Positions 1 through 64,000 of a DNA stretch of 64,000 nucleotides are shown here, one piece after another. The DNA is taken from assembly GCA_016187945.1 (NCBI GenBank), contig JACPIT010000005.1, positions 868,001-932,000 of the forward strand, read 5' to 3'. A program made the position numbers and the translations under genes. The notes below the pieces were generated by a model. That model made no database searches. It was not told the origin of the DNA and saw nothing but the letters and a program-made list of their open reading frames with translations. This DNA is from Opitutia bacterium (GTDB taxonomy: Bacteria > Verrucomicrobiota > Verrucomicrobiia > Opitutales > Opitutaceae). Numbering within the stretch: position 1 is the first letter of the stretch; each line of letters opens with the position of its first letter.

Positions 1-2
1 GG

Positions 3-1301
3 CAACCGGCGCCGCTCGCGGTGCTCGACGTGATCGAGCAGGGCGCGGGCGCTCCGCTGGATGTGGCGCTCGAGCTCGAAGCGACGCTCTTCGGCGAGAT
101 CGCGGCAGGCGAAGTCGCGCACAATCTCGTGCACGTGTTCTTCCTGAAGGACGCGGTGAAGAAGCTCACGGTCGACGCGTGGTTCGCGAAGCCGGTGAAC
201 GCCGTTGCGCCCGCACCGTTCCAGAAAATCGGCGTCATCGGCGCCGGCGTCATGGGCTCGGGCATCGCACAATGGTGCGCGGCGCGCGGCTACCGCGTCG
301 TCATGCGCGACGTGAAGCCAGAGTTCGTCGATCGCGGCCTCGCCGTGATCAAGGGTCTGTTCGACGAGGCGGCGAAGCGCGGCAAGATGTCCGCCGACGC
401 GGCGGCGCAGGGTGCCGCGCGCGTGCAGGGCACGACGGAGCTGGACGCGCTCGCGGATTGCGACCTCGTCGTCGAAGCGATCGTCGAGAACGTTGCGGCG
501 AAGCAGGCGCTGGTCGCCGAGCTGTCGCGGGTCGTGCGCGCCGACTGCGTCCTGGCGTCGAACACCTCCGCGCTGCCGATCGACGAGCTCGCCGCGACGG
601 CGACGCATCCGGAGCGGACGATCGGTCTGCATTTTTTCAACCCGGTTAGTCGCATGCCGCTGATCGAGATGGTGCTCTCGCCGCACACGACGCGCGAAAC
701 GGCGGAGCGTGCGCTGGCGTTCGCGAAGCACCTCGGCAAGACGCCGGTCATCTGCCGCTCGTCGCCGGGCTTCCTCGTGACGCGCGTGTTGTTCTTCTAT
801 CTCAACGCCGCGTGCGAGCTCTGGGAACAAGGCGTGCCGACGGACGTGATCGATCGCGCGATGCGCGACTGGGGCTGGCCGATGGGCCCGATGCGCTTGA
901 TCGACGAAGTCGGTGTCGACGTGACGGATTTCATCTACGGCGAGATGAGACACTATTTCCCCGCGCGTTTCCGGAGCACAAGCGTGTGCGCGAAGATGCT
1001 CGCGGCCGGGATGAAGGGCCGGAAGAACGGCGCGTCGTCGGGCTTCTACATCTACGACGGCGGCAAGGAAGCGCTGAACCCCGCGATGGCGTCGTTCGCT
1101 CCGGCGGCGGCGAAGTCGATGGACGCGACGGCGATTCAAGGTCACCTCAACGGCGTGATGATCGCGGAGACGAAGCGCGTGCTGGACGAAGGCGTGTTGA
1201 AGACGGCGGACGACGCCGATTTCGCGCTGCTGATGGGCACGGGCTTCCCGGCGTTCCGCGGCGGCCTCATGCGCTACGCGCGCGCTCACGGTCGCGTTTG
1301 A
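3..1301 (+). CDS. 3-hydroxyacyl-CoA dehydrogenase part of a FadJ/FadB-like multienzyme (5' truncated by window)
   Basis: The reading frame is open to the window edge, so only the C-terminal part is seen. About 60 residues that look like the end of a crotonase (enoyl-CoA hydratase) module lead into a Rossmann fold with the NAD motif GVIGAGVMGSGIAQ. This is followed by the 3-hydroxyacyl-CoA dehydrogenase signature HFFNPVSRMPLIEM and two C-terminal helical dehydrogenase domains, the second ending in a GTGFPAFRGG segment typical of the family. In FadJ/FadB proteins this half oxidises 3-hydroxyacyl-CoA to 3-ketoacyl-CoA with NAD in cytoplasmic beta-oxidation. The thiolase partner is not in view and may lie upstream. 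The gene is 102 bp upstream of the 2-oxoacid dehydrogenase on the same strand, so co-transcription is possible but not shown. Family assignment is secure; the exact paralogue is not. Confidence 0.93.
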   Translation, partial: QPAPLAVLDVIEQGAGAPLDVALELEATLFGEIAAGEVAHNLVHVFFLKDAVKKLTVDAWFAKPVNAVAPAPFQKIGVIGAGVMGSGIAQWCAARGYRVVMRDVKPEFVDRGLAVIKGLFDEAAKRGKMSADAAAQGAARVQGTTELDALADCDLVVEAIVENVAAKQALVAELSRVVRADCVLASNTSALPIDELAATATHPERTIGLHFFNPVSRMPLIEMVLSPHTTRETAERALAFAKHLGKTPVICRSSPGFLVTRVLFFYLNAACELWEQGVPTDVIDRAMRDWGWPMGPMRLIDEVGVDVTDFIYGEMRHYFPARFRSTSVCAKMLAAGMKGRKNGASSGFYIYDGGKEALNPAMASFAPAAAKSMDATAIQGHLNGVMIAETKRVLDEGVLKTADDADFALLMGTGFPAFRGGLMRYARAHGRV

Positions 1302-1403
1302 CGCAGACTCTTTAGCGAAATTCCGCTCTGGAACTGAATCGCGGCTGCGAGAATTGCCGTTGCCGCGCGGATTGTTTTCCAAAACCTACCCCCACGTCCG
1401 ACC

Positions 1404-4400
1404 ATGGCCAAAGCCACGACCTCGACTCTGAACAAGGAACAGCGGCGCCACCTGCTGCGCACGATGCTGGAGAGCCGGCACGGCGATCTGCGCGAGGAGA
1501 GCCTGAATCGCCAGGGCAAAGGGCATTTCCATGTCTCGGGGCGCGGACACGAGGCGTTCAGCGCGCTGGGCGCGCAACTCCGCGACAGCGATTTCATCGT
1601 GCCCTACTACCGCGATCGCGGGATGTGCATGGGGCGCGGCGTGACGACGCGTCACCTCGCGCTCGAGTATTTCGCGAAGCGCGAGTCCACCTCGCGCGGC
1701 CGCATGATGCCGTCGCATTTCTCGGCGCGGGAGCTGAACATCGTCAGCGTGCCGACGCCGCTGGGGGCGCAATTGCTGCCGGCCTGCGGCATCGCGTGGG
1801 GCATGAAGCTCGACGGCAAGGACAGCGTGGTCGTGACCTCGATCGGCGACGCGGCGACGCGCCAGGGCGATTTCTACGAGGCGATCAGCTTCGCGCAGGA
1901 GAAGAGGCTGCCGATCCTCTTCATCGTCGAGGACAATGCCTACGGCATTTCGACGCCGACGCGGAAAACCAACCCGCTGGCGATCGACGTGCTCAACAAA
2001 TCGCAATGGCGCGCGATCGAAGGTTCCGACCTCGACGTCGTGCACATGGAGACGCAGCAGGCGGTCGCGAAGCTTCGCGCCGGCGAAGGCCCGGTGTTTC
2101 TCTGGGCGAAGGTCGAGCGGCTCTCGAGCCACACCAGCTCGGACGACCACACGCTCTATCGCACGAAAGAAGACATCGCCGCGATGGAGAAGGCGGACCC
2201 GATCCGCGTGCTCCGTGATCGCATGATCAAGCTCGGTGAGTTGACCGAGGCGGAGTTCGCGAAGCTCGACGAGGAGATCAAAGAGAAAGTGCGCGCCGAC
2301 TACGCCGCCGCCGAGCGCGCCGAGGATCCGCGCGCCGACGAACTGCTCCTCGAAGTGACCGGCGCCTCACCCGACCTGAACGAGGAGCTGTTCAAGCCCG
2401 GCCGCTACCGCATGGGCGACGTGATCAACAAGACGCTCCGCGCCGGTCTCGACGCCGATCCGGGCCGGGTGATTTTCGGCGAGGACATCGAAGATCCGAA
2501 GGGCGGCGTGTTCCGCCTCACGCAGAAACTTTCCACGGATTTTCCCGAGCAGGTTTTCAATTCGCCGCTCGCGGAATCGACGATCTTCGGCATCGGCGGC
2601 GGCCTCGCACTCTACGGACGGCGGCCGGTGTTCGAGCTGCAGTTCATCGATTTCAGTTTTCCCGGCTTCAACCAGATCGTGCAGAACCTCGCGAATATCC
2701 GCTGGCGCTCGAACGGCGCGTGGAAGGTGCCCGCGGTGTTCTACGCGCCCTACGGCGCCTATTTGCCGGGCGGCTCGATCTGGCACTCGCAGGCGAACGA
2801 GGCGGCTTACGCGCATTTTCCCGGCATCAACATCGTCATTCCCTCCACACCCGAGGACGCCGCTGGACTGCTCTGGACCGCGATGCACGGCGAGGACATC
2901 ACGCTCTTCCTCGCGCCGAAGCACATGCTGTGGGCCGAGGCCGAGTCGACGCAGCCGATCAGATCCATCCCGCTCGGTTCGGCACGTGTCGTCACCGCCG
3001 GCGACGACCTCACGATCGTCGCGTGGGGAAACACGATGGAGAAAGCCCACGAGTCGATCGCGGAGTTGAAGGGCGAGGTGAGCGTCGAACTGATCGACCT
3101 GCGCTCGATCGTGCCGTGGGACAAGACGACGATCGAAGCCTCCGTGCGCAAGACGGGCCGGCTGATCGTCATCCAGGAAGACACGGAGGCGTGCTCCGTC
3201 GGGCAGATGATCGTGCAGCACGTCGTCGGGCGCGGGGAGATTTTCGGTGCGCTGAAGGCGCCGCCGCGGCTTATCACGAAAGGCAACGTGCCGATCGCCT
3301 ACAACCCGATCTACGAATACGCCGCGCTGCCCTCGGTGCCGCAGATCGTCGAAGCGATTTGGGAGCTGGTATCGATGAACGTCGTGCGCGGGGAAGTGCC
3401 GCCGGCGGTTGCGCCGCTGGAAACTGTCGGAGCGGCTTTACGCCGCGACCCGCAGGCGGACGAATTGCGGCCCAAAGCCGCTCCGACAACCGAATCGACC
3501 GCGGCCGCCGCTCCGTCCTCGCACGCGCCGCAAAACACCGTGCTCCCCGGCACGAGCGACATCCTCGTGCGCGTGCCGATCATGGGCGAGGGACTGCGTT
3601 CCGCGCGCGTGGTGAATCTCAACAAGAAGCCCGGCGACGCCGTGAAGCACGACGACGTGCTCTGCGAACTCGAGACCGACAAGGCCGTTTACCCGGTCGA
3701 AGCGTCGTTCGCCGGCACGTTCAAGGAGTGGCGCATCAAGGTCGACGACACCGTGCTCATCGGACAAGAGATCGCGCTCGTCACCGGCGACGCCGCGAGC
3801 GTGGCCGGATTGCCGATCGGAGGCGCGGCGCCGGCGAAGCCGGCCGCGGGCAGCGCTGTGGGAGCGGCTTTACGCCGCGACTCGCAGCCGGACGAATCGC
3901 GGGATAAACCCGCTCCTACAATTTCCGCAGCGAAGCTCTCAGCACCCGCCCCCGCGATTTCCGCTTCCGCTCCCACTTCCATGAATGGCAACGTCCGCCC
4001 GCCCGCCTTGCACCCTGCGATCACGAAGCGCCTCGATGCCGTCGTGCCCGCGAACATGTTGATGGACGCCCGTTGGGAGCCGTTGAAAAAAGCCCGCGAG
4101 GCCGCGAAGGCGAAGCTCGGCAAAACCGCGTCGTCGCCGTCGGCGATGATGGCGTGGTGCGTCACGCGCGCGCAGGAAAAACACGCGGCGTTCCGCTGCC
4201 TCGTCGGCAAGGACGGCACGATCCTCGAGCAGCCGGTCTTCGACCAAGGTGTCGCCGTCGCGCTCGAAGGCGATCGTCTCGCGACGGCGGCGATCGGCGG
4301 CGCGAACAAACTTTCCTTCGCCGACTTCAGCGCCGCCTACAACCGCGCCGTCGACGAGACGCGCGCCGGCAAGCTCCTCGACGTGCAGGCGCCGCTCAAC

Positions 4401-4643
4401 ATCACCAGCCTCGGCGCGTTCGGTGTCGAGAGTGCGACGCCGATCGTCGTGCCGCCCGCGATGGCGACGCTCTTCATCGGCACCGCGCACGAGCGGATGA
4501 TCAACGACGGCGGTCTGATCTACCCGTGCGAGGTCGTGACGCTCTCGCTGACCTTCGACCACAAAGTCGTGAACGGCGCCGGCGCCGCCGCGTTCCTCCA
4601 GGAAGTGAAGCAGCAGTTCGAGAGCTTCACGCTGCCGCGCTGA
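1404..4643 (+). CDS. 2-oxoacid dehydrogenase, E1-alpha + E1-beta + lipoyl + E2 catalytic domain in one chain (1079 aa)
   Basis: One polypeptide carries what is normally three subunits. Residues 1-325 are E1-alpha, with the thiamine diphosphate motif starting SIGDAATRQGDFYEA (147-161) and ending in VEDN (175-178). Residues 335-660 are E1-beta (GEDIEDPKGGVF, NSPLAES, PYGAYLPGGSIWHSQ). Residues 715-797 are a lipoyl domain with the lipoylation lysine in ELETDKAVY (K760). Residues 863-1079 are an E2 acyltransferase core. The E2 signature, usually DHRxxDG, reads DHKVVNG (1052-1058), so the last acidic residue is Asn. No peripheral subunit-binding domain for E3 is visible between lipoyl and E2 domains. 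Two linkers (about 674-695 and 818-839) are translated palindromic repeats. Family knowledge says it makes acyl-CoA from a 2-oxoacid with a separate E3; whether the substrate is pyruvate or a branched-chain oxoacid cannot be told. No E3 gene is nearby. Confidence 0.92.
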   Translation: MAKATTSTLNKEQRRHLLRTMLESRHGDLREESLNRQGKGHFHVSGRGHEAFSALGAQLRDSDFIVPYYRDRGMCMGRGVTTRHLALEYFAKRESTSRGRMMPSHFSARELNIVSVPTPLGAQLLPACGIAWGMKLDGKDSVVVTSIGDAATRQGDFYEAISFAQEKRLPILFIVEDNAYGISTPTRKTNPLAIDVLNKSQWRAIEGSDLDVVHMETQQAVAKLRAGEGPVFLWAKVERLSSHTSSDDHTLYRTKEDIAAMEKADPIRVLRDRMIKLGELTEAEFAKLDEEIKEKVRADYAAAERAEDPRADELLLEVTGASPDLNEELFKPGRYRMGDVINKTLRAGLDADPGRVIFGEDIEDPKGGVFRLTQKLSTDFPEQVFNSPLAESTIFGIGGGLALYGRRPVFELQFIDFSFPGFNQIVQNLANIRWRSNGAWKVPAVFYAPYGAYLPGGSIWHSQANEAAYAHFPGINIVIPSTPEDAAGLLWTAMHGEDITLFLAPKHMLWAEAESTQPIRSIPLGSARVVTAGDDLTIVAWGNTMEKAHESIAELKGEVSVELIDLRSIVPWDKTTIEASVRKTGRLIVIQEDTEACSVGQMIVQHVVGRGEIFGALKAPPRLITKGNVPIAYNPIYEYAALPSVPQIVEAIWELVSMNVVRGEVPPAVAPLETVGAALRRDPQADELRPKAAPTTESTAAAAPSSHAPQNTVLPGTSDILVRVPIMGEGLRSARVVNLNKKPGDAVKHDDVLCELETDKAVYPVEASFAGTFKEWRIKVDDTVLIGQEIALVTGDAASVAGLPIGGAAPAKPAAGSAVGAALRRDSQPDESRDKPAPTISAAKLSAPAPAISASAPTSMNGNVRPPALHPAITKRLDAVVPANMLMDARWEPLKKAREAAKAKLGKTASSPSAMMAWCVTRAQEKHAAFRCLVGKDGTILEQPVFDQGVAVALEGDRLATAAIGGANKLSFADFSAAYNRAVDETRAGKLLDVQAPLNITSLGAFGVESATPIVVPPAMATLFIGTAHERMINDGGLIYPCEVVTLSLTFDHKVVNGAGAAAFLQEVKQQFESFTLPR
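3425..3488 (+). repeat. REP-like palindrome translated inside the E1-beta/lipoyl linker
   Basis: A 15-base arm TGTCGGAGCGGCTTT (3425-3439) is exactly inverted at 3474-3488, with a GC-rich imperfect inner pairing. It belongs to the same family as the intergenic copies at 47251-47330 and 47497-47576. Here it is read in frame as VGAALRRDPQADELRPKAAP. Confidence 0.85.
3857..3920 (+). repeat. REP-like palindrome translated inside the lipoyl/E2 linker
   Basis: The second copy runs from TGTGGGAGCGGCTTTACGCC to CCCGCTCCTACA. It is read in the same frame as the first copy and gives VGAALRRDSQPDESRDKPAP. The two translated copies share the VGAALRRD start, although the surrounding linkers differ. Confidence 0.85.
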
Positions 4644-4796
4644 CGCGGCGTGCGGCCCGAAGCGCCGCTTGCGCCGCCGCGCGCGTTCGCCTGCGAAGAA
4701 ATTGTTGTGTGATATTCCTAAAACCCCTCCGGTCCGCGCCGGTTTGTGCCGATAAGCGGTCCATACCTTCCGCTCCTTCGCGAGCCCCTTGACGAC

Positions 4797-6461
4797 GTGA
4801 GGTTCCCTTTCCCGTTGCTGTTTATCTTTGCCATCCTTCTGGCGAGCGCCCGCGCGGCGTCGCCCGACATCGACATCGGTCTGACCGCGGACGAGAAAAA
4901 CTGGATCGCGGCCCACCCGGAAGTGCGCGTCGGACACGACATCAGCTATGCGCCGTATTCGTTCCGGGATGCCCGCGGGAATATCGTGGGCATCGATCCC
5001 GACGTGCTCGACCTGATCGCGCAGCGCACCGGCCTGCGATTTCGCAACGAAACGCGCGCGAATTGGGAAGAGGTGGTGAGCGATTTCAAGGCGGGGCGAC
5101 TCGATCTGCTGATGAGCCTCGGCTACGTGAAAGAGCGCGAAGCGTTCCTGATCTACACCCGCGCCTACGGCTATGCGCCGGACGTGCTCGTGACGCGCGA
5201 CAACTCGCCGGTTCCCTTTGAAATCGGCGAGCTGCGCGGCCGGCGCATCGCGCTCGTCCAAGGCTACACGGCGATGCGGGCGATGGTGGAGTCGGCGATG
5301 TCCGATCCGCAGATCGTCGATTATCCGACTTCCGAAGCGGCGATGCTGGCGGTCGCGCGCGGCGAGGCGTTCGGAGCGGTGTCCGACGCCGTGAACGCGG
5401 TCTACATCATCAAGGCGCGCCATCTCACGAATCTGCGCTTGGGCGTCGTCCTCGAGAGTCGCGGCGTGGCCAACGAAAACTATCTCGGCGTGCGCCGCGA
5501 CCAGCCCGAACTGGCCGTGATCGTCAACAAGGCGATCGCGAGCATCACCCCCGCCGAGCGCCACGCGATTTCCAATCGCTGGGTCGGCGTCGAACTGGAC
5601 GAGAGCGTATGGTCGGCGCGCATCGTGCGCGTCGCCGGAGTCGTCGTCGTCGTGGCGGTGCTCATCGGCGGACTCATTCTCTGGCACAATCGCCGCCTCG
5701 CGCGTGAGCTCTCCGAGCGGCGCCGCGTCCAGGCCGAGCTCGAGCAGACGCACGAGCGGCTCACGCGCGCGAGCGAGGAGAAGTCGGAGCTGATGCACAT
5801 GCTCGCACACGATCTCCGCAATCCGCTCACCGCGGTCGTCATGGGCGTGGACTTGCTGCGCCTCGGCGATCTGCCGCATGAGCACGAGGAGACGGCGGCG
5901 CGCCTGCGCAGCCATGCGCAGAAAATGGGCCGCTTGATCGACGACCTGATGGACGCGAACGCGATCGAGTCGGGCCAGCGGCAGTTTCATTTCGACCCCG
6001 TCGATCTGACGCGCACGGTGCGCGCGGCGGTCGAGTCGTTCGCGGAACCGGCGGCGTTGAAACAACTGCGACTCGAGCTCGCGTTGCCCGCCGCGCCGCT
6101 CGTGGTGCAGACCGACGAGGGCGCGTTTCGCCAGGTGGTGGACAATCTGCTCTCGAACGCCGTGAAGTATTCCCCCGCGCGTCAGTCGATCGAGATCGCG
6201 CTCGTGCGCGAGGGCGACGGCATGCGCCTGACGGTGACCGATCACGGCCCGGGCATGAATGCGGACGACATCGCGCAACTTTTCCGGAAATTCGGCAAAG
6301 GCCGCGCGCAACCGACGGGCGGTGAAAAGAGCTCGGGGCTCGGCCTGTGGATCGTGCAGCGCGTCGTCGACGCACTCGGCGGCAAGGTGCGTTGCGAGAG
6401 CGAGCCGGGCGCGGGCGCGACGTTCGTGTTCACGCTGCCGCTGGTGCGGCCGGCGGCGTAG
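4797..6461 (+). CDS. Sensor histidine kinase with periplasmic solute-binding (SBP_bac_3-type) sensor domain
   Basis: I place the start at the GTG at 4797 because it opens directly into a signal-peptide-like segment (RFPFPLLFIFAILLASARA); an in-frame GTG at 4746 adds 17 unlikely residues. After cleavage comes an amino-acid-binding-protein-like domain of roughly 230 residues (EVRVGHDISYAPYSFRD ... GIDPDVLDLIAQRTG). It is followed by a transmembrane helix near residue 280-297, a short coiled coil, and a HisKA box with phospho-acceptor His in LAHDLRNPLT (about H338). A HATPase_c domain with NLLSNAVKY, DHGPGM and GLGLWIV boxes completes it. This is the EvgS/BvgS-like design in which a periplasmic ligand is sensed directly. 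No receiver domain is fused and no response regulator is adjacent, so the partner is unknown. The TAG stop lies inside the GTAG head of a REP-like palindrome. Confidence 0.9.
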   Translation: MRFPFPLLFIFAILLASARAASPDIDIGLTADEKNWIAAHPEVRVGHDISYAPYSFRDARGNIVGIDPDVLDLIAQRTGLRFRNETRANWEEVVSDFKAGRLDLLMSLGYVKEREAFLIYTRAYGYAPDVLVTRDNSPVPFEIGELRGRRIALVQGYTAMRAMVESAMSDPQIVDYPTSEAAMLAVARGEAFGAVSDAVNAVYIIKARHLTNLRLGVVLESRGVANENYLGVRRDQPELAVIVNKAIASITPAERHAISNRWVGVELDESVWSARIVRVAGVVVVVAVLIGGLILWHNRRLARELSERRRVQAELEQTHERLTRASEEKSELMHMLAHDLRNPLTAVVMGVDLLRLGDLPHEHEETAARLRSHAQKMGRLIDDLMDANAIESGQRQFHFDPVDLTRTVRAAVESFAEPAALKQLRLELALPAAPLVVQTDEGAFRQVVDNLLSNAVKYSPARQSIEIALVREGDGMRLTVTDHGPGMNADDIAQLFRKFGKGRAQPTGGEKSSGLGLWIVQRVVDALGGKVRCESEPGAGATFVFTLPLVRPAA

Positions 6462-6524
6462 AGCAAGTGGCGCAGGCGTCTCGCCAGCCACGAGCATCCT
6501 AGCCGGCGGGCCGCCGGCGGCTAC
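6458..6524. repeat. GTAG-headed REP-like pair filling a convergent gap
   Basis: The segment begins with GTAG (6458-6461) and ends with CTAC (6521-6524). It contains two imperfect GC-rich palindromes (GTGGCGCAGGCGTCTCGCC and AGCCGGCGGGCCGCCGGCGG). Both flanking convergent genes end on a TAG contained in these tetranucleotides. Confidence 0.75.
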
Positions 6525-7048
6525 ACGCACCCGACGGTCTTGCTCCGGCGCTCGAGCAGGAGCGTGTCGCACCATTGGCCGGCAAGCGGGCCGTGTGACA
6601 TGCGGCCGATTTTTTCGCGGATGCCGACGATGTGGAAGCCGTGGCGCTGCTGGAGCGCGAGGCTCGCGGTGTTTTGCGGGAAAGTGGAGGACTGGAGCGT
6701 CCAGAAGCCCTGCGCTTCGCTGAGGCGGACCATCTCGCGCATGAGCGCATCGCCCACGCGCTGGCCGCGATGCGAGGCGGCGACGTAGAGGCTCATCTCG
6801 GCGACGCCGCGATAGACGTGGCGCGACGAAACCGGAATGAGCACGGCCCACGCGGCGAGTGCGCCGCGCGCATCGCGGGCGACGACGCAGGCGCTCGCGA
6901 TTTTGGTTTTGATGAAATCGACGAACGATTCCGGTGGCGTGGACTCGAACGTACCCATGCCGGTCGCGATGCCTTCGGCGTAGACGCGTTGCACGTCCGG
7001 CCAGTCGGCCTCGGTCATGACTTGGAAGGTGAGGGCGGGGTGGGGCAT
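6521..7048 (-). CDS. GNAT N-acetyltransferase, phosphinothricin/methionine-sulfoximine acetyltransferase-like
   Basis: The 175-residue protein has the standard single GNAT domain. It opens with TEADWPDVQRVYAEGIATG and contains the conserved TFES strand and the acetyl-CoA loop HRGQRVGDALM, then an LQSSTFPQNTASLALQQRHGF segment characteristic of the PAT/MddA/YncA subgroup. Members acetylate the amino group of glutamate-like compounds (phosphinothricin, methionine sulfoximine) or related small molecules; the natural substrate here is unknown. The cytoplasmic enzyme is a single-gene unit, convergent with the upstream sensor kinase. Its TAG stop falls in the REP-like element at 6458-6524. The ATG at 7048 is the natural start because the GNAT fold begins a few residues later. 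Confidence 0.88.
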   Translation of the reverse strand: MPHPALTFQVMTEADWPDVQRVYAEGIATGMGTFESTPPESFVDFIKTKIASACVVARDARGALAAWAVLIPVSSRHVYRGVAEMSLYVAASHRGQRVGDALMREMVRLSEAQGFWTLQSSTFPQNTASLALQQRHGFHIVGIREKIGRMSHGPLAGQWCDTLLLERRSKTVGCV

Positions 7049-7078
7049 GGGACGAAGCGCAGCCGAAGGTGTGCCAAA

Positions 7079-7174
7079 GTAGGGCCGGCTTCAGCCGGCC
7101 TCAAGTCGCGCAGTATTCCCTTATGGTGTGCATTTCGCGGCTGCATTTGGGCCGACTGAAGCCGGCCCTACTAC
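7079..7174. repeat. GTAG-headed REP-like pair (GTAGGGCCGGCTTCAGCCGG type)
   Basis: Inverted copies lie at 7079-7100 and 7151-7171 and are separated by about 50 bases. The right copy overlaps the stop codon of the ACT-domain gene, whose minus-strand end reads CTG TAG TAGGGCC. Confidence 0.8.
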
Positions 7175-7554
7175 AGGCGCTCGACGGTGTGGTTGGCGTG
7201 GCGGAGCGTGCGCACGGCATCGTCGACTTGCGCCTGTTTCACGAGCACGTAGTCGGTGTCGAAGGTCGAGTGCGCGAGGATGCTGATGCGCGAGAAGGCG
7301 AGCGGGTCGAGCACGGAGGAGAGAATGCCGGTCTCGGTGAACGCGAACGGACCGCGCAGCTTGAAGAGGCGCCAGCCGGCTTCGTGTTTCACGTCGGGCG
7401 GAATCAGCGCGGCGGGGCAGAGGATCGAGAGCTCGTCGGCGGTGCGCGTGGTGGCGCTGAAGACGGGTGATTTCACCCAATCGGGGATCGCGGCGTCGGC
7501 GGGAAGGCGGGCGATGGCGAATTCGCCGGGAAGGAGTTGGATGACGAGCGGCAT
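7171..7554 (-). CDS. ACT-domain protein (CASTOR/ACT_7-like), about 127 aa
   Basis: The coding part starts at the ATG at 7554 (MPLVIQLLPGEFAIARLP). The frame stays open upstream to 7839, but that stretch is low-complexity, Arg/Pro/Ser-rich, and contains a repeat. The protein has the layout of small two-ACT-fold proteins: a PGEFAIARLPADAAIPDWV start, then DELSILCPAALIPPDVKHEAGWRLFKLRGPFAFTETGILSSVL, and a C-terminal ACT fold with ISILAHSTFDTDYVLVK. Such domains usually bind amino acids and act as sensors or regulatory subunits. The gene stands alone between a GNAT gene and the lipid transport operon, so no partner can be named. Its stop codon is within a GTAG-type palindrome. Confidence 0.8.
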   Translation of the reverse strand: MPLVIQLLPGEFAIARLPADAAIPDWVKSPVFSATTRTADELSILCPAALIPPDVKHEAGWRLFKLRGPFAFTETGILSSVLDPLAFSRISILAHSTFDTDYVLVKQAQVDDAVRTLRHANHTVERL

Positions 7555-7634
7555 GACGGAAACGAAATGCGATGGGCCGGTGGCGGCAAGCGCGGTGAAG
7601 TGACGCCGGCGCACAGGCGGGCGTGTGGATTGGC

Positions 7635-7703
7635 GTAGCAGCCGACGTGAGGAGGCTGATGAACGAGATGCCGCGTTCCCAGCCTCCTCACGTCGGCTGC
7701 TAC
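7635..7703. repeat. GTAG-headed REP-like palindrome (GTAGCAGCCGACG type)
   Basis: GTAGCAGCCGACGTGAGGAG at 7635 is inverted as CTCCTCACGTCGGCTGCTAC ending at 7703, an almost perfect 24-base stem with a loop of about 20 bases. Related copies lie at 38777-38858 and 41202. Confidence 0.85.
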
Positions 7704-7735
7704 GAGGCGGAGGCGGTTTGCGATCGAGGTGCGCT

Positions 7736-7770
7736 GAAAACGAAAACCCGCGCGGGTGAGGCGCGGGTTT
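7736..7770 (-). terminator. Rho-independent terminator of the mla operon
   Basis: On the minus strand a stem AAACCCGCG/CGCGGGTTT (7762-7770 with 7744-7752) is followed by a T-rich tract, TTTTCGTTTT. It lies about 75 bases past the mlaD stop. Confidence 0.75.
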
Positions 7771-7847
7771 GGAGGAGGCTGTTTCATGGAGGACTCGGCT
7801 TCTGCCGAGCCGTGGCGCGACTGGAGTCGCGTCCCGCATCGAGTCGC

Positions 7848-8837
7848 TCAGAAGAGCGCGTTGGCGACGACGCCGACCGCCGTGATCGGGCCGGAGTCGC
7901 CCATGCCGTCGAGCGCGCGGTCGGCTTTCTTCATGACGCCCTGGATGTCTTTATACATGGTGTCGTCGGCGAGGAGCTTGCCGAGCGTGCCTTCGCCTTT
8001 GGCGATCTTGTCGGTGACAGTGCGGACGTTGGCGACGGAGACTTTCAGGTTTTCGGCGGTGGCCTGGTCGTAGAGGAGCGTGCCGACGGCGCCTTTGCCG
8101 GACTTCACGTCGGCGATGATGCCGCGCGTGTCGGCCATGAAGACCTTCGCGTCGGCGGCGGCGGCCTTGATCTCGCCGACGGCGGCGACGAGGTCGTCGT
8201 GGAGCTTCGGGTCGTTGACGAGTTTGCCGAAGGTGCCTTCGCCGTTTTTGATTTTGCCAGTGATGTCCTGGAGGTTGGCGATCGTGTCGGTGAGCTTCGG
8301 GCCGTTTTGGTCGACGAGTTTGTCGAGCTTGTTGAAGAGCGAGCCGGAGCCGCTGTCGCCGCCGAGGGCTTTGCCGATGTTATCGGCGACGCCTTCGAGC
8401 TTGGAGCCGAGCGAGCCGAGTTGGGCGATGACCTCGTTCATGTCGGCGGTGTTCTTGGTCTTCATCGTGTCGCCGTCTTTCAACATGACGGCGGAGCTGC
8501 CGAAGCTGACGGCGAGGTGCTGGCTGCCGAGGAGGCTGGAGGTCTCGACGGAGGCGACGGCGTCGTTCGGGATGGCGACTTTCGGGTCGATGGTGAGAAC
8601 GGCTTCGACGCGCTGGTTGCCGAGCCGCGTGACGGCGACGGAGCCGATCTTCACGCCGGCCATGAGCACTTCGTCGCCTTCCTTGAGGCCCTTCAGGTTG
8701 GCGAAGGGCGCGACGAGGGTATAGCCGCTTTTCTTGAATATCTGGCCGCCGCTGAGCGACTCGAACGTGATCCAAGCCAGCGCGCAGCCGAGCAGGAAGA
8801 AGAGGCCGACGCGGACGGTCTGTTGCGTGTTATTCAT
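7848..8837 (-). CDS. mlaD: MlaD-like MCE-domain lipid transport protein
   Basis: The 329-residue protein starts at the ATG at 8837, overlapping the end of the ATPase gene by 8 bp. An N-terminal transmembrane anchor (VGLFFLLGCALAWITF) is followed by an MCE domain (residues about 36-113, with LKGLKEGDEVLMAGVKIGSV and SSLLGSQHLAVSFG). A long helical C-terminal half carries repeated GEGTFGKLVND / GKGAVGTLLYD / GEGTLGKLLAD segments. In Mla systems this periplasmic hexamer passes phospholipids between the inner-membrane MlaFE transporter and the cell envelope. The repeated 'GxGTxGxLLxD' units are common in MlaD proteins outside Proteobacteria. It is the last gene of the operon, with a terminator just downstream. 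No mlaC or mlaB gene is present in the cluster. Confidence 0.92.
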   Translation of the reverse strand: MNNTQQTVRVGLFFLLGCALAWITFESLSGGQIFKKSGYTLVAPFANLKGLKEGDEVLMAGVKIGSVAVTRLGNQRVEAVLTIDPKVAIPNDAVASVETSSLLGSQHLAVSFGSSAVMLKDGDTMKTKNTADMNEVIAQLGSLGSKLEGVADNIGKALGGDSGSGSLFNKLDKLVDQNGPKLTDTIANLQDITGKIKNGEGTFGKLVNDPKLHDDLVAAVGEIKAAAADAKVFMADTRGIIADVKSGKGAVGTLLYDQATAENLKVSVANVRTVTDKIAKGEGTLGKLLADDTMYKDIQGVMKKADRALDGMGDSGPITAVGVVANALF

Positions 8838-9636
8838 GGGAGTTCTCCAGTTGTTTGAAGCGGGGATTCTTGAGGTCGATGACCGGCGTAAGGAAGTCGG
8901 CGATCTCGCGTTCCTTCGGCTCACGAAAATCGGCGGGCTTGCCCGTGGCGCGGATTTTGCCGTCGAAGATGATCGCGATGCGGTCGGCGATGTTGATCGC
9001 GAGGTCGCGATCGTGCGTGACGACGATGCTGGTGACGGCGGTCTGCTCGCGGAGCGTGGCGATGATCTCGCTGATCGTGGCACCCATCACGGGATCGAGC
9101 TCGGAGGTCGGCTCGTCGTAGAGGAGGAGTTGCGGCTCCATGACGAGGGCGCGGGCGATGGCGACGCGCTTCTTCATGCCGCCGGAGAGTTCGGACGGGT
9201 ATTTTTGCGCGGCTTTCTCGAGCGAGAGGATCGAGAGCGCGTGCATGACGCGCTCGCGGATGCCGGCTTCGTTGCATTGCCGGTGCTCACGCGGGTAGAG
9301 CGCGAGGTTGTCGTAAACCGTGAGCGAGTTGAAGAGCGCGCCGGCCTGGAAGACGAGGGCGAGGTGGACCTTGTCGCGCGTGTCGGGATCGGCGGCGTCG
9401 TAGTCGCCGATGCGCACCTGGCCGCTCGTGGGCAGCTCGAGGCCGGCGATGTGTTTCAGCAAAACGCTTTTGCCCGAGCCGCTCGGGCCCATGATGCAGA
9501 AGATCTCGCCGGCGCGGACTTCGAGGTTGATGTCCTTCAGGACGGTGACGCCGCCGAATTTCTTCGTGAGGTGGTCGACCGTGACGCCGAAGGTTTTGCC
9601 GGCGAAGGGAGTGGCGGTGTAGTTGGGTGAACTCAT
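8830..9636 (-). CDS. mlaF: MlaF-like ABC transporter ATP-binding protein
   Basis: The 268-residue ATPase has Walker A GPSGSGKS, Q-loop FQAGALF, signature LSGGMKKR, Walker B LLLYDEP and switch His in VVTHD. The D-loop following Walker B reads TSELDP where TSGLDP is usual. Its best match in design is MlaF/Ttg2A, the ATPase that drives the MlaE permease in retrograde or anterograde phospholipid transport across the inner membrane. The gene begins 6 bp after the mlaE stop and overlaps mlaD, so the three are one transcription and translation unit. Confidence 0.93.
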   Translation of the reverse strand: MSSPNYTATPFAGKTFGVTVDHLTKKFGGVTVLKDINLEVRAGEIFCIMGPSGSGKSVLLKHIAGLELPTSGQVRIGDYDAADPDTRDKVHLALVFQAGALFNSLTVYDNLALYPREHRQCNEAGIRERVMHALSILSLEKAAQKYPSELSGGMKKRVAIARALVMEPQLLLYDEPTSELDPVMGATISEIIATLREQTAVTSIVVTHDRDLAINIADRIAIIFDGKIRATGKPADFREPKEREIADFLTPVIDLKNPRFKQLENSHE

Positions 9637-9642
9637 GGCCGG

Positions 9643-10395
9643 TCAGAGGAGCGCCTTGGTGACGAAGTAATCGAGCACCAGGATGAGGATGAGCGAAGTG
9701 ACGACGGCGCGCGTGACGGACGCGCCGATCTCGCGCGGGCCGCCGCGGGTGTTGAGGCCGATGTAGCAGCAGACGAGGACGATCACGAAGCCGAAGGTCT
9801 CGGCCTTCAGCAGGCCGTCGGTGATGTCTTTCCAGTCCATGTAGCGTTTCAGCGCGGCGAAGTAGGACTCGCTGTCGACGGAGATGAAGTGCGTGTATTG
9901 GCAGATGAGCGCGCCGCCATACCAGCCGCAGAGGTTGGCGATGAGCGCGAGCACCGGCATCATCACGAGCACGGCGGCGAGGCGCGGGAGCACGAGCATG
10001 CGCTCGGGCGGGATGTTCATCGTCACGAGCGCGTCGATTTCCTGGTAGACTTTCATCGACGCCAACTCGGCCGTGATGGCGCTGCCGACGCGGCCGGCGA
10101 TGAGGATGGCGACCATGACGGGGCCGAGTTCGCGCGCCATCGAGAGGCCGACGAGCGTGCCGATGAACTGCTTCGCGCCGAAATTTTCCATCGAGTAACC
10201 GCTCTGCAGCGCGAGCACCGAGCCGATGAAGAAGCTCAGGATCGTGACGATCGGCAGCGAGGTGTAGCCGATGAGGAAGCATTGCTCGACGAAGCGCCCG
10301 AATTGGCGCGGGAGCGTGCCGGCGTATTTCAGCGTGCGCGTCGTGAGGAGCACGACGCCGCCGATGTGGCCGATGACGAGGGTGAGCTGTTTCAT
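9643..10395 (-). CDS. mlaE: MlaE-family lipid ABC transporter permease
   Basis: The 250-residue membrane protein starts at the ATG at 10395. That ATG overlaps the stop of the preceding WPL-repeat gene as ATGA, so the upstream in-frame extension is rejected. It carries the family hallmark GRVGSAITAELASMKVYQEIDAL and about five hydrophobic segments (SLPIVTILSFFIGSVLALQSG, MLVLPRLAAVLVMMPVLALIA, FGFVIVLVCCYIG, LILILVLDYFV). In Mla complexes a dimer of this protein forms the lipid path through the inner membrane and is powered by MlaF. The conserved glycine and glutamate positions of the amphipathic region are present. Confidence 0.93.
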   Translation of the reverse strand: MKQLTLVIGHIGGVVLLTTRTLKYAGTLPRQFGRFVEQCFLIGYTSLPIVTILSFFIGSVLALQSGYSMENFGAKQFIGTLVGLSMARELGPVMVAILIAGRVGSAITAELASMKVYQEIDALVTMNIPPERMLVLPRLAAVLVMMPVLALIANLCGWYGGALICQYTHFISVDSESYFAALKRYMDWKDITDGLLKAETFGFVIVLVCCYIGLNTRGGPREIGASVTRAVVTSLILILVLDYFVTKALL

Positions 10396-11870
10396 GGGAG
10401 AGCGGCCGCGGGGGCCGGTGAAGCGACGGAACGACGAAAATCGAAAACGGAAAACTTCCAGCGGCGTTCGCCGGGTGTGCGCCGCCAGCTCAGCAGGCCG
10501 TTGCCGAGCGCGACGCGTTCGCCGGACTGCGGCGTCGCGCGCGTGCTGAAGAGCGGGCCGAGATGAAACTCGCGCTCGGTGGGCGAGCGACGGCGGCTCA
10601 CGAGACTCCACAGGATGCTCCAGCGGGTGTCGTCGGGCGCGCGCTGATCGTAGCGGTAGAGAGCGGCGAGCGGCGTGTAGAGTTCGCGCACCGGCTGGTT
10701 GCTCGGGAAAAACACCTCGAACGGACTCACGACTTGAAGCTGGCGGCGGCCGGCGCCGTTGTCCCAGACGCTGAAGAGGGGCCAGAGATGTTTCTTGTAG
10801 GCGGGCGCGGCGGCGAGGTTGGCGAGGCTGCGTTGCTCGTGCGACCAGTAGACGAAAAAGAGAAACTGGTTGCGCTCGTTCGCGATCGCGTGGTCGGACC
10901 AGCGGGCGTTGCGAAAGAGCGGCCAGCCGATCCAGGTCTTGTCGTAGCCTTTGACGACGCTGTGCGTGTAGAGCGGCGCCCAGCGGTTCACGTAGCGCTC
11001 GTCGCCGCGGCCCTGCACGAGGAACGGCCAGAAGGCGCGCGTCTCGTGATAACGCTTCGGCGCGGTGCGGTCGGTATAGCCGAAGAACGGCCAGAGGTAG
11101 TTCTCGTCGATGTAGCCCGGTGCGGTCGTGCGCGTGTAGAACGGCAGGAAGCCGAGGCTCTCGCGCGTGGCACCGGCGCCCGCGGACTCATCGAGGTGTT
11201 TCACCTGTTTGTAGACGAGCGGCCAGAGGTAATACTGGTTGTCGTAGTCGTCCGCGCGCGCGACGTGGCCGAAGAGCGGCCAGAACTCGAAACCATGATG
11301 CCCGTTGCCGCCGGTGAAACGCAGGAACGGCCACGGCACGTAGTTCGTGTGGCGGCCGTCTTTTTCGACGCGGAGATAGAGCGGAAATGCCGCCCAAGTG
11401 AGCCGGTCCTTGCCGAAGCGATTTTTAATTTCGCCGCCGACGGGCAACAGCCCGCGGTAGCTCGTCGCCGGATCGCCGCTCTGGCGCGAAAAATAGAGCG
11501 GCCAGACATCGAGCCCGTGCACGCGTTCGCCGCCGAAGCCGGCTTCGCGGCGATCGTTGACCAGTTGGAAAAACGAAAACCACGAATCCGCGCCGTCGCG
11601 CCGCCAGGTGACGAGCGGGTAGAGGAAGTGCACCGTCTCCTGTTCGCCTTTCGCTTCATGCAGGAAGAGCGGACGCAGCATGCGCACCGAAGTGCCGTCG
11701 GGCGACGTGCGCTCGGCGAGGAACGGCCCGAGACCTTGCTGCGCGGTCACCTCGCCGGTGCGTTCGTCGACGTTGGCGACGCGCAATGGCCAGCCGTTGA
11801 GCTCGGCGCCGCGGAGCGGCATCACGAACCCGGCCGCGAAGAGCAGCCAGACTGCGAGTCGGGACGTCAT
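10392..11870 (-). CDS. Exported WPL-repeat protein, first gene of the mla operon
   Basis: The start at 11870 gives a clean signal peptide (TSRLAVWLLFAAGFVMPLRG, likely cut before AELNGWPL); in-frame sequence upstream to 12353 looks non-coding. The 492-residue protein shows at least nine spaced copies of an aromatic 'W-P-L/F' motif (LDVWPLYF, YVPWPFLRF, FEFWPLFGH, YYLWPLVYK, NYLWPFFGY, RAFWPFLVQ, WIGWPLFRN, HLWPLFSVW). The spacing is roughly 25-45 residues with many Tyr/Trp/Arg between, which suggests a repetitive beta structure outside the inner membrane. I do not recognise a named family. Its stop overlaps the mlaE start (ATGA), so it is translationally coupled to mlaEFD. This makes a role as an envelope or outer-membrane partner of the lipid transporter a reasonable inference, not a demonstrated one. 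Confidence 0.8.
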   Translation of the reverse strand: MTSRLAVWLLFAAGFVMPLRGAELNGWPLRVANVDERTGEVTAQQGLGPFLAERTSPDGTSVRMLRPLFLHEAKGEQETVHFLYPLVTWRRDGADSWFSFFQLVNDRREAGFGGERVHGLDVWPLYFSRQSGDPATSYRGLLPVGGEIKNRFGKDRLTWAAFPLYLRVEKDGRHTNYVPWPFLRFTGGNGHHGFEFWPLFGHVARADDYDNQYYLWPLVYKQVKHLDESAGAGATRESLGFLPFYTRTTAPGYIDENYLWPFFGYTDRTAPKRYHETRAFWPFLVQGRGDERYVNRWAPLYTHSVVKGYDKTWIGWPLFRNARWSDHAIANERNQFLFFVYWSHEQRSLANLAAAPAYKKHLWPLFSVWDNGAGRRQLQVVSPFEVFFPSNQPVRELYTPLAALYRYDQRAPDDTRWSILWSLVSRRRSPTEREFHLGPLFSTRATPQSGERVALGNGLLSWRRTPGERRWKFSVFDFRRSVASPAPAAALP

Positions 11871-12065
11871 GCTTGGTCGATTGTTGCTTTTGCGTCCACG
11901 CGGGCCAGTTAGGTGATGGCTCGCGCAGAACAGGGACACGTAAATCCCGGTCCGCGAGGGCGCAAACAGTATGTTAAAACCCCAATCAGCAGGATGTGTT
12001 CCCCCGTCGCGCCAGAGAAAGTCATGGCGGAGCACGCCGCGCAGGACCGCACGGAGGACCGGCGC

Positions 12066-12629
12066 ATGCGCATAACCGGCGGCAACGCTCGCGGCATCCC
12101 GCTCACGCTGCCGAAAGGCGACGCAGTGCGGCCGGCGACGGACGCGATGCGGCAGGCCGTGTTCTCGAGCATCGCGAGTCGCGTGCCGGGCGCGCGGTTT
12201 CTCGATTTGTTCGCGGGCAGTGGCGCGTATGGCCTCGAGGCGCTGAGCCGCGGTGCGGCCGGCGGCGTGTTTGTGGAAAAAAATGGCAAGACCGCCGCCT
12301 GCATTCGCGAAAACATCGCCGCCGTCTGCAAGAGCCTCGCGCGCGGTCCGCACGACCTCACGGTGCTGAACACGGACGCGACGAACGTGCCGCTGGCGGG
12401 CGACGCGCCGGACCTGGTCTTCGTCGATCCGCCCTATGACATCATTGCGGACGTGGCGCCGAAGCTGTTCGCGAAGCTGACCGAGTTGCTCGCGAGCAAG
12501 GCCGACCCGGTGATCGTTTTTGAAATGCCCGGCGAGCTGGAGCTGACGCCGCCGGGCTGGACCTGCGTGAAGCGCCTCGGCAAAGGCACGCGCCAGCCGA
12601 CGGTGTGTTTTTTCAAGCGGGCGGAGTAG
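12066..12629 (+). CDS. rsmD: 16S rRNA (guanine(966)-N2)-methyltransferase RsmD
   Basis: The family start MRITGGNARGIPL at 12066 is the clear N-terminus; upstream in-frame ATGs (11994, 12024) give unconserved tails. The 187-residue enzyme has the RsmD pattern: PATDAMRQAVFSSI, the SAM-binding loop FLDLFAGSGAYGLEALSRGA, and the catalytic VFVDPPYD. RsmD modifies G966 of 16S rRNA during small-subunit assembly in the cytoplasm. It is convergent with rsmE. The TAG stop (12627-12629) is contained in the GTAG head of the palindrome that fills the gap between the two genes. Confidence 0.93.
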   Translation: MRITGGNARGIPLTLPKGDAVRPATDAMRQAVFSSIASRVPGARFLDLFAGSGAYGLEALSRGAAGGVFVEKNGKTAACIRENIAAVCKSLARGPHDLTVLNTDATNVPLAGDAPDLVFVDPPYDIIADVAPKLFAKLTELLASKADPVIVFEMPGELELTPPGWTCVKRLGKGTRQPTVCFFKRAE

Positions 12630-12770
12630 GGCCGGGTTCAGCCGGCCCGGCTGGGATGCGAAGCGGGATCGCGAGGTAAAGCCGGTCTCCGACCGGTCTG
12701 GGTGCGACGTCGCTCGCGGATGACGCGTGCGAGCGAAGGTCCAACTGGGCCGGTTAAAAGCCGGCCCTAC
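12626..12770. repeat. GTAG-headed REP-like pair filling the rsmD/rsmE gap
   Basis: GTAGGGCCGGGTTCAGCCGG at 12626 is inverted as GGCCGGTTAAAAGCCGGCCC plus TAC ending at 12770. A further small palindrome (CCGGTCTCCGACCGG) lies between. The element overlaps the rsmD stop and touches the TGA stop of rsmE with no base between. Confidence 0.8.
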
Positions 12771-13502
12771 TCAAAGCGTGCCGCGCGCGGCCTTGGCGAG
12801 CGTGAGGGCGGCGACGACGGCGGTCTCGAGGCGCAGCACGCGCGAGCCGAGGTGCGCGAACTCGAAGCCGGCGGCGCGGAGCTGCGCGCGGTCGCGTGCG
12901 CCCCAGCCGCGCTCGGGGCCGAGAGCGAGCACGAGCGGTTTGTCACGTAATGGATGACAATCGCTCAGGGCGCGTGGCGCTTCGTAGTTGTCGAGCGCGA
13001 GGCGCGTCGGCGCGCGCGTGGCGTCGGGTGCGACGAGCGCGAGCGCGGCGGCGAGCGGGTGCGTGGCGGTGACTGCGGGAATTTGCGTGGAGAAGGCCTG
13101 CTCCGCACCGGCGAGCACGTGGCGGCGCCATTCGCCGTCGCGCCATAGGGCGCTTTGGGCGTAGCTCGGCTCGGACTTTTCGGCGGCGACGAAATGAATC
13201 GCGCTCACGCCGAGCGTCGTCGCGTCGCGCAGGATGTCGCGTGCGGTTTGCGGGCGCGGCAAGCCGACGAGCAGCGTGATGGCGTCCGGCGGCGCGGGTG
13301 GCGCGCCCCAGGTGAACGAGAGCGCGAGAGCGTCGTCGTGCACGGCGTCGATGCGGCCTTTGCCGCGCGGACCGTTGACGAGACCGGCGTCGAATTCCTC
13401 GCCGGGCGCGCGACGGAGCACTTCGAGCAAGTGGCGCGCGCGCGGATCGCGGCGCGGCAGCGGCGCGGCGATCTCGTCGGGAGCGAAGAGCACGAGGTTC
13501 AC
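12771..13502 (-). CDS. rsmE: 16S rRNA (uracil(1498)-N3)-methyltransferase RsmE
   Basis: The 243-residue protein shows the RsmE/SPOUT organisation. An N-terminal PUA-like part contains RDPRARHLLEVLRRAPGEEF. The alpha/beta-knot SAM domain contains LLVGLPRPQTARDILRDATTLGV, LALGPERGW and the knot motif LGSRVLRLETAVVAAL. It methylates U1498 of 16S rRNA. The ATG at 13502 places MNLVLFAPDEI at the usual N-terminus. Pairing of rsmE with the convergent rsmD is positional only. Confidence 0.92.
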   Translation of the reverse strand: MNLVLFAPDEIAAPLPRRDPRARHLLEVLRRAPGEEFDAGLVNGPRGKGRIDAVHDDALALSFTWGAPPAPPDAITLLVGLPRPQTARDILRDATTLGVSAIHFVAAEKSEPSYAQSALWRDGEWRRHVLAGAEQAFSTQIPAVTATHPLAAALALVAPDATRAPTRLALDNYEAPRALSDCHPLRDKPLVLALGPERGWGARDRAQLRAAGFEFAHLGSRVLRLETAVVAALTLAKAARGTL

Positions 13503-13580
13503 GCGGTCGAGTTACGCGCGCGGGCGTCATGTGTCCACCCTTGGCTTGATGCGCTGAGGCTTTGGCGTAGCCTCCGCGCA

Positions 13581-14276
13581 GTGAGTTCACCTGCAAAGCC
13601 GCCCCGCCGTCCGCTCGATGATCCTTTGCACGGCCACACCGCCATCATCATCGAAGATCAGAAGCTGTTCGCCGATTTTTTGGCCGGCTGCTTCACGGAG
13701 TGGGGCGTCGAGGTGCTGGCGAACACCGCTTCGGGCGTGGAGGGTCTGGGGCTGGTGAACCGGCTGAGTCCGGACTTGTTGATGCTGGATTTTTCGCTGC
13801 CGGACATCGATGGCCTCGAGATCGCGCGGCAGGTGCTGGCCGACCGCTCGAAGTCGAAGATCAAGGTGGTCGGCATCTCCTCGCATTGCGATCCGTGGAC
13901 GATGCTGCAGGTGCAGAAGCTCGGCCTGCACGGCTTCGTCGACAAGATGAACCAGAGCGCGGACACGTTGCGCGCGGCGTTGACGACGGTGCTCGGCGGA
14001 AACGTCTTCTACACGAGCGCGGTGACCGAATCGAGCGCGCGGCTGCGGCAGGATCCGCGCGCGTTCAACCGCGTGCTGTCGGATTACGAGATGAAAATCC
14101 TCGCGATGATCGGGCACGCGATGTCGGACGAGGAGATCGCCACTGCGCTCGGCATCAGTCCGGCGACGATGCAATCGCGCCGCCGCGACATCATGAAGAA
14201 GCTCGACATCCACACGACGCCGAAGCTGATCCACTATGCGATCGTGAACGGGCTCACTCGGCCGACGCGCATGTGA
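13581..14276 (+). CDS. NarL/FixJ-type response regulator
   Basis: I take the GTG at 13581, which lies about 40 residues before the first receiver strand; the long upstream frame is antisense to rsmE. The 231-residue protein has a receiver domain (TAIIIEDQKLFADFLAGC, phospho-acceptor Asp in DLLMLDFSLPDIDGLE, switch Lys in GFVDKMNQ). A LuxR-type HTH follows (LSDYEMKILAMIGHAMSDEEIATALGISPATMQSRRRDIMKKL). It is predicted to bind DNA upon phosphorylation. Its 3' end overlaps that of the convergent hybrid kinase gene by 23 bp. That kinase ends in an HPt domain, so the two are likely a phosphorelay pair (inference from position and domain content). Confidence 0.9.
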   Translation: MSSPAKPPRRPLDDPLHGHTAIIIEDQKLFADFLAGCFTEWGVEVLANTASGVEGLGLVNRLSPDLLMLDFSLPDIDGLEIARQVLADRSKSKIKVVGISSHCDPWTMLQVQKLGLHGFVDKMNQSADTLRAALTTVLGGNVFYTSAVTESSARLRQDPRAFNRVLSDYEMKILAMIGHAMSDEEIATALGISPATMQSRRRDIMKKLDIHTTPKLIHYAIVNGLTRPTRM

Positions 14277-17200
14277 GTCGCGCGAGGGAGTCGCGCAGCG
14301 CGGTCCAGTCGTGCGCCAGCTCCTCGGCGAGGCGTTGCGCGGCCGCCCAATCGCCGGCGCGGCAGATTTGCTCCAGGTGCAGCGCGCGACGCATCGGCGC
14401 GGCGGCGTGCAAAAAGCCGAAGCGGCCGGAGATTTTGTGGGCGGCGCGGGCGCTGGCGGTCACGTCGTTCGCGGCGATCGCCTCGGTGAGGCCGGTGAAC
14501 TCGTCCGCCGCCGCGGTGCCGAATTCGGCGAGTTCGCTTTCGAGGGTGCGCGCGTGCTGGCGCGCGAGCATCTGGAGATTCTCCAGCGGGTCGAAGATCT
14601 GCGCGTCGGGCGTGATCAGGTGGCGCGCGCTGGCCGGCGCGCGATGGAGGATGGCTTGTTCGAGTGCGGCGCGCAGGCGTTCCTCGACGACCGGTTTGCC
14701 GAGGAAGCCATCCATGCCGGCGGCGAGGCACTCCTCGCGCTTCTCGACGGTGGAGTAGGCGGTGGTGGCCAGCACGAGCGGCTGGCGGCCGAGCGGTTGC
14801 AGGGTCTCGCGGATGCGGCGGACGAGTTGCGGCCCGGTGGTGTCGGGCATGTCGTAGTCGAGGAAGATGATGTCGGGTTGGTGCTCGACGGCGGCGCGCA
14901 GCGCCTCGTCGCCGTTGAGCGCGGAGCGGACGGTGAAGCCGCGGCGTTCGAGCAGGGCGGACAGGGAAACGACGTTGTATTCCTCGTCGTCGACGACGAG
15001 CGCGCGTTTCGGCAGAGCGGTGAGGGAGCGTTCGACGGCGTCGACCGGCGCGCGCACGGCGATCGGCAGTTCGAGTTCGAGGTAGAAGGTGGAGCCCTGG
15101 CCGGGAGCGCTCTCGACCCAGGCGCGGCCGCCCATTTTTTCGGCGAGGCGGCGGCAGACGGCGAGTCCCATGCCGGTGCCGGGGATACGGCTGCTGCGCG
15201 CGCCGGCGCCGCGCTCGAATTTCTCGAAGATGCGGGTCTGCTCTTCGGGCGGAATGCCCGGTCCTTCGTCGGACACGGCAAAGACGAGGATGGTGCCGCC
15301 GGCGGCGCCGCGTCGCGACCAGGCAGTGACTTCGACGGTGCCTTGCGGCGCGTATTTCACGGCGTTGCCGACGTAGTTGAGCAGCACCTGACGGATGCGC
15401 CGCGCATCGCCGATGAGGCGGGGCGGCACGGTGGGGCCGAGGGCGAATTCGACGCTCACGCCGGCGGCGGCGCTGACGGGCGCAGTGATGGCGGACACCG
15501 CTTCGAGCACTTCGGCGGGCGAGAACGGCTGCGGGTCGAGCTCGATCGTGCCGGACTGGAGCTTGGAAAAATCGAGAATATCCTCGAGCAGCGAGGCGAG
15601 GTGCGAGGCGCAGTGGCGGAGCAGGCCGAAGCGGTAGCGGCCCTCGTCGTTGAGCGGCGAGATGTCGATGGCGGCGGAGAGGCCGACGACGCCGTTCATC
15701 GGATTGCGAATCTCGTGGCTCATGCTGGCGAGAAACTCGTCCTTGGCGGCGTTGGCTTTCTCGAGTTCCGCGGTGCGCTCGTGGACGAGGCGTTCGAGCT
15801 CGAGGGTGCGGGCGAGCATCCGGCGCTCGCGGTAACGCACGGCGCCGAGCACCGCGAGTCCGGCACCGGCGGCGTAGCCGGTGTAGGCCCATGGAGAGCG
15901 ATACCACGGCGGGAGGATCGTGAACGTGAAACTCGTGGGCTCGCTGGCCTGGCCGGCGGGATTCACGGTGCGGGCGGAGAACGTGTAGGTGCCTTCGCGG
16001 AGGCTGGAGAAATCGAACGAGACACGCGACGAAGGGCTGCTCCACTCGGCTTGCGCGAGGCCGAAGCGGGTTTGGAACCGGAGCGCGGGCCGGAGCGCGA
16101 TCTCGTAGCTGCGAATTTGGAAATGGAGTTGTTGGTCCGAGGAGAACTCCGTGCCGGTCAGGCTTCCGACGAAATCGATCGAAGGCGGATGCGGCGGCGC
16201 CCAATCGTGCAGCTCCGCCGGTCGCGCCTGGATCAAGCCGTCGCTGCCGCCGATCCACAGGGTGTCGGCGTCGCGCTCGCGCGTGACTTCGAGCGCGGTG
16301 AGCTGGCCGACCGTTTGCAGCCCGGGGACGAACAGATCGCGCCAGCGCGCCGTGCTGCCGTCGGCGGACAACTCGACCACGCCGACGCCGAAGTTGTAGC
16401 CGATGGGCGCGTCGGCGCGTTGGAACCGCAGATAGAGGCGCTGTCCGTCTTTCGAGACGGCACCGCCGATGGGGGTGGCGGGCAACGTGAGCGCCAACTC
16501 GCGGGGCGGTCGTTCGGACGTGAGCAGAAAGAGGCGGCGTTGCGCGATCACGAGGATGTCGTCGGCCCGATCGAAGACCAACGTGCCGGTGGCGAAGGCG
16601 GGGAAGTTGCCGTAGACGGTGCGCGCGGGCTGTAGCGCCCCGTTTTCCCGGCGGGCGACGAGGAGGGGCGAACGGAAGTTGCCCATCCAGATGTTGCCGG
16701 CGCGGTCCTCGACGACGCCGCTCGCCGCAGTCGTCGTCACCAATTGCGCGGCGGTGCGCCACGTGCCGTCGGGAGCGCGCTCGAGTTCGCCGAAGCCGTC
16801 GTCCTTCAACAGCACGAAACGGTCGTCGCCGACGGGGGCAGCCTGCTCGACCGAGGCGAGGTGGCCGGGGAAGGAGGCGACGTTCGCGGTGAACTGGCCG
16901 TCGTGGAGGAGATCGATGGCGCCGAAGCGCGCGAGCAGCAGGCCGAACGGCGTGGGAAACGCGGAGCGATAGCCGCCGAGGCCGGGCGGCAGGGCCTCGA
17001 CGCGCAGCGGACCGCCGACGGTCGCGCGCGCTTGCACGCGGAAGGCGCGGTTGTCGGCGCACAGCCAGACGTTCTGATCGGCGTCGCGGCGCAGCGAGGT
17101 GAGCCCGCCGGCGGCGTTGGGCAGTTTCACCGTGGCGGTGGCTCCACTGGCGGGCACGCGCGCGAGATTGGACTCGGTGAGGATCCACAAATTCCCCTCG

Positions 17201-18117
17201 CGGTCGACGAGTTCGGTGAAAACGGTGCCGCCGAGACCGGACTCGGAATTGATCTGGCGGACGATTACGCCCGCGGGCGAGACGATCGCGACGCCGCCGT
17301 GCAGCGTGGCCCACGCCTGGAAGCCCCCCGGCAGATCGGCGACGCTGACGAGGTGGCCCTCGGCCGCGAAGCGATTGAGCGCGGGCGAGCTGAGCGCGCG
17401 CGAGGCGGGCCCGATCGTTTGCAGGCCACGGTTGGAGGCGCCGACGAGTTCGCCGTCGCACCGGCCCAGCCAGAACAGCGCGGCCGCCGGCAACTGGTCC
17501 GGCTCGTAGAGCTTCACCGGGCCGCTCGCATCGAGGCGATACAGTCCGGTCTCGGGATGGTGGAACCAAAGCGCGCCTTCGAAGTGGATCGGAAACAGCC
17601 GCTGCGCACCGGAGTAGTGCCAGGTAAGGAATTTTTCGCCGTCCCAGCGGAGCACGTGCTGGTTCGACACGAAATCGACGTAGCGCTCGGCGGCGTGGCA
17701 CGCCCAGATCGCCTGCAACTCGTCGGGCGCGACCGGTTGCTTGTCGCGCAGCGACACGAAGCGGAATTTCCCCCCCGGCAATTCGTCGAAATAACCGAGG
17801 CTCGGCGCGCCCACCCAGACGCGCTCGGTGCCGGGCTGGAACGCGACGCAGCGGACGTAGGAGTGCGAATCGAGCGGGCGGAGATTCCACGACTGCCCGT
17901 CGAACACGATGAGCCCTTCCGTCGCCGCGACGTAGATCGCGCCGCTGCGCGGGTGTTGGGCCATGCCCCAGAGCTCCGCCTGCTGCCCGAGCACGCGCGG
18001 CCCGAAGATCTCGAGCGCCGGATCGCCGAGCGAGCGATCGTCCCACGCGGCCGGCGCGCGGAGCGCGGCTCCTCCGATGAGCAGCATCCAAACGAGGGAT
18101 CGAAAGCGCGGAGGCAT
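14254..18117 (-). CDS. Giant hybrid sensor kinase: two-component propeller + Y_Y_Y + HisKA + HATPase + receiver + HPt
   Basis: Starting at the ATG at 18117 gives a signal-like N-terminus (PPRFRSLVWMLLIGGAALRA) and 1287 residues. About 650 residues form a periplasmic beta-propeller with repeated units ending in motifs such as GNLWILTESNLARV, NVWLCADN, AGNIWMGNF and DTLWIGGSDGL. They are followed by a Y_Y_Y-type Ig domain (SFDFSSLREGTYTFSARTVN), a transmembrane helix (about 743-761) and a coiled coil. The cytoplasmic part has HisKA (SMSHEIRNPMNG, H801), HATPase_c (DEGPGIPPEE, GTGMGLAVCRRL), a receiver (Asp in IIFLDYDMPDTTGPQL) and a C-terminal HPt domain (His in ARAAHKISGRFGFLH). This resembles the hybrid two-component systems that sense glycans in Bacteroidetes. 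Here the output is an HPt rather than an AraC domain, pointing to a separate regulator, plausibly the convergent NarL-type gene. Confidence 0.93.
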   Translation of the reverse strand: MPPRFRSLVWMLLIGGAALRAPAAWDDRSLGDPALEIFGPRVLGQQAELWGMAQHPRSGAIYVAATEGLIVFDGQSWNLRPLDSHSYVRCVAFQPGTERVWVGAPSLGYFDELPGGKFRFVSLRDKQPVAPDELQAIWACHAAERYVDFVSNQHVLRWDGEKFLTWHYSGAQRLFPIHFEGALWFHHPETGLYRLDASGPVKLYEPDQLPAAALFWLGRCDGELVGASNRGLQTIGPASRALSSPALNRFAAEGHLVSVADLPGGFQAWATLHGGVAIVSPAGVIVRQINSESGLGGTVFTELVDREGNLWILTESNLARVPASGATATVKLPNAAGGLTSLRRDADQNVWLCADNRAFRVQARATVGGPLRVEALPPGLGGYRSAFPTPFGLLLARFGAIDLLHDGQFTANVASFPGHLASVEQAAPVGDDRFVLLKDDGFGELERAPDGTWRTAAQLVTTTAASGVVEDRAGNIWMGNFRSPLLVARRENGALQPARTVYGNFPAFATGTLVFDRADDILVIAQRRLFLLTSERPPRELALTLPATPIGGAVSKDGQRLYLRFQRADAPIGYNFGVGVVELSADGSTARWRDLFVPGLQTVGQLTALEVTRERDADTLWIGGSDGLIQARPAELHDWAPPHPPSIDFVGSLTGTEFSSDQQLHFQIRSYEIALRPALRFQTRFGLAQAEWSSPSSRVSFDFSSLREGTYTFSARTVNPAGQASEPTSFTFTILPPWYRSPWAYTGYAAGAGLAVLGAVRYRERRMLARTLELERLVHERTAELEKANAAKDEFLASMSHEIRNPMNGVVGLSAAIDISPLNDEGRYRFGLLRHCASHLASLLEDILDFSKLQSGTIELDPQPFSPAEVLEAVSAITAPVSAAAGVSVEFALGPTVPPRLIGDARRIRQVLLNYVGNAVKYAPQGTVEVTAWSRRGAAGGTILVFAVSDEGPGIPPEEQTRIFEKFERGAGARSSRIPGTGMGLAVCRRLAEKMGGRAWVESAPGQGSTFYLELELPIAVRAPVDAVERSLTALPKRALVVDDEEYNVVSLSALLERRGFTVRSALNGDEALRAAVEHQPDIIFLDYDMPDTTGPQLVRRIRETLQPLGRQPLVLATTAYSTVEKREECLAAGMDGFLGKPVVEERLRAALEQAILHRAPASARHLITPDAQIFDPLENLQMLARQHARTLESELAEFGTAAADEFTGLTEAIAANDVTASARAAHKISGRFGFLHAAAPMRRALHLEQICRAGDWAAAQRLAEELAHDWTALRDSLARLTCASAE

Positions 18118-18271
18118 GAGAAAACGTGCCGAAGCTTGCGCACTCGGACGATGGACTAAAACACCTAATTTCAGGGGGACGCGCACCACGCCTGCGGGTT
18201 TCGACCGGCCTGAAGAATGGCGATTTGCGGGCGCGGATTTCGCAGCGCGCCGGGGCAGAATCGTGAGCGTT

Positions 18272-18436
18272 ATGAATCACCTCAAAAAACTCATCGTCGG
18301 GCTGGTCACCAGCCTTCTGGTCTCGGTCGGTTTCGTTCGCGCGGCGGAGTTCACTGCGGGCAGTTCGGCCGTCGTGACGGCGGAACACGCGCAGGTCACC
18401 GCGCCCGGTTCCCAACTCCCCTGCGCCTGGATCTGA
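18272..18436 (+). CDS. Small exported peptide (54 aa) upstream of a YcaO gene
   Basis: The frame encodes a textbook Sec signal peptide (NHLKKLIVGLVTSLLVSVGF then VRA) and a mature part of about 30 residues. The mature part is rich in Ser, Thr and Ala, with one Cys near the C-terminus (ending GSQLPCAWI). It ends 16 bp before the YcaO start on the same strand, so the two are probably co-transcribed. I do not recognise it. It could be a precursor peptide modified by the YcaO enzyme, although an export signal on such a precursor would be unusual, or an unrelated small secreted protein. The divergent hybrid kinase starts 155 bp upstream, leaving room for both promoters. Confidence 0.55.
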   Translation: MNHLKKLIVGLVTSLLVSVGFVRAAEFTAGSSAVVTAEHAQVTAPGSQLPCAWI

Positions 18437-18452
18437 AAAACGAGCCACGGCC

Positions 18453-19343
18453 ATGCTCAATCTCGCTGCCTTTCGTTACCGCAACGTGTTGACCGCCGAC
18501 GGCGGGCCGCTTGAGCGGTTGACCTGCGGCGAGGTGCGTGTGCTCGGCGCGCGGTGGTTCGAGGCTAACGCCTACCTGCGCGCCGGGCACATGGACGGCC
18601 AGTTCAAGAGACGCGTGTGGGGCTCCGCCGACGGTGGCGGCACCGACGCGTCGCCGCTCGTCGCGCGCTTCAAAGCGATCTCCGAAGCGATGGAGCGCTG
18701 GGCGCATTGGACGACGTTCCGCTCGGGCGACGGTCCGCAGTATGGTTTCGACGTCGATCCTTCGAGCAATGGCATGGCGGCGTTCCCGGGGTTGTTCGCC
18801 GCGCAGGCGCGAGGCGCTGCGCTCATGGAAGCGGCGGAACGGTTCAATTTGCTGAATTGGTGGGAAGGACGTCTCTCGGCGCACGCCATGAGCGTCGCCT
18901 GGCCCGGCGTCGACGCGATGGTGATCGAATCCGACGCGCCGGGCGTGACCGTGGTTCTGCACCGCCGCTCGGCGCGCGGGCACCACGCGTTCGGCCACGC
19001 GGCGCGGTCGACGTTCGCAGCGGCGTGCCACGCCGCCGCGGTGGAGATGGAGCGGCACGAGACCGTGGTCGGCTACTACGCGCTCGCGGGTCACAATCAC
19101 GAGGGCGAGGGCGACATGCACCCGATCGAGCAGCGGAGTCTGTTTTTCGCGTCGGAGGAGGGTTACGAGATTTTCCGCTCCCGCGCCGCTGGCGGCGTGG
19201 TGGGACGGCGGGCAAAACTGCGGGTCGTCTTCGACGGAGTGCTGCCCGGTCCGTGGGAACGCTACGCGCACGTCTGGCGCGTGCTCTATGAGCCGCCGAG
19301 TCTGCGGTTCCTCTCGCGCGAGCGGGAGTATTTTCTGTGGTGA
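18453..19343 (+). CDS. YcaO-family protein (296 aa)
   Basis: The protein carries the ATP-binding hallmarks of YcaO enzymes in order. These are ARFKAISEAMERWA (ExxER at 78-82), then SSNGMAAFPGLFAAQARGAA followed by LMEAAERFNLLNWW (ExxER at 126-130), and a later AACHAAAVEMERHETVVGYY segment (198-201). The second block closely follows the 'TSNGlA...A..hALlEliERDa' consensus. YcaO enzymes activate peptide amides with ATP to form azolines or thioamides on ribosomal peptides, or modify ribosomal protein. At 296 residues it is shorter than usual (about 400), and the C-terminus (REYFLW) lacks the Pro-rich PxPxP end of azoline cyclodehydratases. No E1-like partner, leader-binding protein, dehydrogenase or transporter is adjacent. 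The only neighbour in the same direction is the 54-residue exported peptide. Confidence 0.82.
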   Translation: MLNLAAFRYRNVLTADGGPLERLTCGEVRVLGARWFEANAYLRAGHMDGQFKRRVWGSADGGGTDASPLVARFKAISEAMERWAHWTTFRSGDGPQYGFDVDPSSNGMAAFPGLFAAQARGAALMEAAERFNLLNWWEGRLSAHAMSVAWPGVDAMVIESDAPGVTVVLHRRSARGHHAFGHAARSTFAAACHAAAVEMERHETVVGYYALAGHNHEGEGDMHPIEQRSLFFASEEGYEIFRSRAAGGVVGRRAKLRVVFDGVLPGPWERYAHVWRVLYEPPSLRFLSREREYFLW

Positions 19344-19510
19344 GCGGGGCGCCGGCGAGCGCGGATGCGTTTTCGTCGCGCTCGTCAGTCGGGCGGTCCT
19401 GCGCTGAGCTACGGACGGCAGCCTTCGCTCGGAAAGAGCGCAGGTTTTTTCCGCCGTCCGCACGTGCCTCGCCGGATGCTGGCTTTGCCAGCCGAAGCCT
19501 TGGTGGAGGC

Positions 19511-19584
19511 TGGTGCGGGCAGACGGAATCGAACCGACGATACCTGTTTGGAAGACAGGAGTTTTACCACTAAACTATGCCCGC
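19511..19584 (-). tRNA. tRNA-Gly (anticodon UCC)
   Basis: Read on the minus strand the 74-base sequence has a seven-base acceptor stem (GCGGGCA ... TGCCCGC), a D arm GTTTAGTGGTAAAAC and an anticodon arm CCTGT-CTTCCAA-ACAGG with anticodon TCC. The T arm is GTCGG-TTCGATT-CCGTC with one T-T mismatch. A discriminator A and an encoded CCA (19511-19513) follow. Confidence 0.95.
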
Positions 19585-19700
19585 GAAGGCGCGGGCGTGA
19601 GAGTGGCGGGGCGCGACGACCATTCAAGCTTTAGTTAAACTCCCGCGCGTCCGCGAAAGGGGTTGCGAGGGCAAATTCGTTGCGCTTTAACCGGCTCACT

Positions 19701-20840
19701 ATGGCAACTCCCGCGGCCGCGAAACCCAAGTCGAGCGTCCAACAGGCTCAGGCGCTCGCCAAACAGAAGGCCCTCGAGAAGAAATCCAAGACCTACAAGC
19801 TGGCGCTCGGCGAACTCGCCATCTTCACGAGCCAGCTCGCGTCGCTGTTGCAGGCCGGCCTGCCGCTCGTGTCGTGCCTCGAGGCCTTGCAGGACCAGAC
19901 GGAGGATCAGGTTTTTCGCATCGTCATTCGCGACGTGCGCAACGACATCGCGACCGGCACGGCGTTCTCGGCGGCGGTGAGGAAATTCCCGAATTCGTTC
20001 AACTCGCTCTTCGTCTCGATGGTGGAGGCGGGCGAGGCGTCGGGCGGTTTGGCGGAAATTCTGTCGAAGGTCGCCGCGTATTTCGAATCGACGGTCAAGC
20101 TGACCAAGAAGGTGAAGTCTGCGATGACTTACCCGATCGCGGTCATCGGCCTCGCCATCGCGCTCGTGAACGTGCTGCTGATCTTCGTCATCCCGGTGTT
20201 CGCGGACATGTTCAAGGATTTCGGCGCCAAGCTGCCTGCGCCGACGCAGATGCTGATCGATCTCTCGAACTTTCTCAAAACCTGGTGGTGGGCGATCGCG
20301 CTCGGCGTCTACGGAGCCTTCACGGTATTGAAAAAATACACCGCGACGCCGGCCGGGCGCCGCCAGAAGGACAACTTCCTCGTGAAGGCCCCGATCTTCG
20401 GCAATCTCGTGCACAAGATCGCGCTCTCGCGCTTCTGCCGCACCTACGCGACGCTGATGCGCTCCGGCGTGCCGATCCTGCGCACGCTCGAGATCGTGTC
20501 GTCCGCCTCCGGCATGTGCCAGGTCGAGGACGCGTGCGTCGAGATCGCCAAGCACGTCTCGCAAGGCGGCCAGGTTTCCGAAGTCATGGCCGCGAATCCG
20601 TTTTTCCCGCCGATGATGAAGCACATGGTCAAGGCCGGCGAATCCACCGGCAACGTCGACGGCATGATGAACAAGATCGCCGATTTCTACGACACCGAGT
20701 GCGACGCCACCGTGGCCGCGCTCACGTCGCTGATCGAGCCGATGCTCATCGTGTTCCTCGGCGTGGTGGTCGGCGGCATCGTCATGGCGATGTTCCTCCC
20801 GATCTTCCAACTCGGCGCCGTCGCCGGTGGCCAGGGCTGA
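19701..20840 (+). CDS. Type II secretion/type IV pilus inner-membrane platform protein (GspF/PilC family)
   Basis: The ATG at 19701 (MATPAAAKPKSSVQQAQALA) is preferred over the upstream TTG. The 379-residue protein has the duplicated T2SSF domain: copy one LGELAIFTSQLASLLQAGLP ... VEAGEASGGLAEIL, and copy two IALSRFCRTYATLMRSGVPI ... VKAGESTGNVDGMM. Three long hydrophobic helices (MTYPIAVIGLAIALVNVLLI, TWWWAIALGVYGAFTVL, LIEPMLIVFLGVVVGGIVMA) match the family topology. It would anchor the assembly ATPase at the inner membrane. No pilus ATPase or pilin genes are in the window, so whether it serves a pilus or a type II system cannot be told. Confidence 0.9.
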   Translation: MATPAAAKPKSSVQQAQALAKQKALEKKSKTYKLALGELAIFTSQLASLLQAGLPLVSCLEALQDQTEDQVFRIVIRDVRNDIATGTAFSAAVRKFPNSFNSLFVSMVEAGEASGGLAEILSKVAAYFESTVKLTKKVKSAMTYPIAVIGLAIALVNVLLIFVIPVFADMFKDFGAKLPAPTQMLIDLSNFLKTWWWAIALGVYGAFTVLKKYTATPAGRRQKDNFLVKAPIFGNLVHKIALSRFCRTYATLMRSGVPILRTLEIVSSASGMCQVEDACVEIAKHVSQGGQVSEVMAANPFFPPMMKHMVKAGESTGNVDGMMNKIADFYDTECDATVAALTSLIEPMLIVFLGVVVGGIVMAMFLPIFQLGAVAGGQG

Positions 20841-21000
20841 GGCGCCGCCGCCGCCGCGCCGCGGCGGCGGAAGCTCCAAGCTCGCAAGCTCCAAACCCCG
20901 ACGATTCTCCCGGCGCGATCCACCGGCACGGCGGGGATTTTTGAGAATTGAGGTCTGGATTTTTTCTGGAGCTTGGATGTTGGAGCTTGGAGCTTCCGCG
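20841..21000. repeat. GCTCCAA-type hairpin element downstream of the PilC-like gene
   Basis: A GC-rich lead (GCCGCCGCC ... GGCGGCGG) and a left arm GGAAGCTCCAAGCTCGCAAG begin immediately after the stop codon. A right arm at 20967-20997 (TGGAGCTTGGATGTTGGAGC, then TTGGAGCTTCC) is its inverted counterpart. Similar elements follow the next two genes. Confidence 0.8.
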
Positions 21001-21130
21001 CTTCGCGCGCCCGTGCGCGGAACTAAACAAATCCTTTACCGCGCCGCCGCGCCGCGGCTTCCGCGCCGGTTGACCGAAAGCCGCTTGCATGCAGGATAGG
21101 CGCTCCGCAAAGTTGCGATCCCTCTCGCCC

Positions 21131-22393
21131 ATGCCTTCCATTTTGATCGTCGACGACCTCATCTCGATTCACGAGATGCTCGAGGCCGTCATCCAGCCGA
21201 CTGGCTACGCCACGGCGTTCGCCACGGATGGCGAGAAGGCGCTCGCGCGTTACAAGGCCGAGAAATTCGATCTCGTGCTTGCCGACATCGACATGAAACC
21301 GATGGACGGCATCACGCTGCTCAAACAGCTCAAGCAGTTCGATCCCGCCGCGGTCGTCATCATCATGACGGCCTACGCCAGCACCGAGAGTGCGATCCAG
21401 GCCCTGAAATTCGGCGCGTTCGATTACCTGCAAAAACCTTTCCGCGTCGAGGAGCTCATCCAGACGCTCAAGCGCGGCGTCGAGTTCAAGCGTGTCGTCA
21501 CAGAGCGCGAATCGGCGCGCACCGCCGGCGGCGGCACGGCGCAGCCCAGCGATTTCGAAGGCCGCCTCGTCGGCTCCAGCCCGAAGATCAAGCGCCTCAT
21601 CACGCAGCTCAAGAAACTCGCCACCGCGCACGCGCCCGTGCTCGTGAGCGGCGAGCTCGGCAGCGGCCACGAGATCGCCGCGGAGCTGTTGCACGCGGCC
21701 GGTTCGCCCGCTGCGAGCCCGCTCATCAACATCGACTGCAAGCTCATCGATCCCGCCACGCTGCACGACGGCCTGCTCGGCGCCGACGGCACCGGTGGCA
21801 AATGGGTGCAGCAAGCCAAGGGCGGCACGCTCGTCCTCCAGCACGTCCAATGTCTCCCGGGCGAAGCGCAGGAGAAACTCGTCTCGATCCTCCGTGCGCA
21901 CGCGCCGCACCTGCGCGTGATCTGCACGACCGAAGCCGATCTCGAAAAACTCACCGAGGAAGGCGGCTTCAACGAGGAGCTTTTCTACCGCATCGCCGCG
22001 CTGCCGGTCCAAATGCCCGCGCTCCGCGAGCGCCCCGAGGACATCCCGCTGCTGCTCAAGTCCGTCGCGGCCACTTCCGCGAACCCGCAGTTCGATGCGC
22101 GCCAGATCGAGTTCACGGACGACGCGATGGCCACGCTCCGCGCCTACCGTTGGCCGGGCAACTTGGCCGAGTTCACGCAAGTCACGTCGCAAGCCATCTC
22201 GACCGCCGAGGCGCGCGTGATCACGTCCGCGCAACTGCCGTTGCGCATCCACGAATTGAAGGACTGGCCCGCGCTCGCCGACTATCTCGCCGGCCAGGAA
22301 AAGCAGTATATCGCGCGCGTGCTCCACGCCTGCGGCGGCGACAAAGCCAAAGCGGCGAAAGTGCTGGGCGTCGAGCCGACGAAGCTGGTCTGA
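21131..22393 (+). CDS. NtrC-family response regulator with degenerate AAA+ site
   Basis: Starting at the ATG at 21131 (MPSILIVDDLISIHEMLEAV) gives 420 residues. The receiver is intact (Asp52 in DLVLADIDMKPMDG, switch Lys in LQKPFRVEEL). The central domain follows the sigma-54 activator fold but its working parts are lost. Walker A reads SGELGSGHE (Lys replaced by His, residue 180), the GAFTGA loop is absent (GLLGADGTGGKW instead), and Walker B reads GGTLVLQHVQ where GGTLFLDEI is usual. The C-terminal Fis-type HTH (ACGGDKAKAAKVLGVEPTKLV) stops a few residues short of the usual end, right where a repeat element begins. It therefore should bind DNA or partners without ATP-driven sigma-54 activation (inference). 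It follows the PilC-like gene by 290 bp. Confidence 0.85.
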   Translation: MPSILIVDDLISIHEMLEAVIQPTGYATAFATDGEKALARYKAEKFDLVLADIDMKPMDGITLLKQLKQFDPAAVVIIMTAYASTESAIQALKFGAFDYLQKPFRVEELIQTLKRGVEFKRVVTERESARTAGGGTAQPSDFEGRLVGSSPKIKRLITQLKKLATAHAPVLVSGELGSGHEIAAELLHAAGSPAASPLINIDCKLIDPATLHDGLLGADGTGGKWVQQAKGGTLVLQHVQCLPGEAQEKLVSILRAHAPHLRVICTTEADLEKLTEEGGFNEELFYRIAALPVQMPALRERPEDIPLLLKSVAATSANPQFDARQIEFTDDAMATLRAYRWPGNLAEFTQVTSQAISTAEARVITSAQLPLRIHELKDWPALADYLAGQEKQYIARVLHACGGDKAKAAKVLGVEPTKLV

Positions 22394-22579
22394 ATCGCCG
22401 CCGCCGGCCGGCGGCGGAAGCTCCAAGCTCCAAACCTCAAGCTCCAGAGGACCGCGAGATCCTTGCGGCTTGAAACGCCGCGGCGCAGCGCGGTTCGTTT
22501 CGCGCCGAAGGTCGTCGCTGCGAGCGTAGGCCGGTTTGGATTTTTAGGCTTCTCTGGAGATTGGAGATTGGCGTTTGGA
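22394..22579. repeat. GCTCCAA-type hairpin element downstream of the NtrC-like gene
   Basis: The left arm (GCGGCGGAAGCTCCAAGCTC, then CAAACCTCAAGCTCCAGAGG) starts within about 20 bases of the stop codon. A diverged right arm (TCTCTGGAGATTGGAGATTG) ends the element at about 22571-22579. The remaining 100 bases before carB hold no gene that I can see. Confidence 0.75.
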
Positions 22580-22679
22580 CCTTCGCGCGGCGCCGCCGCG
22601 CGCGTCATGCGTCGCCGCCGCCCCTTTTCCCGCTTGCCGCGCCCAAACGCGGTCCCAACCTTCGCCGAAATCTGCGCTC

Positions 22680-25919
<3,240 letters not shown>

Positions 25920-26100
25920 CCATCGCGACGGAAGCTCCAAGCTCCAAACCCCAAGCTCCAGAGAAGCTCCAATTTTTCGGAAGAAGCATGAACGCCAAAA
26001 GCAAACGTCGAATGCGCGTTGCTTCGGTCATGCGACGTCTTGGTGCTTTCCGTCGTTCGGTGTTTCTCTGGAGCTTGGATGTTGGAGCTTGGAGCTTCTG
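25920..26100. repeat. GCTCCAA-type hairpin element between carB and purU
   Basis: The left arm GGAAGCTCCAAGCTCCAAAC is followed by CCCAAGCTCCAGAGAAGC, and the right arm (26064-26098) is its inverse, ending at the purU start codon. The element fills the whole gap between the two genes. Confidence 0.85.
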
Positions 26101-26970
26101 ATGCCGATGTCCGACCAACCGCTTACCCTCGTCGCCCTCCTGCACGGTCCCGATCAACGCGGCCTCGTCGCGCGCGCGGCGGGTTGGATTTTTGAGCGCG
26201 GCGGCAACATCCTTCACGCCGACCAGCACCGCGACGAGGACGAGGGCGTGTTCTTCCAGCGCATCGAGTGGGTGCCGCCCGCCGGCGCGAAACCCGCGGC
26301 CGAGGAGAAGGCGTTTCTCGCCTACGCGCGCGAAGAGCTGCGCATGAACGCCGTCGTGACCGACTCCGCGCGTCGGCCGCGTCTCGTGCTCTTCGTCTCG
26401 AAAGCCGAACACTGCTTCCACGACATCGTGCTCCGCTGGCGCGCCGGCGAGTTCCCGTGCGAGATCGTGGGCGTCGTCTCGAATCACCGCGATCTCGCGG
26501 CGGCCGCGCGCGGCTACGAGCTGAAATTTTTCCACCTCCCCGTCAGCGCGACCACCAAGGCCCAAGCCGAGGTGCGCCAGCTCGCGCTCCTCCGCCGGCT
26601 CGGCGCCGACGTCGTCGTGCTCGCGCGCTACATGCAGGTGCTGTCGGGGGATTTTCTCGCGGCGTTCGGCAAGCCCGTGATCAACATCCACCACTCGTTT
26701 CTCCCCGCGTTCGCCGGCGGCCGGCCGTATCACCAGGCGCACGAGCGCGGCGTGAAGCTCATCGGCGCCACCGCGCATTACGCGACCGCGGTGCTCGATG
26801 ACGGTCCGATCATCCACCAGGATGTCACGCGCGTCACGCACCGCCACAGTGTCGAAGACCTGATCCACAAAGGTCGCGATCTCGAGAAACTCGTTCTCGC
26901 CCAAGCCTTGCGCTGGCACCTGGAAAATCGCGTGCTCGTGTTCGGGCGCAAGACGGTGGTGTTCGACTAA
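26101..26970 (+). CDS. purU: Formyltetrahydrofolate deformylase
   Basis: The 289-residue protein has an N-terminal ACT domain (LVALLHGPDQRGLVARAAGW, RGGNILHADQHRDED). It is joined to a formyltransferase-like catalytic domain with the conserved VLARYMQVLSGDFL, the active-site segment VINIHHSFLPAFAGGRPYHQ and DDGPIIHQDVTRV. PurU hydrolyses 10-formyl-THF to formate and THF, balancing one-carbon pools and supplying formate to PurT. ATG at 26101 or the second at 26107 could be used. Position after carB suggests a nucleotide-metabolism neighbourhood, but the intervening repeat element makes an operon uncertain. Confidence 0.93.
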   Translation: MPMSDQPLTLVALLHGPDQRGLVARAAGWIFERGGNILHADQHRDEDEGVFFQRIEWVPPAGAKPAAEEKAFLAYAREELRMNAVVTDSARRPRLVLFVSKAEHCFHDIVLRWRAGEFPCEIVGVVSNHRDLAAAARGYELKFFHLPVSATTKAQAEVRQLALLRRLGADVVVLARYMQVLSGDFLAAFGKPVINIHHSFLPAFAGGRPYHQAHERGVKLIGATAHYATAVLDDGPIIHQDVTRVTHRHSVEDLIHKGRDLEKLVLAQALRWHLENRVLVFGRKTVVFD

Positions 26971-27178
26971 GGCGGCGCGGGCGCCGCCGGTTTAAGTCGG
27001 AAGTTTAGGTTGGAGGCGACCGAGATCGCTATCGCTGGGCCGCTCGCCGCCCCGAGGCGCTCGGCTGTGGCTGCTACTTCGACTTAAACTCGAAACTTAA
27101 ACTGGCGCGCCGTCTCGCGGCGCGCCCCGATTCCGGGCTTGAGCGCGCTCGCGGCGTTCCCCATGTTGCGCGTTTCCC

Positions 27179-27904
27179 ATGAGCAACGTCCCTTCCGCCA
27201 CTCCTCCGCACGATCCGGCCAACCCGCCGCCGCCCGCCGGTGCCGACGCCTTCGCCGCCGACGTGCACTCGTTCTGGGAGAAGAACCGCTCGTTCGTCCT
27301 CATTCTCGTCGCCGCCGTTCTCCTCGGCCTCGTCGGCCGCGAAGGCTGGCAATGGTTCCAATCCTCGCGCGAACAAGGCGTGCAGGAGGAATACGCCAAA
27401 GCCGGCGACCGCATCGACCAGCTCGCGAAGTTCGCCGACGCCAACAAAGGCCACGCGCTCGCCGGTGTCGCCTTGCTCCGCGTCGCCGACGATGCCTACG
27501 GCAAAAACGATTTCAAATCCGCCGCGACCACCTACGCCAAGGCCGCCGATACGCTCGACAACGTCGCTCTGAAATCCCGCGCCAAGCTCGGCGCCGCGAT
27601 GAGCCAACTCGCCGCGGGCGACAAAGCCGTCGCGGAGACTGCGCTGAAGGCGCTCAGCGCCGACACGAAGGCGCTGGCCACCATCCGTGCCGAGGCGACC
27701 TACGACCTCGCGGTGCTCGCGAAGGACGCCGGGCGCGACGACGAGGCGAGGAAGTTCATCGAGGAAATCGCGAAGATCGAAACCGCCGGTGTCTGGGCGC
27801 AACGTGCCGCCGCGCTCAGCGCGCAGCTCGCCGCCGGCAAGCCCGCTGCTCCCGCGCCTGCGACCACCCCGACGCCAAGCGTCGAATTCAAGCCGAAGGG
27901 CTGA
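27179..27904 (+). CDS. YfgM-like membrane-anchored TPR protein
   Basis: The 241-residue protein has a Pro-rich cytoplasmic start, a single transmembrane helix (SFVLILVAAVLLGLVGREGW) and a periplasmic helical repeat region. That region is of the TPR_21/YfgM type (QEEYAKAGDRIDQLAKFAD, GVALLRVADDAYGKNDFKSA, ATYDLAVLAKDAGRDDEARK). An Ala/Pro-rich tail follows. YfgM is an ancillary subunit of the SecYEG translocon that helps hand over exported proteins. Length and topology fit, but the usual neighbours (bamB, der, hisS) are absent, so the name is by resemblance only. A terminator hairpin lies 55 bp after the stop. Confidence 0.7.
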   Translation: MSNVPSATPPHDPANPPPPAGADAFAADVHSFWEKNRSFVLILVAAVLLGLVGREGWQWFQSSREQGVQEEYAKAGDRIDQLAKFADANKGHALAGVALLRVADDAYGKNDFKSAATTYAKAADTLDNVALKSRAKLGAAMSQLAAGDKAVAETALKALSADTKALATIRAEATYDLAVLAKDAGRDDEARKFIEEIAKIETAGVWAQRAAALSAQLAAGKPAAPAPATTPTPSVEFKPKG

Positions 27905-27959
27905 GGCTCGGACTGAGCGGCGCGCAGAACGCGGAACGCCAGAAGTCGATTGCGAACGA

Positions 27960-27982
27960 GGGCGGCCAAGAGCCGCCCTTTC
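27960..27982 (+). terminator. Terminator of the YfgM-like gene
   Basis: Stem GGGCGGC/GCCGCCC (27960-27966 with 27972-27978) with loop CAAGA, followed by TTTCTG. The T tract is short. Confidence 0.55.
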
Positions 27983-28474
27983 TGTTGCGCGGATTCTGAA
28001 TCGAAACGCGGAAAACGTGGAGCAGCGTAGGCCTTTCGTCTGCCACGGGCTTCGTTGCGAGCGGGACGAGAGAGTCACGTTGCACCTTAAATTCCGCAGT
28101 TGAAACGCGGAGAGCGCGGACGACGCGGAGTGGAACGCAGGGAAATCCGGCCCCCGAAGGACTCACCTGCCGGGTGGAGGGCCGCGGGGCGGACGAGAGG
28201 GAGAGAGGGTCCGCGGCCTCGAAAAGGTCAGCGATGCTGTGGCGACCCCCCGCTGTGTTCGCTGCGACGTGAGCGGGCGCTTAAGCTGCATCCATCGCAC
28301 GCTCTCGTGAATCGTCGATTGGCTGTGCCGACGTTTCGCGGCGTAGCGCAGGTGAGCGCCGCTGCCCCCAGCGGCGCCTTTTAGCGTGCGCCTCCCTTTG
28401 ACGACGTTCGCGTCGTCGCCGGGAACGGCGACGACCACCTCGGAGTCGCTCGCGAAAATCGGGATGTATGCAGC
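27983..28474. other. Gene-free stretch with dispersed-repeat remnants
   Basis: I see no convincing gene in these 490 bases. Positions 28091-28190 are a roughly 100-base repeat also found at 37339-37437 (ATTCCGCAGT, GAAACGCGGAGAGCGCGGA, AATCCGGCCCCC, CTGCCGGGT and AGGGCCGCGG are shared). A partial copy of its start lies near 27995-28020. Confidence 0.6.
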
Positions 28475-29608
28475 TTAACCGAGCGCTTGGGCGAGGTCGG
28501 CGCGGAGGTCTTCGAGGTGCTCGAGGCCGACGGAGAAGCGGAGCAGGCCGGGCGGCGTGACGGAGGCGGGGCCTTCGACGGGGCGGCGGTGCTCGATGAG
28601 GCTTTCGACGCCGCCGAGCGAGGTGGCTTGCGTGATGAGCTGCACGCGGCAGGCGACGGCTTTCGCTGCGTCGTGGCCGCCGCGGACTTCGAACGACAGC
28701 ATGCCGCCGAACGCGCTCATTTGCTGCGTCGCGACCGTGTGGTTCGGGTGCGAGCTCAGACCCGGATAATAGACGCGCTCGATCTTCGGGTGGCCGGCGA
28801 GCCAGGCGGCGAGATTGGCGGCGGTGGCGGACTGCGCGCGCACGCGCAGCGGCAGCGTGCTGAGGCTGCGCAGAAGCAGCCAGCAATCGAAGGGCGCGGG
28901 CACGGCGCCGGCGAGGTTTTGCCACGAGCGGAGACGCGTCACGAGGTCCGCGGGCGCGTCGGTGCCGAGCACGAGCGCGCCGCCGAGGAGGTCGCTGTGG
29001 CCGCCGAGGTATTTCGTGGTCGAGTGGAGGACGATGTGCGCGCCGAGCGCGAGCGGCTGCGTGAGGACGGGCGTGGCCCAGGTGTTGTCGGCGACGACGA
29101 GCGCGCCGGCGGCGCGAGCGAGCTGGGCGACGGCGGCGAGGTCGGAGATTTTGAGGCGCGGGTTCGAGGGCGTTTCGAGCCAGACGACGCGCGCGGGTTT
29201 TTGCAGCGCGGCGGCGACGGCGGCGAGATCGCTGGTGTCGATGAACTCAGCGACGAGGCCCCAGCGACCGAACTCGTTCGTCGCGAGGTAGCGCGTGCCG
29301 TGGTAGAGGTCGTCGGGCAACAGGACGCGGTCGCTGGGCGCGAGCGCGGCGAAGATCGCAGCGCTCGCGGCTTGGCCGGAAGCGAAGGCGAGGCCGTGCG
29401 CGCCGCCTTCGAGGGCGGCGAGGGCGGTTTCGACGGCGGTGCGGTTCGGGTTCGAGGTGCGCGAGTAGATGTGGCCGCCGAGGAGCTGGCCCTGGTCGTC
29501 GCGCGCGAAGGTGGAGCTGAAAATCAGGTTGGGCGTGACGGCGCCGGTGGCGGGATCGGGTGCGCGGCCGGCGTGGATGGCGAGCGTTTCGGCGTGGGTG
29601 GTTTTCAT
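28475..29608 (-). CDS. Cystathionine gamma-synthase/lyase-type PLP enzyme
   Basis: The 377-residue protein is a full-length Cys/Met-metabolism PLP enzyme: ETLAIHAGRAPDPATGAVTP, YSRTSNPNRTAVETALAALE, FASGQAASAA, LPDDLYHGTRYL, WLETPSNPRLKISDL. The PLP-binding Lys lies in HSTTKYLGGHSDLLGG, and the C-terminal ITQATSLGGVESLIEHR is present. Members either join O-acyl-homoserine with cysteine (MetB) or split cystathionine (MetC, CGL); the sequence alone does not separate these. It is a single-gene unit on the minus strand with no methionine-pathway neighbour. Confidence 0.9.
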   Translation of the reverse strand: MKTTHAETLAIHAGRAPDPATGAVTPNLIFSSTFARDDQGQLLGGHIYSRTSNPNRTAVETALAALEGGAHGLAFASGQAASAAIFAALAPSDRVLLPDDLYHGTRYLATNEFGRWGLVAEFIDTSDLAAVAAALQKPARVVWLETPSNPRLKISDLAAVAQLARAAGALVVADNTWATPVLTQPLALGAHIVLHSTTKYLGGHSDLLGGALVLGTDAPADLVTRLRSWQNLAGAVPAPFDCWLLLRSLSTLPLRVRAQSATAANLAAWLAGHPKIERVYYPGLSSHPNHTVATQQMSAFGGMLSFEVRGGHDAAKAVACRVQLITQATSLGGVESLIEHRRPVEGPASVTPPGLLRFSVGLEHLEDLRADLAQALG

Positions 29609-29843
29609 GGCGGAAAGCGGAGCAACAGTCGGGCCAGCGTGCGCGGGGGACCGGCACAGCGCAACCGATGAAAAACGAAACAGCGTCGCGTGAGGGCGGC
29701 GCCGGGCACGGCGTGGACGCGTGCGACGGGCGGCGAAATTCCTACGAATGGCAGACTGTCGCTGCGCTCGAAACCGCTACGACGGCAGAAGCGCGCTATG
29801 CGGGAGTGAAGGTGGTGTGATTGCCTCGATTTGATGGACAGAG

Positions 29844-29935
29844 AACCGAGTTGTTCATGAAGTTCGCGGAGCCCACCGCCTCAGTGCCCGAAGAGGCGGC
29901 GGTGGGCGGGAGCGAACTTTGTGAACAACTCGGTT
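29844..29935. repeat. Long subterminal hairpin upstream of the IS3 orfA
   Basis: AACCGAGTTGTTCATGAAGT at the left is inverted, with few mismatches, as GAACTTTGTGAACAACTCGG at the right, and an inner stem pairs CCCACCGCCTC with GAGGCGGCGGTGGG. It sits between the left end and orfA, where it could limit read-through transcription from outside or hide the orfA start. Confidence 0.75.
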
Positions 29936-29963
29936 GGGATGCAGGCGACGGAAGGAAAAGATC

Positions 29964-30311
29964 ATGCAGACCGGAAAAGAGGAGAAGCCGGGCCAGCGCA
30001 CGCGCCGGCATTTTGACGAAGCGTATAAACGCCGCGCGGTGGAGCTGACGTTGCAGGGCACGCGCTCGGTGCGGCAGATCGCGGACGAACTCGGCGTGAC
30101 CGACTCGATGCTCTACGAGTGGCGGCGGCTGTTCGCGCCGCGACCGGGAGCCGACACCGGCACGCCGCAAACGGCGGCGGAAAAGGACGAGGAGATCCGG
30201 CGATTGCGCGCCGAGCTGGTGCGCCTGCAGGAGCGGGAGATCGTCCTAAAAAAATCGTTGGGCATCCTCTCCGAAACGCCCGAGAGCGGTATGCCCAGGT
30301 GGACACGATGA
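29964..30311 (+). CDS. IS3-family transposase OrfA
   Basis: The 115-residue protein has the IS3 OrfA layout: a helix-turn-helix (HFDEAYKRRAVELTLQGTRS, VRQIADELGVTDSMLYEWRR) followed by a leucine-zipper-like stretch (EKDEEIRRLRAELVRLQERE, then IVLKKSLGIL). Alone it acts as a DNA-binding regulator. Joined to OrfB by a -1 frameshift it makes the active transposase. It overlaps OrfB by 4 bp at the canonical stop/start and by much more in the frameshift overlap. Confidence 0.92.
   Translation: MQTGKEEKPGQRTRRHFDEAYKRRAVELTLQGTRSVRQIADELGVTDSMLYEWRRLFAPRPGADTGTPQTAAEKDEEIRRLRAELVRLQEREIVLKKSLGILSETPESGMPRWTR
30248..30254 (+). promoter_or_regulatory. Programmed -1 frameshift site (A7) for OrfAB
   Basis: Seven A residues are read A AAA AAA in the orfA frame within the codons for Leu-Lys-Lys. 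A -1 shift here joins orfA to the orfB frame, which is open from at least 30119 and continues as IVGHPLRNARERYAQVDTMK. This matches the usual IS3 mechanism. Confidence 0.8.
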
Positions 30312-31168
30312 AGGGCGAATACCCGGTGAGGCTGTTGTGCGAGCTGTTCGCGGTGTCGCGCAGCGGCTACTATCGCTGGCAAGAGCGGCGGCCAACGCAG
30401 CGGCAACGCGACGACGCCCGCCTAGCAGTGCAGATCGCGGTGGCCCACGCGCGCAGCCGCAAGAACTACGGTGCGCCGCGCCTCGTGGAGGAACTGCGCG
30501 AGGCCGGCACGCCCATCAGCAAGCGACGTTGTGCGCGGCTGATGAAGGCGCGCGGCCTGCAAGGTCGCAAAAAACATCGCCGCCGTCCGCGCACGACCGA
30601 CAGCCGCCATGCGCATCCGCCGGCGGAGAACCTGCTCGCCCAAACGGCGGCTCCCACCGGTCCCAACCAGGCGTGGATGACCGACATCACCTACATCGCA
30701 ACCGGCGAAGGCTGGCTCTATCTCGCCGCGATCCTCGATGTGTGGAGCCGGCGCGTCGTGGGCTGGACGTGCGGTCCCACGCTGCACGTGAGTCTGGTCC
30801 TCGCGGCGCTTCAGGCCGCCGTGCGCCAGCGTCAACCACCGAAGGGGCTGCTGCATCACTCCGATCGCGGTGTCCAATACGCCTGTCACGATTACGCGAC
30901 CGCCCTGGCCGCCGCCGGCCTGGTTTGCAGCATGAGCCGCCGCGGCAACTGCTACGACAACGCGGCGATGGAATCGTTTTGGAGCACGTTGAAAACCGAG
31001 ACCGGCCTTGACGCAGCCGTGCCGATCGGTCGACGTGCCGCCGAACTCATCGTCTTCGACTACATCGAAACGTTTTATAATCCGACGAGGCGCCACAGCT
31101 CGCTCGGTTACCGTTCACCTGTGGCCTTCGAAAACCAACCAACAAAAAACGATATCAAAGCTGCCTGA
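30308..31168 (+). CDS. IS3-family transposase OrfB (DDE integrase domain)
   Basis: The protein from the ATG at 30308 has an HTH_21 segment (YPVRLLCELFAVSRSGYYRW, NYGAPRLVEELREAG). An rve integrase core follows, with the three acidic residues in WMTDITYI, HHSDRGVQYACHDY and NAAMESFWSTLKTE. The end motif YNPTRRHSSLGYRSPVAFE is typical of the family. It catalyses strand transfer, normally as the OrfAB fusion. All catalytic residues are present and no stop interrupts the frame, so the element may be active. Confidence 0.93.
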   Translation: MKGEYPVRLLCELFAVSRSGYYRWQERRPTQRQRDDARLAVQIAVAHARSRKNYGAPRLVEELREAGTPISKRRCARLMKARGLQGRKKHRRRPRTTDSRHAHPPAENLLAQTAAPTGPNQAWMTDITYIATGEGWLYLAAILDVWSRRVVGWTCGPTLHVSLVLAALQAAVRQRQPPKGLLHHSDRGVQYACHDYATALAAAGLVCSMSRRGNCYDNAAMESFWSTLKTETGLDAAVPIGRRAAELIVFDYIETFYNPTRRHSSLGYRSPVAFENQPTKNDIKAA

Positions 31169-31198
31169 ATCGATGTCCATTTTTTCGAGGCAAGCCCA

Positions 31199-31254
31199 GT
31201 GGAGCGAGTTGACCTCAACCCGCTCCGAACGCGTTGAGGTCAACGCGTTCCACC
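31199..31254. repeat. Palindromic repeat, GGAACGCGTTGACCTCAACG type
   Basis: GGAGCGAGTTGACCTCAACC and CGCGTTGAGGTCAACGCGTT pair with each other and carry two GACCTCAAC/GTTGAGGTC units. A related long palindrome is at 51976-52065. Confidence 0.7.
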
Positions 31255-31263
31255 TGAAACGGA

Positions 31264-31286
31264 GGCAGGCGGGACGCCTGCGCTAC
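31264..31286 (-). repeat. GTAG-headed REP-like palindrome abutting the ggt stop
   Basis: On the minus strand, GTAGCGCAGGCGTCCCGCCT follows the TGA stop of the gamma-glutamyltransferase gene with no base between. The same unit type occurs at 42856-42917. Confidence 0.75.
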
Positions 31287-33062
<1,776 letters not shown>

Positions 33063-33191
33063 GTGCGCACTGTTGCCGGGTGCGGCGTTCTCTCAAGCGC
33101 AACTTCGCCGCGCCCCAGCGCACCGGGGCGAAAAAAATGCACGACGTGTGCCGCGCAGTTGGCCCGGTAATGGCTTGTAGGAGGTTTCGTT

Positions 33192-33257
33192 ATGACTAGC
33201 GTCCGGGTTGCACGAACCCACCTTAGGCGCTGGTTACCCCGACCACTTTTTGCCTAG
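33192..33257 (+). CDS. Leader peptide (21 aa) coupled to the TonB receptor gene
   Basis: A perfect AGGAGG (33179-33184) is followed after 7 bases by ATG and a 21-codon frame (MTSVRVARTHLRRWLPRPLF then Ala and TAG). The stop is 7 bases before the ATG of the receptor gene, which has no Shine-Dalgarno of its own. The Arg-rich peptide has no recognisable domain. The arrangement suggests that ribosomes finishing the leader start the receptor (translational coupling). It may be purely a loading device or may sense translation conditions; this is inference from spacing. Confidence 0.6.
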   Translation: MTSVRVARTHLRRWLPRPLFA

Positions 33258-33264
33258 CCAACCT

Positions 33265-35955
<2,691 letters not shown>

Positions 35956-35990
35956 GCCGGCGCACGACGCGACTCGCAAAGAAAAACTTC

Positions 35991-36024
35991 AAAGGCGCGG
36001 ACTCCGGTCCGCGCCTTTTTCTTT
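35991..36024 (+). terminator. Terminator of the TonB receptor gene
   Basis: The stem AAAGGCGCGGAC/GTCCGCGCCTTT is followed by TTTCTTTT. It is a strong intrinsic terminator shape about 35 bases past the stop. Confidence 0.9.
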
Positions 36025-36164
36025 TCAAGTGCGCAACAGGACGGTGCCCGATCGCGCGCCACGGCCAGCCCCCCCCCAGCCGCCAGCGCGCCCACCTGGT
36101 GCGCTCCACCCAGCAGCGTCTGCCCCGAGCGTCGTGCCTTGCCGTCGCCGCGCCAGCCGAACGT

Positions 36165-36189
36165 GTTTGTAGTCTAATAGACTACAAAC
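36165..36189. promoter_or_regulatory. Operator-like palindrome, copy 1 (upstream of small HTH gene)
   Basis: This is a perfect 25-base palindrome with 12-base arms GTTTGTAGTCTA and TAGACTACAAAC around a single A. It is AT-rich in a very GC-rich setting and lies 68 bases upstream of copy 2. Confidence 0.85.
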
Positions 36190-36232
36190 TCCTCCGCGCC
36201 CGCCGAGCGAAAGCGCGGCTTGCCCGGGCAAA

Positions 36233-36255
36233 TTTGTAGTCTATTAGACTACAAA
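36233..36255. promoter_or_regulatory. Operator-like palindrome, copy 2 (one base before the HTH start codon)
   Basis: Arms TTTGTAGTCTA and TAGACTACAAA flank a single T. The ATG at 36257 follows after one base, so the site covers the place where a ribosome-binding site would be. Confidence 0.85.
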
Positions 36256-36256
36256 C

Positions 36257-36628
36257 ATGGCTACGTATCCCGTGCAGATTCCGGGAGCGATTGCGCTCTC
36301 GTTGTTCGACTTGGCGGATGCGACGTTGCGCGACGCGAAGCGCGCTTACCGGCACGCGCGCCGCCGGCGCATCGGCGCGACCCTGCGGCCCGGCGCGGGC
36401 ACGCCACTCTGGAACGAGTTGGTGCGCCAGGCGCTGCCGCTGCTGGCGAAGCGTGGCGCGAAAGTCCGGCTCGCCCGCCAGCTCGGCGTGTCGCGGCAAC
36501 GATTGCGGCACTGCTTGAATGCACAACACGCCTGCCTCGACGGTGAGCGCGCGCTGATGCTGCTGTGCTGGGTGGCGGCGCATCAACGCGGTCAGCCGCT
36601 GCCGCTGCAGGCCGAGCCGGATTTGTAG
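36257..36628 (+). CDS. Small HTH protein framed by palindromes (123 aa), function unknown
   Basis: The protein is very Arg/Ala/Leu-rich. It begins ATYPVQIPGAIALSLFDLAD and contains a helix-turn-helix-like segment of the lambda-repressor/XRE kind (AKVRLARQLGVSRQRLRHCL, residues about 68-87). Helical residues follow (GERALMLLCWVAAHQRGQ). The start codon comes one base after a palindrome and the TAG stop is part of another copy of the same palindrome. No Shine-Dalgarno is visible, so translation may be leaderless or start from within the palindrome's transcript. A self-binding repressor is the simplest reading. Exact framing of the gene by the repeats also fits a small mobile or multi-copy cassette. 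I do not recognise a named family. Confidence 0.7.
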   Translation: MATYPVQIPGAIALSLFDLADATLRDAKRAYRHARRRRIGATLRPGAGTPLWNELVRQALPLLAKRGAKVRLARQLGVSRQRLRHCLNAQHACLDGERALMLLCWVAAHQRGQPLPLQAEPDL

Positions 36629-36646
36629 TCTATTGGACTACAAATC
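36620..36646. promoter_or_regulatory. Operator-like palindrome, copy 3 (contains the HTH stop codon)
   Basis: Arms GATTTGTAGTC and GACTACAAATC surround TATTG. The TAG at 36626-36628 is the stop codon of the HTH gene. Nothing else gene-like is seen up to 36837. Confidence 0.85.
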
Positions 36647-36837
36647 CGCTCGGGCCGGCGGCGCGGAAGCGCGGCGAAATGCGAGCGACTTGGAGTGGGT
36701 GGCGGGAGCGACGCGGCGACGCCGTGAGCGGAGGCGATCGCTGAACGCGCGAGCGGGCGCTGGGTAGGTCGCGGCATCTCCGCCGGTGCGGCGGCTTTTG
36801 ACGTGGCGCGAGTCCGGGGCGTCGTTTCACTCGCCTC

Positions 36838-37284
36838 ATGCCCCACGTGCCCGGCTTGCGCAGCCCCTACGACAAAACTGTCGGCGGTCTCCACCACTTC
36901 GGCCGCATGCTCGACAAAATCCGGCTGATGCTCGCGGGCCAGTTGCCCGAGGATTTCCAACGCAACTACGGCTTCTCGCTCGGACTCGACGGTCAGCTCT
37001 GCGGCTTCCTCAGCGTGAAGTTCGAGGACGTGGAGGCGCGCATGAAAGAGGGTGGCACCGACGCCAACGTCGCCGAGTGGGTCTTCGCCCGCGGGCTGCG
37101 GCCGAACCGCACGCAGACGATGGTCTGGAACGAGCACTCGCGTAAATACGGCTGGAACGACCGTGCCAGCGCCTACCTGCAGGGCTTGAAGAAAGACGCC
37201 GGCGCGGAGCACGTCGCGCGAATCACTTCGTTCGATCTGATCGAGCTGAGCGAAGGCCGCGAGCCGCCGCCCCCGCGCGGCTGA
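36838..37284 (+). CDS. DUF5069 family protein
   Basis: The 148-residue protein matches the DUF5069 pattern: LRSPYDKTVGGLHHFGRMLD, KIRLMLAGQLPEDFQRNYGF, LDGQLCGFLSVKFEDVEARM, KEGGTDANVAEWVFARGLRP and a C-terminal WNEHSRKYGWNDRASAYLQG. The family is soluble, has no signal or membrane segment, is common in Verrucomicrobia and relatives, and has no known function. A Pro/Arg tail ends the protein. The gene stands alone. Confidence 0.85.
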   Translation: MPHVPGLRSPYDKTVGGLHHFGRMLDKIRLMLAGQLPEDFQRNYGFSLGLDGQLCGFLSVKFEDVEARMKEGGTDANVAEWVFARGLRPNRTQTMVWNEHSRKYGWNDRASAYLQGLKKDAGAEHVARITSFDLIELSEGREPPPPRG

Positions 37285-37713
37285 GTCGGACTCGCGCCGT
37301 CGCCCGCGAATCGCGCGAACGCGCGCGAATGAACCTGAATTCCGCAGTCGAAACGCGGAGAGCGCGGAGGACGCGGAGCAGAACGCGGGGGAATCCGGCC
37401 CCCGGAGGATTCGCCTGCCGGGTGAAGGGCCGCGGAGCAGAATGGTCGGAGTTTCTCCTCTGTGCTCTCCGCGTCTTCCGCGTTTCAACGGCGTTTTTGG
37501 GATGAAAACCGTCGCTCTCGCCGCCGCCCGGGCGGTCGGCGCGCTCGATCGGACCTGCAGGCGAGATTGCGTCGCTGAACTCGCGACAATTCGCGCCGTT
37601 CGCGGGAGGTGTTCTGGATGAAGTTCGGCCCGGCGTCGCGCCGTTTTGCGCCACCTGAATTCAGGCGGTTTTGGTCGCTATCGCGTCGCGCGCGTCGGGC
37701 GTAGCTTACGCGC
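37285..37713. other. Gene-free stretch with a long inverted repeat (37347-37489)
   Basis: GTCGAAACGCGGAGAGCGCG is inverted at the far end as CTCTCCGCGTCTTCCGCGTT. Its first 100 bases (37339-37437) match 28091-28190. I see no gene here. Confidence 0.65.
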
Positions 37714-37866
37714 ATGATCAGTCTGCTCCTCGAACGCCACGAAAACATCTCCCTCGAAAAGGTGGGTGCGTTCGTGCAGCGCTTCCTCGCGGAGGGTGCC
37801 CGGTTGGTGGTCGTGACCATCCAACCCGACGGCCAGAGCTGCACGATCAGCGTGCAGCGCGAGTAA
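37714..37866 (+). CDS. Hypothetical small protein (50 aa)
   Basis: The frame MISLLLERHENISLEKVGAF continues into VQRFLAEGARLVVVTIQPDG and ends SISVQRE-like (CTISVQRE). It has an amphipathic beta-alpha-beta-like pattern, no signal peptide and no cysteine pair. Balanced composition and lack of the Arg/Ala bias of antisense frames make it a plausible real gene. It is convergent with the arylamine N-acetyltransferase gene (9 bp between ends). Function unknown. Confidence 0.5.
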   Translation: MISLLLERHENISLEKVGAFVQRFLAEGARLVVVTIQPDGQSCTISVQRE

Positions 37867-37875
37867 CGCGCGGCA

Positions 37876-38700
37876 TCACTGCGCCCACGGCGCCCCGGCC
37901 GGACCGAATTGCGTGCCCGGAGGGAAGCGCAGTTGAAAATGCTCTTCAAGGCACGCGAGCAGCGCCGCGCCATTTTCGATCGTGCGCTGATGGAGGATTC
38001 CTCCGCCGCGCCGGTGCGTGAACGTGCCGCCGCGGATCGCCTTGCGGGTGCCGTCACGCAGCGCGAGGCCGACGGCGACGTCTTGCTTGAACTTCGAGGC
38101 CGGGTTCGCGCTCGTCCACCAGTTGGCCACTTCGCAATCGATGGGATGCATCTCGTCGAGCGTGAACTCGCACAGGTCGGTCCACTCGTCGCCGACTTTC
38201 ATCTGGTGAAACAGCCGGTCGCCTTCGGCGACGAGGCGGCGCGGCTCGTGCGGCGTGGCGTGCTCGCGGTCGAACTCCAGCGGAATCGCGCCGGTGAGCG
38301 ACGCCGCGCCGAGCCCGCAATCGACGAGCCAGTCGCCGCCGTCGAGGTGCACGCGCAGGAACAGATGCGTGCGCGCCGGCACGGTGTCGCGCGGGATTTG
38401 CCAGCGCACTCGCGCGCCGATCGGCGTGACGCGGAAGCCGAGCGCGCGCAGCGCGAGCAGCAGCAGATTGTTTTGCTCGAAACAGTAGCCGCCGCGCCGC
38501 TCGTGCACGAGCTTGGCCGCGATCGCCTCGGGCGTGAGCACGATCGGCCGGCCGAGCAGCACGTCGAGGTTTTCGAACGGAATCGCCGTCGCGTGGTGCC
38601 AGGCGACGGCGTGCAACGCCGCGAGCGTGGGCGTGCGCGCACCGGCGTAGCCGATGCGGGCGAGATAAGCGTCGAGGTCGAAGCCGGCGGGTGCGGACAT
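37876..38700 (-). CDS. nat: Arylamine N-acetyltransferase
   Basis: Starting at the ATG at 38700 (SAPAGFDLDAYLARIGYAGA) gives 274 residues, the normal NAT length; the frame upstream to 38766 is not family-like. The Cys-His-Asp triad is present in RRGGYCFEQN, ARTHLFLRVHL and WLVDCGLGAASL. NATs transfer acetyl from acetyl-CoA to aromatic amines and hydrazines; some bacterial members make amide bonds in secondary metabolism. No such cluster is nearby, so a general xenobiotic or amide role is all that can be said. Confidence 0.92.
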   Translation of the reverse strand: MSAPAGFDLDAYLARIGYAGARTPTLAALHAVAWHHATAIPFENLDVLLGRPIVLTPEAIAAKLVHERRGGYCFEQNNLLLLALRALGFRVTPIGARVRWQIPRDTVPARTHLFLRVHLDGGDWLVDCGLGAASLTGAIPLEFDREHATPHEPRRLVAEGDRLFHQMKVGDEWTDLCEFTLDEMHPIDCEVANWWTSANPASKFKQDVAVGLALRDGTRKAIRGGTFTHRRGGGILHQRTIENGAALLACLEEHFQLRFPPGTQFGPAGAPWAQ

Positions 38701-38776
38701 GCGCGGAGAGACTACCAGCACACGCGAATCGCGCCAGTAGCCGTTCGGCGAAATTTCCGCGGGCAACTGTAGCGGC

Positions 38777-38917
38777 GTAGCAGCCGGCGTCAGTCGGTTG
38801 ATGGCGCGGGCAAATGTCGCGGGCGCGGCTTCGTCAGCCGACTGACGTCGGCTGCTACGAAAGGCGGGCGCGAGCGGGGCGCCGATCCCATTCGTCAGCG
38901 GTCACAGACCGCCGCTA
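38777..38917. repeat. Pair of GTAG-headed REP-like palindromes
   Basis: GTAGCAGCCGGCGTCAGTCG at 38777 is inverted as CGACTGACGTCGGCTGCTAC ending at 38858. A second unit (GTCAGCGGTCACAGACCGCC, ending CTAC at 38917) lies before the stop of the acyltransferase gene. Confidence 0.8.
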
Positions 38918-38930
38918 CAGGATGGGGGTC

Positions 38931-41099
38931 TCACGCCACGGCGGCGGGCGTGGCTTCGCCGGCGTGCAACAGGCGCAGCAGCTCGCGGTGATCGGTCTTG
39001 CCGGAGCCGAGCTTCGGGATCGCGTGCACGAAGCGCAGTTCGCGCGGCGCGCAGAGATTGCTCAGGCCTTTCGCGCGCACGGCGGCGCGGACATCGGCGA
39101 GTTGCAGGCGCGGCTCGTTGGCGATCGCGACGAGGCGCTCGCCCTTTTCGCTGTCGGGCAGGGCGACGACCGCGATCGCGCAGCGCGCGCCGAATTGCGC
39201 GGCGAAGGCGCCGGCGAGCGCGTCTTCGACGGCGGTGAGCGAGATCATCTCGCCGCTGATTTTCGCGAAACGCTTCAGCCGGCCGAGCACAGTGACGTAG
39301 CCGTCGTCGTCGATCTTCACGATGTCGCCGGTATCATACCAGCCGCCGAGCGCCTGGAAGCGCGCGTTCGCGTCGGCGTTGAGATAGCCCTTCATCATCG
39401 CGGGCGTGCGCACGAAGAGTTGGCCGCCCTCCGTCACGCCGGCGACGGGTTCGAGGCGATACTCGACGCCCGGCACGAGGCGGCCGGCGGTGTCGGTGCG
39501 CGGGTCCATCTTGGTGTTGATGCAGACGACCGGTCCGCACTCGGTGGCGCCGTAGCCCTCGTGGATGCGGACGCCGAACTTGCGGGCGTAGGTCTCGAAG
39601 GTCGCCGCCTGCACTTTCTCCGCGCCGGCGACGAGGTAGCGCACGGTCTGGAGATCGTAGGGGTGCGCCTTGCGCGCGTAGCCGTTGAGAAACGTGTTCG
39701 TGCCGAGAAAAATCGTGCAGTTCTTCTCGTAGACGACGGTCGGCACGATGCGGTAGTGGAGCGGCGACGGGTAATTGAAAACGTAGTTGCCGCGCACGAG
39801 CGGCGCGACGATGCCGCCGACGAGCCCGAAGCTGTGGAAGAACGGCAGCGCGTTGAAAAACCGGTCGTCGTCGCGCAGGTCGGCCGCGACGAAGATCTGC
39901 CGGAGATTCGCCAGCATGCCGCGGTGCGTGAGCTCGACGCCCTTCGGCAAACCTTCCGAGCCGCTGGTGAAGATCACGGCCGCGGTGTCTTCCGACGCGA
40001 CGGGCGCGCGGAGCAGGGCCGCACCGAGCGAGAGCGTGTTGCGCCACATGGCGGCGAGCTTCGCGCCGGCGCCGATCTCGGCGCGCACGTCGTCGAGATA
40101 GATGAGTTGCAGGCCGGCTTCGCGCAGCGGCTCGAGGTTGAGTTTGGCTTTTTCGAGGAACGCGCGCGAGGTGAGCACGTGCTTGAGGCCCGCGAGTTGC
40201 GCGCAGGCGACCATCACGGCGGGGCCGGTCGAGTAGTTCAGGAATGCCGGCGTTTTGCCGAGCGACCAGAGCGCGAGCACGGTGGTGACGGCGCCGTTCA
40301 CGGTCGGGAGCAGCACGCCGATGCGTTCGCCGCGCGCCGGCGAGAGCCGCCGGCCGAGCGCGACCGTCAACGCGTCCGTCGCGATCATCAGCCGCCGGTA
40401 GGTGAGTTCGTTGAACGCGATGTCCTCGAGTGCGACCTTGCGCGGCAGGGCGCGCGCGGTGGCGGCGATGGCGGCCGGCAGGGTCTTCGCGCCGAAGCGC
40501 ATCTCGACGTCGAACTGCTGGCGCATGATCTCGTCGCGCAGCCATTGCGTGAGTTTTTGCCGGGCGACGTTGTGCGCGAACGCCGACGTGTCGGGGGCGG
40601 CGAGCGGCGCGCTGAAGTGCACCGACACGCGCGGGAACCACTGCGTCCAGCCCTTGTGGCGGACCCATTTCACGCGGACGGCGTTGCGCAGGTAGCACGT
40701 GACGACCTTCGCGCCCGTGCGATGCACGAGGAACGCGGTGCCGTCGTAGATTTTCATGAGCGTCGTCGTGCTCGAGATGCGGCCTTCGGGGAAGAGCACG
40801 AGTTTGCCGCCGCGCTCGAGATGCTCCGCCATGCCGCGGACGGCGAACGACGAGGTGTTGTCGACCGGGAACGTCCGCGAGTTGATCATCATGCGCCGGT
40901 GAATCCACGTCGTCTGTGCGGTGGTGGACGACGCGACGAATTTCCAATCGTCGTCGAGGCACACGAGCACGAACGCCCAGTCGAGCCATGAGGTGTGATT
41001 CGGGCAGAGCAGCATCGGCCCCGGCCCGCGCAGCGCCTCCGCGCCCTCCACTCGGAAACGGAAGAACAAGCGGAGCAGGAAACGAAGCACCGGGATCAT
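38931..41099 (-). CDS. aas: Acyltransferase/acyl-ACP synthetase fusion (Aas-like)
   Basis: From the ATG at 41099 the protein has 722 residues, close to the 719 of E. coli Aas; a TTG at 41195 would add an unconserved lead. An N-terminal PlsC domain has the HX4D motif (NHTSWLDWAF) and FPEGRISSTTT. The C-terminal part is an AMP-dependent acyl-activating enzyme with IFTSGSEGLPKGVELTH, GYGATECGPVV, WYDTGDIVKIDDDG and a terminal Lys in GSGKTDH. In the Aas reaction acyl-ACP made from free fatty acid and ATP re-acylates lysophospholipid at the inner membrane. The usual MFS lysophospholipid flippase LplT is not fused. It is upstream of nat on the same strand, with REP-like repeats between. Confidence 0.9.
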   Translation of the reverse strand: MIPVLRFLLRLFFRFRVEGAEALRGPGPMLLCPNHTSWLDWAFVLVCLDDDWKFVASSTTAQTTWIHRRMMINSRTFPVDNTSSFAVRGMAEHLERGGKLVLFPEGRISSTTTLMKIYDGTAFLVHRTGAKVVTCYLRNAVRVKWVRHKGWTQWFPRVSVHFSAPLAAPDTSAFAHNVARQKLTQWLRDEIMRQQFDVEMRFGAKTLPAAIAATARALPRKVALEDIAFNELTYRRLMIATDALTVALGRRLSPARGERIGVLLPTVNGAVTTVLALWSLGKTPAFLNYSTGPAVMVACAQLAGLKHVLTSRAFLEKAKLNLEPLREAGLQLIYLDDVRAEIGAGAKLAAMWRNTLSLGAALLRAPVASEDTAAVIFTSGSEGLPKGVELTHRGMLANLRQIFVAADLRDDDRFFNALPFFHSFGLVGGIVAPLVRGNYVFNYPSPLHYRIVPTVVYEKNCTIFLGTNTFLNGYARKAHPYDLQTVRYLVAGAEKVQAATFETYARKFGVRIHEGYGATECGPVVCINTKMDPRTDTAGRLVPGVEYRLEPVAGVTEGGQLFVRTPAMMKGYLNADANARFQALGGWYDTGDIVKIDDDGYVTVLGRLKRFAKISGEMISLTAVEDALAGAFAAQFGARCAIAVVALPDSEKGERLVAIANEPRLQLADVRAAVRAKGLSNLCAPRELRFVHAIPKLGSGKTDHRELLRLLHAGEATPAAVA

Positions 41100-41201
41100 G
41101 CGCAGAGAGGTGGGCCGCTCACGAAGCAACACCCGCGCCTCCCGTGTCGCGAGGCTAAAGACGCCGCGCGGCTTGCAGGAAAATGCGCACCGCAAATCGT
41201 C

Positions 41202-41324
41202 GTAGCAGCCGACGTCAGTCGGCTGACGTCGACAGACTCAAGGGGAAGGCGTGCGGCGCGCCGTAGCGGAATTCGTCAGAATTTCGCGCGCCCTCGCTCG
41301 CGAAAGCCTCACTGCTTCCGCTAC
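41202..41324. repeat. GTAG-headed REP-like palindromes between aas and the sugar dehydrogenase gene
   Basis: GTAGCAGCCGACGTCAGTCG (41202) continues into its own inverse CGGCTGACGTCG. A second pair opens GTAGCGGAATTCGTCAGAAT at 41263 and closes GCTTCCGCTAC at 41324. Confidence 0.75.
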
Positions 41325-41359
41325 GGACTCGGACTACGGATGCGCGCGACCGATTAGCC

Positions 41360-42778
41360 TCACTTCGCCGGCACGAGCCGCACGATGCGGTCGGGCTGGT
41401 TCAGCGCGACGTAGATCGCTCCGTCGGGGCCGGTCTGCACGTCGCGCACGCGGCCGAGGTCTTTGAGCAGAATTTCCTGATGCGTGACCTTGCCGCCCTC
41501 GATCACGACGCGACGCAGTTCCTGTTGCGCGAGCGCGGTGACAAGCAGGTTGCCCTTCCAGCGCGGGAACGCGTCGCCGGTGTAGAAATCGATGCCGCAC
41601 ACCGCGATCGACGGCGTCCAATGCGTCACCGGCTGCTCCATGCCGTCCTTCGCCGTGATCGCGGTGATGGGCGTGCCGTTGTAGTTCATGCCGTAGGTGA
41701 TGACGGGCCAGCCGTAGTTCGCGCCGCGGCGGATGATGTTCAGCTCGTCGCCGCCGCGCGGGCCGTGCTCGGTTTCCCAGAGCACGCCGGTGCCCGGCTC
41801 GAACGCGAGGCCTTGCGGGTTGCGATTGCCGTAGCACCAGATCGAGGGAAACGCGCCGGGCTGCTTCGCGAACGGATTGTCTTCGGGGATGCGGCCGTCG
41901 TCGTGGAGGCGGTGAATTTTTCCGTTCGGCAGTTTCACGTTCTGCGCGTCGTCCTGCCGGCCGCGCTCGCCGTGCGAGAAGAACAAATAGCCGTCGCGGT
42001 CGAAGACGATGCGGCAACCGAAGTGCACGCCGCCGCCGGGGCGGTAGAATTCCAGCGGCGCGCGCCAGATCGTTTGCTGCCCGACCCACGCGCCGTCGCG
42101 AATCTTGCCGCGCACGATCGTCGTGAGGCTCACGGCTTCGCCGTCGCGCGTGGCGGGATCGGAGTAGGCGAGGTAGATCCAGCCGTTCTCCGCGTAGTGC
42201 GGATGCACGGCGACGTCGAGCAAGCCGCCCTGGCCGCTGTCGCGCACCGCGGGCGTGCCGCGGATCGGATCGCTGAGCACCCCGCCGCGCTCGACGATGC
42301 GCAGCTCGCCGGATTTTTCGGTGAACAGCAGCCGCCCGTCCGGCAGGAACGCCAGTCCCCACGGCGTCGAGAGGTGGTCGGCCACGGTCTCGATCTTGAA
42401 CGCGTGCAGCTCCGACGGGACCGTCTCGGTCGGCTGCGGACGCGTCGCGCGATTTTCCGACGACGAAAATCCGGCGCGGCGCTCGCGAATGAAAACCACC
42501 ATCGCGCGAATCTCCGCTTCGCTCAGTTCGTCACGGAAGCCGTCCATCGCATCCGGCACGCCGTCGCGGATGACTTTGGCGAGAGCGTCGTCGCCGCTGC
42601 CGTGGATCCACTGATCGTCCATGAGCGACGGACCGACGCCGCCGGTGAGATTGCGGCCGTGGCATTGTGCGCAGTTCTGCGCGTAGAATTTCCCGATGTC
42701 GCGCGGCGCGGCCTGGGCGCAGGCAGCGGCAAGGGTGAGGGCGACGAACGACGGAGCGGCGATGAGGCGTGGGAGCAT
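41360..42778 (-). CDS. Exported cytochrome c + PQQ-dependent aldose sugar dehydrogenase fusion
   Basis: The ATG at 42778 gives a signal peptide (LPRLIAAPSFVALTLAAACA), cut before APRD. A small cytochrome c domain follows (haem site CAQCH, distal Met probably in PDAMDGF). The rest is a six-bladed YliI/Asd-type PQQ sugar dehydrogenase: STPWGLAFLPDGRLLFTEKS, GQGGLLDVAVHPHYAENGWI, GHGERGR-like SHGERGRQDDAQN, GNRNPQGLAFEPGTGVLWET, EHGPRGGDELNIIRRGANYG. It would oxidise aldoses in the periplasm and pass electrons straight to the fused haem. It ends the unit MFS then dehydrogenase on the minus strand, separated by a REP-like pair. Confidence 0.9.
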   Translation of the reverse strand: MLPRLIAAPSFVALTLAAACAQAAPRDIGKFYAQNCAQCHGRNLTGGVGPSLMDDQWIHGSGDDALAKVIRDGVPDAMDGFRDELSEAEIRAMVVFIRERRAGFSSSENRATRPQPTETVPSELHAFKIETVADHLSTPWGLAFLPDGRLLFTEKSGELRIVERGGVLSDPIRGTPAVRDSGQGGLLDVAVHPHYAENGWIYLAYSDPATRDGEAVSLTTIVRGKIRDGAWVGQQTIWRAPLEFYRPGGGVHFGCRIVFDRDGYLFFSHGERGRQDDAQNVKLPNGKIHRLHDDGRIPEDNPFAKQPGAFPSIWCYGNRNPQGLAFEPGTGVLWETEHGPRGGDELNIIRRGANYGWPVITYGMNYNGTPITAITAKDGMEQPVTHWTPSIAVCGIDFYTGDAFPRWKGNLLVTALAQQELRRVVIEGGKVTHQEILLKDLGRVRDVQTGPDGAIYVALNQPDRIVRLVPAK

Positions 42779-42855
42779 CGGCGCGAAACGTGCAAGCCGC
42801 GCGCCGTTTTGCAAAGCCGAAGGAGCGCGCGCGGCAGTGCGCGCTGCGGCTCGGC

Positions 42856-42917
42856 GTAGCGCAGACTTCCGCCCAGCTTCGACGATCGATGCCGGCGGGA
42901 CGCCTGCGCCGCTCTAC
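42856..42917. repeat. GTAG-headed REP-like pair (GTAGCGCAGGCGTCCCGCC type)
   Basis: GTAGCGCAGACTTCCGCCCA at 42856 faces an inverted unit (minus strand GTAGAGCGGCGCAGGCGTCC) ending at 42917. The CTAC at 42914-42917 contains the TAG stop of the MFS gene. Confidence 0.75.
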
Positions 42918-44227
42918 GCGCGGTCGCGCGCGAGCGTTTCCCAGTCGCGCGGCGCATCCGAGACCGGGCGCAGGATCAGGTAACCGACGAGCGTCATACC
43001 GAGCAGCGAGAGCACCGCGATGCCTTGTCCGCGCAGCGGCGACAGGCCGAGCCGCTCGACGGCGACGTGGAGGATCGCCGCCCAGAGAAACGGGCCGGTG
43101 ATCGCCGAGAAGCGCCCGACCATGCCGTAGAGCCCGTAGAATTCCCCGACGCGGCCGGGCGGCGTGAGTCGGAGCATGTAGGGCCGGTCGGCGGCCCAGA
43201 TGCCGCCGAGCGAGAATCCCGCGCCGCACGCGACGACATACATCGCCGCCAGCGGCAGCGCGAAGATGCCCGTCGCCGCCGCGAGCGCGAACAACGCCAT
43301 CCAGCACCACAGCACGAGCGTCAGCGCGCGCTTCGGGCCGACGCGATCGGTGAGGCGTCCCCACACGAAACCGCCCGCGACCGCGAACGTGATTGCCGCG
43401 AGCATGATGAATTGCGCCTGCTTGCCCGCCGCGGCGCGATCGTGGCCGTTGGCGAGCGCGACGTTCACGGTGAACAGCGTCATGAAGCTGATGACGGTGT
43501 TGATCGCGTCGGTGTAGAAGACGCGGCCGACGAGGAAGCGCGCGAGTCCGGGGTGGCGCTGCGTCGTGCGCAGCGTGGCGATCGTCTCGCGCACCGCGGC
43601 GAACGCGCCCGCGAGCGTGAGCGGTTGCGGCGCGGGATTGCCGCGCTCGCGCACGAACACGAAGCAAGGCACCGACAACAGCGCGAAGGCGATCGCGTAG
43701 AGCGCGAAGAGCCGCGGCTGGTTCTCCGTGCCGAGAAACAGACTCGCGCCGACTGCGAGGTAGGAGCCGAGGTAGCCGACGCCCACGCCGATGCCGCCGA
43801 TCTTGCCGCGGTTCGTCTCGTCGCTCACCTCCGGCAACAGCGAGTCGTAGAACTGCAGGCCGGCCTGGTAGCAGATGTTCGCGACGATGAACAACGCCGC
43901 GGTCGCCGCGAAGCCTGCGCGCGCGAGCAACGCGGTGGCGACCACGCAGAGCAGCGTCGACACGACGAGGAACGGCATGCGGCGCCGCGCGCGATCCGTC
44001 CACGCGCCGAGCAGCGGCGACACGACGAAGATCACGCCCATCGAGATGCCGCTGATGACGCCGTAGACGGAGTCCGCGCGCGCTTCGCCGACTTCGCCGC
44101 GCACCCAGAGCGGAAACACGAGCGACACCACGCCCATGGAAAAGATCGTGTTCGCCAAGTCGTAGAGCACCCAGCCGGCAACGGCGCGGCGCGGAACGGA
44201 CGGCGTGGGCGAGGACGTAGCGGCCAT
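42914..44227 (-). CDS. MFS transporter, UMF1/Atg22-like
   Basis: Starting at the ATG at 44227 gives 437 residues with about 12 hydrophobic segments. The N-terminal signature GWVLYDLANTIFSMGVVSLV is diagnostic of the UMF1 (vacuole effluxer Atg22-like) group. MFS loop motifs are present (GAWTDRARRRMPFL, GRLTDRVGPKRALT), as are YDSLLPEVSDETNRGKIGGI and RVGEFYGLYGMVGRF. Atg22 exports amino acids from the yeast vacuole; bacterial homologues are uncharacterised, so the substrate is unknown. The TAG stop lies in a REP-like palindrome. Confidence 0.9.
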   Translation of the reverse strand: MAATSSPTPSVPRRAVAGWVLYDLANTIFSMGVVSLVFPLWVRGEVGEARADSVYGVISGISMGVIFVVSPLLGAWTDRARRRMPFLVVSTLLCVVATALLARAGFAATAALFIVANICYQAGLQFYDSLLPEVSDETNRGKIGGIGVGVGYLGSYLAVGASLFLGTENQPRLFALYAIAFALLSVPCFVFVRERGNPAPQPLTLAGAFAAVRETIATLRTTQRHPGLARFLVGRVFYTDAINTVISFMTLFTVNVALANGHDRAAAGKQAQFIMLAAITFAVAGGFVWGRLTDRVGPKRALTLVLWCWMALFALAAATGIFALPLAAMYVVACGAGFSLGGIWAADRPYMLRLTPPGRVGEFYGLYGMVGRFSAITGPFLWAAILHVAVERLGLSPLRGQGIAVLSLLGMTLVGYLILRPVSDAPRDWETLARDRA

Positions 44228-44263
44228 GCGCGCGAAGCTGCGCGGGGTGCGGAGCGTTGGCAA

Positions 44264-44733
44264 AGCCGATCTGGAGCGGCGCGCGACGCGCAGAGGCGCG
44301 GACGAAGCGACCGACGTGCGAGAAAAGTAGCGCGGTGCTTCAGCCCGCGCGGGAGAATCCTCAGCGCGGGCTAAAGCACCGCGCTACTCCGAACCCGCGC
44401 GCGAAGTCGAGGTGTTGAGGGCGTGGCACGCGAAAGCCGGATGAAGTAGGGCCAGTCTGCGACGGGCCGAGTTGGAGTTGGCGCGCATGCGATGCGCGCG
44501 AGCCAGGAGCGGCGTGGGCCCGTCGAAAACCGGCCCCGCTCCCGCGGGCGAAATGCGCTAGCGCCGCGCGGCCGCGCCGAGTGAAAACCCGCGCGGCGGC
44601 CGGCGCGACATGAGCGTTTTGTGACAAAAAAGGAGCGGCGCGCTCGCTTTACAGTTTGCCCGTCTGCGGCATCTGTCCGCGACGCTGCCACGGGCGAACC
44701 ACCGCGGCGGCCAACCCCACCCCACCGAGTCCC
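44264..44733. other. Gene-free stretch between divergent MFS and TonB receptor genes
   Basis: The region contains a GTAGCGCGGTGCTTCAGCCC palindrome pair (44327-44387, closing GGGCTAAAGCACCGCGCTAC) and GC-rich inverted stretches around 44470-44600. It must carry the receptor promoter, but I cannot point to -10/-35 boxes with confidence. Confidence 0.6.
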
Positions 44734-47097
44734 ATGAATGGAAATTCACTCCGCCGCACGGTGCTGTGCACCGGCCTGGCTTCGCTTCTGACCGGCGTCG
44801 CCGTCGCGCAGACGCCCGCACCGACCGCCGATAAAAAGGAAGAGACGGTCGTCTTGCCGCAGTTCACGATCACCGAGAACCGCGCGAATCCTTACCAATC
44901 CCAGCAGGCGCTCTCCGCGTCGCGCATCGCGATGCCGATCCAGGACATCCCGCAGACGATCTCGGTCGTCACGAGCGATTTTCTGCAAGACACGCAGAGC
45001 TACCGGATGCTCGACGCGGCGAAATACATCACGCCCGTCGTCGAGTCGACGCTGCCGATCGGCGGCGACCGTTACATGATCCGCGGCTTCCAGGTCTCGC
45101 ACGAGTTCATCGACGGCGCGGAAATCTCCGGTCAGGACGGCTACAGCGCCTCGCTCATGGGCTACAACATCGAGCGCGTCGAAATCATCAAGGGCCCGAA
45201 CGCCATCCTCGTCCCGGGCGGCAGTCCCGGCGGCCAGTTCAACCCGATCACGAAGTCGCCGCTCGGCATCGACAAGCAGTCGCTCACGCTCGAACTCTCG
45301 CAGTATTCCAATCGCGCCATCAGCGCCGACGTGAACCGCGTGCTTTCGAAGAACGACAACTCCGTGTCGTCGCGCTTCGTTTTCGCCTACTGGAACAACC
45401 GCGGCTACTTCGACCGCCAGTTCCGCACCGGTTGGATGTTCGCGCCGTCGATTTCGTGGCAGCTCAGCCCGAACCACAAGCTGACGGTGAAGGCCGAGTT
45501 CATGCAAAACCGCGAGACGATCACCAGCGGCCTGCCGATCGATCCGTCCGTCGGCTCGAACGACTATGCGCGCATCGCGCGCGGCCTGCCGCGGACGTTT
45601 TCGTTCGGTGACGACAGCTCCGACGCGCGCCACCGCGCCACCGAGCGCCTCACCGCCGAACTCCTCTCGAACCTCGGCGATCACGTCACCTCGCGCCTCC
45701 AACTCATGGCCAACCATGTGGTGCGCGAAGACTGGGGCGGCACCGGCGCTGCGCTCGCCGGCGCGGGCGGCGGCAGCCGCAATCCCAACACCGGCCTCTA
45801 CGAGCCCGGCGTGAATTGGACCACGAGCACCGACAGCGTCACCGGCGTCACCACCGTGACGAAAACCGTCGTGCCGACGACCGACCCTTCGACGTGGAGC
45901 TTCACGCGCAACACGACCGCGGTCGACCTGTTCTACACCGAGGCGCACCTGCGCAACGACTACGCGGCGAAGTTCGACACCGACTTCGTGAAGTCGACGA
46001 CGATCGGCGGTGTCGCGGCCAACTTCTCCGAGGTGCAGTTCAAAATCTATCCGGGCGGCACGCGCCCGACCGTCGCCGCGAACGCGCTCGGCTCGATCAC
46101 GTTTCCCAACTGGGGTTACCTCGAGCCCACCCAGTCGAACGGCGGCGGCAACCGCACTGGCAAGCAGGAGGACGCGCAGCTCTTCGTCTACGAAAACGCC
46201 GCGTTCTGGCACGACCGCATCCAGCTCTCCGGCGGCGTCTCGCGTTTCTTCGGCCAGCTCAGCCGCACCGACACCACGAACATTCCGCCGGCCAACACGT
46301 ATCCGACCTACAACCTCACGACCGATGCAAAAACCTTTGGCGCGCTCGTGAAACCCATCCCGCAGGTTTCGCTCTTCTACGGCTACAACACCACCGGCGG
46401 CACGATGCCGTCGTCGCTCAACCCCGGCACCTACGCGCCGAACTTCCGCGTCTCCTCCGGCAAGCAGATCGAGTTCGGCGCGAAGACCTCGCTGCTCAAC
46501 GACAAGTTCACCGCGTCGTTCGCACACTTCGACATCGAGCAGGCCAACTACCCGGTGCCGAACAGCGATTACTACACGCTCGTCGCGCAGGGCCGCATCA
46601 CCGAGGCCAACGCGCTGCCGAATCCGCTCTACCTGAATCTCAACTCGGAGGGCTGGGAGTTCGAGTTCACCTACGCGGTGAACAAGAACCTGACGCTCCT
46701 CGGCAACTACACGTCGTTCAAGATCCGCCAGCCCGGCACGAACGTCCGCGTGCGCGCCGTGCCCGACAAGAACGGCGCGATCTACGCCGACTACCGCTTC
46801 ACCGAGGGCGCGCTCAAGGGCTTCGGCGCGAACATCGGCCTCGATCACAAGGGCGACGTCGCCGGCGAAAACGCCACCGGCTACTCCGCGCTCGGCGTGG
46901 CGAACCAGCCGACGTTCCTCGTCGCCGGCCGCACGCTCGTGAATGTCGGTTTCACTTACCGCACGAAGGATTGGACGGCGCGCCTCCAGGTGGCCAACGC
47001 GCTCGACAAGGACTACATCCTCGCGGCCGGCAGCCGCACGTCGGCCGTCCCCGGCGACCCGCGCAACCTGAAGCTGTCCGTCACCTACGATTTCTGA
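44734..47097 (+). CDS. TonB-dependent receptor, siderophore-type (FhuA/FhuE-like), 787 aa
   Basis: From the ATG at 44734 a signal peptide (RRTVLCTGLASLLTGVAVAQ region) precedes the motif VVLPQFTITENRANPY. The plug opens SRIAMPIQDIPQTISVVTSD and contains DRYMIRGFQVSHEFIDGAEI and VEIIKGPNAILVPGGSPGGQ, a pattern of the TonB-siderophore subfamily. The barrel ends KLSVTYDF with the terminal Phe needed for outer-membrane insertion. It likely imports a siderophore-like or other large ligand; no siderophore genes are linked. A terminator follows. The next gene, an AraC-type regulator, is on the same strand but separated by 670 bp of repeats. Confidence 0.92.
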   Translation: MNGNSLRRTVLCTGLASLLTGVAVAQTPAPTADKKEETVVLPQFTITENRANPYQSQQALSASRIAMPIQDIPQTISVVTSDFLQDTQSYRMLDAAKYITPVVESTLPIGGDRYMIRGFQVSHEFIDGAEISGQDGYSASLMGYNIERVEIIKGPNAILVPGGSPGGQFNPITKSPLGIDKQSLTLELSQYSNRAISADVNRVLSKNDNSVSSRFVFAYWNNRGYFDRQFRTGWMFAPSISWQLSPNHKLTVKAEFMQNRETITSGLPIDPSVGSNDYARIARGLPRTFSFGDDSSDARHRATERLTAELLSNLGDHVTSRLQLMANHVVREDWGGTGAALAGAGGGSRNPNTGLYEPGVNWTTSTDSVTGVTTVTKTVVPTTDPSTWSFTRNTTAVDLFYTEAHLRNDYAAKFDTDFVKSTTIGGVAANFSEVQFKIYPGGTRPTVAANALGSITFPNWGYLEPTQSNGGGNRTGKQEDAQLFVYENAAFWHDRIQLSGGVSRFFGQLSRTDTTNIPPANTYPTYNLTTDAKTFGALVKPIPQVSLFYGYNTTGGTMPSSLNPGTYAPNFRVSSGKQIEFGAKTSLLNDKFTASFAHFDIEQANYPVPNSDYYTLVAQGRITEANALPNPLYLNLNSEGWEFEFTYAVNKNLTLLGNYTSFKIRQPGTNVRVRAVPDKNGAIYADYRFTEGALKGFGANIGLDHKGDVAGENATGYSALGVANQPTFLVAGRTLVNVGFTYRTKDWTARLQVANALDKDYILAAGSRTSAVPGDPRNLKLSVTYDF

Positions 47098-47150
47098 GGT
47101 GCGGAGATCGAGCTTGGGAGCCGTGCGAAGTCACGGCTCACGTTAGGCAG

Positions 47151-47181
47151 GAAGCCGGCGCGGGGGCGCCGGCTTCTTTCG
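47151..47181 (+). terminator. Terminator of the siderophore-type receptor gene
   Basis: Stem GAAGCCGGCGC/GCGCCGGCTTC followed by TTTCGTTTC. Confidence 0.8.
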
Positions 47182-47250
47182 TTTCGCTCGTGTGCGCGGC
47201 GCCGCCGAACGCGCGCACGCGTCTGCGCGCGCGTGGGCGCTTGCGAGAGT

Positions 47251-47658
47251 TGTAGGAGCGGCTTTATGCCGCGATTGGTTCGGACGCGGCAGGCGCAGCA
47301 TAGCCATCGCGGCGTAAAGCCGCTCCTCCAGGTTCGCTGCGAGGATTGAGAGTAGCGCGGTGCTTTAGCCCGCGGGGGAGAGTTTTCAGCGCGGGCTGGA
47401 GCTCCGCGCTACGGGGGATGCGCGGGATCGAGTCTGGCGTGAATCAGTCGAGTCGTGCGCACGCGTCGCACGGCGCGCGTGGGCGCCGGCGGGAGTTGTA
47501 GGAGCGGCTTTATGCCGCGATTCGCTCGGACGCGGCAGGCGCTGCGCAGCAATCGCGGCGTAAAGCCGCTCCTACAGGTTCGCTGCGAGGATCGTCGGTA
47601 GCGCGGTGCTTTAGCCCGCGCGGGAGAGTTCTCGGCGCGGGCTGAAGCACCGCGCTAC
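47251..47658. repeat. Cluster of four REP-like palindrome pairs, two families alternating
   Basis: Family B (TGTAGGAGCGGCTTTATGCC, inverted as GGCGTAAAGCCGCTCCT...) is at 47251-47330 and 47497-47576. Family C (GTAGCGCGGTGCTTTAGCCC, inverted as GGGCT..AGC.CCGCGCTAC) is at 47352-47412 and 47598-47658. B and C alternate twice, and the second B-C block repeats the first with about 90% identity, so a B-C unit of roughly 250 bases has been duplicated. No gene is seen between 47098 and 47768. Confidence 0.85.
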
Positions 47659-47768
47659 GGGGGAGGCTCCGTAGCGGCCCTCGGGGATTCCGTCGAACTG
47701 ACCGAACGTGATCGCGGTGGCCTCGGCGGCGGAGAGGTGCATCGTGCGAGCCTCCACCCCTCCACGCT

Positions 47769-48641
47769 GTGCTTCGCTATTTCGCTAACGGTCGCGTCCG
47801 CTGGAAAAGCCGCATGCGCTGCAACACGCGCACGAATTGGGAAATCTATGCCGTCATCGAGGGGCGCTGCGGGCTCGCGTTTTCCGATCAGCGGCCGCCG
47901 CGTTTCGCGGACAACACGCTGTGGATTTTCGCTCCCGAGTGCAGTCACGCGTGGACGAATTGCGGCAAGAGCGACTACCACCGCATCGCGCTGCACTTCG
48001 GCAGCGTGCCGTATCCGGTGGACGACATCGCGCGCCGCAACGGCGGCTGGCTGGAGCGCAAACTCGACGCCGCCGGCGTGGCGAAGCTCCGCGCGCTCGC
48101 CGCGGAGATCGAGCCGCACTTCTGCCGGCCGACGCTCGTCAGCCCGTTGGTGTTTCAACGCGTGCTGATGGAAGTGTCGCTGCTGCTCGTGGAGGGCGAC
48201 GAATTCGCGACCTTGCCGCCGGCGCTGACGGACCTCGCAAACTTCAAGATCGAGCGCGCGCTCTCGTGGTATGCCGAGCACCTCGCCTCCGCGCCGTCGG
48301 TGAAGCAGGTCGCCGACGCGATCCACGTTTCGCCGAGTCATCTGCGGCGGCTGTTCTGGCAAGGGCGCCGCGCGAGCCCGAAGGCGCAATTTCAGCGCAT
48401 CCGGCTCGAGAAAGCGAAGGAGCTGATGAGCCGGTCGGCATTCACGCTCGAGGAGATCGCGCGGCACTGCGGCTACGCGAGCGCGAGTCACCTTTGCCGC
48501 GAGCACAAGGCGGTGTGCAATTTCACGCCGACGACGTGGCGCAAGAAACTCATCGACCGCTTCGTGCGCCCGCTGCCGGCCGGCGAGGTGCCGGTGCGGG
48601 AATTCAGCGCGCGTCCCGAAGAGCGCGTGATGCGCGCGTGA
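47769..48641 (+). CDS. AraC-family transcriptional regulator
   Basis: The only in-frame start after an upstream stop is the GTG at 47769. The 290-residue protein has a cupin-like N-terminal sensor (WEIYAVIEGRCGLAFSDQRP, LWIFAPECSHAWTNCGKSDY with metal- or sugar-site-like histidines). A C-terminal double HTH follows (APSVKQVADAIHVSPSHLRR, LFWQGRRASPKAQFQRIRLE, FTLEEIARHCGYASASHLCR). It would bind DNA in response to a small ligand, often a sugar. It is convergent with the secreted carbohydrate-binding protein gene, so regulation of the 48.7-52 kb enzymes is plausible but unproven. Confidence 0.9.
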   Translation: MLRYFANGRVRWKSRMRCNTRTNWEIYAVIEGRCGLAFSDQRPPRFADNTLWIFAPECSHAWTNCGKSDYHRIALHFGSVPYPVDDIARRNGGWLERKLDAAGVAKLRALAAEIEPHFCRPTLVSPLVFQRVLMEVSLLLVEGDEFATLPPALTDLANFKIERALSWYAEHLASAPSVKQVADAIHVSPSHLRRLFWQGRRASPKAQFQRIRLEKAKELMSRSAFTLEEIARHCGYASASHLCREHKAVCNFTPTTWRKKLIDRFVRPLPAGEVPVREFSARPEERVMRA

Positions 48642-48666
48642 GCGAGGCGGGTGCGCTGGCGGGGAA

Positions 48667-48694
48667 GGGCGTCCCGGCCCCCGCCGGGACGCCC
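48667..48694. terminator. Bidirectional hairpin between convergent genes
   Basis: Stem GGGCGTCCCGGC/GCCGGGACGCCC with loop CCCC lies between the AraC-type gene and the minus-strand secreted protein gene. Neither side has a strong T tract. Confidence 0.6.
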
Positions 48695-48730
48695 TCGCAC
48701 TCTGATTGAGCCCGAAGGCTCCCCTGGTTG

Positions 48731-50782
48731 CTACCAAGCATCGCCCGAGCGCTTGATCGACACGTTGTCGTAGTGCGCCTGGCCGCCGGTGACCGTGTAG
48801 TCGCGGTGGCCGAGGAGGACGGAGACGGCGTCGGTGCCGTTCGCCGGGGCGGTGAAACTGAAAGAGTGCGTCGTCCAATTCGTGCTCGTGAGGTTGTAGC
48901 TCGCGATGGTGACGCCGGTGGTTTCGTTCAACACCCAGACGCGCCCGTCGGCGCCGGAGCTGTCGACTTTGGCGTCGAGCGTGACGACGTAGGTCGCACC
49001 GCCGACGTAGTCGGTCCACGGGTGTTTGAGCTTCTGCCATTGCGTGCCGTTGGCGATGAGCGTCAGGCCGTAGGCGCCGCGGCGGGCATTCGCGGCGTCG
49101 CGGTAGGCGGTGGTCGCGGTGGAGAGCACGCGGCTCCAGCGCGCGGGGAGCGTCGAGTCGACGGCGTCGGCGAGTTCGAAGCCTTGGTTCGTCAGTTTGA
49201 CGGGATCCCACTTGATGAGCTCGGACAACGTGGCCGCCTCGCTCGGATCGGAGGCCGGAGTGGCCGCGTATTGCGTCGCGCCGAGATACCAGACGAGCGG
49301 GTCGAACTGCGCGAGCGGCACCCAGCCCCACATCTCGCGGGAAAAATCGTAGTCGGTGCAGTAGGAGCCCTGCGTGCCGTTGACGTGGTTGTGCAACTGG
49401 GGCGAGGTCGTCGAGCCGTTCCAGACGTAGTCGGTCAGCGTGTCGGTGAATTTCGCCATGTCGGCGCCGGTGAACACGTGGGCGCCGCGCTGGAGGGACG
49501 CGATGAACTCGAGATCGACGTTGGCGTGCGATGTGTCCTCGATCTTCGCGCCGGGGTGGGTGCCGTAGCGCCACAGGTAAGCGCTGCCCTGCGTCGTGAG
49601 CAGGTTGGCGAAGAAGGTCGCGCACTTGTCGGCTTTTTGCCGGTAGGCGGTGTTGCCGTTCACGTCGGAGAGGATGCTTTGCACGCCGAGCAGCGCGAAG
49701 GATTGGTTGTGCGGGAGCGGGCTGAACGCCGTGTTCGACGAGAACGTGTCGTAGCCGGTCGGCTCCTCGTAGTAGCCCTCGGTGGCGGACGCGTTCACCC
49801 ACGTGTTGCCGTAGAAGGCTGCGGGGTCTTCCCATTTCGCGATGACGTGATTCTCGAGGAAGGCCTGGTAGTCGTTGGCCTTGGTTTGAAACGACGAGAG
49901 CGCGGTTGCGTTCTGGTTCACGAGGCGCACGAACGTGGCGATCGGGACGCCGATCATGCCGTCGACGACGTGATAGGAGAAGAAGGGCGAGACGCGGAGG
50001 TTGTCGAAGAAGACCGTGTCGCCGCTCGTGGTCGTGGCGGCGTGGCTGAGCCAGATTTCGACGTCGTGGCCGGCGGCGGGCATGACGAACTCGACCGAGT
50101 AACTTTTCCAGTTGGCGGAGGTGGCGAACACGCTGCCGAGGACGGTGCTCGTGGTGCGATCGTAGACGAACGCGCGCGCGGCGACGCTGCCGCCGTTCTT
50201 CGCCGAGAAGGCGAGTTCGTAGCGGTGATTCGGCAGGTAGGCGGGGATGTCTTGATAGAGTCGCTGCAACGTCGTGCCGGCGGTGATCAGCTCGGCGCCC
50301 CAGGTGACGCTCGAGCAGGCGTTGCCGGGGATGTAGGCGCCGGGCGCGTTCGTGCGAAACGCGGTCGTCGCGGTCGAGCCGCTGCGGGTCCAGTTGGCCG
50401 GGAGCGTCGCATCGCCGGGGTCGGCGGTTTCGAAACCGGGGTTGAGCGCGAGATTCGGCGAGTAACGCGCGGTGGTCCAATCGCGGTAGCCGTCGCCGTC
50501 GCTGTCGACGGCGGTGCCGATGACGGTGTCGACGTGACTGGTGAACTTGGTGAGCCACGCGGTGTCCTGCGAGACGTCGTAGAGGTTGAGATAACTGCGC
50601 AGCATGTAGCTTTCCTGCCAGGCGAGGTAGGCGGCGTCGGTGCGCGCGGTGTAGGTGGAGCCGCTGGCGTTGTCGAAGGCGACGAAGTCGTCGAACCACG
50701 GATTGCCGGTGGCGTGGAGGGCGGTGCTGCCGCCCAGCGAAACGGCGGCGACGAGCGAACGGAACAGAACGTGAACGTTCAT
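48731..50782 (-). CDS. Secreted alpha/alpha-barrel protein with two carbohydrate-binding domains
   Basis: The 683-residue protein has a signal peptide (VHVLFRSLVAAVSLGGSTAL, cut near HATG). A helical catalytic-type region (residues 28-105 and 265-520) resembles six-hairpin glycosidases and glycan lyases (AYLAWQESYMLRSYLNLYDV, EDTSHANVDLEFIASLQR at 415-432). Two CBM_4_9-like jelly-roll modules are present, one inserted within the helical region (109-264, starting NLALNPGFETADPGDATLPA). The second is at the C-terminus (about 530-683, starting LTNQGFELADAVDSTLPARW). The two modules are clear duplicates. It probably acts on an extracellular polysaccharide; the linkage is unknown. It is the last gene of a minus-strand run with the SGNH esterase and TonB receptor. 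Confidence 0.72.
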   Translation of the reverse strand: MNVHVLFRSLVAAVSLGGSTALHATGNPWFDDFVAFDNASGSTYTARTDAAYLAWQESYMLRSYLNLYDVSQDTAWLTKFTSHVDTVIGTAVDSDGDGYRDWTTARYSPNLALNPGFETADPGDATLPANWTRSGSTATTAFRTNAPGAYIPGNACSSVTWGAELITAGTTLQRLYQDIPAYLPNHRYELAFSAKNGGSVAARAFVYDRTTSTVLGSVFATSANWKSYSVEFVMPAAGHDVEIWLSHAATTTSGDTVFFDNLRVSPFFSYHVVDGMIGVPIATFVRLVNQNATALSSFQTKANDYQAFLENHVIAKWEDPAAFYGNTWVNASATEGYYEEPTGYDTFSSNTAFSPLPHNQSFALLGVQSILSDVNGNTAYRQKADKCATFFANLLTTQGSAYLWRYGTHPGAKIEDTSHANVDLEFIASLQRGAHVFTGADMAKFTDTLTDYVWNGSTTSPQLHNHVNGTQGSYCTDYDFSREMWGWVPLAQFDPLVWYLGATQYAATPASDPSEAATLSELIKWDPVKLTNQGFELADAVDSTLPARWSRVLSTATTAYRDAANARRGAYGLTLIANGTQWQKLKHPWTDYVGGATYVVTLDAKVDSSGADGRVWVLNETTGVTIASYNLTSTNWTTHSFSFTAPANGTDAVSVLLGHRDYTVTGGQAHYDNVSIKRSGDAW

Positions 50783-50846
50783 GAGGATCGGGGTTTAGGG
50801 TTGGAGCCGGCGGAGGAGCGTCGCCGGCGAGTGGCGGAGCGCGGGA

Positions 50847-51947
50847 CTACGGGCCGAGAATTTTTCGCAAGAGCGGCTCGAAGACGTCGGCCTGGCGAAC
50901 GAAGCCGAGATCGCTCGGGTGCGAGCCGTCGGTCGTGGCTTCGCCGTCGTCGCCGAGCAGGTCGTCGCCGGGTAGATAATAGAGGCCGGTGACGCCTTCG
51001 CGTTGGAGCGCGTCGAAGCACTCGCGCAGCGCGGCGTGATTTTCGGAGTGGAAGCGGTCGCGCTCGGGCAGAATCCAGACGTTGGGTTTGCGGCGGTCTT
51101 CGACGAGCACGATGGGCGTGTCCGGGCGCGCCGCGCGGAGCTGGCGGACGAGCGGCGGGCATTTTTCGCGGACAGACGCGGCGTTCATGTTTGGCAGGCA
51201 GTCGATGACGTAGATCGCGGCGTCGATTGGCGTGAGGAACTCGCCGACCGCGGCGTCCATGTGGCCGTTGCCGGAGAAACCGAAGTTCATCACCGGGCGG
51301 TCGAGGCGGCGGCCGAGAATCGCGACGTGCGTCATGCCGGGGCGCGACGCGCTGGCGCCATGCGTGATCGAGGTGCCGTAGAAGACGATCGGCTTGGCCG
51401 CGCGCGGCGGCAGGCCTTCGAATTTTGCGTCGGCGGGGGCGCCGATGAACAGCTCTTCGACGCCGTTGCGCAGGGGAAGATAGAGCGCGTATTCGCGCGA
51501 GCCGGGAGCGAGGCCGCTGACGAGTTCCTGACGGACGTGCTGGCTCGCGGGCCGCGTGACGCCGACCCAGCGCCAGCGGCCGGCGGCGTCGCGCGCGTAG
51601 AGATCGAGTCCGCTGGCGCCGATGGCGGTCTGGTTGGTGCCGGCGTTTGGGCCGCGCAGCAGCGTGTAGTCGGCCCAGAGCGTGGTCGCGTCGGTGCGGA
51701 AGCGCACGAGCATGCCGGCGCTGTCGCGGCTGAGTTTCCAGACTTCGTCGGTCACGCGCGTTTGCGCGGCAGCCGGGAGGCGATCGAACCAGCGGAGGCG
51801 CTCGCGCTCGGGGAGCGCGCGGCCTTCGACGCCCCAATCGGCCGCGCGGTGCCAGACCAAGCCGGGCGGCTCGGCGGGCTCGGCGGCGCGGACGGAGCCG
51901 AGCAGGACGAGCGCGAAGAGGAAGAGGCGTGGTAAAGCTGATTTCAT
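50847..51947 (-). CDS. Exported SGNH/GDSL esterase with GxDLY N-terminal domain
   Basis: The 366-residue protein has a signal peptide (KSALPRLFLFALVLLGSVRA) and a beta-sandwich domain bearing the GxDLY signature (GLDLYARD, 113-120). An SGNH hydrolase domain contains block I FYGTSITHG (Ser193), block II NFGFSGNGHMD, block III IDCLPNMN and the Asp/His block TDGSHPSDLGF. Proteins of this layout (Lipase_GDSL_3 plus GxDLY) are carbohydrate esterases in glycan-degradation loci. It is next to the CBM-bearing protein on the same strand (64 bp apart), supporting joint action on an acylated polysaccharide. Confidence 0.9.
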   Translation of the reverse strand: MKSALPRLFLFALVLLGSVRAAEPAEPPGLVWHRAADWGVEGRALPERERLRWFDRLPAAAQTRVTDEVWKLSRDSAGMLVRFRTDATTLWADYTLLRGPNAGTNQTAIGASGLDLYARDAAGRWRWVGVTRPASQHVRQELVSGLAPGSREYALYLPLRNGVEELFIGAPADAKFEGLPPRAAKPIVFYGTSITHGASASRPGMTHVAILGRRLDRPVMNFGFSGNGHMDAAVGEFLTPIDAAIYVIDCLPNMNAASVREKCPPLVRQLRAARPDTPIVLVEDRRKPNVWILPERDRFHSENHAALRECFDALQREGVTGLYYLPGDDLLGDDGEATTDGSHPSDLGFVRQADVFEPLLRKILGP

Positions 51948-51975
51948 GATCGGTCGAGATTCGCGGGAGCAATGG

Positions 51976-52065
51976 CGAGGTGGAACGCGTTGACCTCAAC
52001 GCGTTCTTAAATTTGGGCCGCGCAGCGGACGCCCGAGCGCATTGAGGTCAATGCGCTCCACCTCG
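51976..52065. repeat. Long palindrome, GGAACGCGTTGACCTCAACG type
   Basis: CGAGGTGGAACGCGTTGACC at the left is inverted as GAGGTCAATGCGCTCCACCT at the right. Each arm also contains an inner GCGTTGACCTCAACGC palindrome. It matches the element at 31199-31254 and sits between the receptor and esterase genes. Confidence 0.8.
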
Positions 52066-52102
52066 CTACCGCTGGCTGTTGGGTGGGCGCGCGGCGCCGG
52101 CC

Positions 52103-54850
52103 TCAGTATTCGAGCGTGTAGGAGCTGGTGAACTGACGCCCGAGCGTGAAGTAGCCGCTGCCTTCGATGAAGATGTCGTCCAGGGCGTTTTTCACCGCGA
52201 TGCGGAACGTGTGCTTCAGGCGCGGGCCGGTTTTCCAGTCGTAGCCGGCGGCGAGATCGAGAATGCCGCCCTCTTCGGCGCGGAGTTTGTAGCGCAGATC
52301 GGTCGCGGAGGGCGTCTGGTCCATGAGACGATAGCCGCTTTGGGCGCGGTAGGCGGCGTTCAGGCTGAGGCCTTTGAGCGCGCCGCTGCGCACGCGGTAG
52401 CTGGCGCCGACGGCGTAGTTCCACTCGGGCGTGCGGACGACGTGCAGGCCTTGCTTCCACGCGTCGAGGCTCTTGATGTGTTTCGCGTCGACGGTGCCGA
52501 CGGAGACGCGGAGCGAGAGCGCGTCGGTGACTTTGCCGTTGGCGTAGAATTCGTAGCCCTTCGAGCGGTCGAGGCCGCCGGCGATGAATTGCGGTTTCTC
52601 CGCGGGGTTGTCGACGGCGCTGTCGAAGTCGGGGTTCGCAATGCGGACGTTCTGGCGCTCGATGTGGAAGTAACTCGCGCCGACATCGAATCGCTCCTCG
52701 AGCAACTGCGTGCGGAAGCCGGCTTCCCAGCCGTCGCCGCGCTCGTTCGGCATCGGCTCGCCGGTGTGCGAGTAGACGTCGCCCTTCGGATTGAACGAGG
52801 TGGAGTGCGAACCGTAGAGGACGGTCGTGGGCGTGGCGTAGTAGTTCAGGCCGACGTTGTAGGTGAGGTCGTCGACCTTGGAGTGGGTTTGGTCGGTGAC
52901 CGTGGTTTTGTCGGGACTGAGGCGGCTGGTGATCGTCGTCTTCGCGGTGTCGTAGCGGCCGCCGGCCATCACGAGGATCTTGTCGTTCAGGAAACGCGCG
53001 CGGTGCATCAGGAACACGCCGGTGATGTCGTAGTCGAGGCTGCGGTTTTCCTGGAGCCACGTGTAGTATTGCGGTGTGTCGCGGTGGTTGATCGAGGTGT
53101 TGAAAACCGGGATCGGGTCGGTGCGCGGGCCGTGGAGCGAGCCGGCGTCGGTGGTGTAGTTGGGGATCGCGCCGGTGTAGGTGACGGTGTGGACGTCGCT
53201 CGCGACGCCGCGCGGGGCGCGTTCGGAGACGCGGCCGTCGATCTGGTTCGAGTAGTCGAAGGTCAGCAGCGTCGAGTGTTTCACCGGACCGGTGGTGAAA
53301 TTCACCGTGAGGTCGGCCTGGAGATTTTTCACGTCGGACGGGAGCTGGCGCCAGAAGGGGTAGGCGACGGTGTTCCAGCGGGTGAACTCGTGCGTGGTCG
53401 GGTTGACGAGGATCGTGGAGCCGCCGAAGGCGGTGTAGTCGTAGTCTTGCGTGGTCTTCGAGTCGTTGTAGGCGACGCGGAGGCTGGCGTCGGCGGAGAA
53501 CTGGTGGACGAGCGTGACGTTGACGGTGTCGAGCTGGCGGTCGCTGTAGGTCGTGGGACCGAGCGTGTTCACCCAGCCGTATTTCGCCATGAAGTCGTAG
53601 GCGAACTCGCCGGTGTATTTGTTGCGCGTGCCGTCGGTGGGATCGAGGCCGTCGATGCGGATGTCGATGACGGGGCGGCCGCGGTTGTTGCGGCGGAACA
53701 TGTGCTCGTATTCGACGAGGATCTCGGTGCGCTCGGAGAAATCGTGCCGGAGCACCGCGCCGAAGTTGCGCGTGCGCTCGTAGGTGAACATCTGGTCGAA
53801 CTCGCGTTCGGCGTAGGAGCCGGCGAGCAGGAGCGCGGTGCGGCGGCCGAGGGAGAGATTGTGCTCGAGCTGCACGCGGCCGGTGCGGTTCTGGCCGGCT
53901 TCGACGAGCGCTTTGCCGGAGTTTTTCCCGAAGACGGGGCGCTTGGAGATGTAGTTGATCACGCCGCCGGGCTCGCCGCGGCCGTAGATGGCGGCGTAGG
54001 GGCCTTTGATGACTTCGACGCGTGACACGAGCGTCTTGTCGATGACGCCGTTGCGATAAAATCCGTTGCGCAGTTGGTAGTATTGCGAGAAGCCGCGGAT
54101 GGAGTTGCCAGAGCCGGCGCCGGTGTAGGATTCGAGGCCGGAGACGTTGCCGACCTGCGAGAGGACTTCGCCGAGATCGCTGACGATGAAGTCGTCCATG
54201 AAACGCGTCGTGAGCACGTCGAGCGAGAACGGCAGTTCCTTGATCGGCACGGCGACGCGCGTGCCGCCGGAGGATTGGTTGACGGTCCAGAGGTTGGACT
54301 CGCCGGCGGCGCGCACCTCAAAGGGGTTGAGCGTGATCACGGTCTCCGCGGCTTGTTCCTGCGCGGAGAGTGGAGGCGGGGCGGAGAAGGCGAACGAGGC
54401 GAGAGCGCTGAGCGCGGCGGAGAGCCAGGGCTTCCGCGCGGGCTTGGGGTGGGTTTCCATCGAAGAGAGAGAGTCGGGGTGGGAGCGAGAGGGGTGGTTT
54501 TCGCCGTCGGTGCGCGAGGCGGGACGCGGCGATTGGCGGAGGATGCCGAAGGCTTTGCCGCCGCTAACCGGGACGGCCGCGAACGGGGTGCCCTCGAGCA
54601 TGCGATCCAAAGCCTGCTGCGGCGTGAGGCGTCCCTGCGCGGCGCGCGTCGTCGCCGACTCCGGCACGTCGGTGGAGATCAACACCTCGATGTTGCCCTG
54701 CTGCGCGGCGAGTTTCAGCCGCTCGTGCGCCGGCCCCGCGGGGATGGCGAATTCCGTCGGCGGCGTCGCGGCGCAAACGCCCCCGGCCACGTGCAGCAAC
54801 ACGAGGAGCGGCAGCCAAACGGAGCGCGCGAGACGCCTGAACAGCATCAA
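52103..54850 (-). CDS. TonB-dependent receptor with N-terminal STN signalling domain and an internal second signal peptide
   Basis: The 915-residue frame starts with a signal peptide (FRRLARSVWLPLLVLLHVAG, GVCAA) and a secretin/TonB N-terminal (STN) domain of about 75 residues (TEFAIPAGPAHERLKLAAQQ, GRLTPQQALDRMLEGTPFAA). This is the layout of receptors that signal to FecR. A disordered stretch follows, then Met131 (nt 54460) opens what looks like a second complete signal peptide (RKPWLSAALSALASFAFSA ... LSAQEQ). Next come the motif ITLNPFEVRAAGESN and the plug/barrel (VPIKELPFSLDVLTTRFMDD, RGFSQYYQLRNGFYRNG, VEVIKGPYAAIYGRGEPGG), ending SSYTLEY. The frame therefore may give two products, or be a fusion of a receptor with an STN unit. 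FecR and FecI genes lie upstream on the same strand. Confidence 0.88.
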   Translation of the reverse strand: MMLFRRLARSVWLPLLVLLHVAGGVCAATPPTEFAIPAGPAHERLKLAAQQGNIEVLISTDVPESATTRAAQGRLTPQQALDRMLEGTPFAAVPVSGGKAFGILRQSPRPASRTDGENHPSRSHPDSLSSMETHPKPARKPWLSAALSALASFAFSAPPPLSAQEQAAETVITLNPFEVRAAGESNLWTVNQSSGGTRVAVPIKELPFSLDVLTTRFMDDFIVSDLGEVLSQVGNVSGLESYTGAGSGNSIRGFSQYYQLRNGFYRNGVIDKTLVSRVEVIKGPYAAIYGRGEPGGVINYISKRPVFGKNSGKALVEAGQNRTGRVQLEHNLSLGRRTALLLAGSYAEREFDQMFTYERTRNFGAVLRHDFSERTEILVEYEHMFRRNNRGRPVIDIRIDGLDPTDGTRNKYTGEFAYDFMAKYGWVNTLGPTTYSDRQLDTVNVTLVHQFSADASLRVAYNDSKTTQDYDYTAFGGSTILVNPTTHEFTRWNTVAYPFWRQLPSDVKNLQADLTVNFTTGPVKHSTLLTFDYSNQIDGRVSERAPRGVASDVHTVTYTGAIPNYTTDAGSLHGPRTDPIPVFNTSINHRDTPQYYTWLQENRSLDYDITGVFLMHRARFLNDKILVMAGGRYDTAKTTITSRLSPDKTTVTDQTHSKVDDLTYNVGLNYYATPTTVLYGSHSTSFNPKGDVYSHTGEPMPNERGDGWEAGFRTQLLEERFDVGASYFHIERQNVRIANPDFDSAVDNPAEKPQFIAGGLDRSKGYEFYANGKVTDALSLRVSVGTVDAKHIKSLDAWKQGLHVVRTPEWNYAVGASYRVRSGALKGLSLNAAYRAQSGYRLMDQTPSATDLRYKLRAEEGGILDLAAGYDWKTGPRLKHTFRIAVKNALDDIFIEGSGYFTLGRQFTSSYTLEY

Positions 54851-55056
54851 CGGACGGGGGAGATAACTTGGTCAGGCGCACGAGGGCGGGGGTTCGCCCA
54901 ACAAGACACCTGGCCGATCATGGATGACTAAAAAGCAGCGTGGAAACGTGGAGTCGGAGAGAGCGGGTGCAGTGGAAAAAAGCGAACGCGATGCGCGCGG
55001 TGCGAGCCGTGCGCCGTCCGCTCCGCGTCACCGAGCGAGAGCGGCGTGGGCGGGGC

Positions 55057-56121
55057 TCACGGTGCGCGACGCAGCACGATCTTCGAGGTGCCGTGGCGCT
55101 CGACGCGGATGCCGTGCGTCACGGTGAGCAACTCGAGGAAGCTGTCGAGATTCGACAAACGCAGCGTGCCGCTGATCGGCGCGCGCGCGAGTTCGTCGTC
55201 GCCGATCACCAGTTGCGTGTGATTGCGGCGGTTGAATTCGAGAATCACTTCGGAGAGCGGAGCGGCGCGGAAGCCGACGAGATCGTTTTTCCACGCGAGT
55301 TTCTCCTCCACGCGCTGCGGCGTGTAGGCTTCGACGACCCACGACGAGTCCGGAGTGTCGGTCGGGACGACGACGCCTTGCCCGGCATCGAGCGTCCGCA
55401 CGGCGGCGGCCGGGGGCGGCACGGCGCCCGGCGCGGAACTGGCGGCGGGCGGCGGCGGATCGACGCGCACGCGGCCCTTGGTGACGAGCACTTCGAGGCG
55501 CTCCGCCGTCAGCGCGATGTTGAACTCCGTGCCGACGGCGGTGACCGCGACTCCGCCGACGCGCACGACGAACGGTCGCGATTTGTCCTCGGCGACTTGG
55601 AAGTAGGCCTCGCCCGAGACGAGATCGAGGACGCGGCGCTTGGGCTCGAAACGCACCGCCACCTGCGCGCCGCGGTTCAGCACGACGACCGAACCGTCTG
55701 CGAGCGCATGCCGCTCGGAGGAAAGAGCGGCGTCGCCCGCCGCGAGGCGCACCGGCACCGGCGAGGAGTCGGCGGTGCGTCCTTGCCACAGCGCGAAGCC
55801 GAGGGCGAGCGCAGCGGCCATGCCGCCGAGCCAGGCGAGCGTCCGTCCGCGACGGGATTGCGGACGCGGCGCCGCGAGCAGATCGGGATTGGGTTCGAGG
55901 GCGTGGAGCGGCCGCCACTCGACCATCACGTCCATCCGTTTGAAGACGGCTTGGAGTTCGGTGTAGGCCTCGGCGTGTTGCGGCGCGGCCGAGAGCCACT
56001 CGAAGAACGCGTCCTGTTCCGCGGCGGTGAAGCCCGCGTCGCGCTTCATGATCCACTCCGCGGCCTCCTGGCGGATGCGTTGGCGGCGCGCGGCTTCGGG
56101 CGACGATTCGGCCGGGTTCAT
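55057..56121 (-). CDS. FecR-family anti-sigma factor/sensor
   Basis: From the ATG at 56121 (MNPAESSPEAARRQRIRQEA) the 354-residue protein has an N-terminal cytoplasmic sigma-binding part with the FecR hallmark EAAEWIMKRDAGFTAAEQDAF. One transmembrane helix follows (TLAWLGGMAAALALGFALWQ), then the periplasmic FecR domain (HALADGSVVVLNRGAQVAVR, LVSGEAYFQVAEDKSRPFVV, GTEFNIALTAERLEVLVTKG). The C-terminal STN-like/DUF4974 segment is SEVILEFNRRNHTQLVIGDD. It should hold the FecI-type sigma factor until the STN domain of the receptor signals. It overlaps the sigma gene by 4 bp (ATGA). Confidence 0.92.
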   Translation of the reverse strand: MNPAESSPEAARRQRIRQEAAEWIMKRDAGFTAAEQDAFFEWLSAAPQHAEAYTELQAVFKRMDVMVEWRPLHALEPNPDLLAAPRPQSRRGRTLAWLGGMAAALALGFALWQGRTADSSPVPVRLAAGDAALSSERHALADGSVVVLNRGAQVAVRFEPKRRVLDLVSGEAYFQVAEDKSRPFVVRVGGVAVTAVGTEFNIALTAERLEVLVTKGRVRVDPPPPAASSAPGAVPPPAAAVRTLDAGQGVVVPTDTPDSSWVVEAYTPQRVEEKLAWKNDLVGFRAAPLSEVILEFNRRNHTQLVIGDDELARAPISGTLRLSNLDSFLELLTVTHGIRVERHGTSKIVLRRAP

Positions 56122-56654
56122 GCCGATCCTTTCTCGCGGAATTTTCCCACGTAGTCCGCGCACTTGTTGAGGCCGATGGCCAGTTGGGCGTTCACGGTGC
56201 GCGCGGAGATGTCGAGTTTTCGGGCGATGTCGGCCTGCGACAGGCCGTAGACTTTTCGCAGTGTGAAAATTTGCCGGCAGCGATCCGGCAGGGACTGGAT
56301 CGCTTTCGTGAGAATCTCCAGCTCCTCGTATTGGGCGACGGATTCGCGGACGTTGGAGCTTTCATCCAACAGCTCGCTCTCGTCGAGCGGCTCGGACACG
56401 TGCTCGCCGCGGACCTTGGCGCTGCGGGCGGCGTTGAGCGCGAGGTTGCGCGCGGTCGCGAACAGAAAGGCTTTCGGCGCGTTGATCGTATCGGTCTGCC
56501 GAATCCGCAGCACACGAAGGTAGGCTTCTTGAATGACGTCGTTTACCGACACGCTCGCGCCGAAGCGGCCTTGCAGCCAGGCGCGCAGCATCGGCTCGTG
56601 CACGAGCAGGTTGTCGGCGAACCAACGTCCTTCTTCGGTGGATTCAGGGGGCAT
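56118..56654 (-). CDS. FecI-type ECF RNA polymerase sigma factor
   Basis: The ATG at 56654 gives 178 residues. Region 2 is VNDVIQEAYLRVLRIRQTDT with APKAFLFATARNLALNAARS, and region 4 is LPDRCRQIFTLRKVYGLSQA with DIARKLDISARTVNAQLAIG. The longer upstream frame (to 56816) is unlike the family. Its partner FecR is translationally coupled and the STN-type receptor follows, a complete cell-surface signalling set. Its targets are likely the receptor and neighbouring esterase and CBM genes (inference). Confidence 0.93.
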   Translation of the reverse strand: MPPESTEEGRWFADNLLVHEPMLRAWLQGRFGASVSVNDVIQEAYLRVLRIRQTDTINAPKAFLFATARNLALNAARSAKVRGEHVSEPLDESELLDESSNVRESVAQYEELEILTKAIQSLPDRCRQIFTLRKVYGLSQADIARKLDISARTVNAQLAIGLNKCADYVGKFREKGSA

Positions 56655-56870
56655 TTCCGCGACTGAGAATGGTGGGGTAGAGCTGGGACACCCGAGAGCG
56701 GCGATGTGACTAAGGAATTTTTTGCGAATTTCGCCAAGGCGCCGCCCGCGCGGCGCCGCCCCGAGACGGAGCACGGGGCGCGCGCAGGTCAACTTGAATG
56801 AGCCGCGCGCGAACATGCTCGCGCGCCGGTGCGACGGTGCGACGCTGCCGCCAGTCTCGCCGCAGGCGGG

Positions 56871-57344
56871 TCAGCGTTTTTCGCGCACGAATGCCACCGG
56901 TTCGACGAACAGCTTTGGGTTGTCGAGGTTTGCGGCGATGAGTTGCTGCGCGTTTTCCGGACTAGCGACGGTTTCGGGCACGACTTTCGGGCTCACGCGC
57001 CGCAGTGTCAGCTCGGCGCCACCGGGCGAAAGCTCCCAGAGGTAGTAGCAGTATTTCCGCTCGTCGTCGTTGAGGTTCTGCACCGTGACGAGCGCGCGCG
57101 AGGCGACGTCCGAGTGGTAGACACGGTAGGCGTCGCCGTTGATCGTCGCGATGTAGGTCGTGTCGTCGAGCTGCCGGATCGTCAGCAGATCGGGATCTTT
57201 TTCGCCCTGTTCGCGCCAGTTGCCGAGCAGTTGGGTGTTTACCTTTTGCGTCGCCGTCTTCGTGAGCGGGACGTTGAAGTCGCAGCCGGCGAGCAGAGCG
57301 CACGCTGCCGCGACGAGAGCCGCCATCCATCCCTGAGTTTTCAT
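56871..57344 (-). CDS. Lipoprotein of unknown function (157 aa)
   Basis: The ATG at 57344 gives KTQGWMAALVAAACALLAGC, a clear lipoprotein signal with lipobox LLAGC; the upstream frame is low-complexity. The mature part (NVPLTKTATQKVNTQLLGNW then REQGEKDPDLLTIRQLDDTT) is predicted beta-rich with several short strands (TYIATINGDAYRVYHSDVAS), lipocalin-like in style. It ends with EPVAFVREKR. I do not recognise a named family. The 216 bases between it and the sigma gene hold no further gene. Confidence 0.75.
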   Translation of the reverse strand: MKTQGWMAALVAAACALLAGCDFNVPLTKTATQKVNTQLLGNWREQGEKDPDLLTIRQLDDTTYIATINGDAYRVYHSDVASRALVTVQNLNDDERKYCYYLWELSPGGAELTLRRVSPKVVPETVASPENAQQLIAANLDNPKLFVEPVAFVREKR

Positions 57345-57538
57345 ATGCGCCGGGGTTACCCGGGAGATACCACTCGGCGCGACGCGGCGCAAGTATGGGG
57401 ACGGCACGCGCCAGCAGGGCTGCGAACTCCTGGCGCGCGGCTGAGACTCGCGTCTTGCGCCGAGCGCGCGCGAGCGGCAGAAATTGCGCCCACGGGCCAG
57501 CGCACGCCGCCGTTGCGGCGAGAACTCACACGCCGCCC

Positions 57539-58129
57539 ATGCCCCGCAAAATCCCCGCCGATCCACTTGCCGGCCGCATCTTCACGATCCGCGGTCAGCG
57601 CGTCATCCTCGATAGCGACCTCGCGCGTCTCTATGGCGTGGCGACGAAGGTTTTCAATCAAGCGATCAAGAGAAACGCCTCGCGCTTCCCGAAGGACTTC
57701 GGGTTCCGGCTGACGAAAGCCGAATATCGCATTCTGAGATCGCAAAACGTGGCTCCAGGCGACGCCTCGTCGGGAGACGCGGCAGGGATGTGGTCACAAT
57801 CTGTGACCACATCCAAGTCGTCTCGGAGGCGGGTCTCAAACGCTCCCTGGGTCTTCACCGAGCACGGCGCCGTGATGGCGGCGAATGTCCTCCGCAGCGC
57901 AAAGGCGGTGCAGATGAGCGTCTACGTCGTGCGGGCGTTCGTTGCCCAGCGCGAGGCGCTCGCGACGAACCAGACGGTGTTGCGGCGACTCGCTGAGATT
58001 GACCGGACGCTGCTCGAGCACGATGCCGCGCTCCGAGCCCTCTGGGGCAAATTGCGACCGCTGCTCATCCCGCCACCGGAGAAGCCGGCGCGCGAACTCG
58101 GATTTCACGCGGGCATGAGGAAGCCGTGA
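57539..58129 (+). CDS. ORF6N-domain protein (phage antirepressor-like)
   Basis: The 196-residue protein starts at the ATG at 57539. Its first 85 residues are an ORF6N domain: RIFTIRGQRVILDSDLARLY, GVATKVFNQAIKRNASRFPK, DFGFRLTKAEYRIL. A conserved middle (WVFTEHGAVMAANVLRSAKA, VQMSVYVVRAFVAQREAL) and a helical C-terminus follow. ORF6N proteins are DNA-binding, phage-associated, but many bacterial chromosomes carry solitary copies. No phage gene is nearby, so it is a lone accessory gene of unknown role. Confidence 0.88.
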   Translation: MPRKIPADPLAGRIFTIRGQRVILDSDLARLYGVATKVFNQAIKRNASRFPKDFGFRLTKAEYRILRSQNVAPGDASSGDAAGMWSQSVTTSKSSRRRVSNAPWVFTEHGAVMAANVLRSAKAVQMSVYVVRAFVAQREALATNQTVLRRLAEIDRTLLEHDAALRALWGKLRPLLIPPPEKPARELGFHAGMRKP

Positions 58130-58178
58130 TGTGCCGCGCGAGCTGTCACCGCGCGGTTTCTCCAGAGGAATCCGGTTG

Positions 58179-58257
58179 AACACAGAGGTCGCGGAGAGCG
58201 CAGAGGCGAGACTCCTTCGGGCTGCTTATTCTCCGTGGCCTCTGCGACCTATGTGTT
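58179..58257. repeat. AACACAGAGG-type inverted repeat
   Basis: AACACAGAGGTCGCGGAGAG is inverted as CTCTGCGACCTATGTGTT across about 40 bases. It lies between the ORF6N gene and the esterase gene, which converge. Confidence 0.7.
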
Positions 58258-58289
58258 AAGCAATCTGCGGGATTTTCGTGAGCGTCACG

Positions 58290-58943
58290 TCAGCGCCCGG
58301 CTTCGATCGCGGCGGCGACGGTCTGCGCGAGCACGGCCGCGCCGCGGGCGTCAGGATGCACGTGGTCCGGCGTGAGATCGTGGTGGTCGCGCATCGGCGT
58401 GAAGAGATCGATGAGGCCGACTTTTTCGGCGCGCGCGATGTCGGCGATCATCGGCTGGAGTTCGCGTTCGATCACTTCGGGCGAGATCGACCAGCCGCTC
58501 GGCGGCCACGCGGGCATCGGCTGGCAGATGAAAATGCGCGGGTGCGTGGGCAGCTCGCGCAGTTGCCGGATGAGCGAGACGTAGTTCGCGACGAAGCGGT
58601 CGCGGTATTGCCAGTTGAACGGCTTCGAGTCGTTCGTGCCGAGGCCGATGACGATAATGTCGGGCTGAAACGCGCAGGCTTGCGCGAAGGTCGGCAGCGA
58701 GCGGTAGGGTTTGTCGCCGATGTCGAGCAGCGTCGCACCGCCGACGCCGAAGTTGCGCGTATCGTAACCGTCGCCGAGCAGGACGGCGAGTTGCGTGGGG
58801 TAAGATTTGTGCGCGGGGTCGCCGGTGCCGTAGCCCTCGGTGATGCTGTCGCCGAGGCAGGCGACGCGGATCGGCGCGGCGGACACGGCCGAGCCCATCA
58901 ACGCAGAAACCGTGATGAGGAGCAGGAACAAGCGACGAGTCAT
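58290..58943 (-). CDS. Exported SGNH/GDSL hydrolase
   Basis: From the ATG at 58943 the 217-residue protein has a short signal peptide (TRRLFLLLITVSALMGSAVS). The SGNH blocks are block I CLGDSITEGYG, block II NFGVGGATLLD, block III IGLGTNDSKPFNW and block V DHVHPDARG. It is closest in design to sialate O-acetylesterase or TesA-like carbohydrate esterases that act in the periplasm. Substrate unknown. Single-gene unit. Confidence 0.88.
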   Translation of the reverse strand: MTRRLFLLLITVSALMGSAVSAAPIRVACLGDSITEGYGTGDPAHKSYPTQLAVLLGDGYDTRNFGVGGATLLDIGDKPYRSLPTFAQACAFQPDIIVIGLGTNDSKPFNWQYRDRFVANYVSLIRQLRELPTHPRIFICQPMPAWPPSGWSISPEVIERELQPMIADIARAEKVGLIDLFTPMRDHHDLTPDHVHPDARGAAVLAQTVAAAIEAGR

Positions 58944-59051
58944 ATCGACGAGCTTGGGACTGAGGGCAGTATCGGGCAAGGATCGGAGTTGGGTTATGGC
59001 TCGGTCAAAGCGACCGGTTGACGATCATCGAACAGGAGTAATGCTCCGGGC

Positions 59052-60182
59052 GTGATTTACTCGGACTACAACGCCACGGCTCCGTTGCGGCCTGAAGTGT
59101 TCGCGGCGATGAAGCCATTCCTGACCGAGCGCTGGGGCAATCCGAGCAGCAGCTACTCGTTTGGGTCGCAGTTGAAGTCGGAGATCGAAGCCGCAAGGCG
59201 CTCGGTGGCAAAGCTCGTGAATGCGAACGCCAGCGAGGTGGTCTTCACCGGCTCCGCGACGGAGGCGGACAACACGGCGCTGAACGCAGCACTCATTGCC
59301 CAACCAGAAAAGCGCCACCTCATCACGTCGGCTGTCGAACACTCGGCGGTGCTAAACCACTGCCATTTTCTCGAAAGCCAAGGCGTGCGCGTCACGCGAT
59401 TGTCGGTCGATCGTGACGGATTGCTCGAACTCGGACGCCTTGAAGCTGCGCTTACCGACGATACCGCGCTTGTCTCGCTGATGTGGGCCAACAACGAGAC
59501 GGGCGTGATCTTTCCCGTCGCCGAGGTGGCGGCGCTGTGTCGCGCGCGCGGCGTGCCCTTCCACTGCGATGCGGTGCAGGCGGCGGGCAAGTTGCCCATC
59601 GATCTCAAGGCTGTGCCGATCGACTACCTTTCGCTGAGCGCCCACAAGCTCGGCGGTCCGAAGGGAGTCGGCGCGCTCGTCGTGCGCAAAGGTGCGCCCT
59701 TTGCGCCGAGCTTGCACGGAGGTCATCAGGAAAAAGGCCGGCGCGGCGGCACCGAGAATGTGGCGGGCATCGTCGGCTTCGGTTGCGCCGCCGAACTTGC
59801 CGCGAAAGAGCTGCCGGGCTACGCGGCGCACATCCAGCCGTTGCGCGACCGGCTCGAGACGGAGTTGCTCCAAAGCGTCGCGGGTGCGGAGCGCAACGGC
59901 CACGCCACGCTCCGTCTGCCCAACACGAGCAGCCTGACGTTTCCCGGCATCGAATCGGAGGCGCTGTTGCTCCTGCTCGATCAAGCTGGTGTCTGCGCCT
60001 CGGCGGGCTCGGCGTGTCTGGCGGATTCGGACGAGCCGTCGCATGTGGTGCGCGCCATGAAGCCGGAGAGCGCCGCCGCGCGGCAGATGGCGCGGTTTTC
60101 GTTGGGTCGCGAGACGCCTTCCGACGACATCGACCAAGCGATCGAAGCGGTCGAGAAAACGGTGCGGGCGCTGCGTCGGTAG
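59052..60182 (+). CDS. Cysteine desulfurase (NifS/IscS family)
   Basis: The GTG at 59052 begins MIYSDYNATAPLRPEVFAAM, the expected N-terminus. The 376-residue enzyme has the PLP site (EHSAVL, MWANNETGVIFPV, SLSAHKLGGPKGVGALVVRK with the Schiff-base Lys). The catalytic Cys loop is VCASAGSACLADSDEPSHVV. It removes sulfur from cysteine for Fe-S clusters, thio-tRNA or other sulfur transfer. It has no iscU/suf neighbours; instead it borders a toxin-antitoxin-like pair and an HNH gene. A specialised role (for example as the DndA component of DNA sulfur modification) was considered, but no dnd genes are seen. Confidence 0.93.
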   Translation: MIYSDYNATAPLRPEVFAAMKPFLTERWGNPSSSYSFGSQLKSEIEAARRSVAKLVNANASEVVFTGSATEADNTALNAALIAQPEKRHLITSAVEHSAVLNHCHFLESQGVRVTRLSVDRDGLLELGRLEAALTDDTALVSLMWANNETGVIFPVAEVAALCRARGVPFHCDAVQAAGKLPIDLKAVPIDYLSLSAHKLGGPKGVGALVVRKGAPFAPSLHGGHQEKGRRGGTENVAGIVGFGCAAELAAKELPGYAAHIQPLRDRLETELLQSVAGAERNGHATLRLPNTSSLTFPGIESEALLLLLDQAGVCASAGSACLADSDEPSHVVRAMKPESAAARQMARFSLGRETPSDDIDQAIEAVEKTVRALRR

Positions 60183-60229
60183 TCCGATAATCGGTTTGTT
60201 TTTGCCTCCCCGTCGCGTAGCTTGGCGGC

Positions 60230-60442
60230 ATGTCAGTCGCCGAAATCAAAGCCGAGATGGCCAAGCTCCCGCCAGCGGAGATCGTGCATCTTGCGGCCTA
60301 TGCCCGGCACCTCGCTCGACGGAGCGAACCGGAATACGCGGCGCGCCTCGACGCCGAGGCCGATGCGCTCGAAAAGGGTGACCGTATTCCCGGTGCGGAG
60401 ATTCGACGGTTGGCTGGTGAGTTAGACCGCGCGGGCTTGTGA
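60230..60442 (+). CDS. Putative antitoxin (70 aa)
   Basis: The small acidic, helical protein (SVAEIKAEMAKLPPAEIVHL, AAYARHLARRSEPEYAARLD) ends in a segment with IPGAEIRRLAGELDRAGL. Its stop overlaps the next gene's start (GTGA), as in type II toxin-antitoxin operons. It has no clear DNA-binding motif. The assignment rests on size, charge and coupling to the RelE/ParE-like neighbour. Confidence 0.55.
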   Translation: MSVAEIKAEMAKLPPAEIVHLAAYARHLARRSEPEYAARLDAEADALEKGDRIPGAEIRRLAGELDRAGL

Positions 60443-60690
60443 GCGGTTACGACTACGTTCTGACGGCCGTCGCTGCGCATGCCGTCCTCGGCAGCCCGAA
60501 AAGGCTGCGACACGAAATCCTGGCCGAATTGGAGCGACTGGCTCGCGATCCCTTTTGCGCTCCGGACTTGGAAGAGGCTGGGCCGTCCGGCAGGAAATTC
60601 GCGATTCGCGTGCGCGAGAGGATCGTCCTCACCTACTGGGTGGACCACGCCGTGAAGGAAGTGCGCGTGCTGCGGGTGGAGATTTGCTGA
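60439..60690 (+). CDS. Putative RelE/ParE-like toxin (83 aa)
   Basis: The protein has the length and secondary-structure pattern of RelE/ParE toxins: a helical start, ILAELERLARDPFCAPDLEE, then strands KFAIRVRERIVLTYWVDHAV and KEVRVLRVEIC. The C-terminal beta strands with 'R..VRV..V' match the fold that binds ribosome or gyrase. It starts at a GTG overlapping the upstream stop. Target unknown. Confidence 0.6.
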   Translation: MSGYDYVLTAVAAHAVLGSPKRLRHEILAELERLARDPFCAPDLEEAGPSGRKFAIRVRERIVLTYWVDHAVKEVRVLRVEIC

Positions 60691-60720
60691 TCGGCGCCTC
60701 CGACGTCCTCATGAAGTGGC

Positions 60721-60816
60721 GAGACGCTGGCCGAGCTGACCTTGCCGGAGTCGAGTTTCGAAGCCCTGCACCGCGACGAAGTGCCGCGCGTGCGGAGCTT
60801 GGCGAGCGGCGCGGCG
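60721..60816 (+). pseudogene. Possible 3' remnant of a lost gene
   Basis: A frame without its own start reads ETLAELTLPESSFEALHRDE followed by VPRVRSLASGAA and a stop. It looks like the C-terminal tail of a helical protein. No upstream part is present, so it may be debris from a deletion. Confidence 0.3.
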
Positions 60817-60932
60817 TAGGGAGTGGGTCTTCTTCTCGGACGGAAATCCCGCAGCGGGAGTTCGAAATGGCGCGCTAGAACTGCGCACAGACGCCACAGA
60901 CCATGGCATAACGTCGTCTAGCGATTCGGAAG

Positions 60933-61684
60933 TCACTCAAAACTCTCTTCGCTTGTGCGATCACGCGCGCGTTCCCGTTCGATCCAGCGGTCGAGTTCGG
61001 GCATGATTTCGTTCATCAAATCGCGCACCTTCGCGTCGGGATGGTCCGCAAACTTCATCATCTGAGTTTTCCTTTTAGCAAGGACATCAGCCAACGATCC
61101 GCTCCAGCTTCGCGGGTGAACTCGATGCCACAGATCACCAAAAAAAGCCACCTTGTCGGGGGCTTGGTCCAACATCGCCACATACAGAGGGGAAAGCTCC
61201 TCGCTTTCGTGGTTTTTCTCATCCCTCTTCGCAGCGAATAGATGGAGGCTTTCGCCTAATAGGGGATAGCGCACACTCGGTTCTCGACGCGCCCACTCGT
61301 GCAGGGTCTCCGGCTCAAGCTTCTCAACCGGTGACTTCACATGGAAGTCCATGTGAAACCCGACCGCCACGGCCGGAAGAAGAAAAGCATCGAGCGCGAC
61401 GAATGGCTGGACCTGAAATAAGGATTCCAAGGTGTGCGGATATCCGCTCCCGGTTTGCTCCCTCCAGTTCCTGCCCAAGCTTGGTGAGAACGTCCTCGGG
61501 CGCGACTGGTGCGCTGCACGCGATGATTTGAGCGCCGTCTCGGCCTGGTGCAAAGAGGTCACCGAGCGGCGCGTCGGAACGTAGCCACCGTGCGACTGCC
61601 GCTTGAGCCTCTCGAGAGTCGTGCAGGTATCCGCAGATCGCTGTCGGTCTGATCGGTGATGTCGTTGCCAGAAATCTCGAACAT
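60933..61684 (-). pseudogene. Broken gene, former partner of the HNH endonuclease
   Basis: Three pieces of plausible protein lie in different minus-strand frames. From the ATG at 61684 the sequence reads MFEISGNDITDQTDSDLR and soon meets a stop. A second frame continues GYLHDSREAQAAVARWLRSD and DLFAPGRDGAQIIACSAPVA up to about 61390. A third carries the C-terminus (PFVALDAFLLPAVAVGFHMD, LSPLYVAMLDQAPDKVAFFG, SWSGSLADVLAKRKTQMMKF, ending RARDRTSEESFE at 60933). The whole is much shorter than the large proteins this N- and C-terminus suggest, so an internal deletion plus frameshifts is likely. It begins 32 bp after the HNH gene on the same strand. The GC content is lower than in flanking genes. 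Confidence 0.6.
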
Positions 61685-61716
61685 GATTTAAGAAGGCGGT
61701 TTTGGGAGTAATGATA

Positions 61717-62658
61717 CTATCGTGGCGGCAGCGCCGCACGATGTCGCATCCGGTGTCTTCGCAGGCATTCAACGGCCGGTCGCAGTTTTGCTTTCGGGTC
61801 GAACTGCAGGTGGCGGCCGGCGTAGGTGCGGAGGAGCGAGGCTTCGGGGCCGACTTCGAGGAATCGTGTTGGATGCACGACCACTCTCATCTCGTCGTCG
61901 ACGGTCCAGAGGCCTTCGTCGAACATCCAATGTGCTGTCTTCGAGAGCGCTAGTCCGTTGGTCAGATCATCGTTGCGCGTCTCTGCCCAGCTTTCGATAT
62001 GCGCGGCGTCCACCACACTCGCGCCGTCGGTGGTGACACAGCGATAGCCGGTCAGCGCGCACACGTGGTGGTAGTCGTCGACGACGCGCACCTGGAATTT
62101 CGCGCTGCGGCCCTTCAGCTTCGCTGCTTCCAAGCCTGCGGAAACCAATTGCTCGCCGACCGCCGGCCCGAGGTTCGGCGGAGTAAAGCCGAAGCTCTCG
62201 TAGAACGCCGCTTGCTCCGCTGGCTCAAAATATCGCGAAATCAACAGAAGGCGCGCTTTCAGGCGAAAATCGGGATCAGCCAGCAGCGCGTGAAAGTCAC
62301 GGTCCAGTTCGCACACGGCGCAATCGTTCGGACTCGTCGCTGGTCGCATGTCAGCGGTGAACGCGGCCCAAAATTCCTGACTGCTCAAGTGATAGAACGG
62401 GAGCCGGAGATCGAGTTTGGTCGGCCAGCGATCGGCCGTGAAGCTCCCATACGTGCGGAAACGCAGCACGAGACTCGGCGTTCGCACGAATGTCCGTCCC
62501 GGTAGTCCGGCGCCCGTTTCTGCCATGTCGATCAAGCACAGTAGCAGGAGCGGCTTGTGCGGTGCCTTGCCGCGCGTGTTGCCGCGTCCGATGGCAGGGC
62601 GCAGGGCGGTTAACTTGCCGAGCCAATGGCGCGTTTTTTCGTTGGCATCATTTACCAC
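61717..62658 (-). CDS. HNH endonuclease (putative restriction-type nuclease)
   Basis: The 313-residue protein starts at a GTG (62658). Its N-terminal half (KAPHKPLLLLCLIDMAETGA, LDLRLPFYHLSSQEFWAAF) matches the domain that precedes HNH in a widespread group of solitary bacterial endonucleases. The C-terminal HNH_2 core is CALTGYRCVTTDGASVVDAA, HIESWAETRNDDLTNGLALS, KTAHWMFDEGLWTVDD, with the key His, Asn and His residues present. Such enzymes are often in defence islands. Here it precedes a decayed gene. Whether it still has a function without that partner is unknown. Confidence 0.88.
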   Translation of the reverse strand: MVNDANEKTRHWLGKLTALRPAIGRGNTRGKAPHKPLLLLCLIDMAETGAGLPGRTFVRTPSLVLRFRTYGSFTADRWPTKLDLRLPFYHLSSQEFWAAFTADMRPATSPNDCAVCELDRDFHALLADPDFRLKARLLLISRYFEPAEQAAFYESFGFTPPNLGPAVGEQLVSAGLEAAKLKGRSAKFQVRVVDDYHHVCALTGYRCVTTDGASVVDAAHIESWAETRNDDLTNGLALSKTAHWMFDEGLWTVDDEMRVVVHPTRFLEVGPEASLLRTYAGRHLQFDPKAKLRPAVECLRRHRMRHRAALPPR

Positions 62659-62885
62659 GGGCGAGGGGCGTTGCGTCAGATCTGGTGCGAGCCGTCGGGA
62701 CGGATGCGGCTAATCAGGTCGTTTTCGGCGGAGGGGCGCTGTTTGATCTACTCGAAATTGCCCCGCGGGGAAGATTTCTTTTCCCGCGTCACCGTTGCGT
62801 TGGCGAGACGGGGTGCCGGCATTGCGGCAACGGGACACGTAGAGGCGGAGCTTGCGTTCGGGCAGGTGAAAATTACCCGTGCGGC

Positions 62886-63089
62886 ATGTCAGCGAATGCC
62901 TCCCGAAGCCCCTCCTCGCGCCGCGACAAGTCTTCGCGGCGAATGGCGGGAGCGGAGATCAATTCCCGTTTGACGCAGATCGAACTGGCGACGGTGAGTT
63001 CGTTGCGGGCATTGCAGATGGACATCGAAGGCGACGAGGGTGTGCCGGCCGCTGCGGTCCTGCGGAAGGCACGGGCGGCTTTGCGGTGA
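62886..63089 (+). CDS. Hypothetical small protein (67 aa)
   Basis: The frame has a basic Ser/Arg start followed by a regular helical segment (INSRLTQIELATVSSLRALQ, DIEGDEGVPAAAVLRKARAA). No family is recognised and the N-terminus is low-complexity. The real start may be the internal Met before AGAEIN. The 230 bases between the HNH gene and this frame contain nothing that I can support. Confidence 0.35.
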   Translation: MSANASRSPSSRRDKSSRRMAGAEINSRLTQIELATVSSLRALQMDIEGDEGVPAAAVLRKARAALR

Positions 63090-63162
63090 GGGCCAGTCCG
63101 AATTCGCGGTGATTCGTGTAATTCGCGGGAGGGCTGCGGGGTGAATTCGTCTGCGTTTGGGC

Positions 63163-63193
63163 AACAAAAAGGCCGCGGCGTTTTGCCGCGGCC
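63163..63193 (-). terminator. Terminator of hppA
   Basis: On the minus strand the stem GGCCGCGGC/GCCGCGGCC with loop AAAAC is followed by TTTTTGTTG. It lies about 45 bases after the hppA stop. Confidence 0.85.
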
Positions 63194-63237
63194 GGAAAGT
63201 CGGCGGGGTCGGGAGACCCCGCTCTACAGGGAGGCGC

Positions 63238-64000
<763 letters not shown>

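Follow-up and report, generated by a model that had tools for sequence, protein, structure and literature searches.

A small gene framed by palindromes

The window, by which we mean the whole 64,000-nucleotide stretch of DNA analysed here (positions 868001-932000 of contig C9 in G000, the window's own genome), contains a 123-aa gene framed by three palindromes of 23 bp, of which the third has a single mismatch (Table 1). They have the form TTTGTAGTCTA-n-TAGACTACAAA with a one-base centre; a pattern with a three-base centre matched no palindromes. The coordinates confirm the layout described in the first-pass annotation, with the second palindrome one base from the ATG and the third over the TAG stop: only base 36256 separates palindrome 2 from the start codon, and the stop (36626-36628) falls inside palindrome 3.

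Table 1. Features of the palindrome-framed gene, in window coordinates
Feature	Position	Strand	Remarks
Palindrome 1 (TTTGTAGTCTAATAGACTACAAA)	36166..36188	.	Outer member of the pair 5' of the gene
GC-rich spacer of the upstream pair, 44 bp	36189..36232	.	Palindrome centres 67 bp apart
Palindrome 2	36233..36255	.	Inverted at the centre with respect to palindrome 1; stops one base short of the ATG
Gene for a predicted 123-aa Cro/XRE-like DNA-binding protein	36257..36628	+	No confident family name in databases
Predicted long N-terminal helix, residues 9-34	36281..36358	+	AlphaFold2 model
Family signature, residues 44-53 (RPGAGTPLWN)	36386..36415	+	Alignment
Predicted helix-turn-helix, residues 68-76 and 80-87	36458..36517	+	Model and covariation
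Palindrome 3, one mismatch near the centre	36622..36644	.	Holds the TAG stop

The idea that the gene exactly fills the space between two repeats holds for the window gene but not as a universal rule of its family, in which such a fit is common. In a loose scan of 55 homologs an upstream palindrome was present in 51, with the start codon inside it or at most 2 nt away in 19 of the 51, and a downstream palindrome in 48, with the stop codon abutting or overlapping it in 12 of the 48. The lack of a Shine-Dalgarno sequence is borne out family-wide, an SD-like 4-mer at -15 to -5 being found in just two of the 55 homologs (the count covers homologs only). The central TATTAG of palindrome 2 could be the -10 box of a leaderless promoter, and a TAwTA centre used in this way would place the transcription start near the ATG; a consensus scan gave no sigma-70 promoter at the palindrome. 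Autoregulation of the gene through its own palindromes is plausible, and the copies at the gene probably control it as well. A reading of the palindromes as an RNA element was dropped, as eight loci had no Rfam match at gathering scores.

Elsewhere in the window, a GC-rich sequence, CTCCGCGTCTTCCGCGTTTCAA, lies at 37467-37488 within an inverted repeat near 37350-37490, and a second copy with three mismatches (0 expected) lies at 28001-28022; this is perhaps a second interspersed repeat family.

A weakly recognisable Cro-like protein

An AlphaFold2 model built from an alignment of 33 members (mean pLDDT 81.7) has helices at residues 9-34, 50-62, 68-76, 80-87 and 96-110, of which 80-87 is the predicted recognition helix, and the N-terminal helix perhaps serves dimerisation. 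The motif TPLW or TPMW is present in 67 of 70 genes. Sequence matches to the Cro/XRE class were weak (XPH2, E 0.042; Pfl6 Cro, E 0.11), as were structural ones: Foldseek gave a best E of 0.5, with top rows that are mostly XRE-type HTH proteins and the NatRT toxin-antitoxin complex at rank 1, and the best hit in a viral library (E 0.045) was also an HTH protein. Together these matches, all of them weak, point to a member of the Cro/XRE class. None of the 33 members could be assigned confidently to a family in Pfam, NCBIfam or PHROGs. For the YdaS/Cro repressor family (PF15943) the window protein scores 14.3 bits, below the curated cut-off of 30, while 22 of the 33 members match it at E <= 0.05 (best 0.00015). 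Weak PHROGs matches were to transcriptional regulators, in 7 and 3 of the 33 members, and to phrog_296, a phage DNA transposition protein, in three (best E 0.0072). The Pfam matches of the 33 members include no Y1 transposase model, an HUH-like motif occurs in one of the 70 genes, and no nuclease or catalytic domain was matched in the HTH protein.

Several other identities were considered and rejected. PADLOC reported RmrA alone, in four of the 33 members (best E 0.00046), which we read as general HTH likeness and not as a link to defence. Phage or plasmid records offered no homolog, as the window protein had no tblastn match at E 0.01 in INPHARED phages or PLSDB plasmids and none of 18 pattern matches in IMG/VR was confirmed. 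The look of the palindromes suggested a BlaI/MecI operator, a candidate rejected because the window's own genome (95.69% complete) lacks a PF03965 gene; the control search found such genes in 7 of 14 known genomes.

Homologs are framed by palindromes of matching type

Of 252 genomes in the window's family (Opitutaceae, judged from named relatives), 130 have a homolog, with up to eight in one genome; homologs occur in 33 of the family's 49 genera and in 9 of 13 genomes of the window's genus. All counts given here are raw, ignoring kinship among genomes. A pattern-based scan of GTDB contigs yielded 34 relatives from 119 candidate stretches, all of them from Verrucomicrobia, Opitutia, Opitutae or genera thereof. 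When window-genus homologs were set beside Candidatus Didemnitutus loci, L081 looked the same as L064 and L079 the same as L060.

Loci were retrieved for 70 distinct genes, a subset of the 256 homolog matches tallied. With a looser centre and agreement of type required, palindromes of the same arm type lie on both sides of 57 genes, on one side of nine and on neither side of four, one of which (L040) is by eye framed by inverted TTGGGGCTAATAAGCAACAA. Under strict criteria (exact TAwTA centre, arm 9, at most two mismatches), applied to 60 distinct genes, the 55 with full flanks have palindromes on both sides in 36 cases, on one side in nine and on neither in ten, against a background of 7 palindromes in the 292,864 bases that make up the rest of these loci. 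The order palindrome-gene-palindrome, for which it had been asked whether it always holds, is the prevailing one, with one-sided and unframed exceptions. With the filters used, no gene other than the HTH gene is common at these loci: the HTH ORF occurs in 23 of 38 loci, the next family in four.

Three clear paralogs of the window gene exist in its own genome, each framed by a different repeat: the first by two copies of TTGTAACCTAnTAGGTTACAA on each side, the second by one copy of ATGGCGTATTACGCCAT on each side and the third by TTGGGGCTAATAAGCAACAA, inverted. These paralogs are 43-44% identical to the window gene over the match, so the gene is not amplified there and does not behave as the multicopy cassette that had been suggested.

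Palindrome arms covary with the recognition helix

The palindromes have a common TAwTA centre and arms that vary from gene to gene, and this variation in the arms tracks the recognition helix predicted for the Cro-like protein. For 53 proteins less than 80% identical to each other and with palindromes on both sides, we calculated the mutual information between each column of the protein and the bases of the half-site; it peaks at residues 79-86 (z 7.8-13.9) and at residue 69 (z 13.7). Residues 46, 53, 71, 92, 94 and 115 are also above z 6, the values for 46 and 53 resting on few sequences because both columns are almost invariant. The shuffles behind these z values ignore phylogeny, and the N-terminal columns of the same proteins provide a built-in control: residues 4-45 reach a z of at most 4.7. 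In terms of motifs, QDC pairs with GTAACG, HVC or QVC with GTAGTC, INAY or INAF with GTCAAC (INAF also with GTCACC), and GEYF with GTTCG.

Since the arms covary with the recognition helix in this manner, the palindrome of each gene is very probably the one that its protein binds. The first-pass proposal of a DNA-binding protein with its own sites over the start and end of its gene is supported by this covariation and by the framing of 57 of the 70 genes, with binding itself as a prediction.

Palindromes are dispersed through gene-bearing genomes

The window's own genome contains 20 window-type palindromes at up to three mismatches and none that match the reversed control pattern, so the copies are not there by chance. 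Seventeen of the 20 lie away from the gene, and twelve form six pairs with starts 47-69 bp apart. By crude ORF calls they sit both inside ORFs and in gaps of all three kinds (convergent, tandem, divergent), with in-frame copies in the methionyl-tRNA formyltransferase (fmt) ORF and in a 569-aa ORF; the pair at C16:19575 also seems, by eye, to lie in frame where a short ORF begins. The simple reading of a palindrome-gene-palindrome cassette thus fails on a test proposed along with it, because the palindrome occurs at many sites without the gene.

Across the family, the window type (at most one mismatch) was found in 11 of 252 genomes, ten of which have a homolog, G237 being the exception. The more general TTGT-type pattern, TTGTNNNNTAWTANNNNACAA, which misses types with other outer bases, gave 1,601 sites in 108 genomes, compared with 2 sites in the 252 genomes for its reversed control. 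Of these sites, 1,523 fall in the 130 gene-bearing genomes (86 have at least one, 44 have none) and 78 in the 122 homolog-free genomes, where they are spread over 22. Five single-homolog genomes have listed sites, and their type agrees with that of the gene in three: G015 (8 of 8 sites), G030 (all three of the listed sites, from 30) and G048 (20 sites within one mismatch of the gene's type; 22 TTGT-type sites in all). It disagrees in G017 (three of three sites of another type) and G027 (five of seven of another type, two mixed). In G049 the sites stretch along contig C1 (3.6 Mb) from 34 kb to 3.45 Mb, as counted on the contig and not from origin or terminus.

Two further observations concern individual genomes. 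G052 has 23 TTGT-type palindromes with no homolog detected; the gene may have been lost recently, have diverged, or fall in a gap of the assembly. In G003, the segments C1:519911-532462 and 753126-765678 have the same palindromes in the same order and spacing about 233 kb apart, a pattern that hints at duplication of some 12 kb at least.

The repeated unit is a pair of palindromes

The clearest case of a multicopy element comes from G121, where 15 near-identical doublets of 67-69 bp each lie on 13 contigs, two of them bracketing the homolog. Twelve of the 15 have a 27-nt spacer, mean spacer identity is 0.83, and the 300-bp flanks are unrelated, except for those of the two gene-bracketing neighbours, which overlap. 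A T precedes 14 of the 15 copies and a purine follows all 15. No consistent target-site duplication was found among them, the longest flanking direct repeat being 0-3 nt in 14 and 7 nt, off register, in one, and for this reason a TIR transposon or MITE was rejected for G121. A sixteenth doublet in this genome is of a different type. These copies support a spread of the elements as units in G121, and presumably they spread likewise elsewhere. Among seven loci chosen for having palindromes on both sides, direct repeats of 70-72 bp with 91.5-98.6% identity bracket the gene in three (L043, the G121 locus, L068 and L062), and in the remaining four the match is limited to the palindromes. The expectation of a multicopy unit ended by palindromes was therefore right as to its existence and wrong as to its content: the unit is palindrome-spacer-palindrome, not palindrome-gene-palindrome.

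In the retrieved loci we counted 95 distinct pairs, 68 with inverted centres, 26 not inverted and one unassigned. Their spacings cluster near 36, 45-48, 53-58, 64-68 and 77-78 bp. With 52 values of type plus spacing, none of 5,000 uniform draws gave a 10.5-bp period as strong, four of the 95 pairs being longer than the first null range; on the 28 spacing values alone p was 0.003-0.006. For 13 pairs with 54-bp spacing in G000 and G049, the palindromes are 0.91 alike and the spacers 0.40 (0.32 when shuffled). Near-perfect palindromes with drifting spacers would also be expected of binding sites that have been kept for long.

Orthologous places carry different types

In fmt, 7 of 12 orthologs from the genus hold a palindrome, or what remains of one, at the same codons, and these are of several types; five have none; an epimerase ORF has such an insert or remnant in 8 of 11 orthologs, with none in G053, G054 and G043. 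The insert has the type of an inspected homolog of the same genome in 9 of these 15 cases (fmt in G000, G047, G049 and G045; the epimerase in G000, G047, G049, G050 and G045), and in G050 the epimerase insert, TGGTAACC, has the same form as at the gene. The type match is not very demanding, because most of these genomes hold several types. The six unmatched inserts (fmt in G044, G046 and G054; the epimerase in G044, G046 and G052) are all imperfect and come from genomes that lack a homolog (G046, G052) or whose inspected homologs are all of other types, G044 and G054 each having one homolog outside this inspection. Perfection nevertheless does not separate the two groups, because several type-matched palindromes are imperfect too (fmt in G000; the epimerase in G047, G050 and G045).

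At the window locus itself, the presence or absence of the cassette at orthologous sites, raised in the first-pass annotation, gave a mixed picture. The cassette precedes a DUF5069 gene in G000 and G048, palindromes alone are present in G046 and G052, and in G053 a TonB receptor lies directly before DUF5069 without palindromes; in G050, G044, G047 and G051 the upstream stretch covered contains no palindrome. For site L032 of G000, the aligned place in G049 (L191) is free of palindromes. Elsewhere, these two genomes have different cassettes at one locus with alignable flanks on either side (82-88% nucleotide identity), and the G049 protein there is 62% identical to a G000 paralog elsewhere, versus 56% to the G000 protein in the same place. 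Replacement of the element or cassette at fixed places fits such cases better than slow point mutation, which is also possible.

We also note two ORFs of G000 with in-frame palindromes, an epimerase ORF (L173:2852-3976) and a neighbouring RNA methyltransferase-like ORF, named by eye (L173:5376-6851), both of which have palindromes at the aligned places in G049. Because the G049 site loci were chosen for holding palindromes, sites shared by these two genomes are over-represented.

A proposed two-part repeat system and alternative explanations

What emerges seems to be a kind of repeat system not described so far, more than just one odd gene. Our main reading, to which we give a probability of roughly 60%, is a two-part system that works much like REPIN-RAYT but is built on another protein. 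The first part would be a gene, one per specificity type in the closely inspected genomes, whose small Cro-like product would bind its own 21-25 bp TAwTA-centred palindrome, presumably as a dimer. The second would be the element, two palindromes that are mostly inverted and spaced onto one face of the helix, copies of which bracket the gene while others are scattered between genes and, in frame, within them. Since no nuclease domain was matched, any part that the protein has in spread would need a host activity or an unseen transposase, and it may direct host replication, repair or recombination, or such a transposase, to the element. The resident protein seems to set which sites persist and which give way to new copies, because orthologous inserts carry the arm type of a gene present in that genome where that type is known. 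Against such a system stand the facts that no transposition was seen, that the protein has no recognised catalytic domain and that no consistent target-site duplication was found. The 44 gene-bearing genomes devoid of TTGT-type sites, the 22 homolog-free genomes that have some, the disagreement of types in G017 and G027, the imperfect type-matched palindromes, the vacant place in G049 opposite L032 and the poorly conserved spacers in the window's genus also count against it. One may go further and imagine a self-bracketing, transposase-free gene that multiplies paired operators, overwrites older types and has radiated into dozens of specificities within one family, i.e. a genomic parasite or symbiont of a new kind, perhaps steering replication or repair to its operators; we put this forward tentatively, as a conjecture that falls short of being probable.

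The most serious alternative is an ordinary autoregulated Cro-like transcription factor, whose palindromes are operators and whose dispersed copies regulate neighbouring genes. The Cro-like model and its covariation with the palindrome, the start codons placed inside a palindrome or at most 2 nt from it (19 of the 51 homologs with one upstream), and the persistence of several sites at orthologous places between species would all be natural for a regulon. However, palindromes are about as frequent downstream of the gene as upstream (48 versus 51 of 55), the sites in the window's own genome follow no promoter pattern by the crude ORF calls, and the near-identical G121 copies of 67-69 bp have unrelated flanks. 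Up to eight homologs per genome, and four in the window's own genome each with its own repeat, also fit poorly, and we regard this explanation as unlikely.

A protein of chromosome structure or silencing, in which phased pairs of sites hold a nucleoprotein complex that organises DNA and spread is secondary, appears less likely still. MatP with matS and Noc with its sites are chromosome-organising systems of this kind, the former marked by sites confined to one chromosome region and by DNA bridging. The tens of sites that a genome carries both within genes and outside them, helical phasing of the pairs and palindromes that stay near-perfect while spacers drift would suit such a role, but the presence of the gene is patchy (130 genomes out of 252 in the family, 9 out of 13 in the genus), and several types per genome together with retyping at fixed places would be odd for it. 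Least credible, and in our opinion improbable, is that a classical RAYT (an HUH transposase) encoded elsewhere acts in trans to move the palindromes, which would then be REPs, with the HTH gene as a riding regulator: doublets without target duplications and in-frame inserts do resemble GTAG REPs, and phrog_296 matches weakly, but the bracketed gene is the HTH gene, the arms follow its protein, and the GTAG tag is absent from most types.

Bacterial repeat families are usually traced to a transposase. On the two-part reading, the repeat described here has a dedicated, coevolving protein and no transposase in sight, which leaves either small binding proteins that drive the spread or palindrome pairs that are kept for a function in or between genes. 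Whatever the mechanism of spread, nature has provided in this family a catalogue of Cro-like proteins, dozens in number and each beside its own 21-bp site, which should be useful for learning how recognition helices read DNA.

Comparison with known systems

Among the literature matches listed, in which subscription papers are thinly covered, none describes such a system in its title or the start of its abstract. Cro/XRE repressors share the predicted fold and mode of binding, the matches being weak, whereas here there are sites on both sides of the gene, tens more elsewhere and a duplicated, phased element. Rickettsia palindromic elements are likewise in-frame palindromic inserts in unrelated genes; the available portion of their description (PMC10969869) names no associated binding protein, whereas here a typed gene accompanies the palindromes. 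GTAG/CGTC REPs, according to PMC3733652, are palindrome dimers, of which the GTAG REPs are abundant and intragenic in Opitutus terrae, a member of the Opitutaceae. They form stem-loops that carry a tag of four bases at one end, in contrast to most types here, which are untagged: by sequence GTAG occurs in the window type and is absent from the GTAAC, GTCAC, GTCAA and GTTC types. Overlap with some GTAG/CGTC REP family is possible, the families having been set apart by description and not by consensus.

The nearest known kind is REPIN-RAYT, which is matched in layout and differs in its defining protein. In REPIN-RAYT systems (PMC3116915, PMC8049555), inverted doublets spread as units, the gene is flanked by its own repeat and is not itself amplified, and the repeats are commoner in genomes that hold the gene; TnpA-REP, moreover, is reported to coevolve with its REPs (PMC8266576). 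Correspondingly, 68 of the 95 pairs here are inverted and 15 near-identical doublets occur in G121, the gene is flanked by its cognate repeat on both sides in 57 of 70 cases, and 1,523 of the 1,601 TTGT-type sites lie in gene-bearing genomes. In contrast, the palindromes described here are near-perfect, AT-rich and TAwTA-centred, and where REPIN-RAYT has an HUH (Y1) transposase, the REP-associated tyrosine transposase, the present system has a Cro-like protein.
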